Shown in pieces: positions 1 through 64,000 of a DNA stretch of 64,000 bases. Source of the DNA: Thiogranum sp. (lineage in GTDB: Bacteria > Pseudomonadota > Gammaproteobacteria > DSM-19610); contig JASBSS010000036.1 of assembly GCA_030148805.1 (NCBI GenBank), forward strand, positions 62,001 through 126,000, in the 5' to 3' direction. Under the pieces are notes generated by a model. The model did no database searches. It was not told the DNA's origin and worked only from the letters and a program-made list of their open reading frames with translations. The position numbers and the translations under genes were made by a program. Every line of letters begins with the position of its first letter. Position 1 is the first letter of the stretch.

Positions 1-1341
1 TTCACCGAGGTTGTTCTGTAGCTTTTTCAATATCCTGATTGCCGCCTCGAGGTCGGCCGGCGGATAGAGGGCGGCGAAAGAATCCAGGAGATAGCGCAAT
101 TTCTTACAGGCTTTGCGCAACCCATGCAGTTCCTCGGCCGGGGATTCCGGGCCGATCCTCGCACCCTGGCGAAGGATACGGCGGTAGCGGCGCCAACTGC
201 GGCGCCGGACCACCGCTCCCAGCGGCTTGGCGGCCTCGGGCGCCGTGGGCCGGCGCGCCAGCGGGCGATCGAGATAATCCTGCCAACGCTGCTTGAAGGC
301 GCGGTAGCGGCGGCTTTGCAACTGCACGGCGAGCTGCTCGGAATGAACCCGTTGCCGTTTGTCACGCAAAAGCGCCTGCAAGGGATCCAGCCCGGGGCGC
401 AAGCGCGCCGGAACGGCCCGCCGATAGGCGGCGAAATTCAACAGATAAACGTCCAGATCGCGCGCCTCGCTGGTCACCGCGCTCAGCCATGCGAAATCGT
501 CCCCGAAGCGTTGCTGCACGGACCGGGGAAACAGGCGCTTCAACTCCCCCAACAGACTGCGGCTACGGCGCACAGCGATGCGGAAGTCGTGCAGAAACTC
601 GCTGTCCAGATCGGCGATCAGCCCCGGCTCCTGCGCCTGCATGTCGGCTAACTGTGCCTGCAGCACGCGCCGCGCCGCCGCATCGGCGCGCATATCGGCA
701 CGCAGGGACACGGCCCGCACCGCGCTGTTGTCCAGTGGATGGCTGCCCGCAGCGGTGAGGATCAGGGCGCACAAATCCGCGCAAAGCGGCCGCAGACCGT
801 GGTCCTGTTCCAAGCACGAAACGATGCGCTGGGCGTCCTTGGAGTAACCGCGCAATGGCTGCACACAGAGGTGCTTGCGCAACACGCGAAATCGGCCCTG
901 CGAGTCGCGCAGGCCGAGAGATTCCACCCGTACGCGCACGCGCGTCTTGTCCTCGGCGTCCACGGCGCGCAGGTTGAAACGCCGCAGCCGAACGCTCGCC
1001 AGGGGCAACAGCGCGCGCGGCCCCAGGCGCTTTTCCAGCACCCGCCGCAGCTCGCCGGGCGCCAGCGCCGCCGGGAAGCGCGGTACCTCGGTATCCCAGG
1101 CCAGCGCTGCGCGCACCCGCTGACCGTCGCACACGCGCAGCCGCAGCTCGCCGCCGTGCGCGCCGCGCTCGTGTTCGAGCATCGTGCCCGTGCGCGACAG
1201 GCGGCCGTCGAAGCTGTCGTAGAAGTCCCGCCGCACCTGTTGCACGGCGTCCGCGACCAGGGCGTTCGACCGGACCAGGCGGTCACGCCAACCCGTGAGG
1301 CGCTCGCCCGTGGGCAATGGAAAGAAGATCGCGTTGGGCAT
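1..1341 (-). CDS. CYTH/CHAD-domain protein, 3' end cut by window edge
   Basis: An uninterrupted reading frame of 447 codons runs from an ATG at 1341 to the left window edge without a stop, so the C-terminus is missing. The N-terminal ~190 residues look like a divergent CYTH (triphosphate tunnel) domain: FYDSFDGRL around residues 40-48, then a run of alternating basic and hydrophobic beta-strand residues. The rest is a CHAD domain, with FLHDFRIAVRRSRSLL near the middle and LHGLRKACKKLRYLLDSF near the end, both helices rich in conserved His, Arg and Lys. CHAD domains bind polyphosphate; fused CYTH-CHAD proteins are common and poorly characterised. No good ribosome binding site is visible before the ATG. 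The domain call is firm; enzymatic activity is not established. Confidence 0.82.
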   Translation of the reverse strand, partial: MPNAIFFPLPTGERLTGWRDRLVRSNALVADAVQQVRRDFYDSFDGRLSRTGTMLEHERGAHGGELRLRVCDGQRVRAALAWDTEVPRFPAALAPGELRRVLEKRLGPRALLPLASVRLRRFNLRAVDAEDKTRVRVRVESLGLRDSQGRFRVLRKHLCVQPLRGYSKDAQRIVSCLEQDHGLRPLCADLCALILTAAGSHPLDNSAVRAVSLRADMRADAAARRVLQAQLADMQAQEPGLIADLDSEFLHDFRIAVRRSRSLLGELKRLFPRSVQQRFGDDFAWLSAVTSEARDLDVYLLNFAAYRRAVPARLRPGLDPLQALLRDKRQRVHSEQLAVQLQSRRYRAFKQRWQDYLDRPLARRPTAPEAAKPLGAVVRRRSWRRYRRILRQGARIGPESPAEELHGLRKACKKLRYLLDSFAALYPPADLEAAIRILKKLQNNLGE

Positions 1342-1483
1342 AGATCATGCGGCAGGCCTGCGCGCTGGTGCCCGCCACAGCCTGCCCGGGTCCCCTCGGG
1401 ACAAAGTAAAACACTCAGCCTAGCAGGAATCCCCGCCCCGCCGACACCTCGTCACTCCACGAGGTAGTCGTCTTACACCCGAT

Positions 1484-2083
1484 TCAGGCGAAATCCTGCA
1501 CCAGGGCGGCGCGGATGTTCTCGGGCAAGGGCTCCAGCTGCTGGGTATAGGCCGGGTGGGCGATACCGGCGCCGAGTGAGGCGCCGTCGCGGGCCGCGGC
1601 GATCATTTCGGGGGTGAATTCGAAACGCATGAAATGCACCGAAGAGGTCTTTTCCTCGTTCTCCCGCTCCAGGTCCTCGTCGGCGATACCGAAGACCGGA
1701 TCAAAACCATAGATGCGCAACCACACCTGATCCTCAATGCCTTTGAGCTCGGCCAGGACCTTGCGCCGCTCGGCTTCGTCGGCCACCTCGATCATGAACG
1801 TCGCCTTGAGATTGCTGCCGTCCGGAATCAGGGGATTGTAGGCGTCGAGTTCCTCCTGGATGCCGTCGGCCTCGAAAATCCGCTCGGCGCGCAGCATCTC
1901 CTGGATCTGGTACTGCATCGTGAGGCGGTCCTCGAAATACAACGCGGCGATGTTGCCCAGGGGCACCCGGCGATTCTTCTTGTGGGCGATCACCCGGACG
2001 CGGAAATCGGGGCGCGCTTCGGCGTACTGCTCCAGGGAATACAGATCCTTTCGCGTCAGCTTTTGCATAGTCGTTGCCATCAT
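1484..2083 (-). CDS. DUF3501 family protein
   Basis: This 199-residue protein belongs to the DUF3501 family, a group of unknown function usually found beside rubrerythrin and a CCG-type Fe-S oxidoreductase, as here. The N-terminus (KLTRKDLYSLEQYAEARPDF, about residues 8-27) is typical. It has no signal peptide, membrane segment or cysteine cluster, so it is cytosolic and probably not a redox carrier itself. It starts with two consecutive ATG codons, 6 nt after the stop of the upstream Fe-S gene and with an AGGA motif overlapping that stop, so translation is probably coupled. It is the last gene of the rubrerythrin operon. A role in peroxide handling is inferred only from context. Confidence 0.85.
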   Translation of the reverse strand: MMATTMQKLTRKDLYSLEQYAEARPDFRVRVIAHKKNRRVPLGNIAALYFEDRLTMQYQIQEMLRAERIFEADGIQEELDAYNPLIPDGSNLKATFMIEVADEAERRKVLAELKGIEDQVWLRIYGFDPVFGIADEDLERENEEKTSSVHFMRFEFTPEMIAAARDGASLGAGIAHPAYTQQLEPLPENIRAALVQDFA

Positions 2084-2089
2084 GAGTCC

Positions 2090-3424
2090 TCAAATACCAT
2101 AGGCCTGGCGCAGCAGCTTCAGCGGGTGCTCGGGCGCCCGCGCCTCGCTCAGGCCGTTCTCGATCTGGTGCCCCGCCATGGGACAGTCGCTGCTGTAGTG
2201 ATCCGCCGCGGCTTTCTCCACCCGGTTGATGACGGGTTTGCATATTTTCATCGATATCTCGTGAAACTCTTTTTTCACGGCGTAGGTGCCGTCATGACCG
2301 GAGCAGCGCTCGATCGCCTCCACCTCGGTGCCAGGTATCAGTTGCAGCAGCTCGCGGGTTTTCATTCCCAGGTTCTGCACCCGCAGGTGACAGGCCACGT
2401 GATAGGCGATTTTGCCCAGATTGGCCTTGAAGTCGGTTTTCAGTTGTCCGTGCTTGTGGCGCAGCATCAGGTATTCGAACGGATCGTAGATATGATCGCG
2501 CACCTTGGCCACGTCGGCGTCATCGGGAAACATCAACGGCAGTTCCTGTTTGAACATCAGCACGCACGAGGGCACCGGAGCGACCACATCCCAGCCCTGG
2601 TCGATGAGTTTCACCAGTTGCGGCACGTTGACTTCCTTGGCCTGGCGCACCGCCTGCAGGTCGCCCAGCTCCAGTTTCGGCATGCCGCAGCAGCGCTCGG
2701 TTTCTGTCAGGCGCACCGGCAGACCGTTGTGTTCAAAGATCGCAATCAGGTTCTCGCCCAGTTCGGGCTCGTTGTAGTTGCTGTAACAGGTGGCGAACAA
2801 GGCCACCTTGCCGCGCGTGGGGCCGGCACCAACCGCGGCCACGGCGTCGACGTTACGCTCGGTCGAAAAACGCCGCCGCAGGGTCTTGGCGTGATAGTTC
2901 GGCAGCACCGCGTCCGGATGCACTTCCAGCAGCTCCTCCACCACGCGCCGCCCGAGGCGATTGTGATTCACCGCGTTGACCACGCTGGAGACCACCGGAA
3001 TACCGGCCAGGGTGCCGACCTTGTCGGTGGCCGTGAGGATACGATCGCGCACCCTGGTCTTGCCCTGGCTGTGCTTGAACGCTTTGGCGCGCAACATCAG
3101 ATGAGGAAAATCGACATTCCATTCATGCGGCGGCACGTAGGGACACTTGGTCATGTAGCACATGTCGCAGAGATAACAGTGGTCGACCACGTCCCAATAG
3201 ACGCGCTTGTCCACACCGTCCAACTCCATCGTCTCGGACTCGTCGATGGCGTCGAACAAGGTCGGAAACGCGTGACACAGGCTGAAGCAACGGCGGCAGC
3301 CATGGCAGATGTCGAACACCCGCTCGAGCTCCTCCATCAGGGACTGTTCGTTGTAATACTCGGGATTCTGCCAATCTATGGGGTGGCGGGTCGGCGCCTC
3401 CAGGCTACCTTCGCGGACGGCCAT
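2090..3424 (-). CDS. CCG-domain Fe-S oxidoreductase (GlpC/heterodisulfide reductase-like)
   Basis: The protein has 444 residues. Two ferredoxin-type 4Fe-4S motifs lie at the N-terminus, Cys40/43/46/50 ([11 protein letters not shown]) and Cys83/86/89/94 ([12 protein letters not shown]). Two CCG-type regions follow in the C-terminal half: a CCGM motif near the middle and a later ACH...CSGHDGTY segment. This is the architecture of soluble GlpC, LldE or HdrD-like electron carriers. No flavin domain or membrane helix is visible. It sits between rubrerythrin and DUF3501 on the same strand. The likely job, inferred from context, is to pass electrons to the rubrerythrin diiron site. Such proteins are often annotated as glycerol-3-phosphate dehydrogenase subunits, which the neighbourhood does not support. 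Confidence 0.85.
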
Positions 3425-3503
3425 CGTGTGTCTCCATTCCAGATGAATGTTATCCAGGGCGCGCGGGCATCGCTAAGCGGAATCGGACGCCGCACGAAAC
3501 GCT

Positions 3504-3572
3504 CGCCGCCACGTGGCGGCGGGGTTGACTGAACGGTTAGCGCCGCCGGGACCCGTAAGACAGGTCCCGGCG
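3504..3572. repeat. two strong intergenic inverted repeats
   Basis: Two GC-rich inverted repeats lie between the rubrerythrin stop (3593) and the Fe-S oxidoreductase start (3424). One is a loop-less 18-bp palindrome at 3504-3521 centred on ACGT. The other is a perfect 10-bp stem at 3544-3553 / 3563-3572 with a 9-nt loop. Neither is followed by a T-run on the operon strand, so they are not standard intrinsic terminators. They could be mRNA-processing or stabilising hairpins that let the abundant rubrerythrin message outlast the distal genes. Confidence 0.6.
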
Positions 3573-3592
3573 AGCGCAACAGCACCCGGCGA

Positions 3593-4012
<420 letters not shown>

Positions 4013-4053
4013 GGTTTAACCTCCAAATGAGTGAAAACGGGCGACTGCCCAAC

Positions 4054-4070
4054 TTTAGACTCAGTCTAAA
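4054..4070. promoter_or_regulatory. 17-bp palindromic candidate operator of the rubrerythrin operon
   Basis: The sequence TTTAGACTCAGTCTAAA is a perfect inverted repeat around a single central base, 42 bp before the rubrerythrin ATG. A weaker repeat, CTAGA...TCTAG, follows at 4071-4088. Perfect symmetry at this distance fits a dimeric repressor or activator overlapping the promoter. The GACT/AGTC core recalls half-sites of Rrf2-family iron-sulfur regulators, but the spacing is shorter than in the E. coli IscR type-1 site, so the regulator is not identified. Confidence 0.5.
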
Positions 4071-4225
4071 CTAGAAATCAGAATCTAGCTCAGGCCTTGG
4101 CGGCTGTCAATCGTCGCTTGCGCCGGCGCCCCCTCCCCCCAGCGCAGCCGCCGGCCTCGCGTTGACCCTCACCGAGCGGGCGGGTAACGTTACGCACCCG
4201 GCGAAACTCACGAGAAACCACGACC

Positions 4226-4471
4226 GTGGCCAAACGCAGCGCTAAAACCCCGGATTTCGAAGCCGCCCTGGCGGAGCTCGAAGCCCTGGTGGAGAAAATG
4301 GAACAGGGCGAGCTGAGCCTCGAGGAGTCGCTGGCCCAATTCGAGCGCGGCGTGCAGCTGACCCGCTCCTGTCAACAGGCGCTGCAGGCGGCCGAACAGA
4401 AGGTCCAGATCCTCCTGGAAAAGGACGGCAAGGCCGGCCTGGAACCCTTCGATGACGATGCAACCGCCTGA
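4226..4471 (+). CDS. xseB: exodeoxyribonuclease VII small subunit
   Basis: The 81-residue product matches XseB in length and sequence: [20 protein letters not shown] at the N-terminus and [20 protein letters not shown] in the middle form the helical hairpin that binds the large subunit XseA. The complex degrades single-stranded DNA to oligonucleotides in the cytoplasm. The start is a GTG. The 3' end overlaps the ispA start by 20 nt, the usual gammaproteobacterial xseB-ispA-dxs arrangement, so this is the first gene of that operon. Confidence 0.95.
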
Positions 4472-5357
4472 ATTGGCGGCTTTCGCGGAGCACTGCAGAC
4501 ACCGCGTCGAGACCGCCCTGGAGCAGTTCCTGCCCGCCCCCGCCACCCTGCCCCAGGATCTGCACCAGGCCATGCGCTACGCCGTCCTGGATGGCGGCAA
4601 GCGGGTGCGTCCGCTGCTGGTCTATGCCGCCGGGCAAGCCCTGGACGCCGATGAGCAGGCGCTGGACGTGGCCGCCAGCGCGGTCGAGTGCATCCACGCC
4701 TATTCCCTGGTGCACGACGATCTGCCAGCGATGGACAACGACGATCTGCGCCGCGGCAAACCCACCTGCCACCGGGCGTTTGGCGAGGCCCTGGCGATCC
4801 TCGCGGGCGACGCCTTGCAGTGCAAGGCTTTTCACCTGCTGGCGCACGCGCCGATGGGCGCCGTCGACGCCGAGGCGCGGGTGGAGATGCTCGAGCTGCT
4901 GGCGCTGGCCGCCGGGTCACGTGGCATGGTCGGCGGCCAGGCCCTGGACATGGCCGCGGTCGGGCGCGAGCTGGACATCGCCGAACTGGAGGACATGCAT
5001 ATCCACAAGACCGGCGCCCTGATTCGGGCGGCCGTGCTGCTGGGCGCCTGGTGCGCGCCGACACTGGCGCACGACCAGCGCCGCGCGCTGGATCATTATG
5101 CCAAGTGCATCGGCCTGGCCTTTCAGGTGCAGGATGATATTCTCGACGTGATCGGCGACACCCAGGCCCTGGGCAAGCGCGCCGGCGCCGATCGCGCCCG
5201 CCGGAAGCCGACCTATCCGGATCTGCTGGGCCTTGCCGGCGCCCGCGAGCGCGCCCAGGAACTCCACCAGCGCGCCCTGCACAGCCTGGAGGGCTTCGGC
5301 GCCGAAGCCGATCCGCTGCGCTGGCTGTCGCACTACATCGTCGCCCGCTCGGCTTGA
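4452..5357 (+). CDS. ispA: farnesyl diphosphate synthase (geranyltranstransferase)
   Basis: This 301-residue class I trans-prenyltransferase condenses isopentenyl diphosphate with dimethylallyl and geranyl diphosphate to give C15 farnesyl diphosphate. Both aspartate-rich Mg2+ motifs are present: DDLPAMD at residues 89-95 and QDDILD at 227-232. The GGKRVRP substrate-binding segment is at 48-54. The start overlaps xseB, and a second ATG two codons later is equally possible. It supplies precursor for undecaprenyl phosphate and quinones, with dxs directly downstream providing the pathway entry step. Length and motifs are complete. Confidence 0.95.
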
Positions 5358-5440
5358 ACGCCGCTCCCGCCCGCGTGGCTTGCCAGCGCCCACAGCAGCG
5401 GGGATAATTCCCGTCTGCCGCCGCTGTTTTCCCCATCACG

Positions 5441-7324
5441 ATGAACCCCGACCTGCCTCTGCTGAGCCGCATCGACACCCCCCATGACCTGCGCGCGCTG
5501 CGCCCGGGCGACCTGCCACGCCTGGCCGATGAGGCGCGGCGTTTTCTGATCGACACGGTCGCCACCACCGGCGGGCACCTGGCGGCCAATCTGGGCTGCG
5601 TCGAGCTGACGCTGGCGTTGCATTATGTTTTCGACACGCCGCAGGACCGGCTGGTCTGGGACGTCGGCCATCAGAGTTATCTGCACAAGATCCTCACCGG
5701 TCGGCGCGCGCGCATGGGCAGCCTGCGCCAGAAGGATGGGCTCGCCGGCTTCCCCAAGCGCGAGGAAAGTGTCTACGACAGCTTCGGTGTCGGCCACTCC
5801 AGCACCTCGATCAGCGCCGCGCTGGGCATGGCGCTGGCGGCGGCGCGCGCGGGCGACGCACGCCGGGTGGTGGCGGTGATCGGCGATGGCGCCATGACCG
5901 CGGGACAGGCCTTCGAGGCACTCAACCATGCCGGCAGCCTGGATACCAACCTGCTGGTGGTGCTGAACGACAACGACATGTCCATCTCGCCCAACGTGGG
6001 CGGGCTGTCGAACTATCTTGCCCGCCTGCTCTCCGGTCGCACCTATGCCACGGTGCGCGAAGGCAGCAAGAAGGTGCTCCAGGGCATGCCCACGGTGTGG
6101 GAGCTGGCGCGGCGCGCCGAAGAGCATATGAAGGGCATGGTGATCCCCGGGACGCTGTTCGAGGAGCTGGGCTTCAACTACATCGGGCCGATCGACGGCC
6201 ACGATATCGGCGCCCTGGTGAAGACCCTGCGCAATCTGCGCGCCCTGCGTGGGCCGCAGCTTTTGCACGTCGTCACCCGCAAGGGCAAGGGTTACGCCCC
6301 GGCCGAGAGCAATCCGTGCAAGTTCCACGGTGTGGGCAAGTTCGACCCCCACACCGGTCAGGGAACGGCCGCCGCGGCCGGCGCCATGACCTATACCCAG
6401 GTGTTCAGCGACTGGGTCTGCGACATGGCCGAGGCCGACGAGCGGCTGGTGGCGATCACGCCGGCGATGCGCGAGGGTTCCGGACTGGTGAGTTTCTCGC
6501 AACGCTTTCCCCAGCGCTATTACGACGTGGGCATCGCCGAACAGCACAGCGTGACGCTGGCCGCCGGCATGGCCTGCGAGGGCCTGCGCCCGGTGGTGGC
6601 CATCTACTCGACTTTTCTGCAACGCGCCTACGACCAGCTCATCCACGACGTCGCGCTGCAGAAGCTGCCGGTGCTGTTCGCCATCGATCGCGGCGGCCTG
6701 GTGGGCAACGACGGTCCGACCCACTCGGGCAACTACGATTTGAGCTTCCTGCGCTGCGTTCCCAACCTGACCCTGATGACACCGGCCGACGAAAACGAAT
6801 GCCGGCGCATGTTGACCACCGGCATGCAGCTCGAGGGCCCCGCGGCGGTGCGCTATCCCCGTGGCAGCGGGCCGGGCGCGACGATCGAGGCCGGTCTGCA
6901 ACCCCTGCCGGTGGGACGCGCGGCGATCGTGCGCGAGGGCCGCGAGATCGCACTGCTGGTGTTCGGCAGCCCGCTGGCGGCGGCGCTCGGCGCCGCCGAG
7001 CGGCTCGACGCCACGGTGATCAACATGCGCTTCGTCAAGCCGCTCGATACGGCCTGTCTACGGGCCGCGGCCGCCCGTCACCGGCTGCTGGTGAGTATCG
7101 AAGACAACGCCGTGGCGGGGGGCGCGGGGAGCGCGGTAAGCGAGGCCCTGCTCGCCGAAAACATCTATATCCCATTGATATTGATAGGAATTCCAGATCG
7201 CTTCATTGAACACGCCAACCGCGACCAACAGCTCAGCGAGTGCGGCCTGGACGCCGCCGGCATCTACCAGCGCGTGCAGGCGGAAATGCCCGGCGCGATT
7301 GCAACCCTGCGGGCCGTCGATTAA
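5441..7324 (+). CDS. dxs: 1-deoxy-D-xylulose-5-phosphate synthase
   Basis: This thiamine-diphosphate enzyme of 627 residues condenses pyruvate with glyceraldehyde 3-phosphate, the first and controlling step of the MEP isoprenoid pathway. The N-terminal region has [20 protein letters not shown], the ThDP/Mg motif [18 protein letters not shown] and [12 protein letters not shown]. The central pyrimidine-binding domain has the [15 protein letters not shown] segment and a transketolase C-terminal domain follows. Length matches E. coli Dxs (620). It follows ispA after 83 nt on the same strand and is probably cotranscribed with it. Confidence 0.96.
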
Positions 7325-7352
7325 TATTTGACTGTTTTACTCGGGAATTAGT

Positions 7353-7739
7353 GTGGCCGCGAGCTATAACTTGAAGATTGTGGCGGATTTCGCCTCAGCG
7401 CACACCCTGCGGGGATACCCGGGGGCCTGTGCGCGCATGCACGGCCATAACTGGAAGGTAGAGACCGAGGTGATCGCCACCCGGCTGGACGAGACCGGCA
7501 TGGGGGTGGATTTCAAGGTCATCAAGCAGGCAACGCGGGCGATCGCCGAGCGGCTCGACCACCGCTATCTGAATGAGCTGGAGCCGTTCACCGAAATCAA
7601 CCCGACGGCGGAGAACATCGCCGCCTATTTCTACCGGGAACTCTCGGCGCAACTGAACGGCGAACACATCCGGGTGCACGCTGTTACACTTTGGGAGACC
7701 GAACGCGCCTGTGTGCGTTATGTTGAGGACGAGTTATGA
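7353..7739 (+). CDS. queD: 6-carboxy-5,6,7,8-tetrahydropterin synthase
   Basis: QueD turns dihydroneopterin triphosphate into 6-carboxytetrahydropterin on the way to preQ0 and queuosine. The 128-residue protein has the Zn ligands His17, His30 and His32 ([16 protein letters not shown]), the catalytic Cys26, and the distal LDHRYLNEL and [10 protein letters not shown] segments. The start is a GTG 28 nt after dxs with only a weak ribosome binding site; a second GTG two bases earlier is out of frame. The stop overlaps the folE2 start in an ATGA arrangement, so the two are translationally coupled. Confidence 0.93.
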
Positions 7740-8575
7740 GCAAGCAGAGCGCGAACGCCGCCACCGCGGTCACCCGCAATATCGCCGACGTACAGGGCAG
7801 CGCCGACACCCGGCGCATCGCCATCGACAAGGTGGGCATCAAGGACATCCGTCACCCGGTGCGGGTCAAGGACCGCTCCGAGGGCGAACAGCACACGGTG
7901 GCCACCTTCAACATGTACGTCAACCTGCCGCACAATTTCAAAGGCACGCACATGTCGCGCTTCGTCGAGATACTCAACCTGCACGAGCGCGAGATCAGTG
8001 TCGAGTCGTTCAAGGAGATGCTGGGCGAAATGACCGAGCGCCTGGAAGCCGAGGCGGGGCACATCGAAATGACCTTTCCTTATTTCGTCAACAAGACCGC
8101 GCCGGTCTCGGGTGTGCAGAGCCTGCTCGACTACGAGGTCTCGTTTATCGGTGAGGTGCGCGACGGCAAACCGCAGATGCAGATCAAAATTGTCGCTCCG
8201 GTCACCAGCCTGTGTCCCTGTTCGAAGAAGATCTCGGATCGCGGCGCGCACAACCAGCGCTCGCACGTCACCCTGACCGCCACCACCTGTGACTTCATCT
8301 GGATCGAGGAATTGATCGAACTGATCGAGTCGCAGGCCTCGAGCGAGCTGTATGGCCTGCTCAAACGCCCGGACGAGAAATACGTCACCGAGAAAGCCTA
8401 CGACAATCCTAAATTCGTCGAGGACATGGTGCGCGACATCGCCGCGGCCCTGAACGCCGATGATCGCATCAGCGCCTACATCGTGGAATCGGAGAATTTC
8501 GAATCCATCCACAACCACTCGGCGTACGCCTTGATACAACGCGACAAGGCGAGCGATCCGGTACTGATCGACTGA
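7736..8575 (+). CDS. folE2: GTP cyclohydrolase FolE2 (type IB)
   Basis: The 279-residue protein is a type IB GTP cyclohydrolase. It makes 7,8-dihydroneopterin triphosphate, the substrate of QueD and the precursor of folate. Characteristic segments are KAPVSGVQS-like [17 protein letters not shown] around residues 117-133 and the catalytic, metal-binding [20 protein letters not shown] around 158-177. FolE2 is the alternative to Zn-dependent FolE and can use Mn2+ or other metals; in many bacteria it is induced under zinc limitation. The 4-nt overlap with queD places supplier and consumer of the same pterin in one operon. Confidence 0.95.
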
Positions 8576-8591
8576 GGCCGGCCCGGCCGCT

Positions 8592-9497
8592 TCAGCAACA
8601 ACTCTCCCTGGCCAGCCGGCAGCCGCAGGGCTCGTCGCCGCTCTCCAGCTGAACCGTGGCATGGCCGATGCCGAAACGCTCGTGCAGTTGTTGTTGCACC
8701 CGCGCCAGAAAGGCATTGCCCAAGGCCCGCCTGTCGTCGACCACCAGATGGACGGTGAGCGCGCTTTCCGTGGTGCTCAAGCCCCAGATGTGCAAATCGT
8801 GGATGTCGCGGACTTCATCGAGGTCGACCAGATAGGCGCGTACCGCGGCGCTATCGATATGTTCCGGCACCGCGTCCATGGCCAGATTCATCGAGTCGCG
8901 GAGCAAGCCCCAGGTGCCCAGCAGGATCACCAACACGATCGCCAGGCTGATCGCGGGATCCACCCACAGCCAGCCCTGCCACAGAATCAACGCGCCGGCG
9001 ACCACCACCCCCAGAGACACGCCGGCGTCGGCCGCCATGTGCAGAAAGGCGCTGCGCAGGTTCAGATCGTGCTTCTGCCCGGAGACGAACAATAGCGCGG
9101 TGAGGGTGTTGACCAGCACGCCGATCGCGGCCACCAGCATGACCGTCTTGCCCGCGACCGGCTGGGGCGAGACGAAGCGGCCGAAAGCTTCCCAGGCGAT
9201 CCCGCCAAGGGCGAGCAACAGCAACACCGCGCCGGCGACCGAGGCCATGACGGTGGCCTTGCGAAACCCGTAGGTGCGTTTCTCCGAGGCCGCGCGCCGG
9301 GCCAGCACGCTCGCCCCCCAGGCGAGCAGCAGGCTGACCACGTCGCTGAGATTGTGTCCGGCGTCGGCGAGCAGAGCCAGCGACTGGGCGACGAATCCAT
9401 AGCCGCCCTCGATCAGCACGAAACCCAGGTTCAGCGCCACGCCGATGGCGAAGGCGCGGTTGTAATCGTCGCCGGCGTGACTGTGATCGTGCGCCAT
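8592..9497 (-). CDS. cation diffusion facilitator (Zn2+/Co2+/Cd2+-type efflux)
   Basis: This 301-residue CDF transporter exports divalent cations in exchange for protons. It has six expected membrane helices, and the transport-site helices carry HxxxD motifs (ALLADAGHNLSDV about residues 43-55, and AFLHMAADAGVS). A short His-rich N-terminus (AHDHSH) and a cysteine-rich C-terminal tail ending in CGCRLARESCC may bind metal. The frame is open further upstream, but the ATG at 9497 begins the His-rich leader and avoids overlap with the peroxiredoxin, which ends at 9506. It is convergent with folE2. The exact metal is not determined; ZitB/CzcD-like zinc export is most likely. Confidence 0.9.
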   Translation of the reverse strand: MAHDHSHAGDDYNRAFAIGVALNLGFVLIEGGYGFVAQSLALLADAGHNLSDVVSLLLAWGASVLARRAASEKRTYGFRKATVMASVAGAVLLLLALGGIAWEAFGRFVSPQPVAGKTVMLVAAIGVLVNTLTALLFVSGQKHDLNLRSAFLHMAADAGVSLGVVVAGALILWQGWLWVDPAISLAIVLVILLGTWGLLRDSMNLAMDAVPEHIDSAAVRAYLVDLDEVRDIHDLHIWGLSTTESALTVHLVVDDRRALGNAFLARVQQQLHERFGIGHATVQLESGDEPCGCRLARESCC

Positions 9498-9505
9498 AGG
9501 CAGAC

Positions 9506-9970
9506 CTAGAGGCGCTCCACCGCCCGCAGCATCGCCTGGGCGTGCCCGTCGGCGCTGACGCCATAGTGCACCTCCCGCAACCTGCCGTCCTTGTCGATCA
9601 GAAAGGTGGAGCGCACGATGCCCATGGCCTTCTGCCCGTTTTTCTCCTTCTCCTGCCACACGCCGTAGGCCTCGCACAGACGGCCGTCGCTGTCGGCCAG
9701 CAGATCCACCTTGAGGCCGTACTTGTCGACGAAGGCCCGATGGCTGGCGCAGGAGTCGCGGCTGACCCCGATCACCACGGTATCGCGGCGCGCGAACTCA
9801 CTGGCCAGCGCGGTGAACTGGTTGGCCTCGAGGGTGCAGCCGGGCGTGTCGTCCTTGGGATAAAAATAGAGAATGACGTTTTTGCGTCCCTTGAAATCGG
9901 CCAGACTGACGCGGACGTCATCCTGGTTGGGCGCGCTGAAATCCGGCGCCGGCTGGTTCTGTTCGAGCAT
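9506..9970 (-). CDS. bcp: peroxiredoxin of the PrxQ/Bcp type
   Basis: This 154-residue thioredoxin-fold peroxidase reduces H2O2 and organic hydroperoxides. The peroxidatic Cys45 lies in KDDTPGCTLEANQF. The usual E. coli-type resolving Cys five residues later is Asn50 here. Another cysteine, Cys74 in GVSRDSCASH, sits at the start of the next helix, where some PrxQ enzymes place their resolving cysteine, and a third lies in GRLCEAYG. The ATG at 9970 gives normal family length and follows a purine-rich AAGGACGGGG. A TTG eight codons upstream is an unlikely alternative. It lies 8 nt upstream of the CDF transporter on the same strand. Confidence 0.93.
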   Translation of the reverse strand: MLEQNQPAPDFSAPNQDDVRVSLADFKGRKNVILYFYPKDDTPGCTLEANQFTALASEFARRDTVVIGVSRDSCASHRAFVDKYGLKVDLLADSDGRLCEAYGVWQEKEKNGQKAMGIVRSTFLIDKDGRLREVHYGVSADGHAQAMLRAVERL

Positions 9971-10187
9971 GTACGGGACCCCGTCCTTGTGCAATTGATA
10001 TTGCCCTCAATTGTAGGCGCCTGCCGGCGCCGCACAAGCTATCCCCTCCGATCACGCGGGTCTTGGACTGGATGTATACTGGGGCACCGTTAAGTTTTCA
10101 CCCTGCTGTGCTATGGTACGGCCCGCGAAGGGCGCCTCGCACCGGTCCGCCGGCGGCGCCCAAGGATTGTTGTTCCGGGGAATTCAC

Positions 10188-11705
10188 GTGACTACACAAC
10201 CCGTATTGCTGGCCATCTTCGACGGCTTCGGACTCAACCCCAGCCGCGCGCACAATGCCTGGGCGCTGGCGCGCACGCCGCACCTCGATCATTATTTCGC
10301 CTCCTATCCCCATAGCGTGTTGCAGGCTTCAGGGCGCGCCGTCGGGCTGCCCGACGGGCAGTTCGGCAACTCGGAGGTCGGACATCTGACGCTTGGCTCC
10401 GGACGCGTACTGGAGCAGGAGCTGGTGCGCATCGCCAACGAAATCTATGGCGGCACCTTCGAACAGCTGCCCGCCTGGCAGGAACTGATAGCCGGCGCAC
10501 GGCGCCTGCATCTGGTGGGGCTGGTCTCCGACGGTGGCGTGCACGCGCACATCGAGCACCTGCTGGGCATCCTCAGGACACTGCGCAACACCGACATCGA
10601 GCCGGTCATCCACATGATCACCGACGGTCGCGATACCGCCCCGCGCGCGGCCCTGGGCTATCTCGACGAGCTGGAGGCGGCGCTGGCCGAACTTGGCCGC
10701 GGCAGCATCGCCACGGTCTGCGGGCGCTACAGCGCCATGGACCGGGCCCGCCACTGGGACCGCACCCAACGCGCCTGGAGCGCCATGGTCCTGGGCCAGG
10801 GTTTCAGCGCCGCCAACGCCCGCGAAGCCATCGCAGCGGCCTACGGGCGTGACGAAGGCGACGAGTTCATCCAGCCCACCGTCATTGTCGGACACGGCGG
10901 CATCGCCGTGCAGGAACCGGTGCTGTTTTTCAATTTCCGCAGCGACCGCGCGCGGCAACTGTGCGCGGCCTTCGGACTGGTCGATTTCGACGCCTTCGAT
11001 CGACGCGGTATATTGCTGCAGCGCCTGGCCTGCATGACCGAATACGACGCCACCTATCCGTTCCCCGTGCTGTATCCGCCGGAGCTGCCGAAACAGGTGT
11101 TGGCCGAGGTGATCAGCGAGGCGGGGCTGCGTCAGCTGCACTGCAGCGAAACGGAGAAATTCGCCCACGTGACCTATTTTTTCAACGGCGGGCGCGAACC
11201 GCCGTTTCCGGGCGAGGAACGCATCATCGTGCCCTCTCCGGAGGTCGCCACCTACGACATCCAGCCGGAGATGAGCGCGCCGCGCATCGCCGATGAGCTG
11301 ATCAGGGCCATCGAGAACGGCAACCACGATTTCATCGTCACCAACTTCGCCAACGCCGACATGGTCGGACACACCGCGAGGCCGGAGGCCTTGATCCGCG
11401 CGGTGGAAACCCTCGATCTGCAAAGCCATCGGGTGTTTCGGGTCGCGCTGGAGCGTGGTTGGCGCATCCTGCTGACCGCCGACCATGGCAACTGCGACGA
11501 AATGATCAACCCCAACACCGGCGAGCCGCACACCCAGCACACGGAATACCCGGTGCCGTTCCTGATCATGGGCGCCGGACCGGTGCGCCTGAGCACCGGT
11601 CGCGGACTGGCCGATATCGCGCCCACGGTGCTGGACCTGCTCGGCATTCCGCAGCCCCCGGAGATGACCGGACGCAGTCTGATACTGAAGAAAGGTTTAC
11701 GATGA
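10188..11705 (+). CDS. gpmI: 2,3-bisphosphoglycerate-independent phosphoglycerate mutase
   Basis: This Mn-dependent glycolytic mutase (505 residues) interconverts 3- and 2-phosphoglycerate through a phosphoserine intermediate. The phospho-acceptor serine is in QFGNSEVGHLTLGSGR. Metal-binding and active-site segments include AIFDGFGL near the N-terminus, CGRYSAMDRARHWDRTQRAW, NFANADMVGHT and LLTADHGNCDEM. The frame is open 25 codons further upstream, but the GTG at 10188 has a strong CCGGGGA before it and gives the family length (E. coli 514). A TATACT box at 10075-10080 may be its -10, with no convincing -35. The PfkB kinase follows 13 nt downstream. Confidence 0.94.
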   Translation: MTTQPVLLAIFDGFGLNPSRAHNAWALARTPHLDHYFASYPHSVLQASGRAVGLPDGQFGNSEVGHLTLGSGRVLEQELVRIANEIYGGTFEQLPAWQELIAGARRLHLVGLVSDGGVHAHIEHLLGILRTLRNTDIEPVIHMITDGRDTAPRAALGYLDELEAALAELGRGSIATVCGRYSAMDRARHWDRTQRAWSAMVLGQGFSAANAREAIAAAYGRDEGDEFIQPTVIVGHGGIAVQEPVLFFNFRSDRARQLCAAFGLVDFDAFDRRGILLQRLACMTEYDATYPFPVLYPPELPKQVLAEVISEAGLRQLHCSETEKFAHVTYFFNGGREPPFPGEERIIVPSPEVATYDIQPEMSAPRIADELIRAIENGNHDFIVTNFANADMVGHTARPEALIRAVETLDLQSHRVFRVALERGWRILLTADHGNCDEMINPNTGEPHTQHTEYPVPFLIMGAGPVRLSTGRGLADIAPTVLDLLGIPQPPEMTGRSLILKKGLR

Positions 11706-11718
11706 CCCGGAGACACCT

Positions 11719-12672
11719 ATGAGCGAACGGCCCCCACCGGTTTCCGTCCTGGCGCTGAATCCGTCGGTAGATATCAGTTATGAAATCCCGCAACTGCTGG
11801 AGTATCAGAAAGTTCCGGCCCGCCAGACCTGGTATCACCCGGGCGGCAACGGCATCAACGTCGCCCGCGCGCTGACCGAGCTGGAAGTCCCCGTGCAGTG
11901 CTGTAGTGTCGTCGGCGGGGAAAGCGGCGACCTGCTGTTACGCCTGCTCGGCGACACCTTGCGCGAGCGCCATACCTGGTTTCGGGTCGACGGCGAAACC
12001 CGACTCAACACCACCGTGTTGCAACACAGTCCGCCCGGTCAATACGAAATCACCAGCCTGGGTCCGCAGGTTCCGCCGGCGGTGCTGAAGCAGGTGGTGG
12101 ATTGTTTTCTCGGCGAGGTCGGCACCGGCATCGGCGTGCTCAGCGGGCGTCTGCCCCCAGGCGTACCGGATACCACCTATCGCGATCTGGCCGAACGCAT
12201 CCGCTCGCAGGGCGGCCGCGCGGTGGTCGACGCCCACGGCGAAGTCCTCGAACAGGCTTTGCAGGCGCGGCCTTATCTGGTGCGCTTGAACCGCTACGTC
12301 CTGGAGATGGCCATCAAGCGACGCCTGGAGGAGCCCCAGGCCGTGGCCGCGGCCGGGCGCGCGCTGCAACAGCGCGGCATCGACAACGTCTGCATCTCCC
12401 TCGGGCAGGACGGCGCGATTCTCGTCGACGCGGACAACAGCTATTATTGCGAGGCGCCGAAAGTCCACAAACAATCCACCGTCGGCTGCGGCGATTCGCT
12501 GGTGGCGGGCCTGATCAGCGCCGCGCGCAACGCCGAGTCCGCCGAGGCGATGCTGCGCTTCGGCGTGATCTGCGGCAGCGCCACCGCCTCCCACCCCGGC
12601 ACCGAGCTGTTCTACCGCCACGAACTGGAGCGAGAGCCGGCGGAGGCCAAGGTGAGCCGCCTCGACCTCTAG
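11719..12672 (+). CDS. PfkB-family sugar-phosphate kinase (1-phosphofructokinase/6-phosphofructokinase II type)
   Basis: A 317-residue ribokinase-fold kinase. The substrate region has LNPSVDISYEIP near the N-terminus and GGNGINVARALTELEVPV around residues 42-59, both typical of hexose-phosphate kinases of the FruK/PfkB/LacC branch. The C-terminal motif STVGCGDSLVAGL carries the catalytic Asp, with GCGD in place of the more usual GAGD. It lies in an apparent operon with gpmI, so fructose-6-phosphate or fructose-1-phosphate phosphorylation in glycolysis is likely. Substrate cannot be settled by eye. It is convergent with the methyltransferase, 5 nt away. Confidence 0.88.
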   Translation: MSERPPPVSVLALNPSVDISYEIPQLLEYQKVPARQTWYHPGGNGINVARALTELEVPVQCCSVVGGESGDLLLRLLGDTLRERHTWFRVDGETRLNTTVLQHSPPGQYEITSLGPQVPPAVLKQVVDCFLGEVGTGIGVLSGRLPPGVPDTTYRDLAERIRSQGGRAVVDAHGEVLEQALQARPYLVRLNRYVLEMAIKRRLEEPQAVAAAGRALQQRGIDNVCISLGQDGAILVDADNSYYCEAPKVHKQSTVGCGDSLVAGLISAARNAESAEAMLRFGVICGSATASHPGTELFYRHELEREPAEAKVSRLDL

Positions 12673-12677
12673 CCGGC

Positions 12678-13346
12678 TCAGGGGCGCTTCAAGGCCAGCG
12701 TCAGACCGTCGGCGACCGGCAACAGGCTGAGATCGACCCGCTGGTCGGCGTGCAACTGCTGGTTGAACGCGCGGATGGCGCGGGTATCGGGGTCGCGCTG
12801 AGTCGCATCGGCGACCCGTCCCGACCACAAGGTGTTGTCGACGACGATCAGCCCGCCCCGGCGAACCAGTCTGAGGGCACGTTCATAGTATCCGGGATAG
12901 TTTTCCTTGTCGGCGTCGATGAAGGCAAAATCATAGCTTTCCGCCTCGCCGTCGTGCAGCAGGCCATCGAGGGTCTGCAACGCCGGTGCCAGGCGCAGGT
13001 CGATGCGCCCCTCGATGCCCGCCTGGCGCCAATAGCGGCGCGCGATGGCCGTCCATGGCTCGCTGATATCGCAGGCCACCAGCCGACCGTCGGCCGGCAG
13101 CGCGCGCGCCACGCACAGTGAGCTGTAACCGGTGTAGACCCCAACCTCAAGCGTTCGCCGCGCGCCACACAGACGCGCCAGCAACGCCAGGAACTGGCCT
13201 TGTTCGGGGGCCACCTGCATGCGCGACATCTCATCGCGCGCGGTCTCTTCCCGCAGCTGTCGCAGCAACGCGTCCTCGCGCAAGGACACCGACAGCAGAT
13301 ACGCGTACAAATCATCCGCCAGGGTAAAAGTCTTGTTCGACACCAC
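12678..13346 (-). CDS. class I SAM-dependent O-methyltransferase (caffeoyl-CoA/catechol type)
   Basis: The 222-residue protein is an AdoMet-dependent O-methyltransferase of family 3. The AdoMet-binding motif is TLEVGVYTGYSSLCVARAL. FAFIDADKENYPGYYE and GGLIVVDNTLWSGRV hold the metal-binding Asp/Asn residues of cation-dependent catechol-type enzymes. Two adjacent GTG codons (13346 and 13343) can serve as start, preceded by GGGGG. Bacterial members methylate small phenolics or are uncharacterised. No neighbour suggests a pathway. Confidence 0.88.
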   Translation of the reverse strand: MVSNKTFTLADDLYAYLLSVSLREDALLRQLREETARDEMSRMQVAPEQGQFLALLARLCGARRTLEVGVYTGYSSLCVARALPADGRLVACDISEPWTAIARRYWRQAGIEGRIDLRLAPALQTLDGLLHDGEAESYDFAFIDADKENYPGYYERALRLVRRGGLIVVDNTLWSGRVADATQRDPDTRAIRAFNQQLHADQRVDLSLLPVADGLTLALKRP

Positions 13347-13440
13347 ACCCCCAATTTAAAAAAACACTATCCGGCAACAGGCGGTGCCCGCCTTCATGGA
13401 TCACCGTAGGCGCCTAAGTCTAGCAAAGGCCGGCGCCAGG

Positions 13441-13472
13441 AATAAAAAACCCGCGACCGGAAAGGCCGCGGG
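13441..13472 (-). terminator. intrinsic terminator after the YncE-like gene
   Basis: A hairpin with arms CCCGCG-a-CC and GG-c-CGCGGG (13450-13472) and a short GGAAA loop is followed on the minus strand by six consecutive T (13449-13444). It lies 57 bp after the stop of the YncE-like gene. Confidence 0.8.
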
Positions 13473-13528
13473 CATGTCCTCGAGCATCCGCCCAGGCACC
13501 CCGGAATCCCGGCAGACACCCTCGACGG

Positions 13529-14638
13529 TTAGCGCATAGCGCGATCGGACTTGGCGCGCTTGGCGTACGCCGGCGACAACGTATCCAACTTGCCCGCGTC
13601 CTGACTGGCGACGTAGGCGATACCGGTCATCGGATCATAGGTCACCCCCGCCGGCCCCGCGGGGACGTCGACGTGCTGGAACACCCGGCCGTTGCGCGTA
13701 TCGACAAACGCCACCTGGTCGGCGTCGCCAATGGCGGCGAACACGACGCGGCGGGCTTCGTCGGCATGGATACCCAGCGGCCGCGGCCCGATGGCGGCGC
13801 GCCAGAGCACCCGCTGATCGCGCACGGCGACCATCTCCCCGCTGCCGCCGATGGTGGCGTACACGGTGCCGCTGACGCCGATGGACGGATTCCAGGGGCC
13901 TTCGCCGACCTCGACCACCGCGCTGACCTGCAAGGTGTCGGCGTCGATCAGATGCAAGGTATTGGCACCGGTATCGGTGGTCACGATCAGGTTCCCCTTG
14001 GCATCGACGCCCCAGGGACCGGCACCGACGGGGATGACCGCCAGCTGGTTATGGGGCGGCGACAGCTGATAGACCTCCAACTGGCCGGCGTCGATGCTGG
14101 TGACATAAAGGCGGTCGCGCCGCGGATCGAGCTTCAGACCGTGCGGGTTGGGTCCCACGGGGAAGGTGGCGAGGGTCTGCCCGGTCTCCAGGTCCATTTC
14201 CGAGACCGAGGATTCCCCTTTGTTGACCACATAGGCCCGCCGCGCGGCGGGATCGACCTGGACGGTGTGGGGGGCGGCGCCGACAGCGAAGGTGCGCACG
14301 ATCCCCTGCCCGGGATCCACCTCGCTGACGGTGGACTCGCTGACGTTGCTGACCAGGACGTTACCGGTGACCGCATCATAAGCGGGAAAATGCGATTTCG
14401 GCCCCGCTGGGGTGACATCGCTCAATACAAACTGGCGTGCCGCCGGCTGCCGGTCGTTCTGCGGCTGCGCCTGGGCCGTCCCTCCCAGGGCCAGCGACGC
14501 CAGCAACAGGCCGCGCAAGGCGTCCCCGGTACGTTGCCATGACCAATCAGTTAAACGCCTTCTGTACGGGTTGTCTGTCGGAATGCATTCCCCGTGATGG
14601 GGGGCGAATGAATGAGCGGGCGGGGAAGTGTTTGGCAT
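13529..14638 (-). CDS. YncE-like beta-propeller protein, exported
   Basis: This 369-residue protein is a seven-bladed propeller of the YVTN/YncE type. Repeated blade motifs are evident: VNKGESSVSEMDLETGQTLA, LYVTSIDAGQLEVYQLS, NTLHLIDADTLQVSAVVEVG and IAYVASQDAGKLDTL. A hydrophobic signal core ends in AQA about residue 57 after an unusually long charged leader. The ATG at 14638 has GGAG 11 nt upstream and is preferred despite that leader. It lies downstream of a diheme oxidoreductase on the same strand, separated by 332 bp, and has its own terminator. Such propellers often accompany periplasmic redox enzymes; substrate unknown. Confidence 0.78.
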   Translation of the reverse strand: MPNTSPPAHSFAPHHGECIPTDNPYRRRLTDWSWQRTGDALRGLLLASLALGGTAQAQPQNDRQPAARQFVLSDVTPAGPKSHFPAYDAVTGNVLVSNVSESTVSEVDPGQGIVRTFAVGAAPHTVQVDPAARRAYVVNKGESSVSEMDLETGQTLATFPVGPNPHGLKLDPRRDRLYVTSIDAGQLEVYQLSPPHNQLAVIPVGAGPWGVDAKGNLIVTTDTGANTLHLIDADTLQVSAVVEVGEGPWNPSIGVSGTVYATIGGSGEMVAVRDQRVLWRAAIGPRPLGIHADEARRVVFAAIGDADQVAFVDTRNGRVFQHVDVPAGPAGVTYDPMTGIAYVASQDAGKLDTLSPAYAKRAKSDRAMR

Positions 14639-14970
14639 AGGCTGATACTCCTTAATGTGAGGCGTCCGTTTACAACGCTAGAACTTGGCGCCAAATCGCG
14701 CCTGCCCAATAAAACAAGCCAGCCAGTGTGATTCAACCGTCGCATGAAGATCCACTGAAAAATGCGTCACCCACCGATGCCGCTTTCAGGGATCTCCTAC
14801 AAAAGTAAGCGTGTCATCCGATTGCGCTCGCCCGCCGAGTATCAGATGTCAGCAACGCGCAAAGGGCTTTGCGCAAGCATCGAGGTAGGACGCCCGCTTA
14901 AATCAGCTCGGCGCCAGCCGCGTCCCTGCGACTGTAGCGCCGACCCACGAATGGCTACCCTCGCCGGTGG
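14639..14970. other. 332-bp intergenic region, no gene seen
   Basis: This lies between the stop of the diheme oxidoreductase and the start of the YncE-like gene. Frames here have atypical codon use and no ribosome binding site. It should hold the promoter of the YncE-like gene, but I see no convincing -35/-10 pair or operator. Confidence 0.4.
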
Positions 14971-16563
14971 CTATTCGAGATCCGTGGGATCGTTGAACAA
15001 CACCGGCAGCCGGATACTGCCATGTCCATACTGCGGGAAACCGTCGGTGGATGGATCGCCGGGATTGAGGTTGGACGCCGTGTCATCCGGCGGAAACAGG
15101 ACCAGCGACCGCAAATAGGCGATGATCGCCGCGCGCCCCGATGGGCGCAGCGCCAGGTAATTGCGCTGCGCCGCCTGCGCCTCGCCGCCGTGACGCACGA
15201 TGACTTCGTGCAGATTGATACTGCGTCCGTCGTGTCCGTAAGGCGCCGTCGACCCCACACCCCATAGCGGCTCGGTCATGAACTGCTTGTGCAGCGTGCC
15301 GTCGAAATTGCGTTCCCAGAACGCCGGACCCAGATCGTGGCGCTTGAAATCCGCGTAGATCCCCCGCACCAGGAAAGGCTCCGCCAGCGGTTGTTTGAGC
15401 GTCGGATAGCCGCTGCCGTCGTCGACTTGCGCAAACAGCGGCGTGGCGACGGCAAACAGGTTGTTGAAGGTTCCTCGGTCTGGATCGTAAGCGACCTCGA
15501 CGTTGGCGACCCTGCGATCGCGGGCGAGCGGCAGATCCGGAACGTGGCACGAGGTGCAGCCAATCCTCTCCAGCAACAGCTGGCCGCGCAACTCCTGCCG
15601 GTTTTGCTCATAGGTGGCCGGCGAAAAATAATTGAGCAGATAGAATTCCAGATGATCGACGAGCGCGACCGGTATTTCGTCATAGACACCGTCGCCGTCG
15701 CCATCCTCGGCAACGCTGTGCACCGGCGGTGCCTCGATACGATCGCTGCCGCCGCTCAGCCGCATGCCCGCCGGGGTGATCACATCGGCGCCTCCGCTGG
15801 CCGCCGCCAGGTCGGGGTCGGGCGATTCCAACCCCATTTCGGCGTTGAACGCCCCCACGACGAACTCGCGGATCGAAATCGTGCTGCCCTCGGCGAAGAA
15901 GGGTCGCACCCGCAAATCGGCGTCGACGCCCTCCACCGCCCGGGTGTCCAGGCTGCCATCCGGGTGGGCCACCAGGCTGCCGTAAGCCACACCCTTGCTG
16001 GCCAAGGCCTGCGTCACCGGGGCCGCTTGCTGACGCGCCTGCTGCAGGGCGTCGTCCCGCTGCTGGCGCAGCTCCTGGGTGATTTCGTCAGCCAGCATCT
16101 CCACCAGACCGAGACCGAACAGATGCGGCGCGTCGCGACCGTCGGGGCGGGTGAAGACATCGCCACCAAAACCGGCCGAACCCCGTGGCCGTCCGTGGCA
16201 GGCGGCGCAACTGTCGGTCAGGCCCGCGCCAAGGGAAGCGTCGGCGCTGATGTCGCCGACGCCATCGCCGGTGCGCGGCCCGAGTCCCTCGGCCAGGCGG
16301 AACTTGCGTTGGAACAGCTGCCGGCCGCGGCGGATGGAACGAAACGGATCCCGCTTGATGACGTACAGCGAAGAACGTGCGGTATAGACGTCCCCCCGCC
16401 CCATCCCGATCTGATCGATCAACGACTTCTGGATGCCGGCGTTCTCGTTATTGGGGGTCTGGGTGACGTCGTTCAGACCGGCGTGCAGCGCCGGCGGTGC
16501 GAACACACCGGCACCTGCCAGCAACAGACTGCGGCCCAAGCGGCCGCGGGTGGAATAGGTCAT
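14971..16563 (-). CDS. periplasmic diheme oxidoreductase (DHOR/di-haem peroxidase-like)
   Basis: A 530-residue secreted c-type diheme protein. The signal peptide (RSLLLAGAGVFAPPALHA) is followed by a first heme motif CAACH at Cys119-His123 and a second, CTSCH, in the C-terminal half. Between them are segments typical of the di-haem oxidoreductase family (PF06537), for example FLVRGIYADFKRHDLG and LWGVGSTAPYGHDGRS toward the C-terminus. The family is related to MauG/cytochrome c peroxidases, but most members lack assigned substrates. The ATG at 16563 has a perfect AGGAGGT 7 nt upstream. It is divergent from the LuxR-type gene at 16902, which may control it. Confidence 0.85.
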   Translation of the reverse strand: MTYSTRGRLGRSLLLAGAGVFAPPALHAGLNDVTQTPNNENAGIQKSLIDQIGMGRGDVYTARSSLYVIKRDPFRSIRRGRQLFQRKFRLAEGLGPRTGDGVGDISADASLGAGLTDSCAACHGRPRGSAGFGGDVFTRPDGRDAPHLFGLGLVEMLADEITQELRQQRDDALQQARQQAAPVTQALASKGVAYGSLVAHPDGSLDTRAVEGVDADLRVRPFFAEGSTISIREFVVGAFNAEMGLESPDPDLAAASGGADVITPAGMRLSGGSDRIEAPPVHSVAEDGDGDGVYDEIPVALVDHLEFYLLNYFSPATYEQNRQELRGQLLLERIGCTSCHVPDLPLARDRRVANVEVAYDPDRGTFNNLFAVATPLFAQVDDGSGYPTLKQPLAEPFLVRGIYADFKRHDLGPAFWERNFDGTLHKQFMTEPLWGVGSTAPYGHDGRSINLHEVIVRHGGEAQAAQRNYLALRPSGRAAIIAYLRSLVLFPPDDTASNLNPGDPSTDGFPQYGHGSIRLPVLFNDPTDLE

Positions 16564-16901
16564 GTGGTACCTCCTGCCATTTTTTATCTCTGGAGACCTC
16601 CCGGATGAAGGTCGAAACCCTACAAATTGCAGGCCCACCTTAACCTTGCGCGGGTCCCGAAACAGCTGGGCCGGAGGTTAGTTTTTTGTTAAATCTTCAG
16701 TGACATAGCTGGTCATCGGTCTGACCCTCGGGGCGTTCGCGCCGGCGCGCACTAGACGAACGTCCAACGCGATCCAGCCGCCGCCCGCGCCGCCCTAGCC
16801 GCAAGTCCAATGCAGGCGCGGCACAAACTTGCTAGATTCTGTCTATAAGCGACTAAAAGCGCACAACTAGAGGCGACGTTGACTGACGCAGGAGGGCTGG
16901 T
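16564..16901. other. 338-bp divergent intergenic region
   Basis: It separates the diheme oxidoreductase (leftward) from a LuxR-type regulator (rightward) and should hold both promoters. I see AT-rich stretches at 16679-16700 and 16845-16870 but no clear consensus promoter or inverted repeat. No coding sequence is supported. Confidence 0.4.
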
Positions 16902-17672
16902 GTGTCAAAAAATACACTACAGAAACTTTTTATACTTTCGCGGCAGGATATCACCATAGAGGGCATTCGCCATGTACTGGAACGCGAGTGCGAATGCACC
17001 ATTGTCACTTGCGTGGAGCCCGGCGACTCCTGCCTGGAGCGCTTTCGCAATACCCGACCCGATCTGTTGTTCCTGCACCAGGCGGCGCTGGATTTCTATC
17101 CCTTTGACATCATCGGCCGCTTGCGTGAGCAGCAGAAGGATCTGCCCGTCCTGCTGTTCGGTCGCGGCCTGTCGGAGGACCGCCTGTTGGGCTATCTACG
17201 CGAGGGCAGGATCCAGGGCTATCTGAACGAACAGATGCGCTCGGACGATTGGGTGCAGGCGGTTGGCGAAGTCACCGCGGGCCGCTTGTGGCTCGACCGG
17301 AGCTTGATGGACCGGCTGGTACGCGACGCCCTGGCGCTGGAACAGATGATCAATGGCGTCATCGAGGACCGCCTGCACGAGCTCAAAGTCGCCCTCACGC
17401 CGCGCGAAGTGGAAATCCTGCAACTGGTGCTCGAAGGCCTGGCCACGCGCGAGATCGCCGATCGGATCTGCCTGTCGGAACAGAGCGTGAAACTGCACCT
17501 GAGTCGACTGTTCAAGAAACTTGACGTCAACAACCGTTCGCAGATGATTCTGGCGGTGTTTCAGCAGATCTGCCCGGTATCCAACGTCATTCGCCTGATC
17601 CACAACTTCCTCGACAAGCGGCGCATTGCGCAGGGCAAGCCCCCCTTGATACCGGACCCCCTGAGCGGTTGA
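16902..17672 (+). CDS. LuxR-family regulator with degenerate receiver domain
   Basis: The 256-residue protein has an N-terminal receiver-like domain (about 1-125) and a C-terminal LuxR/GerE helix-turn-helix starting at LTPREVEILQLVLEGLATRE and running through SEQSVKLHLSRLFKKLDVNN. The position that normally holds the phosphorylated Asp is His59 (RPDLLFLHQ), so it is a pseudo-receiver unlikely to be controlled by a sensor kinase in the standard way. The start is GTG after AGGAGGG. It is divergent from the diheme oxidoreductase. Architecture resembles CsgD- and NarL-like regulators. Target genes are inferred to be the surrounding secreted redox genes. Confidence 0.88.
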   Translation: MSKNTLQKLFILSRQDITIEGIRHVLERECECTIVTCVEPGDSCLERFRNTRPDLLFLHQAALDFYPFDIIGRLREQQKDLPVLLFGRGLSEDRLLGYLREGRIQGYLNEQMRSDDWVQAVGEVTAGRLWLDRSLMDRLVRDALALEQMINGVIEDRLHELKVALTPREVEILQLVLEGLATREIADRICLSEQSVKLHLSRLFKKLDVNNRSQMILAVFQQICPVSNVIRLIHNFLDKRRIAQGKPPLIPDPLSG

Positions 17673-17684
17673 TTCCCACTGTGG

Positions 17685-17717
17685 AATAAAAACCCCGGCC
17701 GCCTGTCGGCGACCGGG
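17685..17717 (-). terminator. intrinsic terminator after the PQQ-type double-propeller gene
   Basis: The hairpin CCCGG-c-CGCC / GGCG-a-CCGGG (17694-17717, loop TGTC) is followed on the minus strand by TTTTT (17692-17688). It lies 62 bp beyond the stop of the propeller gene and only 13 bp from the stop of the convergent LuxR gene, so it may also block readthrough from the other side. Confidence 0.78.
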
Positions 17718-17778
17718 AATTCAGTTACCGCAAAGTCACATCAGCCCGTATTCTGGGGCCAAGTAACCGACGGCCCGA

Positions 17779-20700
17779 CTAGTCGTCGTCTTTCTCCTTT
17801 TTGCTTTTCTGTTTCCCGCCGACGATCTCCTCCAGCGGCATGGCGGACACCCATCCCCAGGAATTGCCGATATAGAGGGTCTTGCCGGCAACGAGGGGAT
17901 TGTTGTAGGTGAACGATCCGCCTACCCGCTTCCAATTGAGAATCGTGCCGTCCTCGGCGTCAAAGGTATACAGATCCGGCCCGACGGGCTGAATCAGCTT
18001 GTCCTTGACCACCACGCCCGGCCCCCAACTCATGCGCCCGGCCTCGGCCGTCACCGGGGTTTGCCAGCGGAGGGAGCCATCTTCGGTATCCAGCGCGTTA
18101 ACTGTGTTGTCCAACGGGTTGGCGAAGTAGCACACTTGGTCGTTGACCACCGGCGTGGGCGCGACGAACCCCAGCGGGAATTCGCCGCTGCCAAGAACGC
18201 GCGTCCATACCACGGCACCGCTGGAACCGTCGAGGCCATAGGTGAGAATGGTCGCGGTATTGGCCACCGGATCGGCGTCGATCAGCACGCTGCCAATGAC
18301 CAGGTTCTCTTCAACATCGACCGCCGGCGAAACGGCGGCGAAACCGGTCGAGGCGATGTTGAATCCGGCCAGCGGCTGCGTCCAGACGATCTGGGCGGTC
18401 TCCAGGTTAATGGCCGTGATCTGGCTGGGCCTGGCGGTACCGACCACCATCAGGTCGGGCGCATTCCCCTGACCACGGACGATATTGGCCGAGGAAATGG
18501 CGTTGAAGCCGAGCTTCAGCACCGGCTTGCCGTTGGCGTCCATGAACGGCGCCTGCGGTGCTCCGGTGTCCGCGTCCACCGCGAACACCCGCCCCTGGCC
18601 GTTCACCCAGAAGACGTCGCCCTGGTGATACAGCGGCGTCATTCCGCTGGTTCCGGGGCCGGTATAGAACGTCCAGCGCTCCGTACCGTTGCGCGGATCC
18701 AATCCGGTCAGGTGCTGCAGGCTGGCGCCCAAGGTGAAGGGATCGCCGCGGCTGAAGTCACCGGTGCCGCCCAGGTTGGTCCACTGATCGCCACCGCCGA
18801 CAATCACCGTGTTGGGTGTCACCAGCGGCTGACCGAAGTTGGCGTTGAAGGTCCGGTAGCGCCAGATCTCCCGTCCGCTGCGGGCATTCAACGCATGAAT
18901 CGTGAAGCGATCGCTACCGGCGTAGATCGCGCCCTTGGCCGCGGCCAGACCGCTGCCGACGCCGAATGCCAGATGGGTCATCATGGTGGCTTCCTCGGTG
19001 CCGTAGATGTCTTCATCCATCGGTGGTGCGGTCAGCGGCAAGGCATCGGTCAGTGGCGTCTGCCAGCGGCTCGCCTTGGGTCCCTTGGGCGAGACGGCGT
19101 TGTTGTCCGGCCCACCGGCATAGAACAGCCAGGTTGCCGGGAAGGCGCCGCTTTCCGAGCGAGAGGGCGAGGCGCCGGGATTGAACTGCGCCCGTTGCGG
19201 CGGTGGTGTCACTTCCGGCGGCAACCCATCGGTGTAGCCGGGGGTGGTGGTGACAAACTCCACCGGCGCGGCGAACACCCAGCCCGAGATCGAGCTCAGA
19301 TACATCTGATCGCCGACCACCACCGGCTGCGTGACGCCGAACAACGCAAACAAGCCGACGGTGGTGAAGTCGTTGAGGATCTCCCCCGTGGCCGCGTCGA
19401 AGGTCCGTATGTGCCGCCCGGCCGCCTGGATTACCTTGCCGTCGACATACACCGCCGCGCCACGGGCGCGTTCCGCACCGGGCTCATCCGGGTTGCTGAT
19501 ATCGGTGACCCACAACACCGCCCCGGTCTGGGCGTCGAGCGCCTGGAAGGTCTGATTGATGGTATTGCCGGCGTACATGACGTTGTCGTGAATCATCGGC
19601 ACGCTGGCCTTGAAGCCGGGCGGGTTGTCCCCCTCCCCCATCAGCGTGTTCCACACCAACGAGCCGGTAGCCGCGTCGATGGCCATGGCCTGCAGATTGT
19701 TGGTACCGCCAATTTCGCTGAACACCGTGGTGAACACCCGACCCAGCGCCGGGTCCACGGCCACCGGCGTGTCGCCCGGGGAATTGGCCGTCGCGTTGGG
19801 CGGCGTGAACTCCCAGGCCACGGTGGGATTGGCCGGATTGGTGACGTCCATGGCGAGAATGCGCCGCGGACGGATGGTTCCGTAGATCACCAGCTTGCGA
19901 CCCGTTGAGGTCTCGTACCAGTTCGGCGAGGCCAGGCCGGCGAAGCCATTGCCCGGATTCTTGGTGAAACCCTGTTGCGCACCGCTGGCGGCATCGAGCA
20001 CGAAAAATTCGCCGGCGCCAGTGGTCACGTAGAGCTTGTTGTTGTCGAAAATCGCCGCCGGCCGGGCGGCGTTGCGGGTGGAGAAGCGCCACATCTCGGC
20101 CCCGGTCACCCCATCGAGCGCGACCACCGCGCCGAAACTGGCGCCGCGATCGTGCTCCAGTCCGTTGGCGAAGCGGATGGTGTTCTGGATATTGAACGCC
20201 GCGTCGCCGACCGTGATGAACACTACCGGCCGGCCGCCGACCTCGCGCACCACGGTCTGTCCCATGCCGGCGACGTTGACCAGGTTGTGGCGCCAGATCA
20301 CGCGTCCGGTACGCGCGTCGATGGCGTCCACCTCGTGACGCCCGAGTTGCGCATAGACAATGCCCTTGGCCACCGACACGCCCATGACCTCGCCCAGGAA
20401 CTGGCTGGTACGCGACGCCCAGCCCTCCGGGTTACCGAAGGTTTCCGAGGCTCGCGCGGCACGCAGAAAATCCAGCCCCGTCAAGGGTGCCGCCCAGAAG
20501 ACTCCACGGTTGGGGAAGCGGTTCGGGTCTCCGGTTGAGGGGAACACCGGATTGTGCCGTTGGTCAAAGCCGTACTGCGGCCAGGCACTGGGGAATGCAG
20601 CAGCATGACTGGAATACGTCTCGGCCGGACCGTTGCGCGCTTCCAACACGCCGTTGGATGGCGGCATGCAGTTGAACATTTCGGCCGACTGCAGCACCTG

Positions 20701-20814
20701 GGTCGTGCAAGTGGGCAAATTGGCGCCAGGCTTGGCGTGCGCGCCCAGCGCCAGCAGTAGTGTCAGCCCCGTCAGTGCGCTCGCGCACCTGCGGGCAAAC
20801 CTGTTGTGCTTCAT
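17779..20814 (-). CDS. large secreted PQQ-type (quinoprotein-like) double beta-propeller
   Basis: A 1011-residue exported protein with a clear signal peptide (ALTGLTLLLALGAHA, cleavage about residue 27). The body is two propeller domains of about 450 residues, each built from PQQ-type blades with Gly/Trp motifs: GAEMWRFSTRN, GSLVWNTLMGEG and AVLWVTDI in the first, GREIWRYRTF, GTERWTFYTGP, QIVWTQPLAG, AVVWTRVLG and GSLRWQTPV in the second. A Pro-rich linker (near ~540-560) separates them. There is no heme motif and no obvious adjacent Cys pair of alcohol dehydrogenases, so PQQ binding is uncertain. The C-terminus is a charged Lys/Asp tail. It sits 69 bp downstream of the metallophosphatase and may be cotranscribed. 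Confidence 0.78.
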   Translation of the reverse strand: MKHNRFARRCASALTGLTLLLALGAHAKPGANLPTCTTQVLQSAEMFNCMPPSNGVLEARNGPAETYSSHAAAFPSAWPQYGFDQRHNPVFPSTGDPNRFPNRGVFWAAPLTGLDFLRAARASETFGNPEGWASRTSQFLGEVMGVSVAKGIVYAQLGRHEVDAIDARTGRVIWRHNLVNVAGMGQTVVREVGGRPVVFITVGDAAFNIQNTIRFANGLEHDRGASFGAVVALDGVTGAEMWRFSTRNAARPAAIFDNNKLYVTTGAGEFFVLDAASGAQQGFTKNPGNGFAGLASPNWYETSTGRKLVIYGTIRPRRILAMDVTNPANPTVAWEFTPPNATANSPGDTPVAVDPALGRVFTTVFSEIGGTNNLQAMAIDAATGSLVWNTLMGEGDNPPGFKASVPMIHDNVMYAGNTINQTFQALDAQTGAVLWVTDISNPDEPGAERARGAAVYVDGKVIQAAGRHIRTFDAATGEILNDFTTVGLFALFGVTQPVVVGDQMYLSSISGWVFAAPVEFVTTTPGYTDGLPPEVTPPPQRAQFNPGASPSRSESGAFPATWLFYAGGPDNNAVSPKGPKASRWQTPLTDALPLTAPPMDEDIYGTEEATMMTHLAFGVGSGLAAAKGAIYAGSDRFTIHALNARSGREIWRYRTFNANFGQPLVTPNTVIVGGGDQWTNLGGTGDFSRGDPFTLGASLQHLTGLDPRNGTERWTFYTGPGTSGMTPLYHQGDVFWVNGQGRVFAVDADTGAPQAPFMDANGKPVLKLGFNAISSANIVRGQGNAPDLMVVGTARPSQITAINLETAQIVWTQPLAGFNIASTGFAAVSPAVDVEENLVIGSVLIDADPVANTATILTYGLDGSSGAVVWTRVLGSGEFPLGFVAPTPVVNDQVCYFANPLDNTVNALDTEDGSLRWQTPVTAEAGRMSWGPGVVVKDKLIQPVGPDLYTFDAEDGTILNWKRVGGSFTYNNPLVAGKTLYIGNSWGWVSAMPLEEIVGGKQKSKKEKDDD

Positions 20815-20883
20815 TGTCTCTCTCCTCAGCTGGTTTTATTCGTTAATGGCTTGTGTTTGCCTTGATGGTGGCTTCAGGCAAGA

Positions 20884-22743
20884 TCAATCGGGCGCCAACA
20901 CACCACGCAGCGGTTGAATTTCGGGGTTCTCGAACACCGGCGGCGGAAAGTTTCCGAGCAATTCCGTACGCCCCATCTGCGGGTTCACCGGACCGGAGGT
21001 CTGCAAGTAGTCGGCAACGACTTCAGTCGGGTCCTTGACCGAACCATCGGGGTTGGTGATCACCGACACATTCTGTGCGTCGCGGAACGCACCGATGCGG
21101 TTAGGCTCGAGATCGAAGAAATAACCGGTAATCGAGTAGGCCCGATTCGGGTCGAGCGGTTGTCCGTTGACCTCCACGTTGACGGCGCGATCGCCGAACG
21201 CCGCGTTGGGATCGACGTCATAGGTCACGCCACTGAAACCAAACAGCCAGCCGCCGCCCCAGTCGAAGGGATCGGAATCGAGCGAACCGCGGATGGTCGC
21301 CTCCAGCGCCGTCTTGATCTGCGAGCCCAGGATCTCACCGGTCGCCAGCTTGGCCCCGGCATTGAGGTAGGTGTACAGATCAGCCAGCGTGATCTCGCCA
21401 GGGCGCACGTAAGTCCCATAGCGAAAACCGCGGATGGTCCCGATCTCGGTCCCGCCCTGCTGGCGGAACGCGTCGGTGATCATCGCATGCGAGGTCCCTT
21501 CAAGCACTCCGGGAACCGCCGACGGAGGCGCGATACCGTTGGCGAAGTTGCCGCGGAACAGCTCGCGTCCGGCCAACCCGACCACTGTGTCGATCGGCGT
21601 ATCGAGGACGTGACCACTGATGGGATTGACGTGGGGACGGAACTGCGGACCGCTCAGGAAGGGGGCCCGCACCTGGGCGACCAGCGCCGCGGTCTCCGGG
21701 TCCTCCGGCTGATTTTCTATTGCGATATAGTCGTAGTCATGGCCGACGATCTCGAATTTGGCCCCACCTTTCTTGCGCGATTCCTTAACCGTACGCTTGA
21801 CGAACAGATCGAGCTTGGCCAGGCGCGAGCCACCCCAGCCGATCTCCGCGGCGAGCACTTTGTTGACCGGGGTTATCACCAACTCCGGTGTCTCCTCGTG
21901 CATGTCGGAACAGAGCACCACGTCGACGCCCGGAATACGGTCGACCAACAGGGTGTTCTTCGCCAGGCCGAGTTCGGAGAGCAACACGACAATGTCGACT
22001 TTTTCCTGGTTGCGAAGTATGTCTATCGACTCCTCCAGCTCAGCCTCGCCATCAGTGAACACCAGCCCGACGTTGGCCGTAGGCACCGCCGGCAGCCCCC
22101 TCTCGGCGGTCAGGCCGATAACGCCAATCTTGACGCCCTTGACGCGGTAGACCCGATGTGGCGGGAAAATCCGCTCGCCGGTGTCGGCGTCATAGGCGTT
22201 TGCCGCCATCACCCCCCAGCGCCCCGAGCCGAACAGCTCGACGGCGCGGTCCTTGCCATACAGCCAATCCCAGTTGCCCGGCGCGTAACCGTCGATCCCG
22301 AAGGTGTCGAGCACATCGACAATGGCCTGCCCGGAGGTGTACAGCACCTCGGCACTGCCCTGGAGCGTATCGCCCGCGTTGAACAGCAACGCGTGCGGAT
22401 TGCGTTTACGGATCTGTTTGATCACGTAGGCTTCGCGAGCGAGACCGGATTCCTGGAACTGGGCCGCGTCGCCGCGACGCAGATTCGGCCGCGGGACCAG
22501 AGTGCCGTGATGATCGCCGATCTCCATCAGGGTGATAAGCTTGGCGCCGCGAATCGGGGAACCAGCGTCGCTGTTGGCCCACGCCGGCGCGCAAACCGAA
22601 GTCAGAAAATGCACGCCCAGCAGGGAAATGAAACCGCGCCAGAGTCGACGGCGCAGAATTGTCCCCGGTGCTTGGCGCTGATCGCCCCCACTCACCGCTC
22701 GGCGGCAGGTGTCGGCAACAGGTTTATGCGGCTTATTGTTCAT
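20884..22743 (-). CDS. SoxB/5'-nucleotidase-like secreted metallophosphatase
   Basis: A 619-residue exported protein of the UshA/SoxB superfamily, with an N-terminal metallophosphoesterase domain and a C-terminal 5'-nucleotidase domain. Metal-site motifs are DHH at 77-79, AGDT with Asp125, GNWDW at 156-160 and CSDMH at 278-282. Canonical nucleotidases read GNHE and GHTH at the last two, so a catalytic His is Trp158 and a ligand His is Asp280. A basic RRRLWRGF leader before the hydrophobic core could be Tat-type. The ATG at 22743 has AGGAGG 8 nt upstream. The dimanganese fold is clear; whether it acts on nucleotides or a sulfur substrate is open. Confidence 0.78.
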   Translation of the reverse strand: MNNKPHKPVADTCRRAVSGGDQRQAPGTILRRRLWRGFISLLGVHFLTSVCAPAWANSDAGSPIRGAKLITLMEIGDHHGTLVPRPNLRRGDAAQFQESGLAREAYVIKQIRKRNPHALLFNAGDTLQGSAEVLYTSGQAIVDVLDTFGIDGYAPGNWDWLYGKDRAVELFGSGRWGVMAANAYDADTGERIFPPHRVYRVKGVKIGVIGLTAERGLPAVPTANVGLVFTDGEAELEESIDILRNQEKVDIVVLLSELGLAKNTLLVDRIPGVDVVLCSDMHEETPELVITPVNKVLAAEIGWGGSRLAKLDLFVKRTVKESRKKGGAKFEIVGHDYDYIAIENQPEDPETAALVAQVRAPFLSGPQFRPHVNPISGHVLDTPIDTVVGLAGRELFRGNFANGIAPPSAVPGVLEGTSHAMITDAFRQQGGTEIGTIRGFRYGTYVRPGEITLADLYTYLNAGAKLATGEILGSQIKTALEATIRGSLDSDPFDWGGGWLFGFSGVTYDVDPNAAFGDRAVNVEVNGQPLDPNRAYSITGYFFDLEPNRIGAFRDAQNVSVITNPDGSVKDPTEVVADYLQTSGPVNPQMGRTELLGNFPPPVFENPEIQPLRGVLAPD

Positions 22744-23094
22744 TGGCAGTCCTCCTACAAAACGTTGCGGGTTGTCCCGCTGGCTCGCTGTAAAATCCGG
22801 TGTCAAAGTGATGCAATGGCATCCACCGTGCGCGGCAGATTCCGCAGTAAGAACTTAAGTACCGCTGGAGTGTCTCAACAACCTGGGACGATGGTGGGTA
22901 AGAATTGGCGAACCCCTCCAACCACCCGGGTTGCGCCTTTTTAAACGCCTTAAGGATACGAACTTACAACGACAGGGAAGCGGTCGGTTTTTTTCTTCCG
23001 TAAGATCGTCCGCGCGCAACTTGACGGTGCGCGTAGGAGAGCGCCGTCAGTAGCGATGAAGTGCGGGAACCCTATCGGGCTGCTGCGGTGAAAA
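22744..23094. other. 351-bp intergenic region upstream of the metallophosphatase
   Basis: The region lies between the stop of the GAF-LuxR regulator and the start of the metallophosphatase, both on the minus strand. No gene is supported. It must contain the promoter of the metallophosphatase/propeller pair, but I cannot identify boxes with confidence. A TTGACA is present about 60 bp before the start without a matching -10 at normal spacing. Confidence 0.4.
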
Positions 23095-24093
23095 TCAGAC
23101 TTGATCGGTAAATTGGCAGGCGCCGAGCAAACCCAGTTCCGCGGCGCGATGGATGCATTGTCGCCGCGTCGACACGCTGAGCTTGTTACGGACCGCATCG
23201 AGGTGTTCCTCGACGGTTTTCACCGATGCCACCCCCAGCTCGCGCGCGATCTGCTTGTAGCTGCGGCCTTCGGCGAAGAGCGAGAGCACGCGTTTCTGCC
23301 GGTTGGTCAGCTTCACACTTTCGCTCAACGGCACCCTCGTCGGCACCGTGGGCACGCCCCAGCCCGCGCCGGCGCCGGCGAAACTGTCCTGACAGAAACG
23401 ACTCAGCTCCCTGGCGATGCAACGGACCAGGGCGATCTTCTCCCCCAGCCGTCCCTCGACATGGCTGAACAAAGCCACTCCGGCGCTACTGACGCCATCG
23501 CGCCCGTCCACCAGCGCCGCCACGGAATAGCATTGATGGAACAATGAACAGTAATGCTGATCGGCGCGCAACGCCGCGGGGCCGCGCTGCTGCAGGCTGA
23601 TGGACAAGGCCGTGGTGCCGCAGCTCTCCTCGGCCAGCGACACCCCCGGCTCCAGGCCGCAATGACGCGACGCACGCTCGCGCATCTGCGCGCTGGAATA
23701 CAGGCTGACGACGTGCCCGCTCAGCGAGGTCAGAACGAACAGGGTGTTCGGTGTCAGAATATTCTGATGCAGATCGCTGAACAGGATCTGGGCGTAGGAC
23801 GAAAGCCCCGCATGCGCCTGCATCGTCCGACGCAGTTCGTCGATCGGCAGGCGATCTTCGAGTCGCGGCTGCTCGGGGTCGACACCCAGGCGGTGGCAAC
23901 GCCGGTGCGAATCCTCGATCAGGACCTCGTTGCTGAGCAAATCCCGCTCGTGAACGCTCAGTACTTCCTGCGACTCTGATGAGAACGCGATTCCATTGGC
24001 TTCCAACATCCACTCCAAATCTCTGAATCGCCTGCGGACTGATTTTTCTTGCCGAAAGCGATGGGGGCAATTCTCATGGAGCCCACGCCCCAT
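23095..24093 (-). CDS. GAF-domain LuxR-family transcriptional regulator
   Basis: The 332-residue protein combines an N-terminal sensory region with a LuxR/GerE helix-turn-helix (LTNRQKRVLSLFAEGRSYKQ, then ASVKTVEEHLDAVRNKLSV). The sensory part resembles the AcoR-type GAF segment found in sigma-54 activators: SLAEESCGTTALSISLQQRG followed by YCSLFHQCYSVAALV. The fusion of such a GAF region to a LuxR domain is uncommon but known. Start is ATG 24093 with a weak GGGGAAA; an internal ATG at codon 28 is an alternative. It lies between tsdA and the metallophosphatase on the same strand and is a candidate regulator of either. Confidence 0.85.
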   Translation of the reverse strand: MGRGLHENCPHRFRQEKSVRRRFRDLEWMLEANGIAFSSESQEVLSVHERDLLSNEVLIEDSHRRCHRLGVDPEQPRLEDRLPIDELRRTMQAHAGLSSYAQILFSDLHQNILTPNTLFVLTSLSGHVVSLYSSAQMRERASRHCGLEPGVSLAEESCGTTALSISLQQRGPAALRADQHYCSLFHQCYSVAALVDGRDGVSSAGVALFSHVEGRLGEKIALVRCIARELSRFCQDSFAGAGAGWGVPTVPTRVPLSESVKLTNRQKRVLSLFAEGRSYKQIARELGVASVKTVEEHLDAVRNKLSVSTRRQCIHRAAELGLLGACQFTDQV

Positions 24094-24474
24094 GCTTTCC
24101 CCGCTTGTTTTTCAACCCGGAAACCGTGTATCGCTTAGTGCGATAATCCTTCTGAAATCGGACAGAGATAGGGCCAAGAATTCACGCTGTCCGGCGCTGT
24201 CACTAGCTTTATCCTTAGGCTCTTGTACCTCTAGCCTCATCAACATCACGGACATACTACTAGGATAGTCACTGTCTCCTTCAAGTCAACTTCATGCATT
24301 CTTACAAGCGCGTGTCCGATGGCGTCAGCGATATGCCGCTGAGACTAACATCGCGTGCGCGTAGCGACTTCCCGTGCGGCCCGCTACCTCGCCGACCCCG
24401 CCTTATGGGACCGCGTTGTCGGAAGTCGTGCCGCCAACGGGTTCGACGGCGCGACATGGACCCCCTGACAGCCA
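24094..24474. other. intergenic region with a small palindrome
   Basis: No gene is supported between the GAF-LuxR start and the large inverted repeat. A perfect 6-bp inverted repeat, TATCGC-TTAGT-GCGATA, lies at 24129-24145, 36 bp upstream of the regulator's ATG, where an autoregulatory operator could be. Confidence 0.4.
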
Positions 24475-24537
24475 AAGCGAGTTCGTCACTGACCCTCGAG
24501 CGGACAAGCGAGGGTCAGCGACGAACTCGCTTGTCCG
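24475..24537. repeat. long inverted repeat with alternative pairing
   Basis: A near-perfect inverted repeat pairs 24475-24498 with 24509-24532 (13 bp, one A/C mismatch, 10 bp) around a 10-nt loop. The loop and second arm also form a different perfect 12-bp pairing, 24501-24512 with 24526-24537, which excludes the first. It begins 29 bp beyond the tsdA stop. On that strand it is not followed by a T-run, so it is not a textbook terminator. Confidence 0.75.
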
Positions 24538-24560
24538 ATCGAGGGCATTGTCCCAGCAGT

Positions 24561-25475
24561 TCACTGGGATGATTGACCCAGTACCGTTTTGCCCACTTTG
24601 TCGCCGTAGCGGCACTGGTGGTTGTGAAAGGCCTCCTTGGTCGCCTTGAGATCGCCCTCGAAACGCGGATCCTGCGGCCTTTCGTGACTATTGATGAAGT
24701 AGGCGACATCCCACGCCTGCTGCACGCTCAGGCTGCCGCCTTTGCCCAGCGGCATGTTGGCGCGGATGAACGCCGCCGCGGTATTGATCCGGTGCATGCC
24801 GGCGCCCCAGTTGAAAGCATGTTCGCCCCACAACGGCGGAAACACCTGTTCATCCCCCTGGCGCACCCCCTCGCCATCGGCGCCATGACAAAGCGCGCAG
24901 TTCTGCGCAAAGATTTTCGCCCCGCGCTCATAGTCGGGCTCCAGCTTCGGCTTGTCCAGCTTCGGATAACCCTGTCCGGGCAACTTGACCCCCGTGGGCG
25001 CACCCTCGGCCAGCCAATAGGCATAGCTCATCAGCGCCTTGATGGTTTCGCCGTCGGCCGGCGGCGGCGTGCCGTTCATGCTATAGCGGAAGCAGCCCTG
25101 GATCCGCTCCTGCATGGTGTTGACCATCTTGTTCTTCTTGCGATAGGCCGGGTAGCGGACCCACGCGGCCCACAGCGGCGCCGAGTGCGCCAGGCGCCCC
25201 GCATCGAGATGACAGTTCACGCACTTCTGGTCGTTGCCCACGTATTTGGCGGCATATTTGTCGGTGTGGGTAAAGATGTTCTTGCCCAGACGCACCATTT
25301 TACCGAACTCGTCGTCCGGTATCGTATCTTCTGAGGGGGGCTGAAAAGCCTTGACGGGAATCGGTGTGGTGACCGCCTGCGCGGCTTCGCCTGCCGGCTG
25401 CGCCGGCTCGGCGCGCGCGGCGTTGCCCGTGGCAAAAACGACGAGAGTGAACAGAAACAGAAAACGGATATCCAT
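24561..25475 (-). CDS. tsdA: thiosulfate dehydrogenase TsdA (diheme cytochrome c)
   Basis: A 304-residue secreted diheme cytochrome. The signal peptide (FLFLFTLVVFATGNAARA) precedes heme site 1 (KCVNCHLDAGR) and heme site 2 (NCALCHGADGEG). RIQGCFRYSMNG, 39 residues after the first heme His, supplies the cysteine that in TsdA enzymes is the unusual axial ligand of the catalytic heme. ANMPLGK after heme 2 offers the Lys/Met type ligands. TsdA couples two thiosulfates to tetrathionate in the periplasm. The ATG at 25475 has GGAG 8 nt upstream; another ATG at 25493 overlaps the upstream stop (TGATG) and would add six residues. It is translationally coupled to the cytochrome gene upstream. Confidence 0.85.
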   Translation of the reverse strand: MDIRFLFLFTLVVFATGNAARAEPAQPAGEAAQAVTTPIPVKAFQPPSEDTIPDDEFGKMVRLGKNIFTHTDKYAAKYVGNDQKCVNCHLDAGRLAHSAPLWAAWVRYPAYRKKNKMVNTMQERIQGCFRYSMNGTPPPADGETIKALMSYAYWLAEGAPTGVKLPGQGYPKLDKPKLEPDYERGAKIFAQNCALCHGADGEGVRQGDEQVFPPLWGEHAFNWGAGMHRINTAAAFIRANMPLGKGGSLSVQQAWDVAYFINSHERPQDPRFEGDLKATKEAFHNHQCRYGDKVGKTVLGQSSQ

Positions 25476-25492
25476 GATACGACTCCTTGCCA

Positions 25493-26137
25493 TCAGGGTG
25501 CTTTTGCCGGCGACAGGGTGGCCAGATAGCGGGAAACGGCGGCGATTTCGGATTCTTCCAGATGTCCGACCACCGACTGCATCAGGCCGATGGGGTCGTT
25601 GCTGCGCTCACCCTTGCGCCAGTGCTCCAATTGCTTCTTCAGATAGTCTTCCGACTGACCGCTGATCGCAGGAAAGTTCGGCGCCACGCCTTGACCCCGG
25701 TCGCCGTGGCACTGGAAACAGGCCGGCATGCCCACCGACCATTTGCCCTGGGTGGCCAACCGTTTTCCCACCGCGTCGGCGGTGCCCGCCTTCCCACCCG
25801 TCTTCGGCAAAGGCAATGCGGCGAAATACTCGGCCACGGCGTCCATCTCCTCGGCGGACAACGCGCTGGCGAACGGCTGCATGACAGGGCTCTTGCGCGT
25901 CTGGTCGGCGAAGGCCTTGAGCTGGTGGACCAGATAGGCCTTGGGTTGCCCGGCAAGGTAGGGATAGCCCGCGCCGGCATTGCCCTGGCCTTTATCGCCA
26001 TGGCAACTGATACAACCCGGCGCCCCCTTGCCGTTGCCTTGCTGGGCGATAGTCTTGCCAGATGGCGGCGCGGCCAGGGCGGACGCGGCATAGGCCACGG
26101 CGGCGCACGCCAGCGATACGCTGATTCGTATCTTCAT
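25493..26137 (-). CDS. tsdB: diheme cytochrome c4-like protein, probable TsdB
   Basis: The 214-residue exported protein has a signal peptide ending in ASALAA and two homologous class I cytochrome domains, with CISCHGDKGQG near residue 42 and CFQCHGDRGQG near 139. Each has a downstream Met (SPVMQPFA, GLMQSVVG) as likely sixth ligand. This is the cytochrome c4 architecture and also that of TsdB, the electron acceptor encoded beside TsdA in many thiosulfate oxidisers. The stop overlaps a tsdA start codon. The TsdB role rests on that adjacency; by sequence alone it could serve as a general c4 carrier to oxidases. Confidence 0.85.
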   Translation of the reverse strand: MKIRISVSLACAAVAYAASALAAPPSGKTIAQQGNGKGAPGCISCHGDKGQGNAGAGYPYLAGQPKAYLVHQLKAFADQTRKSPVMQPFASALSAEEMDAVAEYFAALPLPKTGGKAGTADAVGKRLATQGKWSVGMPACFQCHGDRGQGVAPNFPAISGQSEDYLKKQLEHWRKGERSNDPIGLMQSVVGHLEESEIAAVSRYLATLSPAKAP

Positions 26138-26274
26138 GAGCAGATCCTCTAACGCTAGAACAGTGAAATGGCGGCAAATCCCTGACGCCTGTCTGCCAGG
26201 AACGACAGGCCGTCTACCCTAAACAATGCGAACGCGCGCGGTCAGCAACATTTGATAACCAGACACGCACCCGC

Positions 26275-26652
26275 CTAACCTTGTCGGCTGTCCAACCATT
26301 GCTGCAATTGCTTCACGTTACGCACGTTGGCCTTGTATCCCGCATCGAACAGATCGCCCACCAACGGCACGCTGCCCAAGAGCGTGTCGGCAGCCAGCCT
26401 GCCCAACATGCGCACCTGCAGGCGGCGCGGCGCGCCGAGACGCCGGGCCTGGCCCACGATCCAGAGCGACACACCCGCGGTCAGCACATCGCCGACCCCG
26501 GGGATGACCCCAAGCAGACTGTCCCAACCCACCCGCCAACTGGTGCCCGGGAGACGAAACGCGTTATCCAACAGGCCCGCCACCCGCTGCAGCCGCGCCA
26601 GCGAACGTTGGACCTCGACCGCTTCGTCGTTCAGCGCTTGGCGATGATCCAT
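26275..26652 (-). CDS. DUF4112 family membrane protein
   Basis: This 125-residue protein carries the DUF4112 signature: LLDNAFRLPGTSWRVGWDSL, then GVIPGVGDVLTAGVSLWIV as a hydrophobic segment and GSVPLVGDLFDAGYKANVRN. The paired Gly-Asp motifs and hydrophobic stretches suggest membrane association. Function is unknown. The ATG overlaps the 3' end of the upstream PMP3-type gene by 22 nt, so the two form a small operon of membrane proteins. Confidence 0.85.
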   Translation of the reverse strand: MDHRQALNDEAVEVQRSLARLQRVAGLLDNAFRLPGTSWRVGWDSLLGVIPGVGDVLTAGVSLWIVGQARRLGAPRRLQVRMLGRLAADTLLGSVPLVGDLFDAGYKANVRNVKQLQQWLDSRQG

Positions 26653-26789
26653 ATCGCGTGCACGATCCCCGGGATGTAGCCCAGCAGCGTGAGGAGAATG
26701 TTCAGCCAGAACGCCCCGCCGAGCCCGACCTGGAGAAAAACACCCAACGGCGGCAGGATGATCGCAACAATGATTCGAATGATGTCCAT
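26631..26789 (-). CDS. PMP3/YqaE family small membrane protein
   Basis: A 52-residue, two-helix protein of the UPF0057/PMP3 family: MDIIRIIVAIILPPLGVFLQ and NILLTLLGYIPGIVHAIWII are the two membrane spans. The usual G-C motif in the loop reads GLGGAFWLN here. Members are stress-linked proteolipids that affect membrane potential and salt tolerance in yeast and plants; bacterial roles are unclear. The frame is open 13 codons further upstream, but ATG 26789 gives the normal length. Confidence 0.85.
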   Translation of the reverse strand: MDIIRIIVAIILPPLGVFLQVGLGGAFWLNILLTLLGYIPGIVHAIWIIAKR

Positions 26790-27317
26790 ACTAATTTTCC
26801 ATTGGTTAAGGTTTGGTGAGAAATCCAATGCACGGCGCGTGCCTATTTAAATAACCTTTAAAAAACAATAAGATGATTATCTTTCCCAGCGCGTTACCTG
26901 TTATATCACCCGACCTGTAGGCATTTGGCCCACCGGGTTCCCGTTCCCGCTGCGCTACCCGCCGGGCTGACGGGGCGCAGCACCCGATGTCTCGCCATAG
27001 CCACCAGGTGGTGTGGGCACATCCCCCAGCCTGACGTTTGGCGGCGTCGGTTTTCCTGCCCGCAACCTCATTCTCTCGCCGTCTCTCTCGCTGGCACGGC
27101 GCCTGCTAGGGTTTACCCGGCGTACCGCACATGCCCTCCCACCCACGCCAACGAGGGCGGAAAGACCAGAGGAGATCCGCCGTGCCCACACCTGAGGTCC
27201 GATTCGCCGGTGCGCCTGCGGCGCACGAACTCACGCAGTCTTGGCCCACGCCAGGGTGCGCCGCCGCCGGCACGCCCTACGGCGCGACGCCCCACAGCCG
27301 CCAAGACCGGTCCTGAC
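26790..27317. other. 528-bp intergenic region, possible decayed interspersed repeat
   Basis: No gene is supported. Reading frames here encode Arg/Pro-rich sequence without a ribosome binding site. The segment 26920-26985 reads as CCGGGTTCCCG...GCTGCGCTACCCGCCGGG, an imperfect inverted repeat. It resembles the short interspersed GGGTTAGCGCAGCGTAACCC-type repeats common in proteobacterial intergenic DNA. The AT-rich 26840-26900 segment is a likely promoter area for the leftward PMP3 gene. Confidence 0.4.
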
Positions 27318-28391
27318 ATGGACCTGGGGCTGACGTTGATCGGAATCGCGCTGATAGGGATCGCCGCCCTGGATATTTTCGGTGTGGTGCTGGCCACCCG
27401 GGCGATGGGCGGCCTCGTCACCCCATTCGCCAACAGCCTGATCTGGGCCGGCGGGCGCTGGCTCGATCAACACCTGCATCTGGGGGGCAGGCTGATGATT
27501 CTGGTCGGTCCGGCGTTGCTGGTTTTCGTGGTGGCGCTCTGGGCGGGGTTGTTCATCACGGGATTTGCGTGCCTTTATCGACCCATGCTGGGCGAACAGA
27601 TCCAGGCCTCCAGTGGCGGTCTGGAAGCCGACATGGGGACAGCGCTCTACTTCAGCGGCTTCAATTTCGCCACCCTGGGTATCGGCGACATCATCCCCGT
27701 GTCCGACCTGGCCCGGATGTTGACGGTGGTGCAGGCCTGCACCGGTTTCGCGGTGTTCACCCTTGGCATCAGCTACACCCTGAATATCTTTCAGGCGGTG
27801 AACCAACGCGACATCTTCGCGTTGTCGCTACACGGCGGCAGCGATCAGACCGGCCGGGCCGAAGTGGCCCTGCTCGGTCTGTGCCCCGACGGCAAAGCGG
27901 CGGCGGACGCCGGGTCCGTACTGGAAGACATCGCCGACAACACCTACGCATTACTGCAGATGCACCATGCCTATCCCATCGCGCATTTCTTCCGGCGGCG
28001 CAAAATCGAACTGGCCATGAGCCGCATCGCCTTCCAGGTGCTCGATCTGGTGACCCTGGCCGAGGCCCTGCTGGAACGCGAAACCTACGCCAGTCTGCTC
28101 GGCGCGCGCGGGTTCCTCAACGCCAAGAACGCCGCGCTGCGACTGGTGCATACCACCCGGGAGATGATGTGGCACCCCGCCAGCGCGCGCCAGCACGAGA
28201 CCGATTGGCAGGGCCATTTCGATACGGCCTACGCCGCACTGGCCGCCAAGGGGCTGACCCTGAGGCCACGCGAGGCTGCCTGGTCGGACTATCGCCAGCT
28301 GCGGCAGGCCTGGAATCCGGACACCCGGGCGCTAGCCGAGAAACTGGGCTACAACTGGGCCAAGATCAGCGGAGATGTCGAAAAAACTTAA
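27318..28391 (+). CDS. two-helix potassium channel-like membrane protein
   Basis: The 357-residue protein has an N-terminal hydrophobic helix (LTLIGIALIGIAALDIFGVV), a second span around LMILVGPALLVFVVALWAGL, a pore loop and filter (FNFATLGIGDIIPV) and a third span (GFAVFTLGISYTLNIF). TLGIGD corresponds to the K+ channel filter TxGYGD with Ile for Tyr, so selectivity may differ. About 220 cytoplasmic residues follow with no recognised regulatory domain. The frame is open further upstream, but that sequence is non-coding in character and the ATG at 27318 begins just before the first helix. A pore-forming ion channel is likely; ion and gating are unknown. Confidence 0.78.
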   Translation: MDLGLTLIGIALIGIAALDIFGVVLATRAMGGLVTPFANSLIWAGGRWLDQHLHLGGRLMILVGPALLVFVVALWAGLFITGFACLYRPMLGEQIQASSGGLEADMGTALYFSGFNFATLGIGDIIPVSDLARMLTVVQACTGFAVFTLGISYTLNIFQAVNQRDIFALSLHGGSDQTGRAEVALLGLCPDGKAAADAGSVLEDIADNTYALLQMHHAYPIAHFFRRRKIELAMSRIAFQVLDLVTLAEALLERETYASLLGARGFLNAKNAALRLVHTTREMMWHPASARQHETDWQGHFDTAYAALAAKGLTLRPREAAWSDYRQLRQAWNPDTRALAEKLGYNWAKISGDVEKT

Positions 28392-28569
28392 TCCCGCCTC
28401 GCCCCTGCCCTCGCCAGCTAAGTCTGTGGATTAATTTGTGATTATTTCGTGAAAGGAGACGTTCGGTCGGCCGGCGATGTCGGCAGGCATTACATTTTGT
28501 CTGACATTCTATTGCACCTATTTCTTACATCAGAACAACATTGACAGGAAAACAACCACATAGCCGCGG

Positions 28570-28585
28570 TGGCACTTTACTTGCA
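28570..28585 (+). promoter_or_regulatory. sigma-54 (RpoN) promoter
   Basis: TGGCAC at 28570 and TTGCA at 28581 with the exact -24/-12 spacing match the RpoN consensus (TGGCACG-N4-TTGCW) at every position except the seventh. It lies 90 bp upstream of the ten-cysteine secreted protein and the VPLPA-CTERM gene beyond it. A TGTCTGACA palindrome at 28498-28506 is a possible activator site. Sigma-54 promoters with the PrsK/PrsR system are known to accompany PEP-CTERM genes. Confidence 0.72.
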
Positions 28586-28674
28586 CAAACCAGCGTCAAG
28601 ATCCGCCCATGACGGATGTTGGTCATGCGCAGCAGGTCTCTGAAATTCATAAAAAATAGAGAGGAGAGGCGCGG

Positions 28675-29238
28675 ATGTCCACCCTGAAACGCTTACTGGC
28701 GGGTTGCGGCCCGACCGTCATTATGGGTTTGCTGTTTCTGACTGGCGGTGCCATCGCCGCGACCCCGGACGGAGAGACACCGGCCAACGAGGGCGTGTGC
28801 GACGGCCTGAAAGGCGCCACCCCGGGGCTCTATGGATTGTGCGTGGCTTACTGCGAAGCGCAGGACCTGGACAGCTTCGACAAGGAGCCCCCGAACACCA
28901 AGATCCTGGCCAACTACAACAAGAAAAAGCAGGCAGGGGACCCCGACATGCCCTGTGTGAAAGTGCCCTGCCCCTGCTGGAGCGACGCCGAACTCGCCTC
29001 CATCAGTGCCGACGGCATGGCGGCAGCCTGTCCTTCGGCCACCAACAAGCTGCAACTGATCGACAATGCCCCGCGCACGCACTTTGCCGAGGCCGACACC
29101 AGCACGGGGCGTGAACGGTGCCGGTACATCGACTTGAACGTGACGCCGCCGATCGTCAGGAGTCAGTCCATCGACGCGGCACAGGCCCAGAGCTGCTTCA
29201 CCGCCGTACAGGCGGCTTGTACGGCATTAGGCTTCTAA
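28675..29238 (+). CDS. secreted ten-cysteine protein of unknown function
   Basis: A 187-residue exported protein: the signal peptide (VIMGLLFLTGGAIAA) is cleaved about residue 29, and the mature part contains ten cysteines in GVC, GLCVAYC, MPCVKVPCPCW, AAC, RERC, QSC and AAC. The segment GLYGLCVAYCEAQDLDSFDK followed by PNTKILANYNKKKQAGDPDM is a recurrent signature in secreted proteins of PEP-CTERM-bearing proteobacteria, as I remember it, but no function is attached. An even number of cysteines suggests disulfides. The ATG has GAGGAGAGG upstream. It lies behind the sigma-54 promoter and 88 bp before the VPLPA-CTERM gene. Confidence 0.75.
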   Translation: MSTLKRLLAGCGPTVIMGLLFLTGGAIAATPDGETPANEGVCDGLKGATPGLYGLCVAYCEAQDLDSFDKEPPNTKILANYNKKKQAGDPDMPCVKVPCPCWSDAELASISADGMAAACPSATNKLQLIDNAPRTHFAEADTSTGRERCRYIDLNVTPPIVRSQSIDAAQAQSCFTAVQAACTALGF

Positions 29239-29266
29239 ATTAAAAGCATGGGCTTCTAATTAAAGC
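29230..29266 (+). repeat. tandem duplication of a gene terminus
   Basis: GGCTTCTAAATTAAAAGC (29230-29247) is repeated as GGCTTCTAATTAAAGC (29251-29266) with a 3-nt gap. The first copy holds the last codons and stop of the ten-cysteine protein; the second repeats the same Gly-Phe-stop sequence in non-coding DNA. Confidence 0.7.
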
Positions 29267-29326
29267 GATAGAGATAATCGTTTAAAGCCGGAACCCATTT
29301 CAACGATCTTCTGGAGGAGGAAGGCG

Positions 29327-29881
29327 GTGATCAAAAACAACAGGATCTTACAGAGTTTCGCCCTAGCTTGGCTGTTGGGGTGCGCCTCGGGTGTCGCCAA
29401 CGCGGTCACGCTCGCGACTTACAACTATGTCGTCACCGGCACGGTACTGGTCGGCGACGAAACGGCGCCCAATGCGTTCAATCTCACCGCGGGCGACAGC
29501 ATCACCGCTTTCGGCACCTTCACCGCGGATCTCACCGGCGGCACCACGGTGTCGTTCGCCAACGGCAGCGGCAACAGCATGACCATCGATTTGAACGGCA
29601 CCTCGCTCACTGCCAGCGACGACGACAGCTTTGGCGCCGGCACGGGCCCTTTCCTGACTTTCGACGGGTCCTCGGCGTTGACGGATTTCGATTTCCAGGA
29701 CACTGGCACGCCCTCGTTTAACTCCAGCTTTCTGTTTTTCGACGATTTCGACAGCCTGCTCGGCGAGTGGGACAGCAACGTCTCGCTGACCGTCATTCCG
29801 CTGCCGGCCGCGTTCTGGCTGTTTGGATCGGGCATACTCGCCCTGATCGCCGCCACTCGAAGCAGGACACGCAGCGTTTAA
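29327..29881 (+). CDS. VPLPA-CTERM sorting-domain surface protein
   Basis: This 184-residue exported protein has a signal peptide (SFALAWLLGCASGVANA) and ends with a PEP-CTERM variant signal: VIPLPAAFWLFGSGILALIA, then a basic tail RSRTRSV. Such tails are cleaved by exosortase and direct proteins to the extracellular matrix. The body is a beta-rich, Thr/Gly/Asp-rich domain (GDSITAFGTFTADLTGGTTV) with no catalytic motif. The start is GTG after GGAGGAGGAAGG. Exosortase is not in this window. A strong terminator follows, and the sigma-54 promoter upstream of the preceding gene probably drives both. Confidence 0.88.
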   Translation: MIKNNRILQSFALAWLLGCASGVANAVTLATYNYVVTGTVLVGDETAPNAFNLTAGDSITAFGTFTADLTGGTTVSFANGSGNSMTIDLNGTSLTASDDDSFGAGTGPFLTFDGSSALTDFDFQDTGTPSFNSSFLFFDDFDSLLGEWDSNVSLTVIPLPAAFWLFGSGILALIAATRSRTRSV

Positions 29882-29905
29882 TCCGCTATCTCCAAGCGTT
29901 TATTG

Positions 29906-29931
29906 GCCCCCGACCCCGGGGGCTGTTTTTT
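29906..29931 (+). terminator. intrinsic terminator after the VPLPA-CTERM gene
   Basis: The stem GCCCCC / GGGGGC (29906-29911 with 29918-29923) is followed by TGTTTTTT (29924-29931), 25 bp after the stop codon. Confidence 0.88.
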
Positions 29932-29995
29932 GCCCGCGAGGATCGCGCTGTTTGTACACGTGGAAGCACCGGCTCGCCAAGACACGGCCGTGCGC

Positions 29996-30481
29996 TCACC
30001 CCACGAGGCGCGACACCAGCGCCACGCCCGCGGCGGCCGGTAGCGCTGCGAGCAGATCGTCCAGCATGATTCCGGCGCCACCGCCCACGCGTCTGTCGAT
30101 GGCCCCGATCGGCCAGGGTTTCCAGATATCGAACAACCGGAACAGAATCACACCGGTCACGATACTGATCGCGTGCCCGCCGGCCGGTATCAGGGCGACG
30201 AACAGGCCGGCGAACTCGTCCCAGACGATCCCGGGATGATCGTGCACCCCGAGTTTTTCCGCCGCCGCGCCGCAAATCCAGACACCCGCCGCGATCACCG
30301 CCAAAACAGCCGCGAGATAAAAAGGCATCTGAAGAAAGCTCAACAGCAGATACAGCGGCACGGCCGCCAACGTGCCGACGGTGCCGGGCGCGCGGGCAGC
30401 CAGACCGGAGCCGAAACCGAAGGCCAGCAGCAATACCGGATCGCGCAGGACGCGGCCGGCCTCCACTTTGACTTCAGGCAC
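29996..30481 (-). CDS. pgpA: phosphatidylglycerophosphatase A
   Basis: A 161-residue inner-membrane phosphatase that makes phosphatidylglycerol from its phosphate. Family segments are GFGSGLAARAPGTVGTLAAV near the N-terminus and HDHPGIVWDEFAGLFVALI in the middle, with the acidic residues of the active site, then a hydrophobic C-terminus. GTG 30481 overlaps the thiL stop by 8 nt and has GGAGGA 8 nt upstream; the longer frame would reach far into thiL. It is the last gene of the riboflavin/thiamine operon, its standard gammaproteobacterial place. Confidence 0.92.
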   Translation of the reverse strand: MPEVKVEAGRVLRDPVLLLAFGFGSGLAARAPGTVGTLAAVPLYLLLSFLQMPFYLAAVLAVIAAGVWICGAAAEKLGVHDHPGIVWDEFAGLFVALIPAGGHAISIVTGVILFRLFDIWKPWPIGAIDRRVGGGAGIMLDDLLAALPAAAGVALVSRLVG

Positions 30482-31439
30482 GCGCTTCGTCCTCCCGGAA
30501 GTGGTCGAAACCCCGCTGCGGCGGTCTCTCGATGCGACCGTCCCCAAACTGGCAGCGCACCCCAGGCTCGGCCTCGATGACGCCGATTTCGGTCAGCGGC
30601 AGGGGCTCGCGCTGGCGCAGGGCCTGCAGCTCGGCATAATGCTCGGCGGGCACGGTGAAACACAACTCGTAGTCATCGCCGCCGTGGTACTGGCACGCCA
30701 GGCGCTGTTCGTAGGGCAGCTGTTGCAAGGCGGCGGAAGTCGGCAGCCGTTCGGGCCACAGCGTCGCGCCACAGCCACTGGCGGCGAGCACATGTCCCAG
30801 GTCGGCGAGCAGCCCGTCGGAAACATCGATCGCCGCCGTCGCCATTCCGACCAGCGCCTGCCCCAGCGAGACTCGCGGTTGCGGACGATTGAGGCGCTGC
30901 AACAGCTCTGCGGCCACCGTCTCCCCGCGTTGCAACTGTCCCAGGGCGCAAGCCGCATCCCCGAGGCTGCCGCTGACCAACAGCGCATCGCCCGGCGCGG
31001 CCGCGTCCCGGCGCAGCGCCTTCGCCCCCGCCACATGACCCTGCACCTGCACGGTCACGGACAAGGGGCCACGGGTGGTATCGCCACCGACCAGAGCCAC
31101 CTGATGGGCATCGGCCAATTGATAAAAACCCTCCGCGAACTCTCGCAACCAGTCGGGGTCCGCAGCGGGCAGCGTAAGCGCAAGCGTCGCCCACGCGGGG
31201 GTCGCGCCCATCGCCGCCAGGTCGCTCAAATTGACCGCCAGCGCTTTCCAGCCGATATCGAAAGCGGCGCTGTCGTCGGGGAAATGCCGGCCGGCCAGCA
31301 GCGTGTCCACGGCGACCACCAGCTGTTGGCCGGCCGGCACATTCAACAGGGCGGCATCATCACCCACGCCAAGCACCACGTCGTCGCGGGTGACCGACCG
31401 GCTGAAGTAGCGCTCGATGAGGTCGAATTCCGAAGTCAC
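30474..31439 (-). CDS. thiL: thiamine-monophosphate kinase
   Basis: ThiL phosphorylates thiamine monophosphate to thiamine diphosphate, the active cofactor. The 321-residue protein begins with FDLIERYFSR and has GVGDDAALL (about 23-31), the metal/ATP loop region VAVDTLLAGRHFP, NLSDLAAMGATPAWATLAL and GGDTTRGPLSVTV, all typical of the PurM/ThiL fold. It is followed by pgpA with an 8-nt overlap and preceded by a YaiI-type gene 7 nt away. Thiamine diphosphate is needed by Dxs and the phosphoketolase in this window. Confidence 0.95.
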   Translation of the reverse strand: MTSEFDLIERYFSRSVTRDDVVLGVGDDAALLNVPAGQQLVVAVDTLLAGRHFPDDSAAFDIGWKALAVNLSDLAAMGATPAWATLALTLPAADPDWLREFAEGFYQLADAHQVALVGGDTTRGPLSVTVQVQGHVAGAKALRRDAAAPGDALLVSGSLGDAACALGQLQRGETVAAELLQRLNRPQPRVSLGQALVGMATAAIDVSDGLLADLGHVLAASGCGATLWPERLPTSAALQQLPYEQRLACQYHGGDDYELCFTVPAEHYAELQALRQREPLPLTEIGVIEAEPGVRCQFGDGRIERPPQRGFDHFREDEARA

Positions 31440-31446
31440 GCCGGGA

Positions 31447-31902
31447 TCAACTTTGTCGTTGCCGTCGCGTTAGCCAACGATCCAGCTGATTGGCGAAAGC
31501 CTGGCGATCGGCCGCTTTGAGTTGGCTGGGCCCACCGGTCTGCACGCCGCTGCCGCGCAACTCGTCCATGAAGTCGCGCAGGTTCAGACGTTCGCCGATA
31601 TTGCTGCCGTCGTAGAGTTCGCCGCGCGGACTGAGCGCCAGCGCACCCTTGTCGATGACCTGGGCGGCGAGCGGGATATCGGCGGTGATGATCAGATCGC
31701 CACCGAGCGCGTGCGCGACAATGTAATCGTCAGCCTCGTCGAAGCCGCGGCGGACCTGGACATTACGGATGTAGGGCGATGGCGGTACGCGGATCTGCTG
31801 GTTAGCGACCAGGGTAGTGGTCACACCCGCGCGCGCGGCAGCACGAAACACGATCTCCTTGATGGCATTGGGACAGGCGTCGGCGTCGACCCAGATGTTC
31901 AT
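31447..31902 (-). CDS. YaiI/YqxD family protein (DUF188, PIN-like)
   Basis: The 151-residue UPF0178/DUF188 protein starts with [20 protein letters not shown] and contains [20 protein letters not shown] and [14 protein letters not shown]. The conserved Asp residues resemble those of PIN-domain nucleases, but no activity is known. Its ATG directly abuts the nusB stop (TAG ATG), so it is embedded between nusB and thiL in the operon. That insertion is a minor variation on the usual gene order. Confidence 0.92.
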
Positions 31903-32376
31903 CTATTTCTTCAGCAGCCCGCTGCCGCCCCGCCCCTGCGGATGCTCCACCGCGCGCAGCTCGCGCGCGGCCTGGTCGAGCACGCCGTTGATGTATTTGT
32001 GCGCCTGCTCGGCACCGAACTTCTTCGTCAGATTGACCGACTCGTTGATGATGATGCGGTAGGGGATGTCGATCCGCGCCAGCAGCTCGTAACTGGCCAT
32101 GCGCAACACCGCGCGCTCGACCGGGTCGAGTTCGCTGACCGGGCGGTCGAGATAGGGAACGAAAGACTGCTCCACTTCGTCCAGGCGCGCCGGCACCTGG
32201 TGCAACAGCTCGTGGAAATAGTCCTTGTCGGCCTTGCTGAAATCCTCGTCCTCGAGGAACTGCACTTCGATGGCCGCCAGGTCGTTGCCCGAGAGATCCC
32301 ACTGGTACAAGGCCTGCATCGCCAGACGGCGCGCGCGGGTGCGCAGGGCGGCGTGCATTTTATCCGTGGCGGGCAC
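31903..32376 (-). CDS. nusB: transcription antitermination factor NusB
   Basis: NusB (157 residues) binds boxA RNA together with NusE/S10 in rRNA antitermination. Family segments are RRLAMQALYQWDLSG near the N-terminus, VERAVLRMASYELLARIDIP and the C-terminal INESVNLTKKFGAEQAHKYI plus NGVLDQAARELR. The length is slightly above E. coli NusB (139), with a short Gly/Lys tail. It lies 8 nt downstream of ribH, the classical arrangement. Confidence 0.95.
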   Translation of the reverse strand: MPATDKMHAALRTRARRLAMQALYQWDLSGNDLAAIEVQFLEDEDFSKADKDYFHELLHQVPARLDEVEQSFVPYLDRPVSELDPVERAVLRMASYELLARIDIPYRIIINESVNLTKKFGAEQAHKYINGVLDQAARELRAVEHPQGRGGSGLLKK

Positions 32377-32384
32377 AGCAGGCC

Positions 32385-32861
32385 TTACTTGCCAATTTCG
32401 CGCAGCAGGTTGATCATCTCGATCGCCGACATCGCGGCCTCGGCGCCCTTGTTGCCGGCCTTGGTGCCGGCGCGCTCAATGGCCTGTTCGATGCTGTCGA
32501 CGGTCAGCACGCCGAAGGCGATGGGGATATCGTGCTGCAACGAAACCTGCGACAGGCCCTTGGTGCACTCCCCGGCCACATACTCGAAGTGCGGCGTGCC
32601 GCCGCGGATCACCGCGCCCAGCGCGATGATCGCCTCGTAGCGCTGGCTGGCGGCCAGCCGCTTGGCGGCGATGGGCATCTCATAGGCACCCGGCACGCGC
32701 ACGATCTGCAGCTCGCGCTCCTCGGCGCCGTGGCGCTTGAGCGTGTCGATGGCGCCGGCGAGCAGGCTTTCCACCACGAAGCTGTTGAAACGCGAGACCA
32801 GCAAGGCGATGCGCGCGCCGCGCAGGCTCAACTGGGCTTCCAGAGTCGGTATGCCGTTCAT
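32385..32861 (-). CDS. ribH: 6,7-dimethyl-8-ribityllumazine synthase
   Basis: Lumazine synthase (158 residues) condenses 5-amino-6-ribitylaminouracil with 3,4-dihydroxy-2-butanone 4-phosphate. Diagnostic segments are [20 protein letters not shown] near the N-terminus, [32 protein letters not shown] (about residues 82-98) with the catalytic His, and [17 protein letters not shown]. It is 10 nt downstream of ribBA and acts with ribE and ribD from the same operon. Confidence 0.96.
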
Positions 32862-32871
32862 TGGGTTCTCC

Positions 32872-33996
32872 TTAGGCTGACGGGTTGCCGCCGTCGATAT
32901 AGTCGACCACTTCCAGACCGAAGCCGGACAGGCCGTGCACCACCATCGGTGCGCTCAACACGTGCATGCGCCGCACGCCCAGGTCGGTCAGTATCTGGGC
33001 GCCGATGCCATGCGTGCGCAATTCGTGACGTTCTTCACGGGTAACCGGCCGGCCACTTTTCTCGTGCTCGTTATAGCACTGTATGCGCTGCACCAGCTCG
33101 CGCGGCGACTCCTGGCCGCCCAGCACCACCAGCACGCCCGAACCATGATCGGCGATACGCTGCATGGCGTCACGCAGCGGCCAGCCGGTATCGCTCATCT
33201 GCGCGCCGAACAAATCGCCCAGCGTGTTCTGCACGTGCACCCGTACCAGCGTCGGCTCGCTCGCGCCGACCTCGCCTTTCACCAGCGCCAGGTGCAAGCC
33301 TTTGTTGACGATATCCTGGTAGGCGTAAAGATGGAACTCGCCCTGTTCGGTCGCCAGCGCGCACTCGGCCACCCGCTCGACGCTTTTCTCGTTGGCGATG
33401 CGATAGTGGATCAGGTCGGCGATGGTGCCGACCTTGAGGCCGTGCTCGGCGGCAAAGCGCTCCAGGTCCGGTCGCCGCGCCATGCTGCCGTCCTCGTTGA
33501 GAATCTCGACGATCACCGCGGCCGCCTCCAGGCCGGCCAGCCGCGCCAGATCGCAGCCCGCCTCGGTATGCCCGGCGCGCGTCAGCACGCCGCCGGGACG
33601 CGCCATCAGGGGAAAGATATGACCGGGTTGCACCAGATCCTGCGCCCGGGCGTCGGGCCTGACGGCCGTGCGCACGGTATGGGCGCGGTCATAGGCCGAG
33701 ATGCCCGTGGTCACCCCTTCGGCCGCCTCGATCGAAAGGGTGAAATTGGTCGAATGCTGATCCTGGTTGCTGTTGACCATCAACGGCAGGGACAATTGCT
33801 GACAGCGCTCGCGCGTCAGCGTCAGGCAGATCAGGCCGCGTCCGTAGCGCGCCATGAAATTGATGTCCTCGGGGCGCACCTTGGAGGCGGCCATGATCAG
33901 GTCGCCCTCGTTCTCGCGATCCTCGTCATCCATGATGATGACCATTTTGCCGTCGCGGATGTCGCCGATGATCTCTTCGATACTGTTGAGTTGCAT
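32872..33996 (-). CDS. ribBA: 3,4-dihydroxy-2-butanone-4-phosphate synthase with degenerate GTP cyclohydrolase II domain
   Basis: A 374-residue two-domain protein. The N-terminal RibB domain (about 1-200) is intact: [49 protein letters not shown] and [17 protein letters not shown]. The C-terminal RibA-like domain lacks the three zinc cysteines. The region that should read RxHSECLxGD...RCDCG reads [10 protein letters not shown]...MSDTG. GTP cyclohydrolase II activity is therefore not expected, and a separate RibA is needed elsewhere. This RibB-plus-degenerate-RibA form recurs in Gammaproteobacteria. It sits between ribE and ribH. Confidence 0.93.
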
Positions 33997-34003
33997 AGTT
34001 GAA

Positions 34004-34669
34004 TCAGTCCGTGCCGCTGACGAATCCGCAGCGTTGTAAGAGTTCCCGGGTGACGCCGGCGTCGGGACGCGCGGCCTCCTCCCCGAGCAACAGCCGCTCG
34101 AGGTAGCGGGCGATTATATCCACTTCCAGGTTGCAGCGGCGGCCGGGGCGGAATTCACCCAGGGTGGTTTCGCGCAGCGTGTGCGGCACGATGTTGAGTT
34201 CGAACTCGGCGCCGTCGACGCGGTTGACCGTCAGGCTGACCCCGTCGACACAGACCGACCCCTTGGCCGCGATGTAGCGCGCCAACGCGTCCGGCGCGCG
34301 CAGCCGCAGTCGCACCGAGCGCCCCTCGTCGCGCGCCGAGACCACCTGGCCGAGTCCGTCCACGTGGCCGCTGACCAGATGCCCGCCCAGGGGCGTGGCG
34401 GGCGTCAGCGCGGTTTCCAGATTCACCCGGTCACCCACTTCGAGCGCACCGATGGTGCTCACCGCCAGGGTCTCGGCGGAAACATCCGCCCAATAACCAT
34501 CGCCCGGCAGGTCCACCACCGTCAGGCACACGCCGCTGGTGGCGATACTGTCACCGAGGCGCACCCCGCCCAGGTCGAGCGCGCCCGTGCGCACCCGCAG
34601 GCGCAGATCCTCGCCCCGGCGCTCCAGGGCGGCCACCTCGCCGACCGCTTGTATGATTCCGGTAAACAT
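34004..34669 (-). CDS. ribE: riboflavin synthase alpha subunit
   Basis: The 221-residue enzyme dismutates two lumazines into riboflavin. Its two homologous lumazine-binding barrels are visible: [19 protein letters not shown] opens the first, with [17 protein letters not shown], and [16 protein letters not shown] opens the second, with [21 protein letters not shown] short Asp-containing tail ends the protein. It follows ribD by 12 nt in the operon. Called ribE or ribC depending on the naming scheme. Confidence 0.95.
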
Positions 34670-34681
34670 GTGTCCGCCGTC

Positions 34682-35806
34682 TCAGTCCGGGTCATCCCGT
34701 TTAGGTTTCGGCCGCACGGTAATGCGCAGATCCTCGCCCACCTGGCGCACGTCCAGCCATTCCAGTTCGATCCGCTCGCGCATCTGCTCCAGGCCCGGCA
34801 ATATGAGCAGACCGCGCGCGGTATCGCCCATCAGATGCGGCGCCAGATAGACCACCAGCTCGTCGACCAGGCCCGCGGCGACGAAGGCGCCGGCGAGCGT
34901 GGCGCCACATTCGAGCAGCACGTCATTGATCTCGCGCTCGGCCAGCGATCCGAGCACCGCCAACGGATCGAGGCGCCCGTCGGCCGCGCTCGGCGCCAGC
35001 GCCACCTCGGCGCCCGCGGCCTGCAACGGCCGCCAAGCATGCTTGTCGTCCTTCGCCGTCAACACCAGTTTGCCGCCGGGCAGGTTGACGATATTGGCCG
35101 ACGCGGGTAACCGCAGCCGCGAGTCGAGCACCACGCGCAGCGGCTGGCGTACCGGTTCGACACCGTTTAGCTGGCCGGCGTCCAGGCGCACGTTCATCGA
35201 CGGATTGTCCGCCAGCACCGTGCCCACGCCGGTGACTACCGCGGAGCTGCGCGCGCGCAGGTGCTGCACGTCCTGGCGCGCCGCCGCGCCGGTGATCCAG
35301 CGGCTCTCGCCCGAAGCCATGGCGGTGCGTCCGTCCAGGCTGGCGGCCAGCTTCAACCTTACCCACGGCCGAGCGCGGCGCCGGCGGGACAGATAACCCA
35401 GATTGACCTGTTCGGCTTGCGCCGCCAGCAGGCCGGATTCGACCGCGATACCGGCCTCGCGCAAGCGCCGCAGGCCGCTGCCGGCCACCTCGGGGTTGGG
35501 GTCCAGCGAAGCGACCACCACGCGTTTGACCCCGGCGGCGATCAACGCATCGGCACAAGGCGGGGTGCGGCCCTGATGACTGCAAGGCTCCAGGCTCACA
35601 TACACATCCGCGCCGCGCGCGCGCTCACCGGCCTCGCGCAAGGCGAAGACTTCGGCATGCGGTTCGCCGGCGCGCTGGTGCCAGCCGCGGCCGACGATCT
35701 CGCCGCGCTGCACAATCACACAACCCACGTTCGGGTTGGGGTGGGTACTGTAACAGCCGCGCGCCGCCAGACGGATGGCCTCGGCCATGTAGGCGCGCGC
35801 GTTCAA
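34682..35806 (-). CDS. ribD: bifunctional pyrimidine deaminase/reductase
   Basis: RibD (374 residues) deaminates and then reduces the pyrimidine intermediate of riboflavin synthesis. The N-terminal deaminase domain has the zinc motif PHAEVFALREAG with the proton-shuttle Glu, and SLEPCSHQGRTPPCADALI with the two zinc cysteines. The reductase domain follows: VRLKLAASLDGRTAMASGES and VVTGVGTVLADNPSMNVRL. It starts 4 nt after nrdR, leaving no room for an FMN riboswitch between them. Confidence 0.95.
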   Translation of the reverse strand: MNARAYMAEAIRLAARGCYSTHPNPNVGCVIVQRGEIVGRGWHQRAGEPHAEVFALREAGERARGADVYVSLEPCSHQGRTPPCADALIAAGVKRVVVASLDPNPEVAGSGLRRLREAGIAVESGLLAAQAEQVNLGYLSRRRRARPWVRLKLAASLDGRTAMASGESRWITGAAARQDVQHLRARSSAVVTGVGTVLADNPSMNVRLDAGQLNGVEPVRQPLRVVLDSRLRLPASANIVNLPGGKLVLTAKDDKHAWRPLQAAGAEVALAPSAADGRLDPLAVLGSLAEREINDVLLECGATLAGAFVAAGLVDELVVYLAPHLMGDTARGLLILPGLEQMRERIELEWLDVRQVGEDLRITVRPKPKRDDPD

Positions 35807-35809
35807 GGT

Positions 35810-36322
35810 TCAGTCGTCTTCGCCTTCGCCCGGCAGCAGCGGCATCTGATCGCGCCGCTCCTCGGGCGTCGGCCCCTGTTGCAGGCGTTCGATTTCATCG
35901 CGGAACTCGCTGACATCCTGAAAACTGCGATAGACCGAGGCGAAACGCACATAGGCCACCTGGTCGAGGCCGCGCAGTTCGTCCATGACCCATTCGCCCA
36001 ACTGCCGCGAGGCGATTTCGCGCTCGCCACAGGATTGCAGGCGGTGCTGGATGTGCGCGATGGCGGCATCCACGCTCTCGGTGTCCACCGGGCGTTTCTC
36101 CAGTGCCCGCAGAATGCCCGTGAGCAGTTTCTCTTCGTTGAACGGCTCGCGGGTGCCGTCGGTCTTGACGATGCGCGGCATCAGCAACTCGGCCGCCTCG
36201 TAGGTGGTGAAGCGGTCGCCGCATTCGATGCACTCGCGTCGGCGACGCACCTGGGCACCCTCGCCCGCCAGGCGCGAATCGATGACCTTGGTATCCATAC
36301 AGCCGCAGAAAGGACAGCGCAT
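35810..36322 (-). CDS. nrdR: transcriptional repressor NrdR
   Basis: NrdR (170 residues) represses ribonucleotide reductase genes in response to ATP/dATP. The N-terminal zinc ribbon is [13 protein letters not shown]...[16 protein letters not shown] with four cysteines. The ATP-cone domain follows, with [20 protein letters not shown]. The C-terminus is acidic (LPGEGEDD). It is typically placed between glyA and ribD, as here, 40 bp downstream of glyA. Confidence 0.96.
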
Positions 36323-36362
36323 CGGTGGTCGGTCTCCTTCCTGTCAGCGAGCGTCCGCCAGC

Positions 36363-37616
36363 TCAGGCATACACCGGGAAGCGCTGGCAGATCGCCAGCA
36401 CCTCGCCGCGCACCCGCTCGATGGTGGCCTGATTCTCGACATCGTCCATCACCTCGCACATCCAGCCGGCCAGTTCTCTGACCTCGGCCTCGCCGAAGCC
36501 GCGCGTGGTCACCGCCGGGGTGCCGACGCGGATGCCGCTGGTGACGAACGGCGATTGCGGATCATTGGGCACGGCGTTCTTATTCACCGTGATGTTGGCC
36601 GCGCCCAGCGCCGCGTCGGCCTGCTTGCCGGTGATGCCCTTGTCGATCAGATCGAGCAGGAACAGATGATCGTCGGTGCCGCCGGAAACGACCTTGTAGC
36701 CACGCTCGATGAACACCGCGGCCATGGCGCGCGCGTTGGCCAGCACCCGGCCCTGGTAGTCCTTGAAGTCCGGCTGCAACGCCTCCTTGAAGGCCACCGC
36801 CTTGGCGGCGATGACGTGCATCAACGGACCGCCCTGGGTCCCGGGGAACACCAGCGAGTTGAACTTCTTCTCCAGCTCCGGGTTGCTCTTGCACAGAATC
36901 AGGCCGCCACGCGGGCCGCGCAGGGTCTTGTGCGTGGTGGTGGTGACCACATCGGCGATGGGCACCGGATTGGGATAATGACCGGTGGCGATCAACCCGG
37001 CCACGTGCGCCATGTCGACGAACAGATAGGCGCCGACGGCATCGGCGATGGCGCGGCAACGCTTCCAATCCACCACCCGCGAATAGGCGGAAAACCCGGC
37101 CACCAGCATTTTCGGCTGGTGTTCGCGGGCCAGCGCCTCCATCTGCTCGTAGTCGATCTCGCCGGTTTCGGCGTTCAGGCCGTACTGCACCGCCCGGTAG
37201 ATCTTGCCGGAGAAATTCACCTTGGAACCGTGGGTGAGATGCCCGCCATCGGCCAGGCTCATGCCGAGCACGGTATCGCCCGGCTGGCACAGCGCCATGT
37301 AGACCGCGGCGTTAGCCTGCGAGCCGGAGTGCGGCTGCACGTTGGCGTAATCGGCGCCGAACAGCTGCTTAGCCCGATCGATGGCCAGCTGCTCGGCGAC
37401 ATCGACGTGCTCACAGCCGCCATAATAGCGCTTGCCGGGATAGCCTTCAGCATATTTATTAGTTAAAACAGAACCTTGTGCTTCGAGCACGCGCGGGCTG
37501 GCATAGTTTTCCGAAGCGATCAGCTCGATATGCTGCTCCTGGCGCTGTTTTTCCGCGTCGATGGCCGCGGCGAGTTCGTCGTCGAAGCCGGCGATCGTCA
37601 TAGCTTTACTGAACAT
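36363..37616 (-). CDS. glyA: serine hydroxymethyltransferase
   Basis: This pyridoxal-phosphate enzyme (417 residues, same length as E. coli GlyA) interconverts serine and glycine and charges tetrahydrofolate. Signatures include [39 protein letters not shown], the cofactor-lysine region [18 protein letters not shown] and [18 protein letters not shown]. The frame is open about 106 codons upstream, but ATG 37616 matches the family start ([15 protein letters not shown]). It begins the glyA-nrdR-rib series. Confidence 0.96.
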
Positions 37617-37666
37617 GCAGTCGGTTCCCGGAAGTCGTTGCTGAAAAGAGCGGAATGATACTGGAT

Positions 37667-38626
37667 TCAGGCCGTTTCGCCCAGTAAGGCCGCCACCACC
37701 GCGCACCAGGCGGCCGCCAGATTGGCGCGGTTGTAGCCGCCCCCGCCGCAGGCCAGCAGGCGGCCCTGGCTGTACTGGTGGGCCAGCGCCTGCAGCCGAC
37801 CGGCGGCGTGGCGGTGCGCCGCGCTGCTGAGCGCCAGATGGGTGATGGGATCGCCGGCGAGGCTGTCGGCGCCGCACTGAAACACAATGAACTCGGGGCG
37901 CGCGGCGGCGAGAAAGTCCTCCGCCCGCGCCCACTCGCTGAGAAAGCGGGCGTCGTCGGCGCGCGGCGGCAGCGGGATGTTGAGTTTGCTGCCGAGCGCC
38001 GCGCCGCGACCGCGCTCTGCGGCCGCGCCGGTACCAGGGTACAGATAAATCCCGTCTTCATGGAAATCGACAAGGCTCAAGTCCGGATCGGCCTCATAGG
38101 CGTAGAACACGCCATCGCCGTGGTGGGCGTCGATATCGACATAGGCGATGCGCTGGATGCCGTACTGGCGCCGTAAGGTCTCTATCACCACGCCGCAATC
38201 GTTGAACACGCAGAACCCGGCGGCGCCGTCGCGGCGCGCGTGATGCAGTCCGGCGATCGGCACGAAGGCCTGGGCGCAAGCCCCCGTCATGATCCGCTCG
38301 AGCGCCGCCAGGGAGGTGCCGACCACGGTCGCCGCCGCTTCGTAGACCCCTTTGAACGCCGGAGTATCGCCGCCGTCCAGGTAGCCCCCACCGCTTGCCG
38401 ATTGTTGTTTCACCCGTTGCAGATAAGCCGGTGTGTGAAAGCGCAGAATCGCCGCGTCGCTGGCGCGCTCGGGTTCGCCGACCTGGACTTTCGCGGCCAG
38501 TCCCGAGCGTTCCATCTCCCGCCAGAACGCCTCCATCCGGTCGTTTCCGAACGGATGGCCGGCGCCGAAACCGTAGGCCGCCAGCGCTTCGCCGACATAC
38601 ACCGTCACGGTATTTCCCACTGTCAT
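37667..38626 (-). CDS. histone deacetylase-family amidohydrolase
   Basis: The 319-residue protein has the arginase/deacetylase fold of bacterial AcuC/HDAC-like enzymes. The catalytic and zinc motifs are [33 protein letters not shown] and, near the C-terminus, [18 protein letters not shown] is a family loop. ATG 38626 has GGAGGT just upstream; the frame continues upstream, but without a ribosome binding site. Substrates could be acetylated polyamines or acetyl-lysine proteins, which sequence alone cannot decide. It lies 50 bp upstream of glyA on the same strand and divergent from ettA. Confidence 0.88.
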
Positions 38627-38751
38627 CGGACCTCCGGGATTTCTCCGCATCGCCCACGGGCCAGGTGCCGCCCACCTGGCGGCCACCTGACCGCGCTGTC
38701 CGCAGACGTTATAATCGCTGGCCCAACGAGTGCAACCAGCAGCGAGCGATT

Positions 38752-40419
<1,668 letters not shown>

Positions 40420-40705
40420 GCCGGCGCTACTGCCAAAGCACCGCCTGGTATCAGCAGATCGATCGGATGGCAACCTAGGGCGAGGGCGAGACGCTGCGTT
40501 TGTTTGATCTCAAGACACTGCCTGTCGTTCTCAATCGCACAAAGAGCGGATAGTGGAAGGCCTGCCAGTTTCGCCAGTTCGTATTGAGTCAGGCGCCGGC
40601 GCCGGCGCAGTCTTCGGACAGATTCGCCCACAGACATCCGCTTTGCCAAAGGTGCCTCATAAGAGTTGCTCATAGATCCCGCCCTCCTGATCGGCCGTTT
40701 CAGCG

Positions 40706-41809
40706 CTAAACCAAAGCTCGCTCAAACATCCACACCGCGGCGATCAATGCCGCGGCTAACGAGCCGCCTTTTAAAACCACTATCCTGTACAATGAGTGTC
40801 GGCGCAGCAATAACATCAATGGCAAGACCAGGAAAACAATGGCCAGCTGCCCGAGTTCCACGCCAATATTGAAACCAGCCAACGCCGTGATCAGCGCGGA
40901 CGCAGGCAAACCCAAGTCGGTAAGCACGCCAGCAAAACCGAAACCATGTATTAGCCCGAAGACGAAGGCCAACAGCCAGCGCGAGTGGGGAAATAGCGGG
41001 CGCAGATTATTCAGTGCGGTTATCAGCACGGAAACGGCGATCGCGGTTTCCACCAGTTTCGACGGCAATACCACTAGTTGCAAAGTCGCCAGCGACAGGG
41101 TAATCGAATGTGCCAGGGTGAAGGCGGTGACGGTTTTGACCGTGTCGCCCAGGGCGGCACGGGGTTCTTCGACTGGGCTCCAGGCTCGCCGGCGATATAC
41201 CAGCACGGCGGGCAACAATAACGTGAGCAAAAATAGAATGTGGTCGAAGCCGACCCAGATATGCCAGACGCCTTCGGTCAAATAGTCGGCAAACACTCGC
41301 AACCGCGAGGTGCCGCTGATAGGAAACTCGACCTGGGGCGTTTCTGGCGAAACCACCCGCGTCACATATTGTCGGCCATCGCTGTAGGCGATCAGCCCCC
41401 GGTGGGTCGGATCCAGCGCAAATAGCAGGCGATAAGCGACTGCGAGCGGGACATTCTCGGCGATTGGCGGCCCCTGCATTTGCAGCACCGCGTAGGCGCC
41501 ATCGCTTTTTTGCGCCACCTGCAGACCGGTAACATGAACAGGTTGCCTGTTTCCGGAATAAATCAGGTCAAAATGAACCAGCGCATAGCGGTTGACTCGC
41601 GCTGCTGCGGCCTGCAACTCGCCCCAGGTGATAGCGCCATCGGCGTTGCCATCCAGGCCGACCGCCACCTCCAGATCGCGCAAGGCGATCGCCCACTGGA
41701 GCCGCAAGGCCTGACCACTACGTTCCAATGTGAGATAGCTGTCACTGGGTTTATGCGCGGCCACTGGCAGGCTGAATAGCAAAAATACCAGCGCGACCAG
41801 TCGCCACAT
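40706..41809 (-). CDS. HupE/UreJ-type membrane protein with EF-hand-like loop
   Basis: The 367-residue protein has a signal peptide (VALVFLLFSLPVAAH), an extracytoplasmic domain of about 160 residues and then about seven membrane spans of the HupE/UreJ_2 type. WVGFDHILFLLTLLLPAVLV, FTLAHSITLSLATL and AFVFGLIHGFGFAGVL carry the conserved His and Asp residues. A complete EF-hand loop, DGNADGAITWGE, lies near residue 54 and should bind Ca2+. HupE/UreJ members are nickel/cobalt permeases, while this longer subfamily is uncharacterised. The ATG at 41809 overlaps the TPR gene stop (TGATG); a GTG one codon earlier is possible. It ends the ECF-linked operon. Confidence 0.85.
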   Translation of the reverse strand: MWRLVALVFLLFSLPVAAHKPSDSYLTLERSGQALRLQWAIALRDLEVAVGLDGNADGAITWGELQAAAARVNRYALVHFDLIYSGNRQPVHVTGLQVAQKSDGAYAVLQMQGPPIAENVPLAVAYRLLFALDPTHRGLIAYSDGRQYVTRVVSPETPQVEFPISGTSRLRVFADYLTEGVWHIWVGFDHILFLLTLLLPAVLVYRRRAWSPVEEPRAALGDTVKTVTAFTLAHSITLSLATLQLVVLPSKLVETAIAVSVLITALNNLRPLFPHSRWLLAFVFGLIHGFGFAGVLTDLGLPASALITALAGFNIGVELGQLAIVFLVLPLMLLLRRHSLYRIVVLKGGSLAAALIAAVWMFERALV

Positions 41810-43020
41810 CACCTAACCGTCTCCAACCCGGCGCCTTCGAGTAGGCGGCTCAAGCGCACGTCCTGCATGCCGCGCGCGGCCAGCCAATGGCCCACCGCCG
41901 CAACTGTGTCGGCGTCCCCTCTGGCCCGCGCTGCGCGCAGCAGGATACGCGCATCGATCGGCTCCCGTTGCAAATCCCAATTGGCGCGCGCCAACCGCAG
42001 CGCCTGCTCTCCGTCCCCCTCAAGTTCCAGTTCGAACAGCGCCGCTTCGCGGTTGTGGGGCTGACCGCCACGCGAACGTTCAGCGGAAAAATAGGCGCGT
42101 AGTTGCTCGCGATATTTCCTGGCCCTGGATTCGTCGCCGAGCTTTTTCGCTGCTATCGCCGAGCGTAGTAACAAGCTCTGGTCACTATCTTCGCGTCGCA
42201 ACAGCGCCAAGACTTCGGCATAGCGCTGCTCGTCCAAGAGAAAATCCGCGTATGCCGCCAGCAAATACGGATCGCGCCGTGGGGTAGTCATCGCCCGGGC
42301 GAACGCACGCTCGGCCTGGGCTGCGTGGCCTTGCATGAGTGCGGCTTCTGCCTGGGTGGTCAACAACCATTGCAACAGCGCCCCGGATTGGAACTGCCGT
42401 TGTTCCACCTGGAGTAACGCATAAGACTGTGCGGCGCGACCGGTGCGATTCATTACCCCGGCGTAGCATAAGCTGGCGATACTCTGATTGGCCGTCTTCG
42501 CCAGCGCGGAGCAGGCCGCCGCGGCTTTGTGCGTCCGCCCCTGTACCAGATAGGTATTGGCCAGTAGCAGCCAGGCACGCGCATTTCGGCTGTCTTTTCT
42601 CACCACCGCGAGCAAGTCGGCGATGGCCTGGTCAAAAGCATGTTGCCACTGCGCAATTTCGGCGCGTGCCACTCTTACCGGCACCGGCGGCGCGACGGCC
42701 TGCCACCATGGGGCAAGCGCCGCCTGCGCGTAGCCGAAATAACGCGGATCGGATTGGGTGCGGCCTTTCTCGATGTACAGCGTGGCGAGACTCACCGCCA
42801 GCGAGACATCCTCCGGAGAAGCGTCAAGCTGCTGATGCAGCCGCTTGATCAGGGCACCGTCCGTGTCGGTCATCGATCTCGGCAGGCGTTCCAGAACTTC
42901 GTCCGCCCGAACCGGGGTGTAGTACGCTTGCTCGGCACCTACGGCCGAGGCACAGATCACTAATACGGCTGCGGCCGACAAGGCCCCGAAGCACCACGCC
43001 GGCCGCGCGGCTTTGGCCAC
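41809..43020 (-). CDS. secreted TPR-repeat protein of the DUF4331 cluster
   Basis: The product is a 403-residue exported protein. Its signal peptide (CFGALSAAAVLVICASAVGA) is followed by helical tetratricopeptide-like repeats, for example VSLAVSLATLYIEKGRTQSD, NARAWLLLANTYLVQGRTHK, LQWLLTTQAEAALMQGHAAQ and LLAAYADFLLDEQRYAEVLA. The GTG at 43020 begins directly before the signal peptide and has GGAGG about 12 nt upstream. Longer starts would overlap the preceding lipoprotein gene. Its stop overlaps the start of the HupE-like gene, indicating coupled translation. TPR proteins scaffold partners; here the partners are presumably the neighbouring envelope proteins. Function unknown. Confidence 0.8.
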   Translation of the reverse strand: MAKAARPAWCFGALSAAAVLVICASAVGAEQAYYTPVRADEVLERLPRSMTDTDGALIKRLHQQLDASPEDVSLAVSLATLYIEKGRTQSDPRYFGYAQAALAPWWQAVAPPVPVRVARAEIAQWQHAFDQAIADLLAVVRKDSRNARAWLLLANTYLVQGRTHKAAAACSALAKTANQSIASLCYAGVMNRTGRAAQSYALLQVEQRQFQSGALLQWLLTTQAEAALMQGHAAQAERAFARAMTTPRRDPYLLAAYADFLLDEQRYAEVLALLRREDSDQSLLLRSAIAAKKLGDESRARKYREQLRAYFSAERSRGGQPHNREAALFELELEGDGEQALRLARANWDLQREPIDARILLRAARARGDADTVAAVGHWLAARGMQDVRLSRLLEGAGLETVR

Positions 43021-43054
43021 CCGGGAGGACAACCTCCGGTTTTTTGAGCTTACC

Positions 43055-43333
43055 TCAACCACCCGCGCGGGAGACCACATCCGCCACCGTATCGCCGCCT
43101 TGCACATCGGTCGGCGTTCCGTTGGCGCCACCGAAAATAGCGCCGATGTCGTCTAAAAGCCCCTGCAAATCGTTGACCACTGCGGGTTCGCTGTCTGCCG
43201 ACCGAGCGGCGATCTCACTGAAGCTATTGGCGGGCGTCACCGTGCCCGGTGTCGGTTTGCCGTTGTCGTCGCCATTGCATGCCGCAATTAATAGCGTGAC
43301 CGCGGCGAGTGGCAGCTTATAAGACCGTTTCAT
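43055..43333 (-). CDS. small lipoprotein of the DUF4331 cluster
   Basis: The 92-residue precursor has a lipoprotein signal (YKLPLAAVTLLIAAC) with the lipid-attachment Cys19 followed by NGDDNGKP, giving a mature acidic peptide of about 74 residues. Asn after Cys does not suggest inner-membrane retention by the Asp+2 rule, so outer-membrane sorting is expected. No domain is recognised. It sits 12 nt after the DUF4331 gene and 34 nt before the TPR gene, within one operon. Confidence 0.75.
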   Translation of the reverse strand: MKRSYKLPLAAVTLLIAACNGDDNGKPTPGTVTPANSFSEIAARSADSEPAVVNDLQGLLDDIGAIFGGANGTPTDVQGGDTVADVVSRAGG

Positions 43334-43345
43334 AATACGCCCCCT

Positions 43346-44836
43346 TTAGTTACTGGGTGAGCCGGCTACTGGCGTCGTCAAGTAAGGAAACGCGTTATCG
43401 AACTGCGCGGCATTCTGCAAAGCTCCATCGGTGTAAGCCAGCGTGCCGTCCGGCGCGTCGCCCGGCTGGCACAGACCTAGTCCTGCATGGCACAAAACCC
43501 CCATGGCTACCCGCAATTCGGCGTCGACCACATCGTCACCCGGACGGCGTCCGTTGGGAAAACCGGCATTGTCACCGCCCAGCACGCCGAGATTTGACTG
43601 CGATGCGGCGGCAGTTGGAGCGATGGTCACATTGAGACGCTGCATTTCGGCCACTCCCCCATCGGCATTCACACCATCGATACCCGTGAGAAATGCTGCT
43701 ACCAAATCGGGGCGCTCAGGCACCGTCGGGGCACGCACGCCAAACAATACTTCCAGCAGCGCTGGCAGGGTGGGGTTGGTCACATAGGTGAGGAACTGAG
43801 CGTCATCCTTGGGCTCGCTGGCGTTGAACCGGTTCTTATCCGGCAGGCCGATGACGACTTCATTGACCAAGGGCATTCCCAACCGCGATATCTGGGTCCA
43901 GGCCCCCCCCTGCACCGCAGGACGATCAAAATCGGGCGTGGGGTCCAGCACCTGCACCTGGGGCTTGCTCGCGCTGGTCCAGCCGCCAATGACCGATACC
44001 GCAGCGCTATCGCTAAGACAGGCGATCGGTACTTCGAGCGCAAAGCTGGTGACATTCTTGTTAGCGAGCACGTTCTGTTCGCCGTCGACAGCACCAAGTG
44101 GGTTCAGATTGACCAGATCGAACACCTCGCCTAGATTGACGGCAAAAGACTCCTTGCGCTGACCGACAAAAACGCGCCCATCCTGCGCTCCCGCAGGGCA
44201 ACCCGGCAAATTTATATCGGCGATAAAGCTTTGCGCGTAGTCCGCGTAACTCTGGCTGTTAAAGGTCTTGCCGCCCACATTGTCGTAAGGAATGGCGAAA
44301 CTGGTGCTGCCGCCGGCGCTCACATTGGTTACCGGCTGAGCAGTACCCGTGCGCCGATCTCCGTTGACCATGGTCAGAGAGAAGGACTGGAAGTAATTGA
44401 GTGCGCTGCTGTCAACCGAGGAAACCTCGCCGATATTTTTCAACGGTACCGCCACATCCTTGCCGCTGAGGGACAGTTTGATGCCATCGCCGTTATTGCC
44501 CAGTTGCTGACTGACACGGAACTGGAAGGTGATGTCCTCCTGGCCGTCGCCGCTATTGTCGATATGTATCTCATAGAGGGCGTCGGGGTCGAGCGCAAAA
44601 TAGTTCGGCCCGCCGTACGCGTCCTGCAGCGGATTGTAATTGGCCACGAGGGTGACATAGGCGTCCCGCCCCGCCTCGTAGCTGCGAAACATGTAGAAAT
44701 CGGTGGCGTCGACCTGCGGACTCTGGGTAATGTAGGGCGCCTCTCGGTGACTGGAAGCCAGGCTGGCGGCAGTGCCGGCGCCTAACGCCAGTGCCGCGCA
44801 GGCGGCTATATTTTTTCTAAACGATGGAATTTCCAT
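43346..44836 (-). CDS. DUF4331 family secreted protein
   Basis: This 496-residue exported protein begins with a signal peptide (NIAACAALALGAGTAASLAS) followed immediately by the DUF4331 hallmark SSHREAPYITQSPQVDATDF and YMFRSYE. Other family segments are YNPLQDAYGGPNYFALDPDA, YEIHIDNSGDGQEDITFQFR and GMPLVNEVVIGLPDKNRFN. The family is widespread beside ECF sigma factors and HupE-like proteins, but its function is not established. The conserved SHREAP and Asp-rich segments could form a metal site, which is speculation. It is the first gene after the sigma/anti-sigma pair, with a 134-bp gap that likely holds a promoter. Confidence 0.9.
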   Translation of the reverse strand: MEIPSFRKNIAACAALALGAGTAASLASSHREAPYITQSPQVDATDFYMFRSYEAGRDAYVTLVANYNPLQDAYGGPNYFALDPDALYEIHIDNSGDGQEDITFQFRVSQQLGNNGDGIKLSLSGKDVAVPLKNIGEVSSVDSSALNYFQSFSLTMVNGDRRTGTAQPVTNVSAGGSTSFAIPYDNVGGKTFNSQSYADYAQSFIADINLPGCPAGAQDGRVFVGQRKESFAVNLGEVFDLVNLNPLGAVDGEQNVLANKNVTSFALEVPIACLSDSAAVSVIGGWTSASKPQVQVLDPTPDFDRPAVQGGAWTQISRLGMPLVNEVVIGLPDKNRFNASEPKDDAQFLTYVTNPTLPALLEVLFGVRAPTVPERPDLVAAFLTGIDGVNADGGVAEMQRLNVTIAPTAAASQSNLGVLGGDNAGFPNGRRPGDDVVDAELRVAMGVLCHAGLGLCQPGDAPDGTLAYTDGALQNAAQFDNAFPYLTTPVAGSPSN

Positions 44837-44903
44837 GAATCAACTCCGTAATAGTGGTTGTTGCGGACCACAGCGCCTGCTGTGAACACTCCTCACTGGG
44901 TAC

Positions 44904-44930
44904 TACGTACGAAGCGCAGAGATGGATTCA
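44904..44930 (-). promoter_or_regulatory. candidate ECF-sigma promoter before DUF4331
   Basis: On the minus strand TGAATCC (44930-44924) is followed by CGTACGTA (44911-44904). The -35-like TGA(A)TCC and -10-like CGTA resemble ChrR/RpoE-group ECF promoters (TGATCC...CGTA). Depending on which CGTA is used the spacer is about 12 or 16 bp, shorter than usual for the first. It lies about 68 bp upstream of the DUF4331 ATG. The assignment is tentative. Confidence 0.35.
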
Positions 44931-44970
44931 GGGAGTTGAAAAAATTCGCCGGCCGGCGCCGACCATCGAA

Positions 44971-45468
44971 TCAGACCGCCGCCTGGCTGTTGAGGCCGGC
45001 GTGGATGAACAACAGGGCGCCCTTTTCGGAATGGGCCTCGCCATGGACGCTGCCTTTAGGCGCGAAATGATAGTCGCCGGCACGCAGATAAAAATCGCCG
45101 TAGCGCACTTCGCCATCCAGCATAATGCAGATTTCATCACTCGTATGCCGGTGCGGGGGCGCGTGAGCGCCCGGCTCTACTCGCAACAGATACGTTTCGG
45201 TAGCGTTATCCTCATTGATCTGCAAGACCTTTTTTTCTATCTTCGGGGCCAACTGCTGCCACGGACCGTCGCTGGCGCGCACCGTCACCCAACCGGACGC
45301 TAGTGCCCGTTGTTCGGCGTCAAGCCGTGCCATAATCCGCGCCTGCAGGCGCGCCTGATGTTCCGCTGACAACGCCTCGGCGTCGGCCGGCGTCTGAAGC
45401 GCGCCGAGCAGACCCAGGAGCTGCTCGTCGAGCAAGCCCTTAGTGTCTGAATCGTCTTGATCAGTCAT
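44971..45468 (-). CDS. cupin-domain protein, candidate anti-sigma factor (ChrR-like)
   Basis: A 165-residue protein with a helical N-terminal part (about 1-65) and a ChrR-type cupin domain. PPHRHTSDEICIMLDGEVRY (about residues 104-123) and GDYHFAPKGSVHGEAHSEKG provide the His/Glu metal ligands. Classical ChrR anti-sigma factors have a zinc HxxxCxxC motif in the N-terminal domain; it is absent here and only one cysteine exists. It overlaps the ECF sigma gene by 8 nt, the standard arrangement of a sigma factor with its regulator. I infer anti-sigma or sensor function, with the cupin as the signal-binding module. Confidence 0.8.
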   Translation of the reverse strand: MTDQDDSDTKGLLDEQLLGLLGALQTPADAEALSAEHQARLQARIMARLDAEQRALASGWVTVRASDGPWQQLAPKIEKKVLQINEDNATETYLLRVEPGAHAPPHRHTSDEICIMLDGEVRYGDFYLRAGDYHFAPKGSVHGEAHSEKGALLFIHAGLNSQAAV

Positions 45469-46045
45469 GAGAATCTCTATTTATCAAAGTGCGCAATTTG
45501 TCTACCGCGCGCCGCAACTGACTTTTTACCGTTCCCAGTGGCAAGCCGGTAGAGCGCGCCAGTTCGCTATGGCTATAGTCCCGAAAATAAGCCAGCCCCA
45601 CCAGTTGGCGCTGTTGTTCTTGCAACTGGGAAAGGGCCGCATGCAGGTCGCTATTCAGCTCGACGCTGGCGAGCAAATGCGCCGCACAGGGCTCGGCGCC
45701 GGGTAACTCGTCTGCCAGCCGAGTCATCAAGCCATCTCTCTGCCGTCTTTGACGCAAGGCGTCAAGCGCGCGACTGCGACAGATCACCGTCAACCAGGCG
45801 ACGGCGCCGCCGCGCTCCGGATCAAAGCGCGAGGCCTGACGCCAGACCTGCAGGAAGGTCTCGCTCACCGCTTCGTCGGCCTGTTCCGCCTGCCGTGTGA
45901 TGCGCAGCGCGATAGCGTAGAGCAGGCGTGAAGTCTGCTGATACAGATCGGAGAACGCCTGGCGATCCCCCGCCGCCACCGCCGATAACAGCGCGTTCGC
46001 GGTCGCGCTCTCAATTGCGTTGATCTGACAGTCAGGTTCACCCAT
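45461..46045 (-). CDS. ECF-family RNA polymerase sigma factor
   Basis: The 194-residue protein has sigma region 2 (AFSDLYQQTSRLLYAIALRI, QADEAVSETFLQVWRQASRF) and region 4 (LQEQQRQLVGLAYFRDYSHS, STGLPLGTVKSQLRRAVDKL), without regions 1 and 3, as in group 4 (ECF) factors. Together with the overlapping cupin gene it resembles the RpoE/ChrR (ECF11-like) group, which responds to singlet oxygen or hydroperoxides in some Proteobacteria. Start ATG 46045. It is the first gene of the series leading to DUF4331-lipoprotein-TPR-HupE, its probable regulon. Confidence 0.92.
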   Translation of the reverse strand: MGEPDCQINAIESATANALLSAVAAGDRQAFSDLYQQTSRLLYAIALRITRQAEQADEAVSETFLQVWRQASRFDPERGGAVAWLTVICRSRALDALRQRRQRDGLMTRLADELPGAEPCAAHLLASVELNSDLHAALSQLQEQQRQLVGLAYFRDYSHSELARSTGLPLGTVKSQLRRAVDKLRTLINRDSHD

Positions 46046-46239
46046 TAAGGCGACTATACCCGCCTTTGGCCGCGGCGGGTAAGCCCCCGCTCAAAATCGT
46101 GTCACCACCGCAGCCTTTTTTCTCTGATCACCTCCACTACGCTGCCGGCGCGACACTGGATGCATCAATCCGCTCTCCGTAGGAAGGGGACCCCGCTGGC
46201 CCTGACGCTCCAGGCTCGTGACATGATGCGTGGAGCCCC

Positions 46240-47445
46240 TTATGCGGAAACGCCATGGAGGCAGTCCAGTGCCTGGCGGGCGATTTCGTGCGCTTCGTCG
46301 GCCGGCACTACCAACACTTTCACCGCCCCGGCCTGGATTTCACCCACGCCTCCCTGGTAGTACTGATTGCGTTGTTCATCTACCGCTATCCCGAGTGACT
46401 CCAATCCGTCACAAACCTGCGCCCGGATCGACGCGGAGTTCTCGCCGACGCCGGCGGTGAAGGCCAGCACGTCGACCTCCCCCAATACGGCCGCATAGGC
46501 ACCGATATACTTCTTGATCCGATAACAATAGATGTCGATAGCCAGTCGTGCCGCGGCATCCCCCGCCTCGACCGCGCGCTGAATTTCCCGCAGATCGTTG
46601 CTCCCACACAACCCCTTGAGACCGCTGTCACGATTCAACGCCGTCTCCAATTGGGAAAGATCCAGGTCGGAGTCCCGGGTCATGTGGAACAGGATCGCCG
46701 GATCGATATCGCCGCTGCGCGTACCCATGACCAGGCCTTCCAGTGGGGTCAGGCCCATCGAGGTGTCGACACAACGGCCGGCGCGGATGGCCGCGGCGCT
46801 GGCGCCGTTGCCCAGGTGCAGGCTGATCAGGTTGAACGCCTCCGGCGGGCGCCGCGTAAAGGCGGCCGTCTGGCGCAGCACCGAGGCGTGCGACGTCCCG
46901 TGGAAGCCGTAACGGCGCACGCCATGCCGATGGTACCAATCGGTGGGCAGCGCGTAGCGATAGGCCGACGCCGGCAGACTTTGATGGAACGCGGTGTCGA
47001 ACACCGCGACCTGGGGCACTTGGGGAAACAGCTCGCGGCACCGTTCGATGCCGGCAAGATTGGCCGGATTGTGCAGCGGCGCCAGCCGGCAGTGGTCGCG
47101 AATGGCCGCCACCACCTGGTCGTCGATCAGCGCCGGACCCTGAAAGGACTCGCCGCCGTGCACGACCCGGTGGGCGACGATGTCCGCCGCGCCCACCTCC
47201 GGCCCCCAACCGCTGGCGCGCAAGCTGGCGTCGACCTGCGCCAGAGCGGCCCGATGGTCCGCGATCGGCCCCACCCACTCGCACCCCTGGGTCTCATCGC
47301 TCGTGTCCGGCCGGCGCAATCTCAGGTGGCTGTCGTCCCGGCCAATGCGCTCGACCACGGCATCGAGACGCACCGCGGCCCCGGGCATGTCCAGCAGCCG
47401 GTACTTCAGCGACGAGCTGCCGCTGTTGATCACCAGAACCTTCAC
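46240..47445 (-). CDS. ackA: acetate kinase
   Basis: AckA (401 residues) converts acetyl phosphate plus ADP to acetate plus ATP. Signatures are VLVINSGSSSLKYRLLDMPG at the N-terminus, AHRVVHGGESFQGPALID, VAVFDTAFHQSLPASAYRYA, RRYGFHGTSHASVL and LGNGASAAAIRAGRCVDTSM. GTG 47445 starts exactly before the family N-terminus; the longer frame would overlap xfp. It is encoded 22 nt after the phosphoketolase gene, which makes its substrate, so the pair forms a dedicated C2-forming, ATP-yielding module. Confidence 0.95.
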   Translation of the reverse strand: MKVLVINSGSSSLKYRLLDMPGAAVRLDAVVERIGRDDSHLRLRRPDTSDETQGCEWVGPIADHRAALAQVDASLRASGWGPEVGAADIVAHRVVHGGESFQGPALIDDQVVAAIRDHCRLAPLHNPANLAGIERCRELFPQVPQVAVFDTAFHQSLPASAYRYALPTDWYHRHGVRRYGFHGTSHASVLRQTAAFTRRPPEAFNLISLHLGNGASAAAIRAGRCVDTSMGLTPLEGLVMGTRSGDIDPAILFHMTRDSDLDLSQLETALNRDSGLKGLCGSNDLREIQRAVEAGDAAARLAIDIYCYRIKKYIGAYAAVLGEVDVLAFTAGVGENSASIRAQVCDGLESLGIAVDEQRNQYYQGGVGEIQAGAVKVLVVPADEAHEIARQALDCLHGVSA

Positions 47446-47467
47446 GCCCCGGACGACCCGAGCGCGC

Positions 47468-49861
47468 TCAGTAAGGCCATTTCCAGTTGGCGATCTCCGG
47501 CATGTCGGTACCGTGTTCGTGCGCATAAAGGCGACACTCGATCTGCCTGTCGCGCAGCTTTTCCTTCACATGGGCGCCGGCGACGCACAGCCGCGGAATG
47601 CGGTTGATGGCGTCGATGGCGAGACTGAAGCGATCGATCTCGTTGTTGATCGCCAGCTCCAGCGGCGTGTTGATGTTGCCGCGCTCCTTGTAGCCGCGCA
47701 CGTGCAGATTGCGATGATTGTTCCGCCGGTAGGCCAGCCGATGGATCAGCCAGGGATACCCGTGGAAATTGAAAATGATCGGCTTGTCCTGGGTGAACAG
47801 GCTGTCGAAATCGCGATCGGAGAGACCGTGGGGGTGCTCGCCCTGGGGTTGCAGGCAGAACAGATCGACGACGTTGATGAAGCGGATGCGGATGTCGTCG
47901 AAGTGCTCGCGCAGCAAGGCGGTGGCGGCCAGGGCCTCCTGCGTCGGCACATCGCCGCAGCCGACCATCACCAGATCGGGCTCCACGCCCTGATCGTTGC
48001 TGGCCCAGCCCCAGATGCCGATCCCCTTGGTGCAATGCGTGATCGCCGCATCCATGGCCAGGTATTGCTGATGCGGCTGTTTGTCGCACACCATGACATT
48101 GATGTCGTTGTGGCTGCGCAGACAGTGATCGGCCACCGAGAGCAGGCAATTGACGTCCGGTGGCAGGTAGATGCGCGTGACCCGCGGGTTCTTGTTCACC
48201 ACCACATCGAGAAAACCGGGGTCCTGATGGGTGAAACCGTTATGGTCCTGACGCCACACCGTGGAGGTGATGAGCAGATTGATCGAGGCAACGGGCGCGC
48301 GCCAGGGAATGTCCTCGCACATCGCCAGCCACTTCGCGTGCTGGTTGTACATCGAGTCTATGATGTGCACGAAGGCTTCGTAGGTCGAGAAGAAACCGTG
48401 CCTGCCGCTGAGCACATAACCTTCATACCAGCCTTCGAGGGTGTGCTCGGAGAGCATCTCCAGCACCCGCCCGGTCGGCGACAGTTCGCTGCCGTCGAGG
48501 TCTTCGGGCAGGAATTCCGTCAACCAGAGTTTCTTGCTGACTTCATAGATGGCGGTGAGTTTGTTGGAGGTGTTCTCATCGGGCGAGAACACACGGAAGT
48601 TGTCGCTGTTGGCGCGCATGACGTCGCGCAGAAATTCGCCCAGGGGGTAGGTGTTGCTCACCCGTATCTGCGCCGGTCCCGGCACCTCGACGGCGTAGTC
48701 GCGAAAGTCCGGCAGGCGCAGGTCGCGCCGCAGCAGACCGCCGTTGGCGTGCGGGTTGGCGCTCATGCGCCGGCTCCCCTCGGGCGCGAGTTCGCGCAAG
48801 GCAGCGTGCAAGCGGCCAGCCTCGTCGAACAATTCCTCCGGCCGATACCCTTTCAGCCAGGCTTCCAACTCCTGCAGATGTTCGGGATTGTCGCGCACCC
48901 CTGCCAGCGGCACCTGATGGGCACGCCAGAAACCTTCCACCTTGTGCCCGTCGACCCCCTTGGGCCCGCTCCAGCCCTTGGGCGAGCGCAACACGACCAT
49001 CGGCCAATGGGCGCGCGTGGCCATGCCGCGCGAGCGCGACCACTGCTGGATCTGGCGGATCTCCTGCAGGCAGCGCTCCAGGGTCTCGGCCATGGCGCGG
49101 TGCATAGTGTCGGGGTCCGAACCTTCGACAAAATACGGCTTCCAGCCGTAGCCGCGGAACAGGCTTTCCAGTTCCTCCCCGGGTATGCGCGCCAACAGCG
49201 TCGGATTGTTGATCTTGTAGCCGTTCAGATGCAGGATCGGCAGCACCGCGCCGTCGCGGATCGGGTTGAGGAACTTGCTCGAATGCCAGGAGGTCGCCAG
49301 CGGGCCGGTCTCGGCCTCGCCGTCGCCCACCGCCACGGCGACGATCAGATCCGGGTTGTCGAAAGCGGCACCGAAAGCATGGGACACGCTATAACCCAGC
49401 TCGCCACCCTCGTGAATCGAGCCCGGCAACTCGGGTGTGCAGTGGCTGCCGATGCCACCGGGGAATGAAAAGCGCTTGAACAGGCGGCGCATGCCATCGA
49501 TGTCCTGACTGACCGCCGGATAGACCTCCGAATACGTGCCTTCCAGATAGACCGGCGCCAACACGCCCGGCGCGCCATGGCCCGGGCCGGCGAGGAAAAT
49601 CATGTCGAGGTCGTGGCGCCGGATCAGCCGGTTGAGGTGCACGTACATGAACGCCAATCCCGGACTGGCGCCCCAGTGGCCGAGCAATCGCTGCTTGATG
49701 TGCTCCGGGCGCAAGGGGGCGCGCAACAGCGGGTTGTCACGCAGGTAGATCATGCCGGCCGCCAGATAGTTGCAGGCGCGCCAATAGGCATGCAGTTTCG
49801 CCAGTTCTTCCTCGTCCAGCGGCTGATCGCCCGGGGCGGATTCTGCGGCTACGGATTCCAT
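47468..49861 (-). CDS. xfp: phosphoketolase (xylulose-5-phosphate/fructose-6-phosphate)
   Basis: The 797-residue thiamine-diphosphate enzyme splits xylulose 5-phosphate (and often fructose 6-phosphate) with inorganic phosphate to acetyl phosphate plus an aldose phosphate. Family segments include [60 protein letters not shown], the ThDP motif [20 protein letters not shown] and [19 protein letters not shown]. Length is normal. It forms an operon with ackA downstream. In autotrophs and heterofermenters this bypass channels pentose phosphates to acetate/acetyl-CoA without carbon loss. Confidence 0.96.
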
Positions 49862-49958
49862 GACAACGCTCCTTGGGTGGCAAAGCCAGAGAAATCCATT
49901 GTCCCCCCGTGGGCGCGCAGAAGAAAGGGCGCCGGGCGTCAGCCAATTCCCACAAACC

Positions 49959-51485
49959 TTATTGCGGCGTTAAGGTGGTGGTGTACACCGGATTCCCATC
50001 CACGTCGATCACCGACACCGAGAGCCTGCCGTCGGCATCGATACGGACGTTGCCGAAATTCATCCATTGGCGTGCCTGCGCGTAGTCAGTCACCGCGTCG
50101 GCGGACGCCGGCCCGTAGAAGAACAGGCTTTCCGTCCCCAGACTGGCGTCGAAATTACGATTGGGGAACAGACCGGCGTTCATCGGCCCGGTCACCACTT
50201 CGTGCACCTGGAACGTCGGGTCCGCGGTGAAGGGCGTGTAGCGGAAGACCTCGGCGAAGTGCACGTCGGTGGTGATGAACAGGATGTTGCGCTCGCCTTG
50301 GGCGTGCAACGACTTGAGGATATCGACCAGCTCGCGCTCAAAACCGCTGTCCTGGTCGAAGTTGGCCCAGCCGTCACGGCCGTTGGCCGCCGGGAAGCCG
50401 GTCGGAATCGACATCGGTACGCTGGAGACGATCACCTTCCAGGTCGCATCGCTGGTACGCAAGGTCTCCTTGACCCAGGTGAGCTGCTCGCGCCCGAGCA
50501 TGGTTTTCACCAGCTTGTCGTCGTCGTTCTCACTGTTGGCGTCGCGGTATTGGCGGTTATCGAGCACGATCAGCTCCAGATTCTTGCCCCAGCGGATGCT
50601 GCGGTAAAGACGCTCCGGCGTCAGTCGGTTCTCGGCGATCGGGTTGTAGTCGAGGAACGCCTGCAGGCCGGTCGGCAGGAGATGTTCGCCGGGGGTGTAG
50701 GGAGCCGTATCGCGGGTATCGTGCAAGGGACCGAAATCGTTGACCACTTCGTGGTCGTCCCAGATGGCGACATAGGCGGTTTTGGCCAACAGGCGGCGAT
50801 AGGCGTCGTCCTCGCGGTTGTACTTCCAGTGCGCCCAGTAGTTGGCCAGATCAGCCGAGGGAACAAAGGCACCGGGCACCTGGGCGTTACCGTAACGACC
50901 GAGGGACTCACAGACGCCATCGGCGTAGATCATGTCCCCCAGGCCAAGGAAGAAATCCAGCTCCATGGCGTTGACGCTGTTGAAGATCGGAAAGCCCTCG
51001 TCGCGATCGCGGCAGACGTTCTGTCCGGCAACATCGCCGCCCCAGGCGAAGCTGACCGGCGCTGCCTGCTGTGGCGCCGGCGCGGTGCGAAAGCGCCCGC
51101 TGACCGCCGCGCGCGGGTCGCCGGCCTGCCGGCCTTTGGAGAACCACACCTGATAGCGGTATTCGCGGTCGGGCTTGAGACCGTCGAGCAGCAGCTTGCC
51201 CGTGAAATCTCGCGCCGCGTCGACGGCCTGGGTGTGGATCCGGCCGTCGTCGCCGCGTCCGTGCAGACGCACATGCATGTAGCCGGCCTGGTTCGCACGC
51301 GACCAGATGACCACCGAATGGCTGGTGGCGTCGCCGGCGGCCACGCCGTGACTGACCATAGGGCCTGCGTAGGCGGGCACCCGCCCGCGTTCTTCGTTCT
51401 GGTCCGACTTATCGGCCTGAGCCAGCGGCGCCAACCCGAGGCAGGCGGCCAACAAGACGGTAGATAGCTGACGGTGTTGCGACAT
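49959..51485 (-). CDS. phoD: PhoD-like alkaline phosphatase/phosphodiesterase
   Basis: A 508-residue exported phosphatase. The signal peptide ([18 protein letters not shown]) leads to an N-terminal beta domain ([20 protein letters not shown]) and the PhoD catalytic domain: [56 protein letters not shown] and [13 protein letters not shown] hold the metal-binding Asp, Asn and His. Enzymes of this type release phosphate from mono- and diesters outside the cell and use Ca/Fe. ATG 51485 has GGGGGGA upstream. It is divergent from a secreted nuclease, which fits phosphate scavenging. Confidence 0.9.
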
Positions 51486-51581
51486 GTTTGAATCCCCCCG
51501 CGGTTTGAGACTGTGGAGAGCGAAGTAAAAACTTTCCACATGACGGGGTGATAAACGTTTTGTTAAGAATTGTTAGCTGGC

Positions 51582-51599
51582 TCTTCATAAGCGCGTCAT
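51582..51599. promoter_or_regulatory. weak candidate Pho box between phoD and nuclease gene
   Basis: Two 7-bp direct repeats, TCTTCAT and GCGTCAT, are separated by 4 bp, the geometry of a PhoB site (CTGTCAT-N4-CTGTCAT). Matches are 4/7 and 5/7, with the TCAT part conserved in both. It lies in the 218-bp divergent promoter region. Plausible from the genes served, but weak by sequence. Confidence 0.28.
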
Positions 51600-51703
51600 C
51601 TGCGCCGGCTAGCCTCGCTGGCAAACCCGGCCAGTACCCGCTGGCCAAGTCACCGGCGCCGCCGTTCCCCGGCGCCGATCATCAGCAGAGGAGCGCCACA
51701 ATC

Positions 51704-53686
51704 ATGAAACCGCCATATCGAACTATTGCCACCACACTCCCAATCGCTTGCGCGCTGGGCCTGACGCTAGCGCGGGTGAGCCCGGCGCTGGCCACCGACA
51801 TCGACTGCGCAGGCACCACGCCGATTTATGAGATCCAGGGAAAGGGTCACATCTCGCCGTTCGTCGGTCAGGAGGTGGAGACTTGCGGCGTGGTCACCGC
51901 CGTCGCCTTCAACGGTTACTATTTGCAGGATCCGCAAGGCGACGGCGACGAGGCGACTTCGGACGCCTTGTTTGTCTTCCAGCGCGGCGACCTGCCCGCG
52001 ACGGGCACCTTGATGCGGGTGCGCGATCGCGTCAGCGAATTCGTTCCCGGCGGCGCCACCACGGGCAACCTGTCCATTACCCAGCTGAGTTTTCCCCAGG
52101 TGCTGGCGCAGGCACCCGGTGCACCCTTGCCGCCGGCGGTGATCATCGGTAGCGGTGGCCGCGTGCCGCCCAATGAACGGGTGATCAGTCCCGCGGAGAC
52201 CGATCCGCCGATCAATTTACAGCAGGTCGCCGACGCGACCGTGAATCCCTTCAACCCAAATGTCGACGGCATCGACTTCTACGAAAGCCTTGAGGGCATG
52301 CGGGTAACGGTGGAGGATGCCGTGGCCGTTTCCGCCGTGCGCCAATTCGCCAGCTTCAGCGCCGAGGTCGTGGTGCTGGCGAATCAAGGCGCCGACATCG
52401 CGCCGAGGACGGCACGCACCGCCCGCGGCGGCATCAATCTGCAGCCCGATCCGGACAACCGCGGCGACCAGAACCCCGAGCGCATCCAGATCCAGTTCGA
52501 CGCCACCCTCTATGGCAGCAGCGAATTTCCCTCCATCAAGGTGGGCGATCGGTTGGGCGATGTGACCGGGGTGGTCGGCTACAGTTTCGGCAACTTCGAG
52601 GTCAACGCGTTAGCGCCAGTGAACATAGACCCCAGCGCGATCGAAGAAGAACAGGTGCGCAACCGGGGCAGCAGCCGTCTGAGCCTGGTTTCCTACAACA
52701 CGCTCAACCTCAGCGCCGTCGACGGCGACACCCCGCAACGGAACAAGATCGCCCGTCAAGTGGTGGAGAACCTGGCAAGTCCGGATATCCTCGCGTTGCA
52801 GGAGATCCAGGACAACAACGGCGATGTCAACGATTGTCCACCCGGCGACAGCAGCGCCTGCGCCGGCGTGCTGGACGCCGGCCTGACGCTCCAGCGGCTG
52901 GTCGACGCCGTCGTCGCCGCGGGCGGCCCGCGCTATGCGTTTTTTACCGTCGATCCGCTGCAGGAGACCACCCAGAGCGCCGCCGACGGCCCGGACGTAT
53001 TCGGCGGTGTGCCGCTAGGCAACATCCGCAACGCCTTTCTTTACAATCCGCGGCGCGTCGAGCTCGTGGACTACGTCGGACTCGACCGCGACGAGCTGGA
53101 ACGGCGCGGCGTCAGCGTGCCACGCGCCTTCGACTATTCGCGCGATCCGCTGGCGGCGACGTTCAGTTTCCGCGACCAGCGCCTGGTGGTGATCAACAAC
53201 CATTTCAGCTCGCGCTTCGGCTCGTCGCCCATTTTCGGCGCCCTGCAGCCGTTTGTGCAGGCGGGCGAAGCCCAACGCGAAGCCCAGGCGCAAGCCATGC
53301 ACGAAGTCGCGCGCGCGCTGCTGGCCGCGCCCGACACTGCCAATGTGGTGGTATTGGGGGATCTGAACACCTTCGAGTTCACCGACGACCTAACCCGGAT
53401 CCTGCCCGGCAACGGCAACGAGCAGATCCTGCGCAACCTAGTCGGGAAGAGTCGAGACGACAACAACTACAGCTTCATCTTCGAGGGAAACTCGCAGGTG
53501 CTGGATCATATTTTTGTTTCCAACAACCTGTATGGCAAAGCGCGGTTTGACTTCGTGCACGTCAATGTCGATTTTCCGCGCTTGCGCGGCGATACCGTCG
53601 CCAGCGACCACGAACCAGTGCGCGCCCTGCTCAAATTGGACGACAGCGACGACGAAGACGAAGCGGACAACGACGACGGGGCCTGA
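51704..53686 (+). CDS. secreted endonuclease/exonuclease/phosphatase-family nuclease (ExeM-like)
   Basis: The 660-residue exported protein has a signal peptide (TTLPIACALGLTLARVSPALA), an N-terminal OB/lamin-like region typical of extracellular nucleases (PFVGQEVETCGVVTAVAFNG, YYLQDPQGDGDEATSDALFV) and a C-terminal EEP domain. Catalytic motifs there are SLVSYNTLNLSAV, DILALQEIQDNNG, VVLGDLNTFEF, LDHIFVSNNL and ASDHEPVRALL. The C-terminus is an acidic tail. It probably degrades extracellular DNA and is paired with the divergent PhoD to recover phosphate. ATG 51704 has AGAGGAG upstream; the frame is open further upstream, but that part lacks a signal sequence. Confidence 0.87.
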   Translation: MKPPYRTIATTLPIACALGLTLARVSPALATDIDCAGTTPIYEIQGKGHISPFVGQEVETCGVVTAVAFNGYYLQDPQGDGDEATSDALFVFQRGDLPATGTLMRVRDRVSEFVPGGATTGNLSITQLSFPQVLAQAPGAPLPPAVIIGSGGRVPPNERVISPAETDPPINLQQVADATVNPFNPNVDGIDFYESLEGMRVTVEDAVAVSAVRQFASFSAEVVVLANQGADIAPRTARTARGGINLQPDPDNRGDQNPERIQIQFDATLYGSSEFPSIKVGDRLGDVTGVVGYSFGNFEVNALAPVNIDPSAIEEEQVRNRGSSRLSLVSYNTLNLSAVDGDTPQRNKIARQVVENLASPDILALQEIQDNNGDVNDCPPGDSSACAGVLDAGLTLQRLVDAVVAAGGPRYAFFTVDPLQETTQSAADGPDVFGGVPLGNIRNAFLYNPRRVELVDYVGLDRDELERRGVSVPRAFDYSRDPLAATFSFRDQRLVVINNHFSSRFGSSPIFGALQPFVQAGEAQREAQAQAMHEVARALLAAPDTANVVVLGDLNTFEFTDDLTRILPGNGNEQILRNLVGKSRDDNNYSFIFEGNSQVLDHIFVSNNLYGKARFDFVHVNVDFPRLRGDTVASDHEPVRALLKLDDSDDEDEADNDDGA

Positions 53687-53699
53687 CGACAGCCACCCT

Positions 53700-53719
53700 G
53701 GCGGCGGGTCACCGCCGCC
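53700..53719. repeat. GC-rich hairpin after the nuclease gene
   Basis: GGCGGCGG-GTCA-CCGCCGCC is a perfect 8-bp stem with a 4-nt loop, 13 bp after the nuclease stop codon. No T-run follows on either strand. Its place between convergent transcription units suggests a terminator or mRNA end-protection role. Confidence 0.55.
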
Positions 53720-53756
53720 GGGAAGCTGCAGTTGCAACGCGGCACTTCTGCGCCAA

Positions 53757-53921
53757 TCAAGCAGTAGCCGCCGCCTTTCGGCTTGAGCCGCCGGCATTGC
53801 GCCCACGAAATGCGGCGAACACGGCAAGCACACTGCAGCCCACAGTCAGAACCCACTCCACCAACTCGACCGGCGCGCCCCACGGCGCCTGAGAAGACCC
53901 GTGATGAGCCGCAGTGAATCC
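53757..53921 (-). other. in-frame open segment after the 262-residue gene, possible small membrane peptide
   Basis: The 55 codons directly after the stop of the 262-residue protein (same frame, ended by a stop at 53757) encode a hydrophobic segment, VELVEWVLTVGCSVLAVFAA, followed by a basic tail FRGRNAGGSSRK. No ATG is in frame; TTG/GTG codons exist but have no ribosome binding site. It could be a stop-codon readthrough extension, a small gene with an unusual start, or chance. Confidence 0.22.
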
Positions 53922-54710
53922 TCACTCTACGGCCGGACCGCCCGAACCATAGCCGGCACGGTACTCGGATTGAATCAACCCGTCCGTGGCGGCCTTGAAT
54001 ACGCAGTGATCGGCGGCGATTAAGAAGTGTCCCCGCAAGGCCTCGATAGCGCTGTGCTGCGCTTCCCGGTCGACGCATTCGAGGATACTCTGCAACGCCA
54101 AACCCAATGCCGCGGCCTTCTCCCAGGCCAGCCCCAAACGAACCCAGCTGTGACGCGCATGCGCCTGTCCGGCGAGCCCGAGAGAAAAAAAGTGCTCCAC
54201 CAGCACGCCAACCAATCGCGCCTCTCCCAGGGTGCCTTTGAGATGAGCGATGAGCTGGCGCTCGCCCAGGGCCGACGCCGACGGCAGCCGCGCGCGTAAC
54301 TGCGGCGGCAGAAAATCCATCAGGCGTTCGCCATTGACCCGGCCGAAGAGAAGATCCTCCCTCACCATCTGTTCGTAATCGGATCGCGGATCGGAACCGG
54401 TGCGTCGCTGGAGCTGGATCAGCGCCATGGCTTCGCTGCGGTGACCGCTGATGCCGAAGCCGCTCAGGAAATGGTCGAGGATGTCATGGATGAAGACCGA
54501 GGTGGGGATCCTTTCCCCGGTCGCCCGCGTGCTGGCGATGATTTGCGGATCGCCGATACTGGCGTCCAGTTTCCAACCCCGCGCGCCGAAGCCGTCATTC
54601 CAGACCTGCCTGTAGGTCACCGCAATCCGTACCCCGTCGTCGCTCACTTGCAACCATTCCCGGGGATAGGAGGTCACGTCGATAAATGCCGTTGCCGCCG
54701 TGTCGCGCAT
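53922..54710 (-). CDS. hypothetical 262-residue protein
   Basis: I do not recognise this protein. It has no signal peptide and no convincing membrane span. Visible features are SVFIHDILDHFLSGFGISGH around residues 71-90, with a His/Asp-rich HDxxDH pattern that could bind metal, a Glu/Arg-rich middle part and an Ala/Leu-rich helical C-terminal half (EKAAALGLALQSILECVDRE). The N-terminal third looks beta-rich. The ATG at 54710 is not preceded by a strong ribosome binding site. It lies 54 bp downstream of a small membrane protein and the msrQ/msrP genes on the same strand. Codon use is like the neighbours. Confidence 0.65.
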   Translation of the reverse strand: MRDTAATAFIDVTSYPREWLQVSDDGVRIAVTYRQVWNDGFGARGWKLDASIGDPQIIASTRATGERIPTSVFIHDILDHFLSGFGISGHRSEAMALIQLQRRTGSDPRSDYEQMVREDLLFGRVNGERLMDFLPPQLRARLPSASALGERQLIAHLKGTLGEARLVGVLVEHFFSLGLAGQAHARHSWVRLGLAWEKAAALGLALQSILECVDREAQHSAIEALRGHFLIAADHCVFKAATDGLIQSEYRAGYGSGGPAVE

Positions 54711-54764
54711 AGCGTCGAACCCCTCCGTCCGTTAACGCCGCCGCAGGTCTGTCGAGCGTCGCAG

Positions 54765-54998
54765 TCAGGCGGTTGGGGCGACGGGCCGGTATCCGCCCCA
54801 GGCAATACTAGCAAATACGCCGCACAGCGCGATGATCGCCAGTTGGGTGACCTCGGCCGGGGTGCCCTGGAGCGCCAGACCAATGCGGGTCATATGGAAC
54901 GCTCCGGTTGCGGCCTCGGAGACGAAATCGACAATTCGCCACAGCAACAGCAAAGTCGCGCCAAGGGGAAAAACCGATCTGAGAAATGCTGTTTTCAC
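54765..54998 (-). CDS. small hydrophobic protein downstream of msrQ
   Basis: From GTG 54998 the frame encodes 77 residues with two predicted membrane spans: FPLGATLLLLWRIVDFVSEA and VTQLAIIALCGVFASIAWGG. It starts 7 nt after the msrQ stop, with only a weak purine stretch before it. The spacing suggests it is the third gene of the msrP-msrQ unit. No family is recognised. The longer frame, which runs back into msrQ, is Arg/Cys-rich and not credible there. Confidence 0.5.
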   Translation of the reverse strand: MKTAFLRSVFPLGATLLLLWRIVDFVSEAATGAFHMTRIGLALQGTPAEVTQLAIIALCGVFASIAWGGYRPVAPTA

Positions 54999-55005
54999 AC
55001 CCAGA

Positions 55006-55614
55006 TTATCCGGCCGTCTGCCGGGAGACTTTAGCTTTTTCTTTGCGCCGGGACGCCGGCAAGCGCACGGCCAGCAGCGCGGCGAGCACGAGCGCATAGA
55101 TCGCCGGCTCCCGCAGGTCGGCTTTCACCAACCACACGAAGTGCAGCACGCCCAGCAGGGGAATGACATAGGCCAGGCGGTGCAGGCGCTTCCAGTTGCG
55201 GCCCAGCTTTTTGATCGAGTAACGATTGGAGGTGAGTGCCAGCGGCAGCAACAGGACGAATGCCAACATGCCAACCGTGATAAATGGCCGGTCGAGGATA
55301 TCCAGCCAGATCTCCGGCCAGTCGAAGAACTGGTCCAGCCACAGATAGGTCATCAGGTGCAGGCAGGCGTAAAAGAAGGCGAACAAACCCAGCATGCGGC
55401 GCACGCGCACCGGCCAGGACCAGCCGCTCCAGCGTTTCAGGGGAGTCATGGCCAGCGTGACCAGCAGCCAGCGCAAGGTCCATTCGCCGCTGCCGTGGGT
55501 GATGGCCTCGATGGGATTGGCGCCGAGCTCGTCGCGATAGAACTGCCAGGCCAACAACGCCGCCGGCAGCAGGCCGAGACTGAATATCAGCGATTTGGTC
55601 AGCGCAATGGGCAT
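55006..55614 (-). CDS. msrQ: MsrQ, heme-binding membrane subunit of methionine sulfoxide reductase
   Basis: A 202-residue inner-membrane protein with about six spans, the YedZ/MsrQ fold of the ferric-reductase-like superfamily. Heme-ligand His residues are visible in FFYACLHLMTYLWLD and RLHRLAYVIPLLGVLHFVW. It passes quinol or flavin electrons to periplasmic MsrP. The ATG at 55614 follows the msrP stop after 11 nt. The length is normal for the family. Confidence 0.93.
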   Translation of the reverse strand: MPIALTKSLIFSLGLLPAALLAWQFYRDELGANPIEAITHGSGEWTLRWLLVTLAMTPLKRWSGWSWPVRVRRMLGLFAFFYACLHLMTYLWLDQFFDWPEIWLDILDRPFITVGMLAFVLLLPLALTSNRYSIKKLGRNWKRLHRLAYVIPLLGVLHFVWLVKADLREPAIYALVLAALLAVRLPASRRKEKAKVSRQTAG

Positions 55615-55625
55615 GCGAGCTCGGA

Positions 55626-56558
55626 CTAGAAATTCTTCTTCAGGTCCATGCCGCTGTACAGGCTGGCCACCTGCTCGGCATAGCCATTGAACATCAGTGT
55701 CTTGCGCTTGCCGAACTCGCCGATACGCCGCTCGCGCCGCTGGCTCCAGCGGGGATGGTCGACGTTGGGGTTCACGTTGGAGTAAAAACCGTACTCCGAG
55801 GGCGCCGCCTGCTGCCACGAGCTGACCGGCTGGGTTTCACGGAAACGGACTTTGACAATCGACTTGATACTCTTGAAGCCGTATTTCCACGGCACCACCA
55901 GCCGGATGGGCGCGCCGTTCTGATTCGGCAACGGCTCGCCATACAGACCCACCGCCAACAGGGTCAGCGGGTGCATGGCCTCGTCCATGCGCAAGCCTTC
56001 ACGGTACGGCCAGTTGAGCACCCGGCGGCGCTGGCCAGGCATCTGGGCCTTGTCGTAGAGCGTCTCGAACTCCACGTATTTGGCCCGCGAGTTGGGCTGG
56101 AACCGCTGGATGAAATCGGCCAGCGGGAACCCCACCCAGGGAATGACCATGGACCAGCCTTCGACGCAGCGCAGGCGGTAGATCCGTTCCTGCAGGGGAT
56201 GCGCCTTGAGGATGTCCTCCAGGCCGAGGCTGCCCGGCCGGTCGCACTCGCCGCTCACCTCGACCGACCAGGGATCGGTGATCAGACTGGCGGAACGGAT
56301 CGCCGGATCGGCCTTGCCGGTGCCGAATTCGTAGAAGTTGTTGTAGCTGGTGACGTCCTTGTAGGGCGTCTTTTCCTCGTCGCTGGAGAAAGGGCCGGGC
56401 GCGATCTCACCCAGCTTGATCGCCCCTTGTGCCAGCCAGGGCCAAGCCCAGGCCGTGCCGGCGGCCAGGCCCGCCTGGATGAAACGGCGGCGCTCGCGAT
56501 AGAGCTCAGGGGGCGTGACGTCGGCCTCGGTCAGATCCTGAGCCTGTTTGATCAGCAT
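55626..56558 (-). CDS. msrP: MsrP, periplasmic molybdopterin methionine sulfoxide reductase
   Basis: MsrP (310 residues, formerly YedY) repairs oxidised methionine in periplasmic proteins using a molybdenum cofactor. The twin-arginine export signal is [14 protein letters not shown]. The Mo-ligand cysteine lies in [34 protein letters not shown] and [17 protein letters not shown] are other conserved parts. It is the first gene of the msrP-msrQ unit and fits the oxidative-stress theme of the accessory genes. Confidence 0.95.
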
Positions 56559-56621
56559 GGCGGTCTCCGGCTGCTTGTTTAGGGTCAGACCCTGGGCGGC
56601 GGCGCCGAGTTCCGCCGGCGC

Positions 56622-59600
56622 TCAGCCCAGGGCGAGCCGGGCGTTGCGGAACAGGCGCAACCAGGGGCCGTCCTCGCCCCACGCGTCCGGATGCCAGGAG
56701 TTGGTGACGCTGCGGAAGACCCGCTCCGGGTGCGGCATCATGATGGTGAAGCGCCCGTCGGCGCTGGTCAAGCCGGTGATCCCGAGAGGCGATCCGTTGG
56801 GGTTCAACGGATAGCGCTCGGTGGCCTGTCCCTGATGGTCCACATAGCGCAGCGCCACCTGCCCGGCGTCCAGCACCCGCTGCGCCGCGGCTGGGGACTC
56901 GAAACCGGCGTAACCCTCGCCGTGCGCCACCGGTACCGGCAACACCGAGCCTTCCATGCCCCGCAACAGCAGCGACGGCGAGGGCAGGACCTCGACCAGG
57001 CCGACGCGGGCCTCGAACTGCTCGGACAGATTGCGCCGGAAGGGCGGCCAATGGGCGGCGCCGGGAATCAGGTCCTTCAGCCCCGCCATCATCTGGCAGC
57101 CGTTGCAAACGCCCAGCCCCCAGCTGTCGGCACGCTGGAAGAAGGTTTCGAAAGCCTCGCGCGCGCGCACGTTGAACAGGATCGAGCGCGCCCAGCCCTG
57201 CCCGGCGCCGAGTACGTCCCCATAGGAAAATCCGCCGCAGGCGGCAATCCCGGAAAAACCCGTGAGATCCGTCCGACCGGCGATCAGGTCGCTCATATGA
57301 ACGTCCACCGGCAGGAAGCCAGCGCGCTCGAAGGCGGCGGCCATTTCCACCTGCCCGTTGACCCCCTGCTCGCGCAGAATCGCCACCCGTGGGCGGGCGC
57401 CGCTGTTGATCAGCGGCGGACACGGATCGGCATCGATATCGAAACTCGCCCGCGCCTGCAATCCCGGGTCGTGCGGCTCGTCCAGCGCCGCGAATTCCTC
57501 GTCGGCGCAGGCGGGATTGTCGCGCAATGCCTGCAGACGATAACTGGTCTCGCTCCAGGCCCGCTGCAGGTCCGCCCGAGCTTGATCCAACAGGACCCGC
57601 CCGGCGCTGCGAATGACCACCCGATCGTCCTCGCGCAAGGTGCCGAGCACGTGGCTGTGGCGACCCAGGCCGGCACCGCGCAGCGCTTCCAGCACCGTGT
57701 CGGTGTCGCAGTGGCGGACCTGCACCAGCGCGCCCAATTCCTCGCAGAAACACGCCGCGCGCGCGTCCTCGCCCAGCTCGTCGAGGCAAACCTCCACCCC
57801 CGTACGCCCGGCGAAACTCATCTCGCACAGGGTGGCGAACAACCCTCCATCGGAACGGTCGTGATAGGCCAGCAACAGACCGTCCTGATTGAGCTCCTGG
57901 ATGCAGGCGAAGAACGCTTTGAGCGCCTCGGGGTCGTCGAGATCGGCGGCATGGTGGCCGAGTTGCTTGTAGACCTGCGCCAGCGCCGAACCGGCCAGAC
58001 GGTTGCGCCCCTTGCCGAGATCCACCAGGATCAGGTCGCTGTCGCCGCGATCGGTGCGCAACTGCGGGGTGAGCGTGCGGCGCACGTCGGTGACCGGCGC
58101 GAACGCCGTGACGATCAGCGACAGCGGGCCGGTCACCGCGCGCTCCTCCCCGCCCTCGCGCCAGACGGTCTTCATCGACAGCGAGTCCTTGCCCACGGGG
58201 ATGGCAATGCCCAGGCGCGGACACAGCTGCTCACCCACCGCCTTGACGGTGTCGAACAACGCCGCGTCTTCGCCGGGATGACCCGCCGGCGCCATCCAGT
58301 TGGCCGACAGGCTCACATCGGCCAGCCGCGCCACCGGCGCCGCGGCCAGATTGGTCAGCGCCTCGCCCACGGCCAGACGGCCGGAGGCGGCAGGCTCCAC
58401 CAACGCCACCGGCGCGCGCTCGCCCATCGCCATCGCTTCACCGTGATAGCCACTGTAGTCGGCGCATGTCACGGCAACATCGGCCACCGGCACCTGCCAG
58501 GGACCGACCATCTGATCGCGCACCACCTGCCCGGTGACCGAGCGGTCGGCGATGGTGATAAGAAACTGCTTGCTGGCCACCGTGGGCAGGCGCAGCACCC
58601 GGTAGCCCATCTCGGTGAAATCGTCCGGCAGCGTCAGCTCGGGCTTGGCGAAGGTGCGGTGATGCACCTCGCGCAACATCTTCGGCGGCTTGCCGAGCAA
58701 CAGCGACAACGGCAGATCGATCGGCGTATTGTCGAAATAGCCGTCGCCGAGCACCAGCCGCTGGGCCTCGGTGGCCTCGCCCAGCACCTCGAACGGACAG
58801 CGCTCGCGCTCGCACAGCGCCTCGAACGCCGCCATGCGCGCGGCATCCACCGCCAACACGTAGCGCTCCTGCGCTTCGTTGCACCAGATCTGCATGGGCG
58901 ACATGCCGGGTTCGTCGTTGGGGACGGCGCGCAGCTCGAAACGCCCGCCCCGGCCGGCATCGTTGACCAGCTCGGGGACGGCGTTGGACAGCCCGCCGGC
59001 GCCGACATCGTGGATCGACAGGATCGGATTGTCCTCGCCCAGCGCCCAGCAGCGGTCGATGACCTCCTGGCAGCGGCGCTCCATCTCCGGATTGCCGCGC
59101 TGCACCGAGGCGAAATCCAGCGCTTCGCTGCTGGCACCGCTGGCCACCGACGACGCCGCGCCCCCGCCCAGGCCGATCAGCATGGCGGGACCGCCGAGCA
59201 CCACGATCTGGGCCCCGGGGGGGATGGTGTCTTTCTCGACGTGGCCGGGGCGGATATTCCCATAGCCGCCCGCTATCATGATGGGTTTGTGATAGCCCCT
59301 CACTTCCGTGCCCGTCGGCCCGGGCACCTGTTCCTCGAAGGTGCGGAAATAGCCGCACAGGCCCGGACGGCCAAATTCATTGCCGAAGGCGGCCGCCCCC
59401 AACGGCGCCTCGAGCATGATCTCCAGGGCCGAGGCGATGCGCGCCGGTTTGCCATGGTCGCTCTCCCAGGGCTGCTCGAAACCGGGAACGCGCAGGTTGG
59501 ACACGGAGAACCCCGCCAACCCCGCCTTGGGCTTGGCGCCGCGACCGGTGGCGCCCTCATCGCGAATCTCGCCGCCCGTGCCGGTGGCCGCGCCGGGAAA

Positions 59601-60515
59601 GGGAGAAATCGCGGTAGGGTGATTATGGGTCTCCACCTTGATCTGGATGTGCGCCGGTTCCTCGTGGGCGGCGTATTCGCCACTGCGGGGGTCGAAGAAA
59701 AACCGCCGCGCGCGGTAGCCCTCGATCACCGCCGCGTTGTCCTTGTACGCCGACAGTATGCCCTCGGGACTGGACCGGTAGCTGGCGCGGATCATGTCGA
59801 ACAGGGTCGTCTCCTGCGCCTGGCCGTCGATGACCCAGTTGGCGTTGAAGATCTTGTGGCGACAGTGTTCGGAATTGGCCTGGGCGAACATCATCAGTTC
59901 GACGTCGGTGGGATTGCGCCCCAGCCCGAGGAAGCTGTCAACCAGATAGTCGATCTCATCGGCCGACAAGGCCAGCCCCAGATCGCGGTTGGCCGCCAAC
60001 AGCGCCTCGCGGCCCCCGCCAAGAATGTCCACGCTGACCAAGGGCGCGGGTTCGGCGTGGCTGAACAGGCGCTCCGCCTCGCCGCTGTGCGCGAGCACGC
60101 TTTCGGTCATGCGATCGTGCAGCAGCGCCTGCACGCCCGCCACCTCGGGGCCAGCGAGCGACGCGCCGGCGTGCAGACCCACCTCGTAACGGATACCGCG
60201 CTCGATCCGCGCTATTTTGTGCAGGCCACAGTTATGCGCGATGTCGGTGGCCTTGCTCGACCAGGGTGAGATGGTGCCGATGCGCGGCACCACCCAGCAG
60301 CGGTAACCCGTCTTCGCCCCCGCCGGGATGCCGCCGGCACCCAGCAACTGGCCCAGGGTCGCGCGCTCGGCCGGCGTCAGGCTTTCCTCCAGGTCGGCAA
60401 AATATTCGAAATGCGCGGCGAGCGACGTCACCGGGTCCGCGGCCTGTTGCAGACCGAGCCGGAGTTTCTCCAGGCGAAAATCGGAAAATGCCGGCGCTCC
60501 AGGCAATTGCAGCAT
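56622..60515 (-). CDS. purL: phosphoribosylformylglycinamidine synthase
   Basis: This single-chain 1297-residue enzyme converts FGAR plus glutamine to FGAM in purine synthesis. The N-terminal PurS-like part is followed by two PurM-like synthetase halves ([71 protein letters not shown]) and a C-terminal class I glutaminase with the nucleophile in [10 protein letters not shown] and [10 protein letters not shown] near the end. ATG 60515 gives the E. coli length (1295) and [18 protein letters not shown], the normal N-terminus. The ribosome binding site is weak. No PurR box was identified. Confidence 0.96.
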
Positions 60516-60631
60516 GTAACAGGATCTCTGACGGTCGCGGGCCGGGAATCGGGTCAGGCCCCGCGTGGAAAGCACGCCATGATACTGGAGAGCCGCTGGC
60601 CGGTACAGCCCGCGACCCGGGAGAAGACCGA

Positions 60632-62662
60632 CTAGATGCGGAAGCGGCCGACGACCTTCTGCAACCGGTCGGCCGACTGGGTCAGCGCCTGCAGATCCTG
60701 GTCACAGGCGGTCATCCATTCGGCGTTTTCGCCCTGTTTGTGGGATAGCGACTCGATATGCCCGGCGATCTCGTGGCTGGCCTCGGACTGCTGGCGGGCG
60801 GCCACCGAGATCTGCTCGACCATGTCATTCATGAGATTGACGCTGGCACTCATCTGTTCGATCGCCTGCTCGGTCTCGCCGACCGTGCCCAGCATGGAGC
60901 CGCTGGCCTCGGCCACCTGGTCCATGGCGCCGACCAGTTCGCGGTTGGACTGCTGATTGCCCTCGAGCAGCTCGCGGATCTGCGCGGTGGACTCCCGGGT
61001 CTTGAAGGCCAGCTGGCGCACCTCGTCGGCGACCACGGCGAAACCGCGGCCGGCCTCGCCCGCGCGCGCCGCCTCGATGGCGGCGTTGAGCGCCAGCAGG
61101 TTGGTCTGTTCCGTGATTTCGTTGATGACCGCGATCATCTGATGCATGGCCCGGCCCTTGGCCTCGATCGCATCCACACTCTCCTGCAGGTGGCCGATCT
61201 GCCCGGCCATGCCGCGCGCCTGATCGGCGGTGGTGCGCATCGCCGTGTTGCCCGCCTGGGCCTGGGACCGCGCCTGCACGGCGGCTTCGGCGGCCGTGCT
61301 CGCGTTACGGGCGATCTCGGCGCTGGTCGCCGACATCTCCTCGGTCGCCGCGGCGGTCTCGCGGGCGCGTTCGGCGCTTTCGCTGACATTGCCGAGCACC
61401 GCCGCCACCCGCTCGCTGGAATGGCCGGTGTCCTCGCTGACCTGGCGGGTGACATCGGCGATCTCGGCGATCATGGTCTGCAAACCGGCCATCATCTGGT
61501 TGAAATAACCCGACGCCTGCCCCAGTTCGTCGCTGGTCGCCAGTTTCACCCGCTGGGTCAGGTCACCGCCGCCGCGCGCCATGTCCTTGAGAATGTCGCG
61601 CAGGCGCAGTATCGGCGTCGCGGTCTGGGCACTGGCCACCCACGCGACCAGCAGGCCGATCAGCAGACCGGCGATCAACAGAATCGCTATGGTGCGGGCA
61701 TCGCCGTGCAGGTCGGTCAACAGTCTGCTGCTGGTGTCGATCGCCTGCGTGCGCTGAGTCTGCACCAGTTCGCGCAACGCCGTGTCGATCTGCGTCAGCA
61801 GCGGACGCACCTCGGTGCGAATCAGGTGGATATCGGTACGCCAGCGCCCACTGGCCTCGATCTTGCGCAACTCGGCAAAGTGTTCCTTGAAGCGCTGCAT
61901 GAGCTCGGCGAACTGGGTCACCCCCTCCGACTGCTCGAAGGTCAGGCGCGATTGCATGGCGCTGAGCTTGGCCAGCGCCCGATCCACGGCACCGAGATAG
62001 AGCTGGATCTCATCGAGCGGGCGCTGACCGCGGAAGGCGATATAGGCGCGCGCCCCGTTCATGACGTTGGTCCAGGCATAGCGCAGCTCGTGAATCTGGT
62101 TGAGCACCTCGCGCCGCTGCGGCCCGGCGGTCTCTTCGAGTTCGCTCATCAGCATCTGGCCGGTGACCTGCAGCATCTGCTGGCTGACGGGATTGAGTTT
62201 TTGCGCCGCGAAACTCAGGCCGGCGACATTCTCCATCGGATTTTCCACCAGCGCCTGCATCCGCGGCGCGTAGGTTTTATAGCGCTCGACCAACGTCTGC
62301 AAGGAGGCGAAGGTGTCCATGGCGCTTTTGGCGCCCTGTTTTTGCAACTCACGCTGAAGTTGGGCCAACGCCGTGTCCACCTGGGCGAGCGCCTGCTGGT
62401 AGTCGAGCTTGGCACTTTCATCCGCGGCCAACAGATACAGCCCAAGGGCGGCGGTCGAAGCGGTCAGCGCCTGAGAAAGGTCCTGCGAGGCGAGCATGGT
62501 GGGCTGCAGGCGTTCGACCAGCAGTTGCAGCCGATCCTCGACCGTGAACAGGCTGCGGTAGGACACCGCCGAGAGCAGCAGCATCAACGCCAGCAGGGTG
62601 CCGAACCCACCCCAGAGCTTCTGACGGACTGATAAATTCGCGAAAAAATTCAATTGGCGCAC
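60632..62662 (-). CDS. methyl-accepting chemotaxis protein
   Basis: A 676-residue transmembrane chemoreceptor. An N-terminal span ([16 protein letters not shown]) is followed by a long helical periplasmic region of about 300 residues (helical-bundle type), a second span ([20 protein letters not shown]), a HAMP domain ([20 protein letters not shown]) and the cytoplasmic signalling domain with the hairpin [20 protein letters not shown] and [18 protein letters not shown]. The GTG at 62662 is chosen because it precedes the first span closely; another GTG at 62743 would add 27 basic residues. No chemotaxis kinase genes are nearby, so it is an orphan receptor of unknown ligand. Confidence 0.9.
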
Positions 62663-62796
62663 AGACTTCTTTCCCTTCCCCTGCCTTCCTTTTCGAGGCA
62701 AACCGCTGGGTAAAACAATCCGAGCGACCACCCCAAGGTACACTTGTTAGTGGCAGAAGCTGGCCGTTTCTTTAACGGAAAATCACGAAAACCGGA

Positions 62797-63558
62797 TTAA
62801 TCCAGGCTGATCCAGGGCATACCCGAAGGCTGATCGGCCGCGAGAATGCCGAAGCGGCTTTCGCCGACGGCCTCGGCCAGGCAGGCGAGCGCCAACTCGG
62901 GGCGGTTGTTCTTTTCGCTGATATGCGCCGCGATCAGGTGCTGCAAACGATCGGTGCGGACATGCTTGAGGATGGCGGCGGCCTGTTGATTGCTCAGGTG
63001 GCCGTAGTCGCCGCCGACACGGCGCTTCAACGGTGGCGGATAGGGGCCGGCGGCGAGCATCGCCGGGTCGTGATTGCATTCCAGAATGAAGGCGTCAAGC
63101 TGGTCGAGCGCCTGCAGCATGTGGGGGGTGATACTGCCGACATCGGTCAACAGACCGAGGCGCCGGTGGCCGTCGGAGAACACGAACTGACAGGGTTCCC
63201 GGGCATCGTGGGGCACCGGGAAGGGCTGCACCTGGAGGGCGCCGATGCGAAACGCGCGGTGACTGTTGATGCAGCGCCACTGCGCCAGCTCGCCGCCCTG
63301 GTGCATCGCCTCGGTGCCGGCGGTCATCCACACCGGTAGCCGGTAGCGGCGCGACAGCCGGCCCACGCCAGCGATGTGATCGCTGTGCTCGTGGGTGACC
63401 AGCACCGCGTCGAGGTCCGCCGGAGTGAGGGCGAAGCGCGCCAGGCGCTTTTCGGCCTCGGCGCGGGAAAACCCGCAGTCGATCAGCACCCGGGTGTCGC
63501 CGGCTTCCACCAGGGTGGCGTTGCCCTTGCTGCCGCTGCCCAGGGAGGCGAAGCGCAT
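62797..63558 (-). CDS. metallo-beta-lactamase-fold hydrolase (YycJ/WalJ-like)
   Basis: The 253-residue protein has the metallo-beta-lactamase fold: FASLGSGSKGNATLVEAG at the N-terminus and the metal motif LVTHEHSDHIAGVGRLSR (HxHxDH), then PHDAREPCQFVFSD and LECNHDP. It resembles the YycJ/VicX group, 5'-exonuclease-like enzymes linked to DNA repair. It lies 12 nt downstream of bamC on the same strand. Substrate is not known for the gammaproteobacterial members. Confidence 0.9.
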   Translation of the reverse strand: MRFASLGSGSKGNATLVEAGDTRVLIDCGFSRAEAEKRLARFALTPADLDAVLVTHEHSDHIAGVGRLSRRYRLPVWMTAGTEAMHQGGELAQWRCINSHRAFRIGALQVQPFPVPHDAREPCQFVFSDGHRRLGLLTDVGSITPHMLQALDQLDAFILECNHDPAMLAAGPYPPPLKRRVGGDYGHLSNQQAAAILKHVRTDRLQHLIAAHISEKNNRPELALACLAEAVGESRFGILAADQPSGMPWISLD

Positions 63559-63570
63559 CGACCCGAGCCG

Positions 63571-64000
63571 CTACTTCAGATCATCGTAGAGGACATTGAG
63601 AATACGGACCGCGGTGTCCGAAGACTCCGGCTCGCCCTGGGCGTCGTGCACCACCACGCGGGTGTCGGCGCCGTCGTCGCTGAGCTTGATCTGGTAATGA
63701 TCCACCTTCTGGTCGTCGTCGCCGGCCCAGAACGCCAGCTTGGAGAGAAAGCCTTTTTTCTGCTCTTTCAGCGGGTCGCTGTAACGTACGTAGTAAAGCC
63801 CCTGCAGGCGATTGCGGTCTTCCACGGCAAAGCCGACCCGGTCGAGCACGATGCCGACGTCGCGCCAGGCTCTTTCGAAATCCTTGTGCACCACCAGCGC
63901 GGCGGGACCGCCATTGGGCTGAACCAGTTCGGCGCGCGCGCGCTGTGGGGCCGGCGTCGCCGCCAGCTGTTGCGCCTTCTCGGGCTGCACGCCCAGATAA
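63571..64000 (-). CDS. bamC: outer membrane assembly lipoprotein BamC, C-terminal part (5' end cut)
   Basis: The frame is open from the right window edge to a stop at 63571 and encodes the last 142 residues or so. The sequence LVVHKDFERAWRDVGIVLDR, VGFAVEDRNRLQGLYYVRYS, LSKLAFWAGDDDQKVDHYQI and VRILNVLYDDLK matches the helix-grip domain of BamC, a lipoprotein of the beta-barrel assembly machine. The N-terminal signal and lipid cysteine lie outside the window. The usual neighbours dapA and purC are not visible. Confidence 0.85.
   Translation of the reverse strand, partial: YLGVQPEKAQQLAATPAPQRARAELVQPNGGPAALVVHKDFERAWRDVGIVLDRVGFAVEDRNRLQGLYYVRYSDPLKEQKKGFLSKLAFWAGDDDQKVDHYQIKLSDDGADTRVVVHDAQGEPESSDTAVRILNVLYDDLK

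Follow-up and report, generated by a model that had tools for sequence, protein, structure and literature searches.

The gene at 20884..22743 on the minus strand of the 64,000-nucleotide stretch of DNA analysed here (the window), from the sulfur-oxidising bacterium Thiogranum sp., encodes a metallohydrolase of the SoxB/UshA family, and it belongs to a clade with a fixed, unusual set of metal ligands that is apparently an undescribed branch of that family. Its closest characterised relative is SoxB, as judged from NCBIfam models, PDB sequences, Foldseek E-values and the identity in VIA rows. From sequence we infer its substrate, chemistry and metal, and propose with moderate confidence that it would act in the manner of SoxB, as an extracytoplasmic binuclear-metal thiosulfonate/polythionate hydrolase in the tetrathionate branch of thiosulfate oxidation. 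The genes around it point to the cleavage of S-S bonds that arise in the metabolism of tetrathionate. In the portions of the literature searched, neither a SoxB-like clade of this ligand set nor a hydrolase-DsrE fusion was recognised. The hydrolase gene lies among the following genes of the window:

16902..17672, plus strand: LuxR-family response regulator, facing the cluster
17779..20814, minus strand: tetrathionate-hydrolase-type double beta-propeller, 1011 aa, 69 bp downstream of the hydrolase gene and co-directional with it
20884..22743, minus strand: SoxB-like metallohydrolase, 619 aa (PF02872 80.3 bits, TIGR04486 184.6 bits)
23095..24093, minus strand: GAF-LuxR type regulator (GerE/LuxR, with a GAF-type N-terminus)
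24561..25493, minus strand: TsdA-type diheme cytochrome c (tsdA), with two CxxCH motifs and a Cys in IQGCFRYSMNG
25493..26137, minus strand: TsdB-like diheme cytochrome c, top model PdsA with 66.4 bits, below the cut-off of 330

The open reading frame, strand and coordinates of the hydrolase gene were checked and are correct. A hydrophobic N-terminal segment at about residues 31-56, read by eye, is a putative export signal. The Pfam match is to the 5'-nucleotidase C-domain (PF02872), and the top NCBIfam model is that of SoxB (TIGR04486), with 184.6 bits against an unreached cut-off of 550; the UshA model NF007109 likewise stays under its cut-off (67.2 versus 600 bits). Thermus SoxB (2wdc) is the top PDB sequence match. 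The protein is 28% identical to the true SoxB of the same genome over 459 columns and 27% identical to E. coli UshA (b0480) over 247. A plain SoxB is ruled out by the score, the ligands and the tree. The AlphaFold model, of middling quality (mean pLDDT 66.2, pTM 0.72), has the two-domain UshA/SoxB fold; Foldseek placed SoxB first (2wdc, E 3.8e-31), and among the VIA rows tied near a Z of 30 SoxB has the highest identity (27%). The fold is equally that of 5'-nucleotidases (VIA Z 30.6 with 2z1a, 30.0 with 2wdc). This would suit a phosphoesterase or nucleotidase of the periplasm with an unusual choice of metal, encoded near sulfur genes by chance, a reading that we hold to be rather unlikely in view of the residues and neighbours described below. 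As modelled, the fold shows membership of the superfamily rather than function, and makes no choice between SoxB and nucleotidase.

The active site was compared with that of UshA, in which we take His117 to be catalytic, Asp41, His43, Asp84, His217 and His252 to be metal ligands, Arg410 to bind phosphate and Phe429 to stack on the base. The corresponding codons, all on the minus strand, are:

22507..22515, minus strand: Asp77 and His79, site-1 ligands, aligned to UshA Asp41 and His43
22369..22371, minus strand: Asp125, bridging ligand, aligned to UshA Asp84
22270..22275, minus strand: Asn157 (a ligand position) and Trp158, the latter at the position of UshA catalytic His117
21973..21975, minus strand: Glu257, at the position of UshA metal-2 ligand His217
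21898..21906, minus strand: Asp280, Met281 and His282, with Asp280 at the position of UshA metal-2 ligand His252 and His282 belonging to site 1 (UshA Gln254)

Trp158 stands within APGNWDWLYG (the GNWD motif) and Asp280 within VLCSDMHEETPE (the SDMH motif), at the positions reported for this UshA/SoxB-fold protein by the initial annotation, which had missed a third change, Glu257 (in LLSELG) for the UshA metal ligand His217. The alignment to UshA thus leaves the site-1 ligands intact and replaces two site-2 histidines by Glu and Asp, so that site 2 comprises Asn, Glu and Asp in the hydrolase, as against His, His and His in SoxB and Asn, His and His in UshA. All seven ligand positions, as well as Trp at the catalytic-His position, are invariant in the 30 aligned clade members (30/30), and for this reason the motifs are neither chance nor a sequencing oddity. 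At positions 157, 158, 257 and 280 the SoxB rows read His, Trp, His and His (7/7). An aromatic residue in the first SoxB motif, as given by the initial annotation, is thus present in these rows, and since all seven true SoxB rows share the Trp, the term 'SoxB-like' is right for Trp158; it fails for Asn157, Glu257 and Asp280, all of them His in SoxB, and the set as a whole differs from that of SoxB.

The loss of two site-2 histidines could alter metal use or abolish catalysis. Their replacement by carboxylates, and the second, intact enzyme (SoxB) in the genome, would fit a paralogue of weak or absent catalytic activity whose role is to bind TetH, TsdA or a DsrE-like protein or to serve them as a scaffold. 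We consider this distinctly unlikely: the invariance of the ligand set makes decay improbable, and the replacements are all ligand-competent carboxylates, whereas decay would scatter. As regards a nucleotidase, a Sporosarcina protein with GNWD and otherwise normal ligands is annotated as such, and therefore Trp alone is no proof of sulfur chemistry. The UshA positions for phosphate and base are, however, not conserved: in a C-domain alignment of low identity, Gly443, Ala462 and Phe543 of the hydrolase align to UshA Arg410, Phe429 and Phe498, and across the clade Arg410 is replaced by Gly in 27/30 rows and Phe429 by Ala or Ile in 30/30. A nucleotidase role seems unlikely, since the hydrolase keeps neither the catalytic His of UshA nor, in the alignment, its Arg410 and Phe429.

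In a 62-row tree (IQ-TREE), all 30 rows of one clade, named clade SDMHE here, carry Asn-Trp, Glu257 and Asp280-x-His together. The clade has a support of 100/100 and SoxB (7 rows) is separate, also with 100/100. The target clade falls outside both SoxB and UshA. One row (L102; 347.3 bits, under the SoxB cut-off) groups with the Sporosarcina row and was left out of the SoxB figures, which refer to the seven rows. A sister set of 15 Glu-His rows adjoins the clade (support 97/79), with Glu at position 257 in 14 of the 15 (His in L046) and His at position 280 in 14 (Asp, together with Glu, in L043). Since position 257 requires one change on this unrooted tree and position 280 three, Glu257 appears to have come before Asp280 in the target line. 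The same dimetal site occurs naturally with no His replaced by a carboxylate, with Glu alone and with both Glu and Asp, and this series would be useful for studying metal choice.

Members of the clade include relatives of about 40% identity from other phyla; the hosts, all of them metagenome bins, are Gammaproteobacteria, Hydrogenophilales, Thiobacillaceae, Acidiferrobacterales, Campylobacterota and one bin labelled as an actinobacterium. A motif-checked member was present in 17 of 369 sampled gammaproteobacterial genomes. Wider sampling yielded little, with 7 of 20 genomes of the hydrolase's own order. No carrier beyond the own genome was found among 398 genomes of a phylum (1/398), nor any beyond the query genome among 149 genomes of the order of G373 (1/149). 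Plasmid records gave 244 matches, all below 60% identity (about 23-31% for 40 among the matches listed), and there was no clade member among the four whose motifs were read (L126-L129). One of these, a Pontibacter plasmid (L127:1390-4257), encodes a SoxB-like protein (Trp, His, Asp set) whose gene immediately precedes that of a TsdA-type cytochrome, with a rhodanese and a putative sulfate exporter close by. Within the clade, genes often occur in neighbouring pairs (L049, L050, L052, L011), the second copy being broken in some, and one member (L051:8519-10690) ends in a Cys-rich repeat domain of FGFR type (PF00839, 45.2 bits).

In the window, the GAF-LuxR gene (23095-24093) separates the hydrolase from tsdA (24561-25493) and the TsdB-like gene (25493-26137), all upstream on the minus strand, just as the initial annotation had described. 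The Cys of IQGCFRYSMNG is presumably the heme ligand of TsdA. On the other side, residues 69-521 of the 1011-aa propeller match Acidithiobacillus TetH (6l8a, 181.9 bits), and its N-half keeps the TetH catalytic Asp325 as Asp348, judged against 6l8a and against 7cqy, an entry that has another residue at this one aligned Asp and is presumably the Asp325 variant of TetH. The C-half is 31% identical to the N-half and is without the catalytic Asp. The double-propeller architecture is seen also in L011 (61% identity), and L018 has a single propeller. After the cluster, a YVTN-type beta-propeller with a di-haem oxidoreductase (DHOR) is encoded at 13529-16638 on the minus strand and is kept in L010.

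Altogether 32 clade loci were surveyed, among which L013 and L015 are near-copies and L009, L029, L057, L061 and L063 are short contigs. TsdA is nearby in 8/32, a TetH-like protein in 5/32, and an exported DsrE-like protein is adjacent, nearby or fused in 9/32; at least one of the three is found in 14/32, and none of them was found nearby in the remaining 18/32, several of which are on short contigs. One invariant Cys is common to all nine DsrE-like rows. The DsrE-like gene adjoins the hydrolase gene in L013, L015, L054, L055, L057 and L058. In L012 and L051 the distance is one or two genes, and in L056:3537-5699 a natural fusion places a DsrE domain at the C-terminus of the hydrolase (PF02635, 25.9 bits, cut-off 22.7). 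The order in the Sulfuricurvum-type loci L013/L015 is soxY, soxZ, soxB, dsrE-like, hydrolase; in the own genus there are two arrangements, that of the window and tsdA-sulP-dsrE-hydrolase-MMPL. In L054, L055 and L057 the hydrolase is followed by an MMPL transporter and by two more proteins (clusters c13 and c14). Among the 18 loci with none of the three, those inspected in more detail have signalling, NHL, aminotransferase or ferrochelatase genes (L014, L016, L049, L052, L053) or a rhodanese (L017) as neighbours. Within 3 kb, DsrE-like neighbours were observed in 8 of 24 genomes against 0.35 expected by chance; of these eight, one is the fusion, added to the within-3-kb count, and two are near and not adjoining. 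With the family picked after the fact, the excess is indicative only. No DsrE-like gene was found near the window locus, and there are 10 DsrE-like matches elsewhere in the same genome.

The recurrence of sulfur-gene neighbours across phyla argues against a chance location. Because the UshA catalytic His, Arg410 and Phe429 are gone and TsdA, TetH-like, DsrE-like and Sox neighbours recur, the substrate is probably a sulfur compound and not a nucleotide, in keeping with the direction of the initial annotation. The SoxY-thiosulfonate that it offered for assay appears less likely in this genome, since a true SoxB (887.6 bits, TIGR04486) is present together with soxX, soxY, soxZ and soxA; the SoxYZ/AX homologues in question are clustered with soxB at C6, about 144-148 kb, on the same contig as the window. 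On the whole the annotation is partly supported, its observation being right but incomplete and its interpretation wrong on the SoxB-like set. A true SoxB over the cut-off is found in 14/17 carriers and in 134/352 non-carriers of the gammaproteobacterial sample (Fisher p 3.5e-4, relatedness ignored) and in 6/8 further carriers, giving 20/25 overall. The SoxB of the genome of L016 is truncated, the genome of L017 has none, and no SoxB over the cut-off was found in the three carriers G136, G128 and G036. With SoxB as the nearest known family, and the hydrolase placed behind soxY-soxZ-soxB in L013/L015, a further SoxB isoenzyme working with SoxYZ might be envisaged; we give this little credence, as 20 of the 25 carriers already have a true SoxB, the clade is separate and fully supported, and the DsrE fusion points to another carrier. 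The 3.8 Mb genome itself (G000) contains ten UshA/SoxB-fold open reading frames (17 matches grouped by the author; C6, C14, C25, C27, C30, C38), namely three clade members, four Glu-His paralogues, two others and the true SoxB, which is an unusual paralogue expansion. Given the true SoxB and the TetH-like enzyme of this genome, the clade hydrolase could be redundant.

TsdA converts two thiosulfates into tetrathionate, and in the preferred reading, that of a thiosulfonate/polythionate hydrolase, this would be the first step. The TetH-like propeller, judged from homology and its kept Asp, may then convert tetrathionate into sulfate and disulfane monosulfonate; alternatively, tetrathionate may load a cysteine carrier as Cys-S-thiosulfonate. 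The clade enzyme would finally act on an S-thiosulfonate (R-S-SO3-, R-S-S-SO3- or disulfane monosulfonate), splitting off its terminal sulfonate as sulfate and presumably leaving persulfide sulfur for further oxidation. In those clade members in which a DsrE-like protein is adjacent, nearby or fused, this protein probably takes the place of SoxYZ as carrier. A more specific and only tentative version is a Sox-like cycle without SoxYZ, in which tetrathionate from TsdA would be taken up by an exported DsrE as Cys-S-thiosulfonate and a re-liganded SoxB relative would strip off sulfate to leave a persulfide carrier. According to the available text of the respective reports, Metallosphaera DsrE3A takes up tetrathionate as Cys-S-thiosulfonate, the sulfonate-releasing enzyme that follows DsrE3A/TusA is postulated and 'as yet unknown' (PMC4175335), and SoxB favours the thiosulfonate form of SoxY over the shorter S-sulfonate in binding (PMC5336275). 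If this cycle is real, the hydrolase would supply, outside the cytoplasm, the equivalent of that missing Metallosphaera step (PMC4175335). The further metabolism of tetrathionate by bacteria at neutral pH is poorly known, and a defined clade with fixed ligands, recurring TsdA, TetH-like and DsrE-like neighbours and one fusion offers a concrete and cheap hypothesis. The ligand motif would let annotators tell clade proteins apart from 'bifunctional metallophosphatase/5'-nucleotidase'.

Compared with known systems, the hydrolase shares with SoxB (TIGR04486; 2wdc) the two-domain fold, the Trp in place of the catalytic His, a C-domain GFR[YW]G motif, the extracytoplasmic location and the sulfur context, but differs in its site-2 residues Asn157, Glu257 and Asp280 (three His in SoxB), in forming a separate clade and in not standing with soxXYZA here. 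With UshA it shares the fold, the site-1 ligands Asp, His and Asp, and Asn at the site-2 Asn, whereas His117, His217 and His252 are changed to Trp, Glu and Asp and the Arg410 and Phe429 positions are not kept. TetH (6l8a) aligns with the N-half of the window neighbour, Asp included, but the neighbour has two propellers in tandem and lacks the Asp in the second. In the accessible part of the TetH literature (PMC10859504), Asp325 is essential, the products proposed for the Acidithiobacillus enzyme are sulfate and disulfane monosulfonate, and purification is stated, in a review, to have been from acidophiles only. The nearest parallel is in Erythrobacter flavus 21-3, whose genome is reported, in the text available, to be without a Sox complex (PMC7608252). 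Three SoxB-like genes of this bacterium (D0Y83_01365, 01405 and 01435), annotated as metallophosphatase/5'-nucleotidases, are clustered with tsdA; the second and third have typical SoxB metal-site ligands according to the authors, and were compared by description only (PMC7608252). In the same text, D0Y83_01365 is needed for conversion of tetrathionate into zero-valent sulfur and for normal tetrathionate consumption, and on loss of the SoxB-like gene tetrathionate rose and no zero-valent sulfur appeared in the medium (PMC7608252). By analogy, E. flavus 21-3 may serve as a genetic precedent for a SoxB-like protein beside tsdA that acts on tetrathionate.
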